Source: an uncultured Holophagaceae bacterium
GTDB lineage: Bacteria > Acidobacteriota > Holophagae > Holophagales > Holophagaceae
Assembly: GCA_903840385.1 (NCBI GenBank)
Contig: CAIMFT010000041.1
Coordinates: 1-33,495, forward strand
Length of the DNA stretch: 33,495 nucleotides
Direction of reading: 5' to 3'
The notes below the pieces were generated by a model, which saw nothing but the letters and a program-made list of their open reading frames with translations, searched no databases and was not told the DNA's origin. The translations under genes and the position numbers were made by a program. Shown here piece after piece: positions 1 through 33,495 of this stretch (position 1 is its first letter; each line of letters starts with the position of its first letter).

Positions 1-1
1 C

Positions 2-721
2 CTGGGCGCGGCGGAGGACCTCACGGCCCTGGCCGCCCCCATCCACGCCGCCGGTGCCCTGCTGGTGAGCGTCACCCAGGAGGCCTTCGCCTTCGGGTGG
101 TTCGAGTCCCCGGGCAAGGCTGGCGCCGACATGGCCTGCGGCGAGGCCATGAGCCTGGGCAACAAGCCCACCTTCGGCGGCCCCTTCCTGGGCTTCCTGG
201 CCGTGAAGGAGGCCCACAAGCGGGAGATCCCGGGCCGCCTGGTGGGGCAGACCAAGGACCTGGAGGGCCGCACCGGCTACGTGCTGACCCTCACCGCCCG
301 CGAGCAGCACATCCGCCGCGACAAGGCCACCAGCAACATCTGCTCGAACCAGGGCCTCGTGGCCCTGCGCGCCAACATCTTCATGCACCTGGCAGGCCCC
401 GAGGGACTGACTGGCCTCGCTGAGCTGAATGCCGCCAAGGCGCAATACCTGCGGGAGCGCCTGCTGGACCTGCCGGACTTCGAGCCACTCTTCGCAGCCC
501 CCTACTTCAACGAGTTCGTCCTGCGCTACCACGGCGACTACGCCGCCCTGGAGGCCGCCTGCCTCGCTGAGAGCCTGCTGCCGGGCCTCGACCTGGGCCG
601 CTTCTATCCGGAGTACGCCGGCTGCATCCTCTGGTGCGCCACGGAGCTCCATACCCGCCAGATGATCGAGAGCCTCGTCGAGATCCTCGCCCGCATCCCC
701 GTCACGGCCCAGGAGGTGTGA
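2..721 (+). CDS. gcvPA: Glycine dehydrogenase (decarboxylating) subunit 1, C-terminal part (5' end outside window)
   Basis: The open frame runs in from the left edge and ends at TGA 719-721. It gives about 239 residues, roughly half of the usual ~450-residue subunit. Family-type stretches are visible: a GGPFLGF segment, the strongly conserved REQHIRRDKATSNICSNQ block, and a C-terminal end rich in ETH/M-type contacts. In this family GcvPA and GcvPB together form the P-protein of the glycine cleavage system, which decarboxylates glycine with PLP and passes the aminomethyl group to lipoylated H-protein. The PLP lysine is on the other subunit. gcvPB follows two bases later, so the two are translationally coupled. 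The true start is outside the window; internal GTG and ATG codons are not starts because the upstream frame stays open and family-like. Confidence 0.93.
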   Translation: MGAAEDLTALAAPIHAAGALLVSVTQEAFAFGWFESPGKAGADMACGEAMSLGNKPTFGGPFLGFLAVKEAHKREIPGRLVGQTKDLEGRTGYVLTLTAREQHIRRDKATSNICSNQGLVALRANIFMHLAGPEGLTGLAELNAAKAQYLRERLLDLPDFEPLFAAPYFNEFVLRYHGDYAALEAACLAESLLPGLDLGRFYPEYAGCILWCATELHTRQMIESLVEILARIPVTAQEV

Positions 722-723
722 CC

Positions 724-2253
724 ATGTTCCTCCGCCAGCGCGAACCCCTCTCCTTCGAGCGCTCCGTCCCCGGCAAGCGGGGCATGGACCTGCCGAAATG
801 CGATGTGCCCCCGGCCAAGGACACCCGGCCTGCCCACCTGAAGCGCAGCGGCTTTGACGCCCTGCCGGAGCTGAGTGAGGTGGAGGTCATCCGCCACTTC
901 ACGCGGCTCTCCAAGTGGAACTACGGCGTGGACGACGGCATCTACCCGCTGGGCTCCTGCACCATGAAGCACAACCCCCGCCTCAACGAGAAGATCGCGG
1001 GCCTGCCCGGCTTCACAGACACCCACCCCATGGCCCCGGATGCCTTCGTGCAGGGCAACCTGGAGACGCTTTACACCCTGCAGGAGTGGCTGAAAGAGAT
1101 CACAGGCCTGCCCGGCGTCACCCTCCAGCCCAGCGCCGGTGCCGCTGGCGAGCTGACCGGCGTCATGCTCATCCGCGCCTACCATGTCAGCCGGGGCGCC
1201 AAGCGCCGCGTGATCCTCATCCCCGACAGTGGCCACGGCACCAACCCCGCCACCGCCGCCATGGCGGGCTACGAGGTGGTGGAGCTGCCCTCCCTGCCCG
1301 ATGGCACCATCGCCTTCGATGACGTCACGGATCCCGTCAGCGGCAAGGTCCGCAAGGGCCTGCGGACCCTGGTGGCCGAGCTGGGCCCCGAGATCGCCGG
1401 CGCCATGATCACCAACCCCAACACCGTGGGCGTCTTCGAGTACCGCTTCCAGGAAGTCAGCGACCTGCTCCACAGCGTGGACGCCCTGGTCTACATGGAC
1501 GGCGCCAACATGAACGCCCTGGTGGGCGTGGCGCGGCCCGGCGACTTCGGCGTGGATGTCATGCACCTGAACCTGCACAAGACCTTCTCCACGCCCCACG
1601 GCGGCGGCGGTCCCGGCGCCGGTCCCGTGTGCTGTGCCGAGCGGCTGATTCCCTTCCTGCCCCTGCCCGTGGTGGTGCGTGACACCGTCAAGGTGGGCGA
1701 GGGCGAGGTGCCCGCCCACACCTACCGCACCGAGTGGGACTGCCCCCAGAGCATCGGCAAGGTGCACACCTTCCACGGCAACTTCGGGATCCTGGTGCGG
1801 GCGCTGACCTACTGCCTCAGCCACGGCTCGGACGGCCTGAAGGCGGCGACCCTGCGCGCCATCGTGAACGCCAACTACATCCGCGTGCGGCTGAAGGGGG
1901 CCTACGCGCTCCACATCGATTCGCCCAGCCTCCACGAGGTGGTCTTCAGCGACACCCTCCAGGCCAAGGGTGATGTGCACACCCTGGACATCGCCAAGCG
2001 CCTCATCGACCACGGCTACCACCCGCCCACCATCTACTTCCCTCTGATCGTGCCGGGTGCGCTGATGATCGAGCCCACGGAGAGCGAGGGCAAGGACGAG
2101 CTGGACGCCTTCTGCGACACCATGCTGCAGATCGCGCAGGAGGCCACCGAGAACCCGGACCTGCTGCACCAGGCACCCGTGCTGGCTCCCCTCCGCCGCC
2201 TCGACGAGACCACCGCCGCCCGCAAGCCCGTGCTCCGTTGGACGCGGGGCTAG
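724..2253 (+). CDS. gcvPB: Glycine dehydrogenase (decarboxylating) subunit 2
   Basis: The protein has 509 residues, normal for the beta subunit of split P-protein. The ATG at 724 is chosen because AGGAGG lies eight bases upstream at 710-715 and the frame starts directly after the gcvPA stop. The PLP-binding lysine is K286 in the motif MHLNLHKTFSTPHGGGGPG, followed by the glycine-rich loop. Other family blocks include YPLGSCTMKHNP near residue 80 and GHGTNPATAAM near 170. With GcvPA, GcvT, GcvH and Lpd it converts glycine to CO2, ammonia and methylene-tetrahydrofolate in the cytoplasm. gcvT and gcvH would be expected upstream, outside the window. The gene ends in a repeat-filled convergent junction with modC. 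Confidence 0.96.
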   Translation: MFLRQREPLSFERSVPGKRGMDLPKCDVPPAKDTRPAHLKRSGFDALPELSEVEVIRHFTRLSKWNYGVDDGIYPLGSCTMKHNPRLNEKIAGLPGFTDTHPMAPDAFVQGNLETLYTLQEWLKEITGLPGVTLQPSAGAAGELTGVMLIRAYHVSRGAKRRVILIPDSGHGTNPATAAMAGYEVVELPSLPDGTIAFDDVTDPVSGKVRKGLRTLVAELGPEIAGAMITNPNTVGVFEYRFQEVSDLLHSVDALVYMDGANMNALVGVARPGDFGVDVMHLNLHKTFSTPHGGGGPGAGPVCCAERLIPFLPLPVVVRDTVKVGEGEVPAHTYRTEWDCPQSIGKVHTFHGNFGILVRALTYCLSHGSDGLKAATLRAIVNANYIRVRLKGAYALHIDSPSLHEVVFSDTLQAKGDVHTLDIAKRLIDHGYHPPTIYFPLIVPGALMIEPTESEGKDELDAFCDTMLQIAQEATENPDLLHQAPVLAPLRRLDETTAARKPVLRWTRG

Positions 2254-2279
2254 CTCGGTTTTCTAGGAAAACTGAAACC

Positions 2280-2312
2280 GCAGATGGCGCAGATGGCGCA
2301 GATGGCGCAGAT
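2280..2312. repeat. Tandem 9-bp array, unit GCAGATGGC
   Basis: Three perfect copies of GCAGATGGC plus a six-base partial copy lie directly after gcvPB. The unit is the same as the right arm of the repeat between queF and folK when that arm is read on the minus strand (CGCAGATGG register). No clear opposite arm of the same unit follows, so this looks like half of a hairpin or a decayed copy. Confidence 0.85.
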
Positions 2313-2361
2313 AAAAGCCTCGCAGCGGGGCTTGGCGGTGGCTTGCAACGAATTGAATCAA

Positions 2362-2460
2362 GAAACACAGAGGACTGCCGAGGAGCGGAGGAGAGCGGAG
2401 TAGGGCTAGAAAAACGGTTCATCCGGGAATTCCGTCTTAAATCGGTGTTCATCGGTGGCC
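2362..2460. repeat. Degenerate short repeats in the gcvPB/modC junction
   Basis: Two decayed repeat tracts are visible. At about 2365-2400 a GAGGAGCGGAG-like tract repeats CAGAGG/CGGAG words. At 2441-2457 ATCGGTG occurs twice with a ten-base period. On the minus strand this second tract reads CACCGAT-GAA-CACCGAT, which resembles the CACAGAT type at 13472-13500. Together with 2280-2312 it fills most of the 248 bp between the convergent genes. No gene or simple terminator was seen here. Confidence 0.55.
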
Positions 2461-2501
2461 AAATCTTTTCGCTTTTGTTCAGCAGTCCTTCCGCTGAACC
2501 G

Positions 2502-3596
2502 TCAGTCGTGCGGAATCAGGTGGACGGCGGCGGCTTTGAGGATGGCGCAGACCTGATCGCCTTCGCTCAGGCCCAGGTCCAGGCAGGCTTGGCGGGTCAC
2601 CAGGGCGGCCAGGGGGAAGCCACAGTCCAGGCCCACCCGCATGAGGGCGCCCTCGGGGCTCAGGGCTGTGATGCGGGCGGGCAGGCGGTTGCGGGCCGTG
2701 GAGCCGGGGGCTGGGCCGCTGCTCCGCTCCACGGCCACATCCTCGCCCCGGATGCAGGCGAAGGCCCCGTGCCCCAGACCCCCGGGATCCGCCGCCAGGA
2801 TGCGGGCCGGTCCCACCCGCAGGGTGGCCAGGCCCTCCACAATGGACTCCACCTCGCCACGCACCACGGTCTCGACCCCCAGGATCCGTGCTACTGCTGG
2901 GTCCGTAGGGCGGTCGAAGACCGCCTGGATGTCACCGCTCTGGCAGACCCGGCCCTGGTCCATCACCACCAGTCGGTCACCCAGGTGCAGGGCCTCGGCC
3001 CGGTCGTGGGTCACCAGCACCGTGGGGATGTCCAGGCGGCGGAGCAGGTCCCGCAGCTCCCGCCGGAGCCGCAGCTGAGCGGGCTGGTCCAGGGCAGAGA
3101 GGGGTTCGTCCAGCAGCAGCAGGCCCGGCCGCCGGGCCAGGGCTCGCCCCAGGGCCACCCGCTGCTGCTGGCCCCCGGACAGCTCTGCGGGGCGGCGCTC
3201 GGCCAGGCCCTGCAGGTCCAGGAGCGCAAGGAGCTCGCCCACCCGGGCCGCTCGTTCCGGTACGGGCTGGACGTCCAGCCCATAGGCCAGGTTGTCCGCC
3301 ACGCTGAGGTGCGGAAACAGGCTGTAGGCCTGCGGGAGGAAGCCCAGGTTGCGCGCCTGGGGCGGCAGATGGATGCCCCGGTTGGCATCGGACCAGGTGG
3401 TGCCGCCCAGGCGGATGCTGCCAGTGTCAGCCCGCTCCAGGCCCGCCAGGAGGCGCAGGACCGTGGTCTTGCCAGACCCCGAAGGCCCGAACAGCACCGT
3501 CACGGAAAAGCCAGGCGCAGGGATCTGCAGGGTCGCCTCGACGGTGGTCCCGCCGGGGAAGCGCCGCTCGGCGCGGCAGGTCAGATGAGCGTCCAC
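2502..3596 (-). CDS. modC: Molybdate ABC transporter ATP-binding protein
   Basis: The protein has 364 residues and starts at GTG 3594-3596, with AGAGGAAG just upstream and a 16-bp overlap with the end of modB. Visible motifs are Walker A GPSGSGKT (37-44), signature LSGGQ (139-143), Walker B LLLLDEP (159-165) and the switch histidine H197. The C-terminal third (about 300-363) fits a TOBE/Mop oxyanion-binding domain, as in ModC proteins. It powers molybdate import through ModB at the inner membrane. A longer in-frame extension upstream lies wholly inside modB and is not used. The gene is last in a modE-modA-modB-modC cluster. A sulfate or tungstate specificity cannot be fully excluded, but the ModE neighbour favours molybdate. 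Confidence 0.93.
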   Translation of the reverse strand: MDAHLTCRAERRFPGGTTVEATLQIPAPGFSVTVLFGPSGSGKTTVLRLLAGLERADTGSIRLGGTTWSDANRGIHLPPQARNLGFLPQAYSLFPHLSVADNLAYGLDVQPVPERAARVGELLALLDLQGLAERRPAELSGGQQQRVALGRALARRPGLLLLDEPLSALDQPAQLRLRRELRDLLRRLDIPTVLVTHDRAEALHLGDRLVVMDQGRVCQSGDIQAVFDRPTDPAVARILGVETVVRGEVESIVEGLATLRVGPARILAADPGGLGHGAFACIRGEDVAVERSSGPAPGSTARNRLPARITALSPEGALMRVGLDCGFPLAALVTRQACLDLGLSEGDQVCAILKAAAVHLIPHD

Positions 3597-4255
3597 GGCT
3601 TCCTCTGGTGGCGCCGCAGGGCGTAGGTGAAGGTCAGCACCAGGAAGGACACGCCCAGCAGCAGGGCCGCGGTGCGGGCGGCGGGGCCGTAGTCCATGGC
3701 CTGCACCTGGTCGTAGATGGCGACGCTCACGGTGCGCGTGCGGCCCGGCAGGTTGCCACCCACCATGAGCACCACGCCGAACTCCCCGAGGGTGTGGGCG
3801 AAGGCCAGCACGATGCCTGTGAGGATGCCGGCCCAGGAGAGCGGTGCAATCACGCGGAAGAAGGTGCGGAGGCGCGACACCCCCAGACACCACGAGGCCT
3901 CGATGAGCCCTCGGTCCACGGCAGCGAAGGCCGCCGCCAGGGGCTGGATCATGAAGGGCAGGCTGTACAGCACCGAAGCGATGAGCAGGCCCTCGAAGGA
4001 GAAGGGCAGGGTGCGGCCGAAGAGGGTCTCCCAGCCCCGCCCGAAGGGGCTGCGGGGGCCCATGGCCAGGAGCAGGTAGAAGCCCAGCACCGTGGGGGGC
4101 AGCACCAGGGGCATGGCCACCACGGCCTCCACCAGGAACTTCCAGCGGCGGCGGCTGAAGGCCAGCCAGTAGGCCAGGGGCAGACCCAGCACCAACAGCA
4201 ACGCCGTGGTGAGGCTGGCGAGCCAGAGGCTCAGGCGGATGGCCTGCCAGTCCAT
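3581..4255 (-). CDS. modB: Molybdate ABC transporter permease
   Basis: This 224-residue protein has about five hydrophobic segments, matching the ModB length. The EAA-type loop that contacts the ATPase is EASWCLGVSRLRTFFRVIAP, near residues 120-140. It is followed by the ModB-typical stretch HTLGEFGVVLMVGGNLPG and then a TRTVSVAIYDQV segment. The ATG at 4255 overlaps the modA stop by one base (TGATG), a coupled start, and the 3' end overlaps modC by 16 bp. It forms the membrane channel for molybdate. The longer frame upstream of 4255 lies in modA and lacks membrane segments, so the short form is chosen. Confidence 0.94.
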   Translation of the reverse strand: MDWQAIRLSLWLASLTTALLLVLGLPLAYWLAFSRRRWKFLVEAVVAMPLVLPPTVLGFYLLLAMGPRSPFGRGWETLFGRTLPFSFEGLLIASVLYSLPFMIQPLAAAFAAVDRGLIEASWCLGVSRLRTFFRVIAPLSWAGILTGIVLAFAHTLGEFGVVLMVGGNLPGRTRTVSVAIYDQVQAMDYGPAARTAALLLGVSFLVLTFTYALRRHQRKPWTLI

Positions 4256-5025
4256 CAGGGACCGTCTACTTGGAAGCCGTGGCGCCGCAGGATGGTCACG
4301 CCCGCAGGGGACTGCAGGAAGGCGCGGAAGGCCAGGGCCGCAGCCCGGTCCCCGGCGTGGTTGAGCACCACGCCCCCCTGGTCCAGGGGCGGGTAGGCAG
4401 CCTCGGGCACAGGCCAGTGGCGTCCGGCGGCGACCATGGGCGGAGACAGGGCCAGGGAGAGGGCGATGAGGCCGATGTCGGCGGCCCCGGTCTGCACGAA
4501 CTGGGCGGTCTGGGCGATGTTCTCGCCGAAGACCAGGCGCGGGGCCACCGCCGCCAGCAGGCCGGTCTTCGTCAGGGCCGCCTCGGCGGCGCGCCCATAG
4601 GGGGCGTGGCGGGGGTTGGCGATGGCGACCTTCTTCGCCGCCGGGTGCAGGAGGGCCTGCAGGCCCAGGGTCTCCAGCGGGATGGGGGAGGCCTTGGGGA
4701 CCCACAGCACCAGGTGGCCGCGGCTGTAGCGGAAGAAGGTGGTGCCCTCCGCCAGGCCGGCTTCCACCAGCTTCCGTGGATAGCCCTCATCCGCCGAGAG
4801 GAACAGGTCGAAGGGGGCCTTGCTCATGAGCTGCGCGAAGAAGGTGCCGGAGGCGCCGAAGGTGAGACTCACCTCGATGCCGGGCTGGGCCTTGGCGAAG
4901 GCCTCCTTCACCTCCGCCAGCGCAAACTGCAGGTCCGAGGCTGCGGCCACGGCCACCTTCCGGGGCGGTGCCGCCCCCAGCGCCGAGGCCAGCAGCAGGA
5001 CGAGCAGGGGGCGGAGCAGATTCAT
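4255..5025 (-). CDS. modA: Molybdate-binding periplasmic protein
   Basis: The protein has 256 residues with a signal peptide (hydrophobic core about 3-17, likely cleavage after an A-x-A-type site near residue 19). The mature part starts with the ModA-like AVAAASDLQFALAEV block, followed by FGASGTFFAQ, where the backbone and serines cradle the oxyanion. SKAPFDLFLSAD and the C-terminal FLQSPAG block are also family-like. It captures molybdate or tungstate in the periplasm and delivers it to ModB. A promoter and a ModE-type operator lie 26-71 bp upstream, so this is the first gene of the regulated modABC unit. Confidence 0.94.
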   Translation of the reverse strand: MNLLRPLLVLLLASALGAAPPRKVAVAAASDLQFALAEVKEAFAKAQPGIEVSLTFGASGTFFAQLMSKAPFDLFLSADEGYPRKLVEAGLAEGTTFFRYSRGHLVLWVPKASPIPLETLGLQALLHPAAKKVAIANPRHAPYGRAAEAALTKTGLLAAVAPRLVFGENIAQTAQFVQTGAADIGLIALSLALSPPMVAAGRHWPVPEAAYPPLDQGGVVLNHAGDRAAALAFRAFLQSPAGVTILRRHGFQVDGP

Positions 5026-5050
5026 GGGGTCTCGTGGCGCAGTGGGCGGG

Positions 5051-5080
5051 TTCCGCTATGCACGAAAAAATATAGCGGAA
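5051..5080. promoter_or_regulatory. ModE-type operator upstream of modA
   Basis: A perfect inverted repeat, TTCCGCTAT-N12-ATAGCGGAA, sits between modE and modA. Its inner CGCTAT/ATAGCG arms resemble the half-sites of known ModE boxes. The left part of the operator, as read by modA, covers the -10 hexamer and the start region. Repression of modABC when molybdate is plentiful is the expected role. Confidence 0.8.
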
Positions 5081-5096
5081 TCCCCCGCAGGGTCAA
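5069..5096 (-). promoter_or_regulatory. Predicted sigma70-type promoter of modABC
   Basis: On the minus strand TTGACC (5096-5091) and TATATT (5074-5069) are separated by 16 bp, a good sigma70 match. The -35 hexamer spans the modE stop codon and the -10 hexamer lies inside the ModE-type operator. Transcription would begin near 5062, about 37 nt before the modA ATG. Confidence 0.7.
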
Positions 5097-5452
5097 GGCG
5101 CGGCTTCCTCGGCCAGCAGGGCCTCCAGGGGTCCCAGGCGGCTGCGCAGGGCCTTCATGGCCGCCGCCTCCAGGGCCCGGAAGTGTTTCAGGGCTTCCTG
5201 CCCCAGGGGAGTCAGGGTGGCACCCCCTCGGCGGGCGCCACCCACGGCCGTGGCCACCACAGGGGTGCGGAAGCTCCGGTTCATGGCATCCACCAGCTGC
5301 CAGGCCCGGCGGTAGCTCATCTCCAGCTGCCGGGCGGCGGCGCTGATGGACCCCGTGGCGTGGATGGCCTCCAGCAAGGCTGCCTTGCCGGGGCCTAGGG
5401 CGATCTCCCCCGGGATGTGGATGCGGATGCGGATGTCGACCTTGGCGGCCAT
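5093..5452 (-). CDS. modE: ModE-family winged-helix repressor, single-domain form
   Basis: The protein has 119 residues. The HTH segment, about residues 22-60, reads ALLEAIHATGSISAAARQLE followed by MSYRRAWQLVDAMN, the hallmark of ModE N-terminal domains (LysR-like fold). A GGxxGGGA-type wing motif is represented by GGARRGGATLTPLG (around 76-89). E. coli ModE is about twice as long because of two C-terminal TOBE/Mop domains, and these are absent here. How molybdate is sensed is therefore unclear; ModC retains a TOBE domain. The protein is expected to bind the palindrome at 5051-5080 just downstream of its own gene. The ATG at 5452 follows CAGGAG. Confidence 0.88.
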   Translation of the reverse strand: MAAKVDIRIRIHIPGEIALGPGKAALLEAIHATGSISAAARQLEMSYRRAWQLVDAMNRSFRTPVVATAVGGARRGGATLTPLGQEALKHFRALEAAAMKALRSRLGPLEALLAEEAAP

Positions 5453-5515
5453 GGTGGGCTCCTGGAGTCATTCTAGGAGTTGCCTGGGCGCTGCTCCTGT
5501 CGTTCTTTCCAAATC

Positions 5516-5551
5516 AATAAAAGAAGCGGGGTCGCCCCCGCTTCTTTTATT
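5516..5551 (-). terminator. Intrinsic terminator of multicopper oxidase 1
   Basis: A perfect 16-bp stem with a TCGC loop follows the oxidase stop at 5579. The A/T-rich ends give a U-run on the minus strand, and the symmetric shape could also work on the plus strand. The core GAAGCGGGG-TCGC-CCCCGCTTC is identical to the terminator at 8187-8210. Confidence 0.85.
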
Positions 5552-5578
5552 GCTGTTGCCGTGCTGTTTGGCGGGGAC

Positions 5579-7903
5579 CTACTTCACCAGCAGGGTGCGC
5601 ATCATGTCGTGCTCTTCGTGCTCGAGGATGTGGCAGTGCCACACGTACTCGTTGCCGCCGGTGCGGGGGCTGGGGGGAACCACGAAGGGGACGGTGGGCA
5701 GGGCGAACTTCATGATGACCGTGGTGACATCACCGGGGTGCATCTTGACGGTCTCCTTCCAGCCGATCTCGGTGGCCTCGGGGCCCCGGGGGGCATCCAG
5801 GAGAACCAGATTGGCCGCCTTGTCTTTGGCGATGGTTCCCGCCGTACCCGCAGGGGCATTGCTGGGCAGACCCACATAAGCATTGGTATCGAACGCCTGT
5901 CGGGAGAGGATCTGCACATTCACCAGGTGGAAGTGGATCGGGTGGGTGTCTCCTGTCAGGTTGGCGATCTGCCAGACCTCGGTCGCTCCTTGCGTGGTCG
6001 TCTCGGTCGCCGCTGACAGGGCCTTGGTCGTCGCGTTGGTGGGATCCCAGTAGGGACGGGAGAAATCCCCGGTGTTGGTCGCAACGTTGGTGCCGAGCAT
6101 CTGGATCAGGCGGCCTTCGGCGTCCGTGACCTCGTTCAGGGTCAGCTGCCGCACCGTGACGCCCTTGCGGGTCGGGATGGGCAGGGGCGCGGTGGTGACG
6201 CTGGCCCAGTTGAGGAACGCGGCAGGGGTGTTGGCCATGGGCCCAGCCAGGGGTGGATCGATCAGTGACACGATCGGCAGGGCCGCCAGGGGCGTGCCGT
6301 TTTTGATATAGAAGGGGGCATCCGCAGGGATGGCGTTGCTGTCGGGTTTGACTTCGAAGCGCATGAGGATTGAGGTGTCTGGACCCGTGCCATCAAGCTT
6401 GTAGTAGTCGTTCAGTGCGTCCCCATTTGGGTAAGGGCCCGGGGCATCGTTGAAGAGGATGTAGCTCTTGCCGCCCATCCCCTTGAAGTCCACCACGATG
6501 TCCAGGCGCTCGCCACCGGCCACGATCAGGCTGCCCCCTGGGGCACCAGGGTTGGGGACGAACCGATTGCCGCCGAGATCTGTCGCAGTAAGGAGCTTCT
6601 TCCCGGAGGGTACGCTCACCGCCTTGGCCAGAAATCCACCCTCGGTGCCGATCACGAGGAAGTCGGGTCCGGGCTTGGTGAAGTCGGGAATGCCACTGCC
6701 GTTGTCCTCGTAGAGCTGCAGGTTGAGGACCCGGGCCTGGCAGGCGTTAAGGATGCGGAAGCGGTAGCGGCGGGGATCCACGGTCGACTTGGGGAAGGCC
6801 GTGCCGTTGACCAGCATGGTGTCGCCGAAGGCTTCGGCCACCACCGAGGTGGGTGGCAGCGGCTGGGTCGCAGCGGGATCCACGGGCCACCGGTTGAGGT
6901 CGTACTCGTAGGGGTACCAGAGGTTGCCGATGCCCACGGCGGAGCCAGGGAAGGGCAGGGCGGGATTCGTGGGGGGATTGCCGTTCTGGAAGATCTTGTC
7001 CTGGAAGACCAGGGGCAGCTCGCGGCCACCCTTCTCGACGAACTCAGGCAACCCGAACAATTTGACGAGGGCCCGCTCAAAGTTGTCCCGAATGATGTAG
7101 GCACTGGCGATGCCGGCATAGGCGTTCAGGCGGGTGATGCCCATGGAGTGGTCGTGGTACCACACGAAGCGGGCGCTCTGGTGATTGGGGTAGTAGTACT
7201 CGGCCTCGTTCTTGGGGACGGTGCCTAAGGCGGTCTCCTTGGGACGCAGCACTTTATTATTGAGGAAGCTGCTCCCCTTGTTCCCGGCGGGATCCCAGAA
7301 AGCGAAGGGGCCGCCGTCACTGATCCAAGGCACCTCCCCCCCGTGGAGGTGGGTGCTGGTGCGGTTCTCCGTCACTGTGCCCACTGGCCCCGCTTTCCCT
7401 TGGGGCAGGATGGTGGTATCGGTCGTGGCTGCGCCCTGGATGGTGGAATCGACAGGGAGGATGTGCTTGCCCGGAAGGTTGTTGCGGAAAGTGACCTGAA
7501 TCGGCTTACCCCGCTCGGCGATGATGATGCCCCCCAGGTGGGACTGGGGCACGATGGCTCCGGGGGCCACCCCCAGCGCCATCGTGGGGTTGTAGCCCCA
7601 GAGGGAGGTGGGGGGCAGGCTCGGGTGGAGCGTATCCTGAAATTGATTGATTTCAATGGTGTAGTGGTCGGCCACGATCGGGCTGCCAGGGAAGGTCCGG
7701 GTCCCATCCGGGAGGGCCACCGTAATCTTCCCTGCGGTCCGCATCTCCTCCATGAACTTGGTCAGGGCTGGGCTGGACTGCCAGGTGGGCACGGGGGTCG
7801 ACGCATTGGGACTCTGGGCCGAGGCGAACTGCCCGGACACCAGCAGGGCTGCGAGGAGGCCCAGGAGGGGGCGGCGGCGGGGGGTGGGTGTAGGAGCGTG
7901 CAT
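5579..7903 (-). CDS. Exported CotA-like multicopper oxidase 1
   Basis: This 774-residue protein starts at ATG 7903 with AAGGAGG nine bases upstream. The N-terminus PTPRRRPLLGLLAALLVSG followed by FASAQ is a signal peptide with a twin-arginine-like RRRPLLG. Copper ligands are visible: HLHGG (H185, H187), WYHDHSMG, HPIHFH and the C-terminal HCHILEHEEHDMM. In the last motif C757, H762 and M767 match the type-1 copper spacing of CotA. It should oxidise phenols, bilirubin-like substrates or metal ions with reduction of O2 to water, outside the cytoplasm. The protein is longer than CotA (about 510 residues), with extra segments around the second domain. Its paralogue lies directly upstream. The true substrate is unknown; Mn(II), Cu(I) or a phenolic are all possible. 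Confidence 0.92.
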   Translation of the reverse strand: MHAPTPTPRRRPLLGLLAALLVSGQFASAQSPNASTPVPTWQSSPALTKFMEEMRTAGKITVALPDGTRTFPGSPIVADHYTIEINQFQDTLHPSLPPTSLWGYNPTMALGVAPGAIVPQSHLGGIIIAERGKPIQVTFRNNLPGKHILPVDSTIQGAATTDTTILPQGKAGPVGTVTENRTSTHLHGGEVPWISDGGPFAFWDPAGNKGSSFLNNKVLRPKETALGTVPKNEAEYYYPNHQSARFVWYHDHSMGITRLNAYAGIASAYIIRDNFERALVKLFGLPEFVEKGGRELPLVFQDKIFQNGNPPTNPALPFPGSAVGIGNLWYPYEYDLNRWPVDPAATQPLPPTSVVAEAFGDTMLVNGTAFPKSTVDPRRYRFRILNACQARVLNLQLYEDNGSGIPDFTKPGPDFLVIGTEGGFLAKAVSVPSGKKLLTATDLGGNRFVPNPGAPGGSLIVAGGERLDIVVDFKGMGGKSYILFNDAPGPYPNGDALNDYYKLDGTGPDTSILMRFEVKPDSNAIPADAPFYIKNGTPLAALPIVSLIDPPLAGPMANTPAAFLNWASVTTAPLPIPTRKGVTVRQLTLNEVTDAEGRLIQMLGTNVATNTGDFSRPYWDPTNATTKALSAATETTTQGATEVWQIANLTGDTHPIHFHLVNVQILSRQAFDTNAYVGLPSNAPAGTAGTIAKDKAANLVLLDAPRGPEATEIGWKETVKMHPGDVTTVIMKFALPTVPFVVPPSPRTGGNEYVWHCHILEHEEHDMMRTLLVK

Positions 7904-8236
7904 GCGAGTCCTCCTTGGACAAGATGCGTTTCCCGGCAAGGGAAGGAGCGGGGCTTCCGGAGGCACCAGCCAAGGGGCCGTTGCCCCAGGTTGTGCCAAT
8001 GAATCAGGTGGTAGATCGAAAAGACTAGGTCCGATCCAAAGTTCAAAAAATGGGGGGAACTACCCATTCCATGCCGGAAAACTACTGCCTCTTTGTACCC
8101 ATTGGTAATCAATGCTTGGGGGCTCTGTAATTTACAAGTGGGCACCCACCTCGGGGGTGCCCCCCCGGTGGCTGCCCATAAAAAATGGAAGCGGGGTCGC
8201 CCCCGCTTCCTTGGTCTGGCTGCTGTCTGGTTGGTG
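7904..8236. other. 333-bp gap between the two oxidase genes
   Basis: This gap holds the oxidase 1 ribosome-binding site (near 7910-7920), a short GC hairpin GGGCACCC/GGGTGCCC (8140-8147 and 8155-8162), and the oxidase 2 terminator. It is visibly richer in A and T than the genes between about 7990 and 8135, as expected for the oxidase 1 promoter. No convincing -35/-10 pair was found. No gene is supported here. Confidence 0.6.
8187..8210 (-). terminator. Intrinsic terminator of multicopper oxidase 2
   Basis: A 10-bp perfect stem, GGAAGCGGGG with loop TCGC, is followed on the minus strand by ATTTTTTATGG. It lies 26 bp past the oxidase 2 stop and shares its core with the terminator of oxidase 1. 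Confidence 0.88.
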
Positions 8237-10477
8237 CTACTTCACCACCAGGGTGCGCATCATGTCGTGCTCTTCGTGCTCGAGGATGTGGCAGTGCCAG
8301 ACGTACTCGTTGCCACCGGTACGGGGGCTGACGGGGACGACGAAGGGCACGGCGGGCAGGGCGAGCTTCATGATGACGGTGGTGATCTCACCGGGGTGCA
8401 TCTTGACGGTCTCCTTCCAGCCGATCTCGGTGGCCTCGGGGCCGCGGGCAGTGCCCATGAGGGTGGGCGTGGCCGCTGCGCCGACGGCGGTGGTGGTGCC
8501 GTAGGTCACCGCATCGAAGCCCTGGCGGGAGAGGATCTGCACGTTGGAGAGGTGGAAGTGGATGGGGTGGGTGTCACCCGTGAGGTTGGCGATCTGCCAG
8601 ACTTCGACCGCGTTGTTGGTGGACACCTCCGTTGGGGTGGAGCCAGTGGAGTCCTTGGGGTCGTAGTAGGGACGGCCGAAGTCACCGGCGGGGGTCTTGA
8701 CGTTGGTGCCGAGCATCTGGATGAGGCGGTTGTAGGCGTCCACAGCCTCGTTCAGGGTCAGCTGGCGCACGGTGACACCGGCGCGGGTGGGGATGGGCAG
8801 GGGCGCGGTGGTGATGTTGGCCCAGTTCAGCTTGTTGGCGGCGGCGGTGGCCACGGGGCCGGCGAGGGGGGGATCGATCAGGGAGTTGGCACTGGCAGCC
8901 AGGGCGGTGGTGGCGGTCAGCTTGTTGGGGGTGTCCTTGGTGATGGTCTTGGCGTCCAGCTTCACTTCGAAGCGCATCATCACGGAGGTGTCGCCGATGA
9001 GGGTGGGGCTGGGGTAGTCGTTCTCAGGAGCCCCATTTGGGTAGGGCCCGGGAGCATTGTTGTAGAGGATGTACTTCTTGCCACCCTTGCCGTTGAGGTC
9101 GAGGATCAGGTCCAGACGCTCAGCGGGGGCCACGATGAGGCTGCCACCGGGGGCGGCGGGGTTCACGTAGCGGCCACCGGCGGCATCCACCAGGGTGGTC
9201 AGGTTGGCCTGGGGCACGCTCACGGGCTTGGCCAGGAAGCCGCCCTCGGTGCCGATCACGAGCCAGGCGGGACCGGGCTTGGTGAAGTCAGGGCTGCCGG
9301 GGCTCAGGACATCTTCTTCGTAGAGGGCGAGGTTCAGCACCCGGGCATTGCAGGCGTTGAGGATGCGCAGACGGTAGCGGCGGGGGTCCACGGTGGCCTT
9401 GGGGAAGGCGGCGCCGTTCACCAGCATGGTGTCGCCGAAGGCTTCGGGCACTACGGACACGCCGGGGGCGGTGCTGGCGTTCCAGAGGGCGGGATCGTAC
9501 TCATAGGGGTACCAGAGGTTGCCGACGCCCACGGCAGAGCCGGGGAAGGGGCGGCTGGGGTCAGGCACGTTGCCGTTCTGGAAGATCTTGTCCTGGAAGA
9601 CCAGGGGCAGCTCGCGGCCACCGTTCTCCACGAAGGCGGGCAACCCGAAGTCACGCACCAGGGAGGCCTCGAAGGCGTCCCGGAGGATGTAGGCAGAGGC
9701 GATCCCGGCGTAGGCGTTGAGGCGGGTGATGCCCATGGCGTGGTCGTGGTACCACATCATGCGGGCGCTCTGGTTGTTGGGGTAGTAGTACTCGGCCTCG
9801 TTGACGGGGATGGTGCCAGCGGCGGCTTCGAGGGGGCGCAGCACGCCGTTGCTCAGGAAGCTCACGCCCTTGCCGCCCTGGGGGTCCCAGAAGTTGAAGG
9901 GGCCGCCGTCACTGATCCAAGGCACCTGTCCACCATGGAGGTGGGTGGCCGTGCGGTTCTGGGCCACGCTGGAGTCAGCGCCCTGGATGCTGGTGTCCAC
10001 CGGCAGGATGTGGGCATTGGGCAGGTGGTTGCGGAAGGTGATCTGGGTGGGGACACCCTTCTGGGCGATGATGATGCCGCCCAGGTGCTTCTGAGGGACG
10101 ACGGCACCCACAGCCACGCCCAGGGCGCGGCTGGGGTTGTAGCCCCAGAGGGTGGTGGGGGGCAGGGACGGATGCAGCTGATCCGTGAACTGGTTGATGT
10201 CGATGGTGTAGTGGGTGGCAGTGGTGGTGGTCTTGCCAGACTTGAAGGTGCGGGTGCCGTCGGTGACGGCCACGGGAATCAGTCCGGGAGCGCGCAGCTC
10301 GGTCATGAACTTGGTCAGGGTGGGGCTGGACTGCCAGGTGGGCACGGGAGGCGCCACGGTGCCCTGGGCCGAGGCGGACTGCCCGGACACCAGGAGGGCC
10401 GTCAGCAACCCCAGGAGGGGGAGGCCGGTCCGGGTGGAGCGGGTGAGGGAGGGGGCGGCAGCGTGCGGGTGGGTCAT
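8237..10477 (-). CDS. Exported CotA-like multicopper oxidase 2
   Basis: This 746-residue paralogue of the neighbouring oxidase is collinear with it over nearly the whole length. It carries THLHGGQVPWISDGGPF, WYHDHAMGITRLNAYAG, HPIHFHLSNVQIL and HCHILEHEEHDMM, with C729, H734 and M739 as type-1 copper ligands. The signal peptide core GLPLLGLLTALLVSG followed by SASAQ is clear. Unlike oxidase 1, no twin-arginine pair precedes it (TRSTRTG), so Sec export is more likely. The ATG at 10477 has only a weak ribosome-binding site (AAAGG about 14 bases upstream). It is transcribed divergently from hslO across a 337-bp region. Laccase-like, bilirubin oxidase-like or metal oxidase activity is possible; the sequence does not settle the substrate. 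Confidence 0.92.
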   Translation of the reverse strand: MTHPHAAAPSLTRSTRTGLPLLGLLTALLVSGQSASAQGTVAPPVPTWQSSPTLTKFMTELRAPGLIPVAVTDGTRTFKSGKTTTTATHYTIDINQFTDQLHPSLPPTTLWGYNPSRALGVAVGAVVPQKHLGGIIIAQKGVPTQITFRNHLPNAHILPVDTSIQGADSSVAQNRTATHLHGGQVPWISDGGPFNFWDPQGGKGVSFLSNGVLRPLEAAAGTIPVNEAEYYYPNNQSARMMWYHDHAMGITRLNAYAGIASAYILRDAFEASLVRDFGLPAFVENGGRELPLVFQDKIFQNGNVPDPSRPFPGSAVGVGNLWYPYEYDPALWNASTAPGVSVVPEAFGDTMLVNGAAFPKATVDPRRYRLRILNACNARVLNLALYEEDVLSPGSPDFTKPGPAWLVIGTEGGFLAKPVSVPQANLTTLVDAAGGRYVNPAAPGGSLIVAPAERLDLILDLNGKGGKKYILYNNAPGPYPNGAPENDYPSPTLIGDTSVMMRFEVKLDAKTITKDTPNKLTATTALAASANSLIDPPLAGPVATAAANKLNWANITTAPLPIPTRAGVTVRQLTLNEAVDAYNRLIQMLGTNVKTPAGDFGRPYYDPKDSTGSTPTEVSTNNAVEVWQIANLTGDTHPIHFHLSNVQILSRQGFDAVTYGTTTAVGAAATPTLMGTARGPEATEIGWKETVKMHPGEITTVIMKLALPAVPFVVPVSPRTGGNEYVWHCHILEHEEHDMMRTLVVK

Positions 10478-10814
10478 GGCTGTCGTCTGCCTTTCTTGAG
10501 GTGCGCAGGGGTGCGCAGGTTTGGCGGGGTGCCGGAAGTTCTAAGGGCGGATCAAACAGAGAAGAGAAGGCCGGTGAAACATCTCGCTTGGATAAGACTA
10601 TGAAAAAGGGTCAATGCCCGGTATGGGTACAACCCCCCTTTTGTCTGGGTGGAAACCCTACCTGTTTGCTCCTATTTGGAGCATTGATGCTCCTAAAAGT
10701 TCTTTTGCGATCTCGACATCATTTGGCCTAATTAAGAAAATACCGGCACTGAGAATTTCACAGCCGGAAGGCAGAAGCGCCCCCCTGCTGACGAGAGGCC
10801 TTCCGGGAGGCACA
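10478..10814. other. 337-bp divergent control region between oxidase 2 and hslO
   Basis: The centre of this region (about 10560-10750) is clearly A/T-richer than the surrounding genes. It contains the TGCTCC half-site cluster described separately. A weak plus-strand promoter candidate is TTGCGA (10705-10710), an 18-bp spacer and TAATTA (10729-10734). No good promoter pair was found for the oxidase. Short open frames here lack ribosome-binding sites and recognisable content. Confidence 0.5.
10667..10693. promoter_or_regulatory. Three alternating TGCTCC half-sites
   Basis: TGCTCC (10667-10672), GGAGCA (10678-10683) and TGCTCC (10688-10693) form two overlapping inverted repeats with centre-to-centre steps of 11 and 10 bp, about one helical turn. 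GGAGCAT-TG-ATGCTCC is a perfect 7-bp dyad. This is a plausible operator upstream of hslO; the regulator is unknown. Confidence 0.5.
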
Positions 10815-11756
10815 ATGAAGATTCCGCAGGAGTCCTACCTACCTGCTCTCGCCATCCCTTGCTGGAGTCTTGATGCCCTTTGCCGCCGTTCCGACCCAGG
10901 GCCAGCCGTCCTTGGGGACCTCTTGAGCGGTGACGCCCGACCGGTCCGCGTGCTCCGGTCCCACACCCGGGACGGGCACATTCGCCTGTCCTCCCTGGAT
11001 GCCAGCCCCCTCTGGGACGGCGTGCGGCGCAGCCACCCGCACCTGGAGCCCGAGGCCTGTGCCTGCCTCACGGACCTGCTCTGCGCCACGGCCCTCCTCC
11101 AGAGCCGCACCCTCTTCGCCGAGCGCCTGCAGCTCCTGGTCAAGGGCGCAGGGCGCGCCAAGGCGGTGGTCTCGGACAGCTGGCCCGACGGCACCATTCG
11201 AGGCGTCCTCGACATGGGAGGTGAAGGCACCGACTGGATCGCCGCTCCCGGCCTCCTGCAGGTGATGCGGTCCAACACGGGCGGCCAGCCCTATATCGGC
11301 AACCTCCCCCTCGTGGAGGGCGGCATCCAGGTGCAGGTGGAGCACTACCTCCAGAACTCCGAGCAGGTGCAGGCCAGCCTCACCCTCTGGTGCGATCCCG
11401 CCACGGGCGAATCCGGGGGCTTGCTGGTGGAGCCCCTGCCGGACTGTCCCCCGGCCCGCCTGGCCCGGGTCGTCCAGGCCATCGAAGGCCTGGAGGTCGT
11501 GCCCCTGTGGGAACGCACGCCAGCCTTCCTGGCCAGCTGGATCGCCCAGGGCGAGGGCACCGAGGACCTGGCCGCTGCGGACATCTTCTACCGCTGCCGC
11601 TGCTCCCGCGCGACCCTCCTGGAGACCCTGCGCCGGTTCACCAAGGAGCAGAAGGAGGACCTCTTCAAGGACCCCGGCCCCCTGGAGGTCCGCTGCGACT
11701 ACTGCGGCACCTGCTACGCCATCACTCCCGAGGATCTGCTGGGGGAGCAGGTCTGA
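10815..11756 (+). CDS. hslO: Hsp33 redox-regulated chaperone
   Basis: This 313-residue protein starts at ATG 10815, with GGGAGG four bases upstream. The Hsp33 core is visible (VRVLRSHTRDGHIRLSSLDA near the N-terminus, then LLQVMRSNTGGQPYIGNLPL). The C-terminal redox switch is C261-x-C263 followed by C294-x-x-C297, the zinc-binding pattern of the family, with one further cysteine at C300. Hsp33 is a cytoplasmic holdase that becomes active when these cysteines are oxidised by peroxide or bleach and the zinc is released. The protein is slightly longer than E. coli Hsp33 (about 292). It overlaps the acyltransferase gene by one base. Its divergence from a copper oxidase fits an oxidative or copper-stress setting, but co-regulation is only inferred. 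Confidence 0.9.
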   Translation: MKIPQESYLPALAIPCWSLDALCRRSDPGPAVLGDLLSGDARPVRVLRSHTRDGHIRLSSLDASPLWDGVRRSHPHLEPEACACLTDLLCATALLQSRTLFAERLQLLVKGAGRAKAVVSDSWPDGTIRGVLDMGGEGTDWIAAPGLLQVMRSNTGGQPYIGNLPLVEGGIQVQVEHYLQNSEQVQASLTLWCDPATGESGGLLVEPLPDCPPARLARVVQAIEGLEVVPLWERTPAFLASWIAQGEGTEDLAAADIFYRCRCSRATLLETLRRFTKEQKEDLFKDPGPLEVRCDYCGTCYAITPEDLLGEQV

Positions 11757-12475
11757 TGGCCGCCCGGGTGGACATCGCTGAGCGGGGCCGGCCTCTGGGC
11801 TCGCCCCTCTCGGTCTGGCTCAACTACCGGCTGGTGCCCTTCCTGGTGGCGGGGCTCTCGAAGCTGTGGTCCCACACCCTGCGGGTGCGCCTCGAGGGCT
11901 TCGGGGCCGTGGAGGACCTGGTGGCCCGGGACGAGCGCTTCATCCTCAGCTTCTGGCACCGGCGGCTCTTCATGATGCCCCTGGCCTACCCCTTCCACCG
12001 CCGCAACGCCCAGGGCGAAGATCGGGGGGTGGCCATCCTCTCCAGCGACAGCAAGGACGGCGAGCGCAGCGCCGCCACTTGGCGGTGGTTCGGCATCCAT
12101 GCCGTGCGCGGCACCGCCAGCGAGGATGGCGCCAAGGCCCTGGTGCGCATGATCCAGGCCGTGCGGCAGGGCTGGGACTTCGGCATCACGCCGGACGGTC
12201 CCCGGGGCCCGATCATGGAGCTGAAGCCCGGCACCATTGCCCTGGCGCGCAAGACCGGGGCCTGGGTGGTGCCCGTGAGCCTGGCCTTCGACCGCAGCTT
12301 CGAGCTGAAGACCTGGGACCGCATGGTGATCCCCTTCCCCTTCGCCACCTGCACCGTCCGCTACGGCGCACCCTTCCGGGTCCCCCCCCGCTCCGACGAC
12401 GCCGCCGAAGGCACCCGCCTCCAGCAAGAAATGGACACACTAGAAGCCTGGGCCCAGACCGTGGGGCGGGCGTGA
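11756..12475 (+). CDS. DUF374-type lysophospholipid acyltransferase
   Basis: The protein has 239 residues. The ATG overlaps the hslO stop (TGATG), indicating coupled translation. The DUF374 branch of the LPLAT superfamily is recognised by FWHRR (66-70) in place of the usual HX4D block, SSDSKDGE (96-103) and TPDGPRGP (145-152). A hydrophobic segment near 18-35 may sit in the membrane. Such proteins are thought to acylate lipid or lipid A-like precursors, using acyl-ACP or acyl-CoA; the exact substrate is not known. The role in the inner membrane is inferred from the family. Its pairing with hslO may be positional only. Confidence 0.85.
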   Translation: MAARVDIAERGRPLGSPLSVWLNYRLVPFLVAGLSKLWSHTLRVRLEGFGAVEDLVARDERFILSFWHRRLFMMPLAYPFHRRNAQGEDRGVAILSSDSKDGERSAATWRWFGIHAVRGTASEDGAKALVRMIQAVRQGWDFGITPDGPRGPIMELKPGTIALARKTGAWVVPVSLAFDRSFELKTWDRMVIPFPFATCTVRYGAPFRVPPRSDDAAEGTRLQQEMDTLEAWAQTVGRA

Positions 12476-12511
12476 ACCTTCTACTCTTCCCTTTGGATCG
12501 AATGAAATGAA

Positions 12512-12540
12512 AACCGCAGAGGACGCAGAGGGCGCAGAGG
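12512..12540 (+). repeat. Left arm of the 29-bp inverted repeat around the GxxExxY gene
   Basis: This 29-bp arm is made of CGCAGAGG units with a nine-base period. Its exact reverse complement is at 13009-13037. The match can be extended to about 34 bp with one single-base indel. The arm starts 58 bp before the ATG of the enclosed gene. Confidence 0.93.
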
Positions 12541-12598
12541 GAAAGCCGGCACTGAGGTTTCTTCGACCAGTTGGGGAAACCGCTGGCAAGGCTGCAGC

Positions 12599-13003
12599 AT
12601 GAGACGGGATCTTGACTTCCTCAACGAACTTTCCCGAAGGGTCATCGCAGCGTGTATTGAAGTGCACAAGGAGCTTGGGTCGGGGTTGCTGGAGTCAGCC
12701 TATGAAGTCTGCCTAGCCCGGGAGTTGTCACTCGCCGGTATTCCCTTCAGGCGTCAGGTGTCGGTGCCTGTGACCTACAAGGGCGAATTTATGGAGGCGG
12801 GTTACCGAATTGATCTACTGGTGGACGAATGCCTGATTGTTGAACTCAAGGCCGCCAAGTCTCCTCCGGGCATCCTGCGGGCACAACTGCTCACCTATCT
12901 GAAGCTGATGAATCTCCCCCTCGGACTTGGGGTGAGCTTTGGCAATGTTCGTCTAATCGATGGAGTCACCCGAGTGGTGAATGGCATCCCGGAACTCATC
13001 TAA
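12599..13003 (+). CDS. GxxExxY family protein with PD-(D/E)XK-like motif
   Basis: This 134-residue protein carries the defining motif GLLESAY (G29, E32, Y35). A PD-(D/E)XK nuclease-like signature follows: RIDLLV with D72, then VELKA with E82 and K84, and a conserved glutamine Q96 in AQLLTYLK. Nuclease activity has to my knowledge not been shown for this family and is an inference from the fold signature. The gene lies between 29-bp perfect inverted repeats, 58 bp from the left arm and 5 bp from the right arm. Its codons are less GC-rich at third positions than those of its neighbours (tca, gaa, att, tct), a sign of separate origin. The ATG at 12599 has only a weak AAGG about eight bases upstream. 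Confidence 0.88.
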   Translation: MRRDLDFLNELSRRVIAACIEVHKELGSGLLESAYEVCLARELSLAGIPFRRQVSVPVTYKGEFMEAGYRIDLLVDECLIVELKAAKSPPGILRAQLLTYLKLMNLPLGLGVSFGNVRLIDGVTRVVNGIPELI

Positions 13004-13008
13004 GCTTT

Positions 13009-13037
13009 CCTCTGCGCCCTCTGCGTCCTCTGCGGTT
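13009..13037 (-). repeat. Right arm of the 29-bp inverted repeat around the GxxExxY gene
   Basis: This is the exact reverse complement of 12512-12540. It begins 5 bp after the GxxExxY stop codon and ends 18 bp before the queF ATG, so it also forms the queF leader. Confidence 0.93.
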
Positions 13038-13055
13038 AATTTTTCTGGTGATCTA

Positions 13056-13469
13056 ATGTCCACAAAGCGTTCTCCCAAGGCCTCTCTGCCCAATCCGCTG
13101 CCGCAGTTTGTGGTGACGCGGCCCACGGGCCATCTGGACACTTTTGAGAGTCCCCGACCCGGGCGGGCGTTCACGGTCACCTTCGAGTCGGAGGAGTTCA
13201 CCTGCCTCTGCCCCCTCACGGGTCAGCCCGACTTCGCCAAGCTGCGCATCACCTACCAGCCGGACCGGCTCTGCGTAGAGTCCAAGTCCCTGAAGCTCTA
13301 CCTCTGGACCTTCCGGGACCAGGGCGCCTTCCACGAGGACGTCACCAACCGCATCCTCGACGACCTGGTGACGGCCCTCCAGCCCCGGTGGATCGAGGTG
13401 GCAGGCGACTTCCTCATCCGCGGCGGCATCCGGACGCTGGTGGTGGCAGAACACGGCAAAAAACAATGA
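13056..13469 (+). CDS. queF: NADPH-dependent 7-cyano-7-deazaguanine reductase
   Basis: This 137-residue protein fits the short, unimodular QueF type. The catalytic cysteine is C52 in FTCLCPLTGQPDF, with the nearby acid D59. The QueF signature ESKSLKLYLWTF (75-86) and FHED (92-95) are present. It reduces preQ0 to preQ1 in the cytoplasm, a step toward queuosine in tRNA. The ATG at 13056 has a weak GGTGA six bases upstream; an upstream in-frame extension runs through the repeat arm and is not used. No preQ1 riboswitch was recognised in the leader, which consists mostly of the repeat. Other queuosine genes are not in the window. Confidence 0.94.
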   Translation: MSTKRSPKASLPNPLPQFVVTRPTGHLDTFESPRPGRAFTVTFESEEFTCLCPLTGQPDFAKLRITYQPDRLCVESKSLKLYLWTFRDQGAFHEDVTNRILDDLVTALQPRWIEVAGDFLIRGGIRTLVVAEHGKKQ

Positions 13470-13471
13470 AT

Positions 13472-13554
13472 CCACAGATTTCACAGATTCCACAGATGGC
13501 CAAGATGCGATGCGCGGCTTTTCATCTGCGTCCATCTGCGCCATCTGCGATTTC
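13472..13554. repeat. Imperfect hairpin of nine-base repeats between queF and folK
   Basis: The left arm (13472-13500) has three CACAGAT-type units with nine-base spacing. The right arm (13522-13554), read on the minus strand, has three CGCAGATGG-type units in the same register. CAGAT is conserved in every unit while the flanking bases differ between arms. The right arm ends three bases before the folK ATG. Confidence 0.85.
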
Positions 13555-13557
13555 AAA

Positions 13558-14028
13558 ATGAAGGCCGTCGTCGCGCTGGGCTCCAACCTCGGCGACCGCC
13601 GGGCGCACCTGGTGGCGGGGCTGGCGGCCCTGCGCACGCTGGGGGCGGTGGTGCCCTCGCCTCTGGTGATGGAGACGCCGGACGAGTCGGGGATGGGTCC
13701 CGCTTACCTCAACACCGTGGCCCTGGTGGTCACCGAGGAGGCCGATCCCTGCCGCTTCCTGGAGGCCCTCCTGCGCCTGGAGCTGCTGGCCGGCCGGGAC
13801 CGCGGCACCGGGAAGAACGCCCCCCGCACCCTGGATCTGGACCTCATCACCACGGACGGCGACCCCGGCACCTGGACCTGGCCCACCCCGGCGGACCTGC
13901 TGCGTCTGGGCCCTGAGCTCAGCCTCGAGCTACCCCACCCCCGCGCCTTCCGCCGCCCCTTCGTCCTGGAACCCTGGCGCGCCCTCTCCGACCCCGGCGA
14001 GTGTGGTGGGGTCATTCCGGGAAAATAG
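13558..14028 (+). CDS. folK: 6-hydroxymethyl-7,8-dihydropterin pyrophosphokinase
   Basis: This 156-residue protein is normal for HPPK. Motifs are ALGSNLGD at the start (6-13), YLNTVALV, the ATP/pterin-binding RDRGTGKNAPRTLDLDLI and LPHPRAFRRPFVLEPW at the end. It transfers pyrophosphate from ATP to the pterin in folate synthesis. The ATG at 13558 is fixed by the ALGSN block, which normally begins within a few residues of the start. No Shine-Dalgarno sequence is visible, because the upstream bases belong to the repeat hairpin. Translation may depend on the queF transcript or be leaderless. The gene converges with the S9 peptidase gene. Confidence 0.93.
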   Translation: MKAVVALGSNLGDRRAHLVAGLAALRTLGAVVPSPLVMETPDESGMGPAYLNTVALVVTEEADPCRFLEALLRLELLAGRDRGTGKNAPRTLDLDLITTDGDPGTWTWPTPADLLRLGPELSLELPHPRAFRRPFVLEPWRALSDPGECGGVIPGK

Positions 14029-14035
14029 AAAAAAA

Positions 14036-14163
14036 GATCCAACGCGAAGACGCGAAGACGCTAAGAAAAGCGAAGAAGAAAAGGGAAAGGGTCTTTTCGG
14101 GCCTTCTGTTTCCCTTAGCTTTTCTTCGTCTCTTTTTGCGTCTTCGCGTCTTGGCGTTGGATC
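14036..14163. repeat. Long inverted repeat between folK and the S9 peptidase gene
   Basis: The outer arms, 14036-14061 and 14138-14163, are inverted copies matching at 25 of 26 positions and built from CGCGAAGA/CGCCAAGA units. Weaker pairing of A/G-rich left and C/T-rich right sequence continues inward to about 14090 and 14104. The element fills almost all of the convergent junction and could also end transcription from both sides. Confidence 0.9.
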
Positions 14164-14175
14164 AGTAAATCTTTA

Positions 14176-16182
14176 TCAGGGCTTGGTCCATCGCTCGCAC
14201 CAGTCCAGGACGGTCTGGTACCAGAGGCGGCTGTTCTGGGGCTTGGCGACGAAGTGGGTCTCGTCGGGGAAGTAGAGCAGCCGACTGGGGACGCCCCGCA
14301 CCTGCAGGACGTTGAAGAGCTGGAAGGCCTCGGTGACGGGCACGCGGTAGTCCAGCTCGCCGTGGATCACCAGCATGGGCTTGCGGAAGGCCGCAGCGCC
14401 GCTGCTGGGGCTCTGGCTGCGCCAGCGGGCCAGGTTCTCGGCGCTCTCCCAGGGCCAGCCCTTGAACTCCCAGTGGGGGAACCACAGCTCCTCGGTGCCC
14501 AGCTGCATGGCCTCGGTGTTGTAGATGCTGGCGTGGGTGACAAAGGCCGCAAAGCGCTCGGGGTAGTGGCCGGCGATCCAGTTCACCGCGTAGCCGCCGT
14601 AGCTGCCACCGGCCGCCACCACCCGCTTGGGATCGGCGTTGGGCACGGCCTTCAGGGCGGCGTCCAGGGTCTTCAGCAGGTCGGTCATCACGGCACCGTT
14701 CCAGTCGCCGCTGATGGCGTCTGTGTAGGCCTGGCCGAAGCCCGTGGAGCCCCGGGGGTTGGGCAGCACGGTGATGAAGCCGCGCCCGGCCCAGGCCTGG
14801 GCATTCCAGCGGGGGTGCCAGGCGTCGGCCCAGGCGCCCTGGGGGCCACCGTGGATGACGAAGGCCACAGGGTAGGTCTTGGCGGGGTCGTAGCCCACGG
14901 GCTTGATGATCCAGGCGTGGGCCATGGCGGGACGGCCCTCCAGGGGGACGGTATCCACCCAGAGCTCCTCGGGGCGGTTCAGGCCCAGCTCGGCGACCAG
15001 GGCCTCGTTGTGCCGGGAGGCGCGCACGGTGTGGCCGCTGCGCAGATCGACGGCATACAGGTCCTGGGGCGCGGTGAGGCTGGAGGAGACCACCACGGCC
15101 CGGTCCCGGGCCACGGCGAAGCCCTCCACATGGAGGTTGTGGGTGAGGGGGTGGAGGGTCTTGCTGTCCCAGAGGAAGAGGTCCGTGTGCCCCTGGCGCT
15201 CGCTGGTGGCGATGAGGTCGGTCCCTCGCCACTGGAAGTCCCCGAAGCTCTGGTCGAAGGCCTGGGTGGTGCGCACCACCTTGCCCGTGGTGCGGTCCAT
15301 GACCCACAGCTCCCACTGGTCGGCCTCAAAGCCAGGGCGACGCTGAGCGCGCCAGGCCAGGTAGCGGCCGTCTGGCGAGTAGCGGGGGCTGTTGTCCATG
15401 GCCGGGTTGTCCGAGACCTTCTTCACTGGGCCGCCCGCCAGGGCGACCTCGTAGATCTCACCATTGGTGGTGGTGGCCTTGGCCTGGTCCGGGTGGGAGT
15501 CGAAGGCCAGGGTCCGGCTGTCTGGGGCCCAGGCGAAGCCGTCGCCAGCGGAGACATCGGCGTAGTTGGGCACATCCGTGGCGAGGCCTGCGGTCAGGTC
15601 CCGGGGCGGTGCACTGCCATCGGCGGGCACCACGAAGAGGTGGCTCACCTGCCGGGCATCCTTCCAGGCGTTCCAGTGGCGGTAGCTCAGCGTGTCGTAG
15701 ATGCGGCCCGTGATCTTGGAGGTCTCCTTCTCCTTCAGGTAGGCAGCGTTGGCGGCCTCGTCCCCGGAGGGCACCGTGGTGCTGAGGAAGGCGAGCCACT
15801 TGCCATCGGGGCTCCAGACCTGGCCCTCACCGCCGCCGCTGAGGCTGGTCAGCTGGCGCCGCTCGCGGCTGGCCAGGGTCACGGTCCATACCTGCCCACC
15901 GGTCTGGTAGGCGAGCCGCTTGCCGTCGGGGCTGAAGCGCGGCCGGGTCTGGCTGCCCTCACCCAGGTCCAGCTCCCGGGGCTCACCGCCGGAGGGGCGG
16001 AACCAGATGCGGGTGACGGTGCGGTTGGCGGCCATGTCCACCGTGCCCACCTGGTAGGCCAGGTCGCCGGTGGTGGAGAGCTGGGGATCGGCGATGCGGC
16101 GGGCTTTGAAGAGGTCCTCGAGCTGCAGCGGGCGGGCGGCGGCCAGGGCCAGGGTGGCGGTGAACAGGAGGGCGATGCGCAC
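14176..16182 (-). CDS. Exported S9-family prolyl oligopeptidase-like peptidase
   Basis: The protein has 668 residues and is started at GTG 16182, giving the signal peptide VRIALLFTATLALAAARP, with GAGG 6 bases upstream. A beta-propeller region (about 40-420) shows repeated WSPDGKWLAFLS-, FSPDGKRLAYQT- and YSPDGRYLAWRA-type blades. The C-terminal alpha/beta-hydrolase has GGSYGGY with nucleophile S527, D611 in HGELDYRVP and H643 in DETHF, the full catalytic triad. This fits the S9C acylaminoacyl/dipeptidyl peptidase group, likely acting on peptides in the periplasm. It follows the S41 peptidase gene by 11 bp, suggesting a two-peptidase operon. The longer in-frame extension overlaps the S41 gene and is not supported. 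Confidence 0.93.
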   Translation of the reverse strand: MRIALLFTATLALAAARPLQLEDLFKARRIADPQLSTTGDLAYQVGTVDMAANRTVTRIWFRPSGGEPRELDLGEGSQTRPRFSPDGKRLAYQTGGQVWTVTLASRERRQLTSLSGGGEGQVWSPDGKWLAFLSTTVPSGDEAANAAYLKEKETSKITGRIYDTLSYRHWNAWKDARQVSHLFVVPADGSAPPRDLTAGLATDVPNYADVSAGDGFAWAPDSRTLAFDSHPDQAKATTTNGEIYEVALAGGPVKKVSDNPAMDNSPRYSPDGRYLAWRAQRRPGFEADQWELWVMDRTTGKVVRTTQAFDQSFGDFQWRGTDLIATSERQGHTDLFLWDSKTLHPLTHNLHVEGFAVARDRAVVVSSSLTAPQDLYAVDLRSGHTVRASRHNEALVAELGLNRPEELWVDTVPLEGRPAMAHAWIIKPVGYDPAKTYPVAFVIHGGPQGAWADAWHPRWNAQAWAGRGFITVLPNPRGSTGFGQAYTDAISGDWNGAVMTDLLKTLDAALKAVPNADPKRVVAAGGSYGGYAVNWIAGHYPERFAAFVTHASIYNTEAMQLGTEELWFPHWEFKGWPWESAENLARWRSQSPSSGAAAFRKPMLVIHGELDYRVPVTEAFQLFNVLQVRGVPSRLLYFPDETHFVAKPQNSRLWYQTVLDWCERWTKP

Positions 16183-16193
16183 GGGAGCCTCGA

Positions 16194-17774
16194 TCAGCGG
16201 GCGTTGGCGACGGTGGCGGCCGGGGCGCGCTGCAGCAGCATCTTCTTCTGCAGCAGGGTCTCGGCTTCGGGCAGAACCTCCAGGGCCTTGAGGATCACGG
16301 GGTCCTTCTCGCACAGGACCTTGAACCCGGCCTCGACGCCGAAGGCCACGTTCTGCATCTCGATGGAGAGCTGCTCCTGCATGGCGGCGAGGTTGGCGTC
16401 CCAGTCCTTGTCGGCGATCTCAAGCTTCTGCTCCTTGGTCCAGGCGCGGAAGCGGGCCATGATCGCCTCGTCGGCGTGCTGGCCGGGTTGGACGCCGTAC
16501 CGCTCCTTCTCCTGCACCGCATAGCGGAACAGGGACTGTTGGCGGAAGCGCAGGTTCACCATGAACTCGTTGAGGCGCACGGTCGGCAGGGCATAGTCCG
16601 GGTTGATGCCGCCGCCGCCATAGACCGTGCGGCCCAGGTCGGTCTTGAAGGGCGGCCCCAGGGGCTTGGTGTCCTTCTCGTCCTCGGGGTTGTAGTAGTC
16701 GTCCAGGCCGTGGGTGTAGTCGCGCTGGATGCTGCGTCCCGAGGGGGTGTAGTAGCGGGCGGTGGTCAGGGCCAGGCCCCGGGACCGGTTGATGGTCAGG
16801 ACGCTCTGCACCAGGCCCTTGCCCCAGCTGGTCTGGCCGACCACGAGGCCGCGGTCATGGTCCTGCACCGCCCCGGTGACGATCTCGCTGGCGCTGGCCG
16901 AGCCGCGGTTGATGAGGATGACCAGGGGGAAGGGATCGAGCTGGGCGCCCTTGTTGGTCCGGGTCTGGTTCTCTTCCCGGCCGTCCCGGCCTTTCTGGCT
17001 GACGATGAGCTGGTCGGGGCCCAGGAGCTGGCGGCAGATGCCAATGGCTGCATCCAGGACGCCGCCGCCATTGCCGCGCAGGTCCAGCAGGAGGCGCTTC
17101 ATGCCCTGCTTCTTGAGGCTGGCCACGGCCCGGTCGAACTCCTCGGCGGTGGTCTCGCCGAAGTCCTTGATGAGGATCAGACCCGTGGTGGGGTTCAGCA
17201 TGAAGCTGTAGTAGACGCTGTTGGTGGGCACCTCGGCCCGGGCGATGGAGAACTTCAGGAACTCGGTGACGCCAGAGCGCTGGATGGCCAGCTCCACCAG
17301 GGTGCCCTTCTCGCCGCGCAGCTTCTGGAGGGCGCCGTTGGAGGTCATGCCCTCGGTGGAGGTGCCGTCGATCTCCTTGATGATGTCGCCGGAGCGCACC
17401 CCCAGCCGCTCGGCCGGGCCGCCCTTCATGGGGCTGATGATGGCGATGCCCTGGTCGTGCTGCTGGATGATGGCCCCGATGCCGAAGAAGGAGCCCTTCT
17501 GCTCCTCCCGCATCAGGCGGAACTCACTCTCATCCATGTAGTTTGAGTGCGGGTCCAGGGTGTGCAGCATGCCCTGGATGGTGGCGTGGGTCAGCTGGCG
17601 GGGCGTGGGCGGTTCGGGGCTCTGCTTCTGGACCAGGTCCATCACCTCGGTGAGGGTGTCCAGGCTCCGCTGCCGGGCGCCTTCGCCGCCAGTCCGGGCC
17701 AGCAGGGGACCGGCCACGGCCACCGTGGCCAGCAGCACCATCCACATCCAGTTGCGCTTGAGAAATCGGGCCAT
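16194..17774 (-). CDS. S41-family C-terminal processing peptidase
   Basis: This 526-residue protein has an N-terminal membrane anchor or signal (about 9-26, WMWMVLLATVAVAGPLLA). A PDZ domain follows at about 95-170 (SPMKGGPAERLGVRSGDIIK). The catalytic part has the GSASASEI signature, where S294 and K319 of SWGKGLVQ are spaced as the Ser-Lys dyad of this family. The C-terminal 150 residues form a less typical helical tail. Such CTP/Prc-like enzymes trim or degrade periplasmic proteins. The ATG at 17774 is preceded by AGGA. The gene sits 60 bp after gmk and 11 bp before the S9 peptidase, in a likely shared transcript. Confidence 0.93.
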   Translation of the reverse strand: MARFLKRNWMWMVLLATVAVAGPLLARTGGEGARQRSLDTLTEVMDLVQKQSPEPPTPRQLTHATIQGMLHTLDPHSNYMDESEFRLMREEQKGSFFGIGAIIQQHDQGIAIISPMKGGPAERLGVRSGDIIKEIDGTSTEGMTSNGALQKLRGEKGTLVELAIQRSGVTEFLKFSIARAEVPTNSVYYSFMLNPTTGLILIKDFGETTAEEFDRAVASLKKQGMKRLLLDLRGNGGGVLDAAIGICRQLLGPDQLIVSQKGRDGREENQTRTNKGAQLDPFPLVILINRGSASASEIVTGAVQDHDRGLVVGQTSWGKGLVQSVLTINRSRGLALTTARYYTPSGRSIQRDYTHGLDDYYNPEDEKDTKPLGPPFKTDLGRTVYGGGGINPDYALPTVRLNEFMVNLRFRQQSLFRYAVQEKERYGVQPGQHADEAIMARFRAWTKEQKLEIADKDWDANLAAMQEQLSIEMQNVAFGVEAGFKVLCEKDPVILKALEVLPEAETLLQKKMLLQRAPAATVANAR

Positions 17775-17834
17775 GGGGATCCTAGGGGGACTACCAGGAT
17801 ACGCCGGGCAGTCCCAGCGGGCGACGTGCCGTTT

Positions 17835-18452
17835 TTATGCGAACCCTTCCAGCAACTTCTGGGCGATGGGGGCCATCCGCTCCCGCCGGGCCCGGGTGGC
17901 GAGGATGATGCCCTCGAACTGCCGGTAGGCCCGTTCGATGTCGTCATTGATCACCAGGTAGTCGTAGTCGGGATAGAAAGTCAGCTCGTGGCGGGCGTGC
18001 TGCAGGCGGATGCGGATCTGCTCGTCCGAGTCCTTGCCCCGGGTGCGGAGGCGCTCCTCCAGGGAGGCGGCGGTGGGGGGCAGGACGAAGATCATGCAGG
18101 CGTCCGGGATCACTCGGTGGAGGTTCGCTGCGCCGGTGGTCTCGATGTCCAGCAGCACGTCCCGGCCCGAGGCCAGCATCTCCTCCAGCCAGGCCCGGCC
18201 GGTGCCGTAGCGGTTGGCGTAGACCTGGACCCACTCCACGAAGGCGTCCTCGCGCACCATGGCGTCGAAGGTGGTGTCATCCACAAAGAAGTACTCCCGG
18301 CCATCCACCTCGCCCGGGCGGGGCTTGCGGGTGGTGAAGGAGACGGAAAAGACCAGGTCCGGCAGGCTGGCCACCAGGCGCTGGGTGAGCGTGGACTTGC
18401 CGGCCCCGGAGGGCGCCGAGACCACGAACACGCTGCCGGGATGCTGAACCAA
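17835..18452 (-). CDS. gmk: Guanylate kinase
   Basis: This 205-residue protein has the typical length. The P-loop is APSGAGKST (about 13-21). The GMP-binding segment includes SFTTRKPRPGEVDGREYFFV and the later DIETTGAANLHR and LRTRGKDS lid regions. It converts GMP to GDP with ATP in the cytoplasm. The start is TTG at 18450-18452, supported by AGGAGG seven bases upstream and by the N-terminus matching the family directly before the P-loop. The gene lies 37 bp after the receiver/PEP-binding protein and before the two peptidases. Confidence 0.96.
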   Translation of the reverse strand: MVQHPGSVFVVSAPSGAGKSTLTQRLVASLPDLVFSVSFTTRKPRPGEVDGREYFFVDDTTFDAMVREDAFVEWVQVYANRYGTGRAWLEEMLASGRDVLLDIETTGAANLHRVIPDACMIFVLPPTAASLEERLRTRGKDSDEQIRIRLQHARHELTFYPDYDYLVINDDIERAYRQFEGIILATRARRERMAPIAQKLLEGFA

Positions 18453-18489
18453 GGTGTTCCTCCTGGACTCACTTTAGCGGAAGGTGGCC

Positions 18490-21400
18490 CTAGTCGAACG
18501 CGATGGGTCCCGGGGGCAGGGGCGGTGGGGTCCGCTTGAAGATGGCCGAGGCCGAGTTGCGGCCATCCATGACGATGTGGATGGGGGTCTTCAGGCGGGT
18601 GTGGATGAGGCAGTCCGAGCGCCAGACCTGGGGCTGGGCCCGCAGCCAGTCCCAGTCCAGCACATTCCGGCCCCGGGGATAGGGCACGGTGAAGTAGCCG
18701 ATGTTCAGGGAGGTCACATTGTGGAAGAAGTGGGAGCCCAGGGAGGCGTCCGCCTGGAAGTTCTCCATGGCGTATTCGACGATGACCTGGGCGCAGCTGA
18801 TCATGGACCAGGTGATGGGGATCCCCAGATGGCGGTCGTTGCTGCCCCAGCGGCCGGGTCCCAGCAGGACGTAGCGGCTGCCGTCCGTGCGGAAGCGGTC
18901 GTTCAGTTGCTCCAGGCGGGCCGCCAGGGCGGGGGTCTCGAACTTGTCGAAGCCGGCCGGATCCACCCAGACGATGTCCCGGATGCCCTCCACCACGCCG
19001 TTCCCCACGCAGCGCTCGGAGTAGAGGAACAGCTCCGCCGGGTCCAGGTCCTCGGCGATGAGGGTCACGTCCCCGCTCTCCACCAGCTGATGCTTGATCT
19101 GCAGCAGGGTGAAGGTGGGCTTGCCGTTCTGGGGGTCCTTGTCCAGGTTCACGGCGAACTCGATCTCCACCGGCGTCTCCATGGCGTCCCGGAGGATCCC
19201 CATGAGCCGCTGGAGGATCTTGGCCAGGGGGAACTGGTCGTACTTGAGGATGTTCCGGAAGTTCACGATGCGCGGCCCGCGGCTATCCAGGCCGTCCCGG
19301 ATGCGGTCATCGTTGGCGTCCCAGGCCGAGGCCAGGTGCCAGAGGGCGCCGTCCTTCTCGGCCTGACTGATGTCGAGGGTCACCAGGGTGGTGTCGTCGC
19401 CAGCGTGCAGGTCCACGGAGGAGCGGGCCATGTCCAGGGCATAGAACTGCTTCTGGGTGGTCCGCAGCTGCTCCTTGGGGGACAGCATGTCCATCTCGGG
19501 ATAGGGCGGCGCGAAGCGGTAGGACTTCCCGCCCTCCACCACGTATTTGCCGAGCCCCACGGCGATGTTGGCGATGCCGTCCTGGGGCTGGGTGTGGGCC
19601 ACCGGGTAGTAGTTGAAGGACTGGGCCACGCCCGAGATGTGGGGGTAGAAGTGGTCCCCGAAGCGGCTGCCGGACACGTCCTGGATGAGGATGGCCATCT
19701 GCTCTTCCTCGATCTTGTAGTCGATGGCCTGGAAGTAGGAGCGGGCGGCCTTGGCGTAGACGGACGCATAGACCAGCTTGATGGCCTCAGTGAGCTGCGC
19801 CTCGCGGACGGCCGGGTCCGGGTGGTTGTTGGGCAGGAAGAAGGTGTTGTAGAGCCCGGCGAAGGGATGGGAGAGAGCGTCCTCCAGCAGGCCCGAGGAG
19901 CGCACCGCCAGGGGGCCGTGGGCGTGCTTGGCCAGGTAGAGGCGGAGCTTGGTTGTGAGGTCATGGCTGAGCGAGCCCTGGAGGAAGCGCCACTTGATGG
20001 CGTCGTCGTCGAGGTGCGTGTGGAGGATCTGCCGGAGGCCGTGGCGGTTGATGAAGGAGGTGAACTCCTCCGTGCCGATGATGGCTGACTTGGGGATGCG
20101 GATGTTCGCGTCCTGCAGCAGGTCGTCGAGGTCCAGGCGGGAGAGCAGCGAGTGGATGAAGGCCACCCCGCGGCCCTTGCCGCCCATGGAGCCCGGCGCC
20201 AGGCGCAGGATGTTCAGCTCCTCCCGGGGCGTCGAGTCCGTGAGGGGCAGCACCTTGCCCAGGGTCTTCATGCGCTGGACATAGTCGCCCACGCTGATGA
20301 GGAAGGCGCGCAGGTCCTCCTGGTCCCGGTAGTCCGTGATGCGGAACTTGGCCAGCACCTTGGCCACCTGCACCTCGCCGCGGGCCATGATCCAGGCCGA
20401 GAAGTGGTTCCGGGAGGCGTGGTAGACCAGGGACTCGGCGGGGACCGTGCGCAGCTTGGCCTGCAGGTCCTCCATGTCGGTGGCTCGGGCGATCACCTCG
20501 CCGGCGTCGTTGCGGAAGATGAAGTCGCCGAAGCCCAGGCTCTCGTGGAAGAAGCTGGAGAGCTCGGCGGCCAGGGTCAGGGAGTTCTTGTTCAGGAACC
20601 CGCTGTTGCTGGACTTGGCCATGGACTCCTTGAGGGGGTCCGAGGACTGGAGCAGGGTGGGCAGGTGGGGGATGCGGTCCTTGATGGCTTGCAGTAGCTT
20701 GACGCCGGCCTCCCGGTCGATGGCGCCGCCCTTGGGGAACTTGCGGTCGCTGATCACGCAGAGCAGGTAGTCCTGGTAGCGGTCGATGTAGGCCATGGCC
20801 TCTTCATAGGTCGTGGCCAGGAGCAGCTTGGGCCGAACCCGCATGGACAGGGTGCGGGTCATGCCGTCCATGTTCTGGTCCTTGGCCAGCCGTGTGGTCT
20901 GCTTGAGGATCTCGGCGTACAGGATGGGCAGGTAGCGCGAGTAGTAGCGGATGCTGTCCTCGACCAGGAGGATCACCCGGGTGAGGCCCACCGCCGTGTC
21001 GTTGGCCACGTTGGCCCGGTCTTCCATGAACTTGACCATGCCCATGAAGATCTCGGGATTGCCGTTCCACACGAAGATCTGGTCGTAGTGCCGCTGGAGG
21101 TCCTGGCGGCGACGGTCCAGGGCGCCCACCTCCACGTTGTCGTTGAGGAGGAGGTAGATGGGGATGCGTGGCGCCGCCTGGCGGAGGGCGTTGGAGAGCT
21201 CCACGTGGCCGCCCTGGCCCATGCGGCGCATGACGATGATGATGTCGAAGTGCCGGGTCCCGCACTTCTCCAGGGCCTCGTCCAGGGTGGACACATTGGT
21301 CACCCGGGGTGGGTTGCTCATGTTCAGCTGGTAGTAGCCGTCGAAGAGGATCTCCGTCAGCAGGCCGTCCTGCTCCAGCGTGAAGGCGTCGAAGGCCGGG

Positions 21401-21504
21401 GCCACCAGGAGGATCTCCCGGGTGCGCAGGGGCATGAGGTCATGGAAGACCTCCTTGTCCGAGGCGTACTTGCGGAAGATATCGTTGAACTCACGGCTGA
21501 GCAT
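18490..21504 (-). CDS. Receiver-like and PEP/pyruvate-binding (PPDK_N-type) domain protein
   Basis: This protein has 1004 residues from ATG 21504. The GTG 14 codons earlier lies inside the gdhA terminator and is rejected. Residues about 28-160 look like a degenerate receiver domain: the usual phospho-Asp position in FDIIIVMRRM is M92. Residues about 175-310 look like an intact receiver, with E182/D183, D253 in ISDRKFP, S287-S288 and K306, but with an insertion before the second strand. Residues about 430-900 match the ATP-grasp-like N-terminal domain of PEP synthase/PPDK: GSMGGKGRG (438-446) and AVRSSGLLEDALSHPFAGLY (533-552). The swivelling His domain and the TIM barrel were not found. It may be a phosphorylation-controlled nucleotide- or PEP-handling enzyme. 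Function is unknown. Confidence 0.8.
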   Translation of the reverse strand: MLSREFNDIFRKYASDKEVFHDLMPLRTREILLVAPAFDAFTLEQDGLLTEILFDGYYQLNMSNPPRVTNVSTLDEALEKCGTRHFDIIIVMRRMGQGGHVELSNALRQAAPRIPIYLLLNDNVEVGALDRRRQDLQRHYDQIFVWNGNPEIFMGMVKFMEDRANVANDTAVGLTRVILLVEDSIRYYSRYLPILYAEILKQTTRLAKDQNMDGMTRTLSMRVRPKLLLATTYEEAMAYIDRYQDYLLCVISDRKFPKGGAIDREAGVKLLQAIKDRIPHLPTLLQSSDPLKESMAKSSNSGFLNKNSLTLAAELSSFFHESLGFGDFIFRNDAGEVIARATDMEDLQAKLRTVPAESLVYHASRNHFSAWIMARGEVQVAKVLAKFRITDYRDQEDLRAFLISVGDYVQRMKTLGKVLPLTDSTPREELNILRLAPGSMGGKGRGVAFIHSLLSRLDLDDLLQDANIRIPKSAIIGTEEFTSFINRHGLRQILHTHLDDDAIKWRFLQGSLSHDLTTKLRLYLAKHAHGPLAVRSSGLLEDALSHPFAGLYNTFFLPNNHPDPAVREAQLTEAIKLVYASVYAKAARSYFQAIDYKIEEEQMAILIQDVSGSRFGDHFYPHISGVAQSFNYYPVAHTQPQDGIANIAVGLGKYVVEGGKSYRFAPPYPEMDMLSPKEQLRTTQKQFYALDMARSSVDLHAGDDTTLVTLDISQAEKDGALWHLASAWDANDDRIRDGLDSRGPRIVNFRNILKYDQFPLAKILQRLMGILRDAMETPVEIEFAVNLDKDPQNGKPTFTLLQIKHQLVESGDVTLIAEDLDPAELFLYSERCVGNGVVEGIRDIVWVDPAGFDKFETPALAARLEQLNDRFRTDGSRYVLLGPGRWGSNDRHLGIPITWSMISCAQVIVEYAMENFQADASLGSHFFHNVTSLNIGYFTVPYPRGRNVLDWDWLRAQPQVWRSDCLIHTRLKTPIHIVMDGRNSASAIFKRTPPPLPPGPIAFD

Positions 21505-21541
21505 GCGGGGGGCCTCGTCTCCATCGCAGTTTACTTTGCCG

Positions 21542-21583
21542 GGCACAAAAAGAGGGGCCGCACGCGGCCCCTCTTTTTGTGCC
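21542..21583 (-). terminator. Strong intrinsic terminator after gdhA
   Basis: A perfect 20-bp stem (21542-21561 with 21564-21583) ends in A/T-rich bases that give TTTTTGTGCC on the minus strand. It lies 22 bp past the gdhA stop and separates gdhA from the receiver/PEP-binding gene. Confidence 0.9.
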
Positions 21584-21604
21584 TTGGGAAAAGGCAGTGG
21601 TGGG

Positions 21605-22954
<1,350 letters not shown>

Positions 22955-23155
22955 GGGTGCTCCATGCAGGGTTGGAAGGGGGGCTCGGGCCCGGATCCGG
23001 ATGGTCAAAGAGGTGGAGGTGCCGGTTGGTGCAGGGCCCAAAAAGCGGCCGAGATGACTCTAGCCCCTGGCGACGTCCGGTGGTGGTCCGACTGCGCCAA
23101 TCGGTGACGTACAGCACTCAAATGGGGGTCCAGTGGGAAAAAACGGCTCGTGATA

Positions 23156-23170
23156 TTGACACTATGTCAA
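23156..23170. promoter_or_regulatory. Palindrome TTGACA-CTA-TGTCAA upstream of gdhA
   Basis: This perfect 6-bp dyad overlaps the stop codon of the PIG-L gene and lies about 200 bp upstream of gdhA. The TGTCAA arm reads TTGACA on the minus strand, but no -10 hexamer sits at a normal distance. An operator role is possible but weakly supported. Confidence 0.3.
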
Positions 23171-24015
23171 GGCAGAAGCCGCCCCAGCCGCTCGCTGGCC
23201 TCGGCCCGGAAGCGGTCGATGGCGGCCAGGGCGAAGGCCGCCGGATCGAGCCGATCATCCGCAGCCAGGGGGCTCAGGTCCAGGGCGAAGGTCAGGCCTT
23301 GCGCCCCATCCACCGCATGGCTGGCCTGGTAGGTGGCATGGGCCCGGCGGCGGCCCAGGGTGGCCAGGTCGTAGCGCTTGCCGCCGGCGATCTGGCTCTT
23401 GAAGACGTTGAGGAGGGCGGCCTGCAGGTCTTCTTCCGTGCCCAGGTCCAGGGCCACCTTGTCGGCCTCGGTGAGCCAGTCCAGGTCGCGCCACACCTCG
23501 CAGCCCAGGAGGCGCGCCGGGCGCTGATCAGGGGGCAGGCTGCGCACGGCGGCGAGCACCGCCAGCGTCACGGCCACGTGGGTGTCGTGGCTGTCCAGGA
23601 GGTTGTGGGTGTAGAGGACGGTGGGCCGGGCGGCGGCGAGCAGGGCCGCCAAGTCCGCCGTGGCCCCATGGGCCCCTGCCTTGAGAGCCGCGCTGGGGTG
23701 GCTAAGCTGCACGCAGGCACCGTACTCGCCAAGGCGGGCGGCCTCCTGCTGCTCCTCCCACCGCAGTAGCTGCATGTCGGCATCGGTGCTGGCGGCGTAG
23801 CGCCCGCTGCGGGGTGAGCCGGCCCCATCCGTGACGACCACCCCCAGGAACCACGCGTCCGGCTGTCCGTGGCAGGCCTGGATGCCATGGTGGGCCAGGA
23901 TCTCCAGATCATCCGGGTGGGCCCCCACGGCCATGTGGGTGGTGCGGGCCAGGGCGCCCGGCAGGTCCGTGCCATCGGGAACGAGGTACCGGGCATCGGG
24001 ATGGCTGAAGCGCAC
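23167..24015 (-). CDS. PIG-L/LmbE-family deacetylase
   Basis: This 282-residue protein starts at GTG 24015 with GAGGTGA upstream. The zinc motif AHPDD (32-36) is followed by HNLLDSHDTH (137-146). H33, D36 and H146 are the probable zinc ligands, with D35 as general base. Family members remove acetyl groups from N-acetylglucosamine-like substrates, for example in mycothiol, bacillithiol or GPI precursor pathways. The N-terminus is longer than in minimal members. Neighbours (gdhA and hotdog thioesterases) do not reveal the substrate. No bacillithiol genes are in the window. Confidence 0.88.
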   Translation of the reverse strand: MRFSHPDARYLVPDGTDLPGALARTTHMAVGAHPDDLEILAHHGIQACHGQPDAWFLGVVVTDGAGSPRSGRYAASTDADMQLLRWEEQQEAARLGEYGACVQLSHPSAALKAGAHGATADLAALLAAARPTVLYTHNLLDSHDTHVAVTLAVLAAVRSLPPDQRPARLLGCEVWRDLDWLTEADKVALDLGTEEDLQAALLNVFKSQIAGGKRYDLATLGRRRAHATYQASHAVDGAQGLTFALDLSPLAADDRLDPAAFALAAIDRFRAEASERLGRLLP

Positions 24016-24126
24016 GGTTCACCTCGGGACGGGCAGGGGCGGGGGCTGGGGCGTGCCTTTGATTATGGGCTCAGGCGGCCCTGATAGCATGGGCTCAGTT
24101 CCCCCCGCCGCACCCAAGGAGTCCCC

Positions 24127-24549
24127 ATGAGCCCCCTGAATCAGGCCGAGGTGGAGCGCCTCTTCACGGCCTCGCCCTTCATCCAGCACCTGGGGCTGAA
24201 GCTGGTGTCCATCACGCCCGGAGAGTGCCGGACCGTGCTGGCGCTGGAGGAACGACACCTGCAGCAGGAGGGCTACGTGCACGCCGGGGTGCAGGCCACC
24301 GTGGCCGACCACACCGCTGGCGCCGCCGGAGCCAGCCTCATCGAGCCGGGCCAGTTCGTGCTGTCCGCCGAGTTCAAGATCAACCTGCTCCGCGCCGCCA
24401 AGGGCACGCGCCTGGAGTGCGTGGCCAAGGTGCTGAAGGCCGGCGCGTCCCTGTCCGTGGTGGAGTCCGAGGTCTACTGCGGCACCGGCGACGACCTCCG
24501 CCTCGTGTCCAAGACCACCGTGACCCTGGCGATCCTGCGGCCGCGCTGA
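24127..24549 (+). CDS. PaaI-type hotdog thioesterase 1
   Basis: This 140-residue protein begins at ATG 24127 after AAGGAG. The hotdog helix is HAGVQATVADHTAGAAG (about 57-73), with D66 a likely catalytic or substrate-contacting acid. The beta strand EFKINLLRAAKG follows, typical for PaaI/YigI-like enzymes. It probably hydrolyses an acyl-CoA in the cytoplasm; the acyl group is unknown. It is divergent from the PIG-L gene and convergent with a second hotdog gene across a repeat hairpin. Its end borders on the array starting at 24576. Confidence 0.85.
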   Translation: MSPLNQAEVERLFTASPFIQHLGLKLVSITPGECRTVLALEERHLQQEGYVHAGVQATVADHTAGAAGASLIEPGQFVLSAEFKINLLRAAKGTRLECVAKVLKAGASLSVVESEVYCGTGDDLRLVSKTTVTLAILRPR

Positions 24550-24575
24550 AAGAGTACGCCACACGGAAACTGATT

Positions 24576-24654
24576 ACCGCCAAGACGCCAAGAGCGCCAA
24601 GAAAGGCATAGCCATTTGTTCGGAGTTGCTTGGCGTCCTTGGCGCCTTGGCGGT
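24576..24654. repeat. Inverted repeat of CGCCAAG units between two thioesterase genes
   Basis: The left arm (24576-24601) and right arm (24629-24654) are 26-bp inverted copies agreeing at 23 positions, with a 27-bp loop. Each arm has three CGCCAAG units spaced eight or nine bases apart. It lies in a convergent junction, like the element at 14036-14163, and uses a closely related unit. Confidence 0.9.
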
Positions 24655-24694
24655 GAGCCTTTTCTTTCCACCAAGATGACGATCCACCTGGACC

Positions 24695-25180
24695 TCAGGC
24701 ATCCGTCTTGGGTGCAGGCGACAAGAAGGACTCGGGCATCTGGGCGGCCACGACTTCGCCGCGGGCGGTGACCTTGCCCCCGGCGGACAGGGTGGCCTCC
24801 ACGATCACCTTGCGGCCGCGGATCTCCTTCACCCGGCCCCGGACCTCCAGCACCGCATCCAGCGGCGTGGGGGCCAGGTAGTCCACGTGCAGCGAAGCCG
24901 TCACAAAGCGGAAGGCCGGCAGGCTGTCCATGGGTCGGTTCTCGTGCCGGTACATGGCAGCGGCGGCGGTGCCCGTACCGTGGCAGTCGATGAGTGAGGC
25001 CACCAGGCCTCCGTACACGTAGCCAGGGATGGCGGTGTGTTCAGGCCGAGGCCGGAACCGCGTGACGGTCTCGTCGCCTTCCCAGTAGGTCTTGATCTGC
25101 AGGCCGGCGGCGTTCAGCGCACCGCAGCCATAGCAGTGGGACACATTCTCCGGGTAGTAGTCCTGAAACGCCTTCGTCAT
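24695..25180 (-). CDS. PaaI-type hotdog thioesterase 2
   Basis: This 161-residue protein starts at ATG 25180 with AGGAGGGG just upstream. The N-terminus SHCYGCGALNAAGLQIKTYW is the usual CxxCG-N-x-x-GL entry to PaaI-like hotdog domains. The core is GYVYGGLVASLIDCHGTGTA, with the conserved acidic residue, followed by RFVTASLHVDYLAPTPL. It should hydrolyse an acyl-CoA thioester. It is only distantly similar to thioesterase 1, so this is not a recent duplication. It is transcribed alone or with an upstream lipoprotein gene, 148 bp away. Confidence 0.87.
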   Translation of the reverse strand: MTKAFQDYYPENVSHCYGCGALNAAGLQIKTYWEGDETVTRFRPRPEHTAIPGYVYGGLVASLIDCHGTGTAAAAMYRHENRPMDSLPAFRFVTASLHVDYLAPTPLDAVLEVRGRVKEIRGRKVIVEATLSAGGKVTARGEVVAAQMPESFLSPAPKTDA

Positions 25181-25328
25181 GACCCCTCCTGTGGCGCAGT
25201 CCCTGCGCTGGGGACAGCATCCCAGGCGAGCGGGGCCGGGTCCAGGTGTATGAGATGGGGCGGGTTGGCTCACTGTAGCTGCCACTCAAGTGGAAGCACA
25301 GGACCTTCGGCACAGCGGCGCAGGCGCC

Positions 25329-26102
25329 CTAGGGGATGGCGGGGGCCAGGATGCGCTCCTGGATGGCCCGGCTGGCAGCAGGTGCAGCGAGGTGCTCCTC
25401 GGTCCCCTTGGGGAAGCCGGGGATGTCTTCCAGGTCCTGGAAGACCTTGCTTACGATCTTCTGCATGGAGGCTCGGAGCTGGGTGCCGCGGCTGGTGCGG
25501 ACCTCCGGGGGCAGGCCCTTGAGCCACAGGCTGCCACTCAGGGCGTAGTAGGTCTCGGTCCAGAGCGGCTTGGGCTCACTGTCTTTGGTCAGCCTGGCTT
25601 CCACCACCACTGGTGCGGACCAGGCGCTGAAGAGCGTGCTGCCACCGATCCAGAAGGCCGTTTCCTCCAGCAGCTCATAGCCGCCCAGACCCACGGCCAG
25701 CTTCGGGTTGTGGGCCACCAGTCCGGTGGCCACGCCCCAGGCCACGCCCGAGGCGATGCCGTAGACGATGTACTTGGTGCGGACCTCGCCCAGGTCGGTC
25801 ACGGTCAGCTCCAGCCGGTAGGGGGCGGCGGGGGCAAAGCGGATCCCGCAGGTTGTTCCGGCTTCCAGGACTGCCCCTTCCAGCCACAGCGCATGAGCCT
25901 CCAGGGCGCTGCGCCGGCTTTCGGGTGTGTTGACCTCCGCAGGTGCCACCGCCCGGAGGTGCTTCAGGTTGCGGCTGTGGTCCTCCACCGAGACGTGTGC
26001 CAGCACCAGGGCCGGGCCCCCCTCGGTGAGAGGCAGCTCGGTCAGGGGTGACTTGCAGGCCAGGAGCCCCAGGCATAGGCCGATGGTGAGCAATCTCTGC
26101 AT
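25329..26102 (-). CDS. Predicted lipoprotein of unknown function
   Basis: This 257-residue protein starts at ATG 26102, with GGAAGGA upstream. Its signal peptide ends in the lipobox LLAC, so C16 should be lipid-modified; K17-S18 follow. A hydrophobic, glycine/alanine-rich stretch (about 113-137, YGIASGVAWGVATGLVAHNP) could enter the membrane or form a glycine-zipper-like hairpin. The rest is predicted soluble, with charged helical ends. I do not recognise a family. It is divergent from the small membrane protein gene at 26200. An envelope role is inferred only from the lipobox. Confidence 0.75.
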   Translation of the reverse strand: MQRLLTIGLCLGLLACKSPLTELPLTEGGPALVLAHVSVEDHSRNLKHLRAVAPAEVNTPESRRSALEAHALWLEGAVLEAGTTCGIRFAPAAPYRLELTVTDLGEVRTKYIVYGIASGVAWGVATGLVAHNPKLAVGLGGYELLEETAFWIGGSTLFSAWSAPVVVEARLTKDSEPKPLWTETYYALSGSLWLKGLPPEVRTSRGTQLRASMQKIVSKVFQDLEDIPGFPKGTEEHLAAPAASRAIQERILAPAIP

Positions 26103-26169
26103 GCAGTCCTTCCGTTCAGCGGGGCGTTGGCACCCAGGGTGGTCCGTTTCGTCCCTGCCGGGGTGCGGA

Positions 26170-26188
26170 GGGGGTTAGCATAACCCCC
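26170..26188. promoter_or_regulatory. Perfect palindrome GGGGGTTA-GCA-TAACCCCC
   Basis: An 8-bp dyad lies 12 bp upstream of the membrane-protein ATG, between two divergent genes. It contains TTAGCATAA, which could serve as a -10-like core in either direction. It might be an operator. Confidence 0.4.
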
Positions 26189-26199
26189 TAGGTTCCCCC

Positions 26200-26484
26200 A
26201 TGCCCCTCGACACCAAGCTCTCCGACCCCCGCCTCTTCGACTGGTCCCTCACGGCCGGTGGAGTGGTCCTGGTCTGTACTGGGATCTGGCTGTGGGTGCG
26301 TGGCCCCCAGCTGTTCCTGCCGCCCCACTCGCTGGTCCTAGCGGGGGTGTCCCTGGCCACCCTGGGTCTGGGCAACCTGCTCAGCCAGAGGTTTCCGGAA
26401 GTCTCGACCAACCTCACCCTCACCGGCAAGATCGTCGCAGGACTGGCCATCTTCTCCATCAGCTGGGTGCTGGCGCATCCTTGA
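26200..26484 (+). CDS. Small integral membrane protein of unknown function
   Basis: The protein has 94 residues with three hydrophobic segments (about 15-33, 44-61 and 75-92) joined by short loops. Tryptophans lie at the membrane borders (WLWVRG). No known family was recognised. The ATG has no strong ribosome-binding site; CCCCCTAGG is the closest purine-containing stretch. The gene ends directly at the heptad repeat: the base after its TGA is the first base of the first repeat unit. Confidence 0.6.
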   Translation: MPLDTKLSDPRLFDWSLTAGGVVLVCTGIWLWVRGPQLFLPPHSLVLAGVSLATLGLGNLLSQRFPEVSTNLTLTGKIVAGLAIFSISWVLAHP

Positions 26485-26630
26485 GTTGGCTGTTGGCTGT
26501 CGGCTGTCAGCTATCAGCTGTCATCTAAAGATTGGGCGCCGACCCACTGGAAAGGGCCGACGCCCACCGATGTTGGCTTTGGCTGATAGCCAATAGCCAA
26601 TAGCCGACAGCCGATAGCCGATAGCTATCG
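26485..26630. repeat. Inverted heptad repeat element
   Basis: The left arm (26485-26526) has six contiguous 7-base units following GTYRGCT (GTTGGCT, GTTGGCT, GTCGGCT, GTCAGCT, ATCAGCT, GTCATCT). The right arm (26587-26628) has six inverted units following YAGCCRA (TAGCCAA, TAGCCAA, TAGCCGA, CAGCCGA, TAGCCGA, TAGCTAT). Between the arms is a short GC-rich hairpin around GGGCGCCGAC and GGGCCGACGCCC. The right arm runs into the MerR gene and supplies its TAG stop. Confidence 0.9.
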
Positions 26631-27029
26631 GCCGCTTCGCGGCCGAGCGCGCGGCTTGGCATCAGCCCGGCAGCGGCGCTCCACTTCGTCCAGCTCGGCT
26701 AGGGTGACCTCGATGTCGTGGCGGCGCTGCTCCAGCTCGGCGCGGCGGGCGGCGATGCGCTCCAGCAGGTAGCTCAGCTGCCCGGCCTCGCCCGGTGGCT
26801 GGTCGTACATGTCCACGATGCGGCGGATCTGGCCCAGGTCGAAGCCCAGCCGCTTGCCCCGCAGCACCAGGCCCAGCCGCACCCGGTCCCGGGGGTGGAA
26901 GATCCGCTGGGTGCCCCGGCGCTCCGGCGTGATCAGCCCCTGGTCCTCGTAAAAGCGGATCGTCCGGTGAGTTACATCGAACTCCAGGGCGATCTCAGCG
27001 ATGGTCCAGGTGCGCTCGTTGCCGGCCAT
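26625..27029 (-). CDS. liuR: MerR-family regulator, LiuR-like
   Basis: This 134-residue protein has the MerR HTH (about 8-70): [20 protein letters not shown], then [20 protein letters not shown] and [20 protein letters not shown]. This matches the LiuR group that controls branched-chain amino acid degradation in other bacteria. A coiled-coil helix follows (about 85-120), then an Arg-rich tail. It is divergent from the liu operon, with a near-perfect dyad between them, so it probably represses or activates that operon in response to an acyl-CoA or pathway intermediate. The stop codon lies inside the heptad repeat. The longer open frame upstream of 27029 runs through the promoter and is not used. 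Confidence 0.88.
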
Positions 27030-27087
27030 GCTATCTCCCGAGGTCGTGGTCGCCAGAAGGCGGTACAGAATTCTTACACAAATTTGC

Positions 27088-27103
27088 TTGACGTTTACGT
27101 AAA
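27088..27103. promoter_or_regulatory. Candidate LiuR operator
   Basis: TTGACGT-TT-ACGTAAA is a dyad with one mismatch, between the divergent liuR and liu operon. It resembles LiuR-type sites as I recall them (ACGT-containing arms). Exact -35/-10 pairs for either gene could not be assigned with confidence. Confidence 0.6.
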
Positions 27104-27179
27104 GGGAAATCATTCTCTGAGACACCGGTCCTTCCCCTGCCTGTCAGTCCCCTGTCCCCCTTCTTGCCAGGAGTACCCC

Positions 27180-28337
27180 ATGGACGTCACGCTGCCCGAC
27201 CACGTTGAAGCCCTGCGCCAGGAAGTCCGCAAGTTCGCGGAGAAGGAGATCAAGCCCCACGTCATGGAATGGGACGAGACCAAGACCTTCCCCATGGACG
27301 TCGTGAAGAAGCTGGGCGAGATGGGGATGATGGGTGTCATCTTCCCCGAGCAGTACGGCGGCGCCGGCATGGGCTACCTGGAGTACGCCGTGGTGGTGGA
27401 GGAGCTGTCCCGGGTGGACGGCTCTGTGGGCATCACCGTGGCCGCCCACAACAGCCTCTGCTCCAACCACATCTACAGCATGGGCGACGAGCGCCAGAAG
27501 CAGGCCTACCTCAAGCCCCTGGCCAGCGGCAAGGCCATCGGCGCCTGGGGCCTCACCGAGCCGGGTTCGGGCAGCGATGCGGGCTCGCTCCGCACCGTGG
27601 CCAAGAAGGAGGGCTCCCACTACATCCTGAACGGCAACAAGACCTTCATCACCCACGCCACCGTGGGCGACATCTTCGTGGTCATGGCCCGCACCCGGCC
27701 CCCCCAGCCCGGTCACAGCAGCGCCGATGGCATCAGTGCCTTCGTGCTGGAGAAGGGCATGAATGGCTTCCGCGCTGGCAAGCAGGAGAACAAGCTGGGC
27801 CTGCGGGCCAGCGATACCTCCGAGCTGATCATGGAAGACGTGCGGGTGCCCGAGGCCAACCTCCTGGGTGAGGACGGCGTGGGCTTCAAGCAGGCCATGA
27901 AGACCCTGGACGGCGGCCGCATCAGCATCGGGGCCCTGGGCTTGGGCATGGCGCAGGGCGCCTTCGAGGAGGCCGTGCGCTACAGCAAGATCCGTCACAC
28001 CTTCGGCAAGCCCCTCTCTGGCCATCAGGGCATCCAGTTCAAGCTGGCGGACATGGGCACCCAGATCGAAGCCGCCCGCCTGCTCATCTACCGGGCCGCC
28101 GGCCTCAAGGATGCGGGCCTGCCCTACGCCAAGGCCGCCAGCATGGGCAAGCTCTACAGCTCCGAGGTCGCCTGCCGGGTGGCGGACGAGGCTGTTCAGA
28201 TCCTGGGTGGCTACGGCTACATCAAGGACTACCCTGTGGAGAAGTTCTATCGTGATGTGAAGCTCTGCACCATCGGTGAAGGCACCAGCGAGATCCAGCG
28301 GACGGTCATCGCCCGCTACCTGCTTTCGGAATACTGA
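27180..28337 (+). CDS. liuA: Acyl-CoA dehydrogenase, putative isovaleryl-CoA dehydrogenase by context
   Basis: This 385-residue protein starts at ATG 27180, after AGGAG. Typical motifs are the FAD-binding [14 protein letters not shown], then [16 protein letters not shown] and [19 protein letters not shown]. The catalytic Glu lies at the medium/short-chain dehydrogenase position: E367 in [10 protein letters not shown]. True isovaleryl-CoA dehydrogenases carry Gly/Ala there and use a Glu in a DLERL-like helix; here that site reads TLDGGRIS. It should oxidise a short or branched acyl-CoA with electron-transfer flavoprotein as acceptor. Position 1 of the operon, next to methylcrotonyl-CoA carboxylase, argues for isovaleryl-CoA as substrate. 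It may handle several branched-chain acyl-CoAs. Confidence 0.9.
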
Positions 28338-28347
28338 GGCACCCCGC

Positions 28348-29955
28348 ATGACGCTGATCCACAGCCATATCCGACCCTCCTCCGAGGAATTCGTCGCGAA
28401 CCGCAACCAGAACCTGGCCATCTGCCAGGAGCTGGAAGCCGTCAAGGCCACCCTCCGGCAGGGTGGCGGCGAGAAGGCCCAGGCCCGCCACGCCAGCCAG
28501 GGCAAGGTCTTCGTGCGGGACCGCATCGCCGCCCTCTGCGATGCGGGAACCCCCTTCCTCGAGACCGGCATGCTGGCCGCCATGGGTGTCTACGAGGATC
28601 CGGTTCCTGCGGCGGGCGTGGTGACGGGCATCGGCATGGTGCAGGGCCGCCCCTGCATGATCGTCGCCAACGACGCGACGGTGAAGGGCGGCACCTACTA
28701 CCCCCTCACCGTGAAGAAGCACCTCCGCGCCCAGGAGATCGCCCTGGAGAACCAGCTGCCCTGCCTCTACCTGGTGGACAGCGGCGGGGCCTTCCTGCCC
28801 CTGCAGGCGGAAGTCTTCCCGGACAAGGAGCACTTCGGCCGCATCTTCTACAACCAAGCGATGCTGTCGGCGGCGGGCATCCCGCAGCTCAGCGCCGTCA
28901 TGGGGAACTGCACCGCCGGCGGCGCCTACGTGCCCGCCATGAGCGACCAGGCCATCATCGTGAAGGGCACGGGCACCATCTTCCTGGGCGGCCCGCCCCT
29001 GGTGAAGGCTGCCACCGGTGAGGATGTCAGCGCCGAGGACCTGGGCGGGGCCAAGGTCCACACCGAGATCAGCGGCGTGGCCGATCACTTCGCCGAGGAT
29101 GACGCTCACGCCGTCCGCCTGCTCCGGGAGATGGTGGGGTACCTGGGCCACCACGAGAGCGCCCACGTCGATCTGCGCAGCCCCGAGGCCCCCGCCTACG
29201 ACCCGGACGAGATCCTGGGTGTCTGGCCCCGCAACCTGCGCCGCCAGTCCGATGTGCGAGAGACCATCGCCCGCCTCGTGGATGGCAGCCGCCTCTTCGA
29301 GTTCAAGCCCCGCTACGGCACCACCCTGGTGGCCGGCTTCGCCCACATCGAGGGCCTGCCCTGCGGCATCCTGGCCAACAATGGCGTGCTCTTCAGCGAG
29401 AGCGCCCTCAAGGCCGCCCACTTCATCGAGCTCTGCACCACCCAGAAGATCCCTCTGCTGTTCCTGCAGAACGTCACGGGCTACATGGTGGGCGCCCAGT
29501 ACGAGCGCGGTGGCATCGCCAAGGACGGCGCCAAGATGGTGCACGCTGTGGCCACGGCCCAGGTGCCCAAGATCACCCTCATGATGGGTGGCAGCTTCGG
29601 CGCCGGAAACTACGGCATGTGCGGCCGGGCCTACGACCCCCGCTTCCTTTGGACCTGGCCCACCTCGCGCATCTCCGTCATGGGGGGCGAGCAGGCCGCC
29701 TCCGTCCTGGTGACGGTGAAGCGGGATCAGCTGGCCCGCAGCGGGCAGGAGCTCTCCCACGCAGAGGCCGAAGCCATCGCCGCCCCCATCCGTGAGAAGT
29801 ACGAGCGGGAAGGCCACCCCTTCTACGCTTCCGCCCGCCTCTGGGACGACGGCGTCATCGACCTGCGAGCCACCCGGGCCACCCTGGCCGCCAGCCTCGC
29901 CGCCACCCTGAACGCCCCCATCCCCGACACCCGCACCGGCGTCTACCGCTTCTGA
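28348..29955 (+). CDS. liuB: Methylcrotonyl-CoA carboxylase, carboxyltransferase (beta) subunit
   Basis: The protein has 535 residues, matching MCC-beta length, and starts 10 bp after the dehydrogenase. Carboxyltransferase blocks are [29 protein letters not shown] and the end [19 protein letters not shown] followed by [16 protein letters not shown]. The NYGMCGR type is typical for MCC rather than propionyl-CoA carboxylase. With the biotin carboxylase at the window end, it carboxylates 3-methylcrotonyl-CoA to 3-methylglutaconyl-CoA. A geranyl-CoA carboxylase role is the main alternative, as the next gene is AtuA-like. No clear Shine-Dalgarno precedes the ATG (ACTGAGGCACCCCGC has GAGG at 10 bases). 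Confidence 0.92.
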
Positions 29956-29987
29956 TTTCTTCCGCCCGACCCTTTTCGGAGTGCCCC

Positions 29988-31883
29988 ATGTCTGCTGATT
30001 CGCGCATCCTCCGCATCGCCAACGCAGGTGGGTACTGGGGCGATGACCCCTACGCCCTGCGCCGCCAGGTCCAGGGGCCCCTGCCCGTGGATGTGGTCTC
30101 CATCGACTTCCTGGCGGAGATCACCATGAGCATCCTGCAGAAGCAGAAGCTCAAGGACCCCAGCGCCGGCTATGCCCGGGACTTCGTCTCCCAGGTCGAG
30201 CCCCTGCTGGGCGATATCCTGAAGCGCAAGATCCGCATCATCACCAACGCCGGCGGCGTGAACCCCCAGGCCTGCGCCGAGGCCCTGGCGGCCGTGGCAC
30301 GCAAGCAGGGCCTCAAGCTCCGGGTGGCCATCGTGGATGGCGATGACATCGCCCCGACCATGAGCGGCCTGCGCAGCCAGGGCGTGGCATTCAAGAACAT
30401 GGAGACCGGCGAGGACTTCGCCCCCTATGCCGACAAGGTGATGGCGGCCAATGCGTACTTTGGCGCCATGCCCGTGGTGGAGGCCCTGAACAACAACCCG
30501 GACATCGTCCTGTGCGGCCGCGTGACCGACACTGGCATCACCCTGGCGGCCATGATCCACGCCTTCGGCTGGGCGGCGAACGACTGGGATCGCCTGGCGG
30601 CGGGCATCGTGGCGGGGCACATCATCGAGTGCGGCGCCCAGGCCACGGGCGGCAACTTCACGGACTGGAAGAAGGTGCCGGGCTACCTGGAGATGGGCTA
30701 CCCCATCGTCGAGTGCTGCGCCGATGGCTCCTTCACCGTCACCAAGCACCCAGGCAGCGGTGGCCTCGTCAGCTGCCAGACCGTGCGGGAGCAACTGCTC
30801 TACGAGATGGGCCACCCCCGCAGCTACCTCACGCCGGATGTGATGGCCGACTTCTCCACCATCCAGCTCCGCGCCGATGGTCCCGACCGGGTCCACGTGA
30901 GTGGCGTCCAGGGCCGTCCCCCCACGGACCTGCTCAAGGCCAGCATCGCCTACGCCGATGGCTACAAGACCAGCGGCACCCTCATCATCTCGGGCCCCGA
31001 TGCCCGGGCCAAGGCCGAGGTCTTTGCCGAGATCTTCTGGGCCCGCTGCACCAGCGAGCTGGAGCGGGCTGGACTGCCCGCCCTCACCCACACCTGCACC
31101 GAGTACATCGGCGATGACGCCACCCACCGGACCTTGACGCCGGCGGTGCTCACCAAGGAGATCCTGCTGCGGGTCTCGGCCCACCACGCCGACCGCCGCT
31201 CCCTCGAAGTGTTCCGCAAGCTCCTGCCCGCCCAGATCCTGTCCGGGCCTTCCGGTGTGGCTGTCACCGGCGGCGCCCCCATGATCTCGGATGTGGTGAG
31301 CTACTGGCCCGCCCTCATCCCCCAGGACTGCGCCCTGCCGCTGGTCCGGGTGCTGGAGGAGAACGGCGCCGGCCAGGTGGCCCTGGTGGCGCAGGCCGGT
31401 CCCATGGCCTGGCCCGTCACCAAGGGCACTCCGGATGTGGGTCCCGCCGCCTCAGGCGCCCCGGCCCTGCCCATCCCGGCCGGTGCCGCGCTGGTGCGGG
31501 TACCCCTCATGCGCATTGCCCACGCCCGCAGCGGCGACAAGGGTGACACCGCCAACATCGGCCTCATCGGCCGCTCACCCGAGTGCTACGCCTGGCTCCG
31601 GGACCACATCTCGGCGGCCCAGGTGAAGGCGTGGTTCACCGGGACCTGCCTCGGCCACGTGGAGCGCCACGAGGTGGCCAACCTCTGGGCGCTGAACTTC
31701 CTCCTGGAGGAGACGCTGGGCGGCGGCGGCACCATGAGCCTCTTCATCGATGCCCAGGGGAAGACCCTCTCCCAGGCCCTGCTGCGGTGTGTGGTAGAGG
31801 TCCCCGTGGCCCTGTTTGCCACCATCTCCACCGAGTGCGCACCCTGCCCCGGCGAGCTGATCCCGGAGGGGGCGGCGCAATGA
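29988..31883 (+). CDS. AtuA-like protein (DUF1446 plus C-terminal AtuA-type domain)
   Basis: This 631-residue protein starts at ATG 29988 after CGGAG. The long N-terminal domain (about 5-450) has DUF1446 hallmarks: NAGGYWGDDP, ITNAGGVNPQACAEAL, GRVTDTGITLAAMIHAFGW and IIECGAQATGGNFTDW. A smaller domain (about 500-600) follows, with RIAHARSGDKGDTANIGLIG and HVERHEVANLWALNFLLE. In Pseudomonas the AtuA protein belongs to acyclic terpene degradation, and its chemical role is unknown. Here it lies inside a leucine-degradation operon, between the carboxylase beta gene and the hydratase, so it probably assists a step on branched acyl-CoAs. The stop overlaps the next start (ATGA). Confidence 0.87.
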   Translation: MSADSRILRIANAGGYWGDDPYALRRQVQGPLPVDVVSIDFLAEITMSILQKQKLKDPSAGYARDFVSQVEPLLGDILKRKIRIITNAGGVNPQACAEALAAVARKQGLKLRVAIVDGDDIAPTMSGLRSQGVAFKNMETGEDFAPYADKVMAANAYFGAMPVVEALNNNPDIVLCGRVTDTGITLAAMIHAFGWAANDWDRLAAGIVAGHIIECGAQATGGNFTDWKKVPGYLEMGYPIVECCADGSFTVTKHPGSGGLVSCQTVREQLLYEMGHPRSYLTPDVMADFSTIQLRADGPDRVHVSGVQGRPPTDLLKASIAYADGYKTSGTLIISGPDARAKAEVFAEIFWARCTSELERAGLPALTHTCTEYIGDDATHRTLTPAVLTKEILLRVSAHHADRRSLEVFRKLLPAQILSGPSGVAVTGGAPMISDVVSYWPALIPQDCALPLVRVLEENGAGQVALVAQAGPMAWPVTKGTPDVGPAASGAPALPIPAGAALVRVPLMRIAHARSGDKGDTANIGLIGRSPECYAWLRDHISAAQVKAWFTGTCLGHVERHEVANLWALNFLLEETLGGGGTMSLFIDAQGKTLSQALLRCVVEVPVALFATISTECAPCPGELIPEGAAQ

Positions 31884-32740
31884 CGACCCTGGCGGCCTTT
31901 CCCCTGCAGGGGGTGATCTTCGAAGGCGAGCGCCTGCGAGGGGAGACCCTGCGCCACGGGATAGGGCGCCTGGTTCTGGCTCGGCCCGCCCTGCGCAACG
32001 CCTTCGACGCCCTCATGATCGAGGAACTCATCCAGTGCCTGGCGGCCTTCCGGGCCCTCAGCCCCGAGGCCCTGCGGGTGCTGGTGCTGGAGGGCGAGGG
32101 CTCCGTCTTCTGCGCCGGCGCTGACTTGGGCTACATGCGGGTCATGGCCCAGGCTGGACCTGCGTCCAACACGGCGGATGCCCTGGCCCTGGCCACCCTC
32201 TTCCGTTCCCTGGCGGCCTTTCCCGCACCGGTGGTCTGCGTGGCCCAGGGTGCGGCCCTGGGCGGAGGCTTCGGCCTCGCCGCCTGCTCTGACATCGTCC
32301 TGGCGGATGCGGGTGCGAAGTTCGCCACCACGGAGGTGCGCCTCGGCATCGTCCCCGGTGTCATCAGCCCCTTCGTGCTGCGCAAGGTGGGCCTGGCCCA
32401 CGCCGCACCCCTCATGCTCAGCGGCCGGCGCATCGCCGCCGAGGAGGCCCGGACCATCGGTCTGGTCCAGCGCGTGGTGCCGACGCCAGAGGACCTGGAT
32501 GCCTGCCTCAGCGAGGTCCTGCTGGACCTACTGCAGGCGGGACCCCACGCCGCCCGGGGCACCAAGGCCCTCCTCCTCCGCGCCCAGCCCCTGCCCGACG
32601 CCGAGTGGACCGAGTTCACCGTGCAGGCCATCGTCCAGGCCCGCGCTTCAGCAGAGGGTCAGGCGGGCCTAGGAGCCTTCCTGGCCAAGCAGCCGGTGCC
32701 TTGGCTGGCTGGTCTCCCCACCTCTGAAGGAAAACTGTGA
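31880..32740 (+). CDS. liuC: Methylglutaconyl-CoA hydratase (enoyl-CoA hydratase family)
   Basis: The protein has 286 residues; its ATG overlaps the previous stop by four bases. The oxyanion-hole segments are GSVFCAGADLGYM and AALGGGFGLAACSDIVLA. The later TTEVRLGIVPGVISPFV is the pattern I associate with methylglutaconyl-CoA hydratases and includes the likely catalytic Glu. It converts 3-methylglutaconyl-CoA to HMG-CoA, the step after the carboxylase. A longer-than-usual N-terminus of about 20 residues precedes the domain. The final TGA overlaps the biotin carboxylase start. A general enoyl-CoA hydratase is the alternative. Confidence 0.88.
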   Translation: MTTLAAFPLQGVIFEGERLRGETLRHGIGRLVLARPALRNAFDALMIEELIQCLAAFRALSPEALRVLVLEGEGSVFCAGADLGYMRVMAQAGPASNTADALALATLFRSLAAFPAPVVCVAQGAALGGGFGLAACSDIVLADAGAKFATTEVRLGIVPGVISPFVLRKVGLAHAAPLMLSGRRIAAEEARTIGLVQRVVPTPEDLDACLSEVLLDLLQAGPHAARGTKALLLRAQPLPDAEWTEFTVQAIVQARASAEGQAGLGAFLAKQPVPWLAGLPTSEGKL

Positions 32741-33495
32741 TGACGGGTCGACTGCTCATTGCCAACCGGGGCGAGATCGCCCGCCGGGTCCTGCGGGCCG
32801 GACGGGAGCGGGGTCTGGCCGTGGCCATCATCAGCACGCCCGAGGACCGGGATGCCTGCATCCGCAAGGAAGCCGACGCGGTGCTGGAAGTATCGAGCTT
32901 CCTGGCGGGCGCTGAGATCGTCGCCGCTGCCCGGGAGTGGGGCGCCACCCTGGTCCATCCGGGCTACGGGTTCCTCTCCGAGAACGCCGAGTTCGCCGAG
33001 GCTGTGGAAGCCGCCGGCATCGCCTTCGTGGGGCCTCGCCCTGAGACCATGCGCGCCCTGGGCGGCAAGGAGTCCGCCAAGCGGCTGGCCCAGGGCTGTG
33101 GCGTGCCCACCCTGCCGGCCCTGCTCTCCCACGAGCTGGCTGCTGTGGACCCCTCAGCCTGGGGACCAGAGCTCGAAGCCCGTGGCCTGAAGGCGCCCTT
33201 CCTGGTGAAGGCCAGTGGCGGCGGTGGCGGGCGCGGCATGCGGGTGGTCCAGGAACTGGCCGCCCTGCCCGAAGCCATCCGACAGGCCGCCAGTGAGGCC
33301 CTGGCGGGCTTCGGGGACGCCACCGTCTTCGTGGAGCGCTACCTGGCGGCGCCCCGGCACATCGAGGTGCAGGTCTTCGGCGACGGCGAGGGCGGCGGCG
33401 TCTTCCTCGGCGAGCGCGAGTGCAGCCTCCAGCGGCGGCACCAGAAGGTGGTGGAGGAAGCCCCCAGTGCGGTGGTGGACCCCGCCCTCCGCGAG
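32740..33495 (+). CDS. liuD: Biotin carboxylase (alpha) subunit, probable methylcrotonyl-CoA carboxylase, N-terminal part
   Basis: The reading frame is open from ATG 32740 (TGATG overlap with liuC) to the window end, giving 252 residues of an expected ~650 for a biotinylated MCC alpha. The start MTGRLLIANRGEIARRVLR, the HPGYGFLSEN block and the ATP-grasp glycine loop KASGGGGGRGMRVV are clear. HIEVQVFGDGEGGG and ECSLQRRHQKVVEEAP follow, as in all biotin carboxylases. The segment between ADRD-like EDRDACI and HPGYG is about six residues shorter than in E. coli AccC, lacking the GPAPS stretch. It should carboxylate biotin with ATP and bicarbonate for LiuB. The biotin-carrier domain would be outside the window. 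Confidence 0.92.
   Translation, partial: MTGRLLIANRGEIARRVLRAGRERGLAVAIISTPEDRDACIRKEADAVLEVSSFLAGAEIVAAAREWGATLVHPGYGFLSENAEFAEAVEAAGIAFVGPRPETMRALGGKESAKRLAQGCGVPTLPALLSHELAAVDPSAWGPELEARGLKAPFLVKASGGGGGRGMRVVQELAALPEAIRQAASEALAGFGDATVFVERYLAAPRHIEVQVFGDGEGGGVFLGERECSLQRRHQKVVEEAPSAVVDPALRE

Follow-up and report, generated by a model that had tools for sequence, protein, structure and literature searches.

A GxxExxY nuclease-family gene between inverted arrays of 7-nt sites as a possible mobile cassette in Holophagaceae and beyond

In a 33,495-nt stretch of DNA from an uncultured Holophagaceae bacterium (the whole of which is referred to below as the window), one gene is enclosed by perfect inverted repeats, and noncoding hairpins occur elsewhere in the same stretch. 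The original prediction read this arrangement as a cassette, the protein of which may act on the hairpin to move, copy, or maintain the repeats. Do the gene and its arms belong together, and what might the protein do with them?

A GxxExxY gene enclosed by inverted arrays

The left arm (positions 12512 to 12540, plus strand) is composed of three CGCAGAG cores with 2-nt linkers and AAC ahead of them, and the right arm (13009 to 13037, minus strand) is its reverse complement. As predicted, the two arms are exact reverse complements over 29 bp, and an extension to 32 bp brings in one mismatch; they form part of the longest inverted pair in the repeat listing of the window (I1). Between them, within the interval from 12512 to 13037, lies the GxxExxY gene (12599 to 13003, plus strand), which encodes 134 amino acids. 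Its neighbours are Hsp33 and DUF374 genes upstream and QueF- and HPPK-type genes downstream, and no CRISPR genes were found among these four. The third-position GC of the gene, anticipated to be lower than that of its neighbours, is indeed 0.63 versus 0.90 for DUF374, 0.86 for QueF, and 0.91 for HPPK.

Arms were scored as the best gapless inverted repeat between the 250-bp flanks of a gene, and the window locus yielded a value of 29.5. After duplicate proteins had been dropped within each set, and with six loci of short flanks removed beforehand, a score of at least 14 was obtained for 45 of 46 loci of the same genus, 65 of 77 loci from other genera of the phylum, and 52 of 75 loci from many phyla, most of the loci counted being best-scoring hits and no random sample. 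Overall, 162 of 198 loci reached this threshold versus 7 of 792 in-locus control intervals. Since so few controls attain even a score of 14, chance arms are excluded at the window locus. Repeats of such a style are common in the source genome, and one might suppose that intergenic repeats near an unrelated gene match by accident; the counts at loci and in control intervals refute this supposition, which we regard as extremely improbable.

Within the genus, 34 of 35 loci also reached a score of 16, the exception being L051. In a first scoring of the many-phyla sample, which was drawn from one subfamily only (A2), 51 of 73 loci reached 14 (7 of 80 had been passed over for short flanks), with 1.1% of 365 in-locus controls. 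Among six near relatives, where loci were taken regardless of score, 13 of 18 reached 14; two of these 13 had already been scored, and one of the five that fell short runs into a contig end. Arms were found at three archaeal loci (L116, L138, and L143) and none at a fourth (L073). These data establish the architecture and its generality. The expectation of a recurring cassette was thus borne out, and the outcome that had been named as its refutation, most GxxExxY genes lacking arms across many genomes, is not the case, either in the pooled set or among the near relatives. Genes without arms were seen at L316, L321, and L051, the first two of which come from two related genomes and encode nearly the same protein, a member of a divergent subfamily. 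At L118 (3116 to 5241), CGCAAAG-type arrays lie inside an apparent single long restriction-modification-like reading frame, seemingly in frame because 9 nt equals three codons.

Six GxxExxY genes were found in the source genome, all six in inverted arms of short tandem units, and the units all differ (CACAGAT, CGCTAAGA-like, CCCCTTCAT, CGCCAAG, AACAGGATT, and CGCAGAG for the window cassette). Outside that cassette, the exact tandem CGCAGAGGN unit is not found in this genome, and a family of hairpins of one exact sequence was therefore rejected: the hairpins have a common architecture, and each style has its own sequence. The claim that the arms are in the same style as the noncoding hairpins of the window stood in part. 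It holds for the common architecture, and the window arm has 91% matches over 34 to 35 bases on contigs C28 and C80, but the window hairpins use other units and the exact tandem unit is confined to the cassette.

The anatomy of the arms was analyzed at 126 loci with C[AG]C.[AG]A[GTA] cores. An arm usually consists of three 7-nt cores with 1- to 3-nt linkers: left arms carry three units at 84 loci, two at 37, and more at 5, and the unit spacing is 9 nt in 113 cases, 8 nt in 71, and 10 nt in 24. Agreement between left and right arms is 94 to 97% at variable core positions (77% at position 4) versus 65% in the linkers; because arms were selected by their matching score, the absolute identities are inflated, whereas the contrast between cores and linkers is not. 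This contrast fits recognition of the cores better than mere stem pairing. At L047, L053, L054, and other loci, GxxExxY genes start and stop within their own arms, which thus encode the protein ends there.

The GxxExxY protein and the sequence of its arms

The window protein matched the TIGR04256 profile at 123.4 bits (curated cutoff, 35) and the PF13366 (PDDEXK_3) profile at 121.4 (cutoff, 22). Only GxxExxY and PDDEXK_3 models of NCBIfam and Pfam match it, and no transposase family of these collections does so. The PD-(D/E)XK-like signature first noted in the window protein alone (D72, E82, and K84) proved invariant when 27 proteins of the genus were aligned, as did G29, E32, Y35, Q96, and Y100, and K84 is nearly invariant in a second alignment of 48 proteins. 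A structure model of the window protein (pLDDT, 93.3) has nuclease-like structural matches (4ic1 and 4r5q), which gives a predicted fold like that of Cas4/lambda exonuclease, and the D...ExK triad within this modelled PD-(D/E)XK fold marks the protein as a predicted nuclease. We take 4ic1 to be a Cas4, the hallmark of which is a four-cysteine iron-sulphur cluster. No cysteine occurs in the invariant or nearly invariant columns of alignments A1 or A5, and the window protein differs from Cas4 and RecB-type nucleases (4ic1 and 4r5q) in its 134 amino acids and in the lack of an invariant cysteine. A search by sequence for relatives of solved structure returned one doubtful match only (E, 0.039). 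The dN/dS values were 0.02 to 0.17 in 19 of 19 pairs of GxxExxY genes, and the protein is under purifying selection. Two other identities were rejected. The window protein has no PADLOC match that would make it a known defence protein, and a phage gene is contradicted by IMG/VR, in which two subfamily alignments gave relatives in 0 of 78 and 1 of 50 pattern matches.

Arm sequence was found to co-vary with protein subfamily. As compared across 162 loci, protein identity and arm 5-mer similarity gave a Mantel r of 0.43 versus a maximum of 0.09 in 2,000 permutations; when arms were permuted within genomes only, the mean was 0.25 and the maximum 0.35. A restricted test, in which domain-overlapping arms, pairs above 60% identity, and same-genome pairs were left out, gave an r of 0.37 versus a maximum of 0.10 (1,000 permutations, 136 loci). 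Arms were also sorted into five types, with 158 of 165 loci typed. On a protein tree of 155 rows, the arm type changes 14 times versus a mean of 43.9 and a minimum of 40 in 300 shuffles, and within-genome shuffles gave 31 changes with a minimum of 22. In particular, LGPGLLESAYE proteins go with C[AG]C[ACG][AG]AG cores, GFLEAVYADAL-type proteins with CGCGAAT cores, and GF.EAVYQNALALEM proteins with AACAGGATT cores. Passive sharing of a style by the host was rejected by the within-genome permutations, both in the Mantel test and on the tree. The co-variation suggests that we are likely dealing with a compact mobile element, the ends of which are recognised by its own enzyme.

A second protein family occurs in similar arms, namely, TIGR02436, which we take to be the four-helix-bundle ORF family of 23S rRNA intervening sequences. 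Its genes are present in 14 of 47 genus genomes, with 18 matches in all. Period-7 arms scoring at least 14 were found at 11 of the 12 loci examined; the twelfth, in the source genome near a contig end, scored 10.5 with arrays visible. Inverted period-7 arrays around TIGR02436 genes were seen at L150 to L158, L160, L164, and L165, the unit differing by protein type. Comparable arms around genes that encode no nuclease indicated that such architecture needs no nuclease. It might be imagined that arms are spread by replication or repair enzymes of the host, or by an unseen transposase, with GxxExxY and TIGR02436 genes riding in the loops. The two unrelated protein families in such arms favour this idea, as does the persistence of hairpins in G030 and G023, where no matching gene was found. 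Mere passengers, on the other hand, would not make the arms track the protein clade across genera, across phyla, and within single genomes. Nor did a small search for other cargo lend support: at 11 loci, it returned a second GxxExxY gene twice, matched genes earlier excluded for short flanks twice, and other or no reading frames seven times. We therefore consider a passive ride distinctly unlikely.

Noncoding hairpins and cassette sites in related genomes

Four noncoding hairpins were located in the window. The one at 13466 to 13560, in CACAGAT/CGCAGAT style, is absent at the same site in G027 and present in G031; AATGAA on both of its sides was rejected as a target-site duplication, since the needs of stop and start explain it too. 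Another, at 14036 to 14163 (about 14029 to 14170), is in GCGAAGAC style, and at its site two other styles occur in G027 and G023 and only outer tips in G003. A known RNA family was rejected for the palindrome at 14039 to 14160, on which only miRNA models below gathering scores were returned. The hairpin at 24566 to 24664 has the CGCCAAG style, which is also found in the arms of the L004 cassette in the source genome, and that at 26488 to 26619, with a period of 7 (GCTGTCG/GCTATCA), shares its style with the arms around L155, a TIGR02436 gene in the same genome. The loop of the latter is inverted in G027 (L178), as expected from recombination between arms. A lone AACCGCAGATGGCGCAGATGGCGCAGATGGCGCAGAT array (2276 to 2312, plus strand) has no clear partner. 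Apart from these elements, the window carries two adjacent ORFs on the minus strand (5579 to 7999 and 8237 to 10477; 806 and 746 amino acids), presumably multicopper-oxidase-like, which share DNA blocks 75 to 94% identical at 2.5- to 2.7-kb spacing and, judging by their sequence, represent a tandem duplication. GC-rich, terminator-like palindromes (AAGCGGGGTCGCCCCCGCTT) adjoin the duplicated genes at 5520 to 5551 and 8181 to 8212.

In 478 kb of the source genome, 45 periodic inverted repeats were detected versus 7 in a block shuffle. Judged by eye, 14 of the 45 are in style: two enclose a GxxExxY gene, one a 286-bp noncoding loop, and 11 have loops of 12 to 97 bases. Among the 31 genus genomes at least 90% complete, the density of arm units, measured with a pattern that also matches coding DNA, correlated with gene number (Spearman, 0.51; p, 0.003; kinship ignored). 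The four gene-free genomes among them have 19 to 26 arm units per Mb, whereas the median of the others is 41; some genomes with genes are nevertheless as low or lower, G035 with its three genes lying below the gene-free ones. Six related genomes have 6 to 26 pattern matches to CCCCTTCAT apiece, and two others have a single one. G030 and G023 contain 23 and 6 matches to hairpins of this type, and no L003-type gene was found among the 5 GxxExxY genes of the G030 draft or the 8 of the G023 draft, which argues against a strict dependence of hairpins on a matching gene. In the case of the AACAGGATT cassette type, almost no exact hairpin copies exist (3 matches in 47 genomes). A noncoding element with cassette-like arms (L339, 1035 to 1376) recurs at 83 to 95% identity over 174 to 254 bases in G000, G031, and G027. 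An element of this kind, about 300 bp long with AG-type arms, was seen at that position and at L170 (131 to 384), L178, L298, and L372, and is possibly a nonautonomous element.

The window site was then compared between species. In G027, the flanks are 93 to 95% identical to those of the window, and the cassette is present with a nearly identical gene; 498 of 500 cassette bases are identical versus about 95% in the flanks. Fast spread as the cause of this near-identity was not upheld: a similar dip in divergence occurs at L003 and none at L005. The site is gene-free in G031, G023, and G003. A noncoding CACAAAG-style hairpin stands in place of the cassette in the first two, a part of which is retained in G003, and in G023 the outer tip of a CGCAGAG arm is still there. 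A GxxExxY gene occupies the site in six species (G027, G008, G004, G030, G010, and G018), and the cassettes of G008, G030, G010, and G018 lie beside QueF with related arm units, CRC[AGT]GAG. The proposed check for empty sites in close relatives thus had a divided outcome, with three relatives lacking the gene and six other species carrying one there. The other refuting outcome that had been named, gene and arms at the same place in all close relatives, is therefore not the case either. Several members of the genus have a gene between DUF374 and QueF that is presumably QueC-like; at L020, L023, L028, L036, and L039, it is found where the window has its cassette (12476 to 13056).

Identity to the window for the nuclease and for QueF, respectively, is 52% and 88% in G030, 54% and 82% in G010, 53% and 80% in G018, and 71% and 82% in G008. 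The nuclease identities are out of step with those of QueF while dN/dS is low, which points to exchange of the cassette or gene at one site over plain descent. A homing-type process can be envisaged, in which the nuclease cuts targets of its own arm style, either gene-free hairpins or cassettes with a different gene, and repair copies its gene into the loop. A cassette is, after all, a hairpin with a gene in its loop; in G008, G030, G010, and G018, CRC[AGT]GAG arms at the window site enclose nucleases 52 to 71% identical, that is, another gene at the same site and in the same style, and the arm tip at the gene-free site of G023 fits as well. Yet the gene-free L005 sites have a 19-bp intergenic stretch without any hairpin, and the gene-free window site of G031 has another hairpin style, so that arms and gene also come or go together. 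We consider homing very unlikely.

G031 carries the L005 cassette, whereas G022, G003, G023, and G030 have a 19-bp intergenic stretch in its place; the site was not found in G027. Both flanks are common between this cassette and those at L222 (G026) and L226 (G060), and the four empty sites may therefore be losses. Whole cassettes are thus present or absent at orthologous sites, and one type, the CACGGAG cassette, was found at two unrelated sites. The flanks of the 76 most similar cassette pairs were also compared, and six pairs repeating the same loci were dropped. In the remaining 70 distinct pairs, both flanks are common in 42, neither in 22, and one in 6, which indicated that much of the cassette inheritance is vertical. 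The pair L042 and L052, from different sites, is the closer one at 83.3%, as L042 and L045 reach 80.8% although they occupy the same site. No target-site duplication had been seen at the window cassette, and across 146 cassettes there is no excess either, the mean longest direct repeat being 3.64 versus 3.57 when shuffled. At L289 (G031, contig C305), a short deletion interrupts an L003-type gene, with the arms intact.

Given this inheritance, could the protein be a resident enzyme of the host, vertically kept, which trims or resolves DNA or RNA hairpins in replication or at mRNA ends, the arms serving autoregulation and dispersal being incidental? The strong purifying selection agrees with such a role, as do the 42 of 70 similar pairs that share a site and the several genes that start or stop inside their arms, as would suit expression control. 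Nevertheless, species of a single genus have anywhere between 0 and 10 GxxExxY genes, a cassette is either wholly there or wholly missing, and six cassettes in one genome have six arm sequences. A resident enzyme therefore appears unlikely to us.

Known systems and a proposed mode of action

The mobile-element reading was compared with systems already described. The REPIN-RAYT system, in the accessible part of PMC3116915, is made up of hairpins, scattered between genes, in which two sites stand in inverted orientation, and of a dedicated protein gene that has those sites on its flanks, with site types that co-vary with protein types and several types per genome; REPINs are proposed there to be acted on in trans by RAYTs. 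Likewise, the GxxExxY gene is flanked by its repeated site (162 of 198 loci), and dispersed intergenic hairpins of two inverted sites exist. The differences lie in the protein, which is a tyrosine (HUH) transposase in REPIN-RAYT and a member of a PD-(D/E)XK nuclease family in the window cassette, in the arms with their three tandem 7-nt cores and 1- to 3-nt linkers, and in the presence or absence of the gene and both arms as a whole cassette. The 23S rRNA intervening sequences, which the accessible text of PMC4990558 describes as selfish and perhaps once mobile, likewise contain a small ORF flanked by stem-forming terminal inverted repeats. These lie in a 23S rRNA helix and carry an S23 four-helix-bundle ORF, whereas the window element lies between the DUF374 and QueF protein genes, its ORF belongs to the unrelated GxxExxY nuclease family, and its arms are tandem 7-nt cores with linkers.

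Inverted ends, coding and noncoding versions, and an intergenic position are common to MITEs, insertion sequences, and the cassettes, but the cassettes have no transposase match and no excess of target-site duplications, and their ends differ in sequence between elements while the architecture stays constant. The TAACTGA repeats of Beggiatoaceae are tandem heptamers as well, intergenic and patchy; as far as the accessible part of PMC4679880 goes, they form direct arrays of a single sequence, one inverted set being reported, and do not frame a gene as inverted arms. In the open-licence literature, GxxExxY has passing mentions only, and no described function was found; in its searchable text, TIGR04256, TIGR02436, and PDDEXK_3 were not found while PF13366 is named, and the arm strings were not found except in fish eDNA work. 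The accessible text on related systems gave no report of an association of GxxExxY genes with repeat arms.

Taken together, we give an even chance to the following explanation. The interval from 12512 to 13037 represents a single copy of a widespread type of cassette, whose GxxExxY gene, for a predicted minimal Cas4-like PD-(D/E)XK nuclease, is framed by inverted arrays, each with three 7-nt sites that vary in step with the protein. By recognising these sites, the nuclease would likely move or copy both the cassette and the hairpins without a gene that are its likely derivatives. We infer that the GxxExxY protein binds the 7-nt cores of both arms as DNA, probably single stranded or as an extruded hairpin, and that the predicted nuclease may cut at the cassette edges. 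When repair or replication then processes the break, the outcome would be either an additional copy or the loss of one. On this view, hairpins without a gene would be cassettes that have become shorter and that the nuclease of their own style serves in trans, by analogy with REPIN-RAYT. The system would in kind be REPIN-RAYT-like, built on an unrelated nuclease.

A broader proposal, to which we assign somewhat less than an even chance, is that GxxExxY nucleases and their arms constitute a new class of mobile DNA across bacteria and archaea, in which each subfamily reads its own 7-nt core, three times per inverted end, and spreads its gene as well as hairpins that lack one. A four-helix-bundle protein would have come by such a design separately, and the enigmatic 23S rRNA intervening sequences would then belong to the class too. 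A link of the GxxExxY family to its arms would account for a class of intergenic hairpins with 8- to 10-nt tandem units, offer the REPIN problem a second answer that is not HUH based, and bring the long-standing puzzle of the 23S rRNA intervening sequences together with dispersed elements. The co-variation of arms and proteins is a ready data set for protein-DNA recognition, and the arm code, readable from sequence, would give the widespread GxxExxY family a partner, a testable substrate, and a role.
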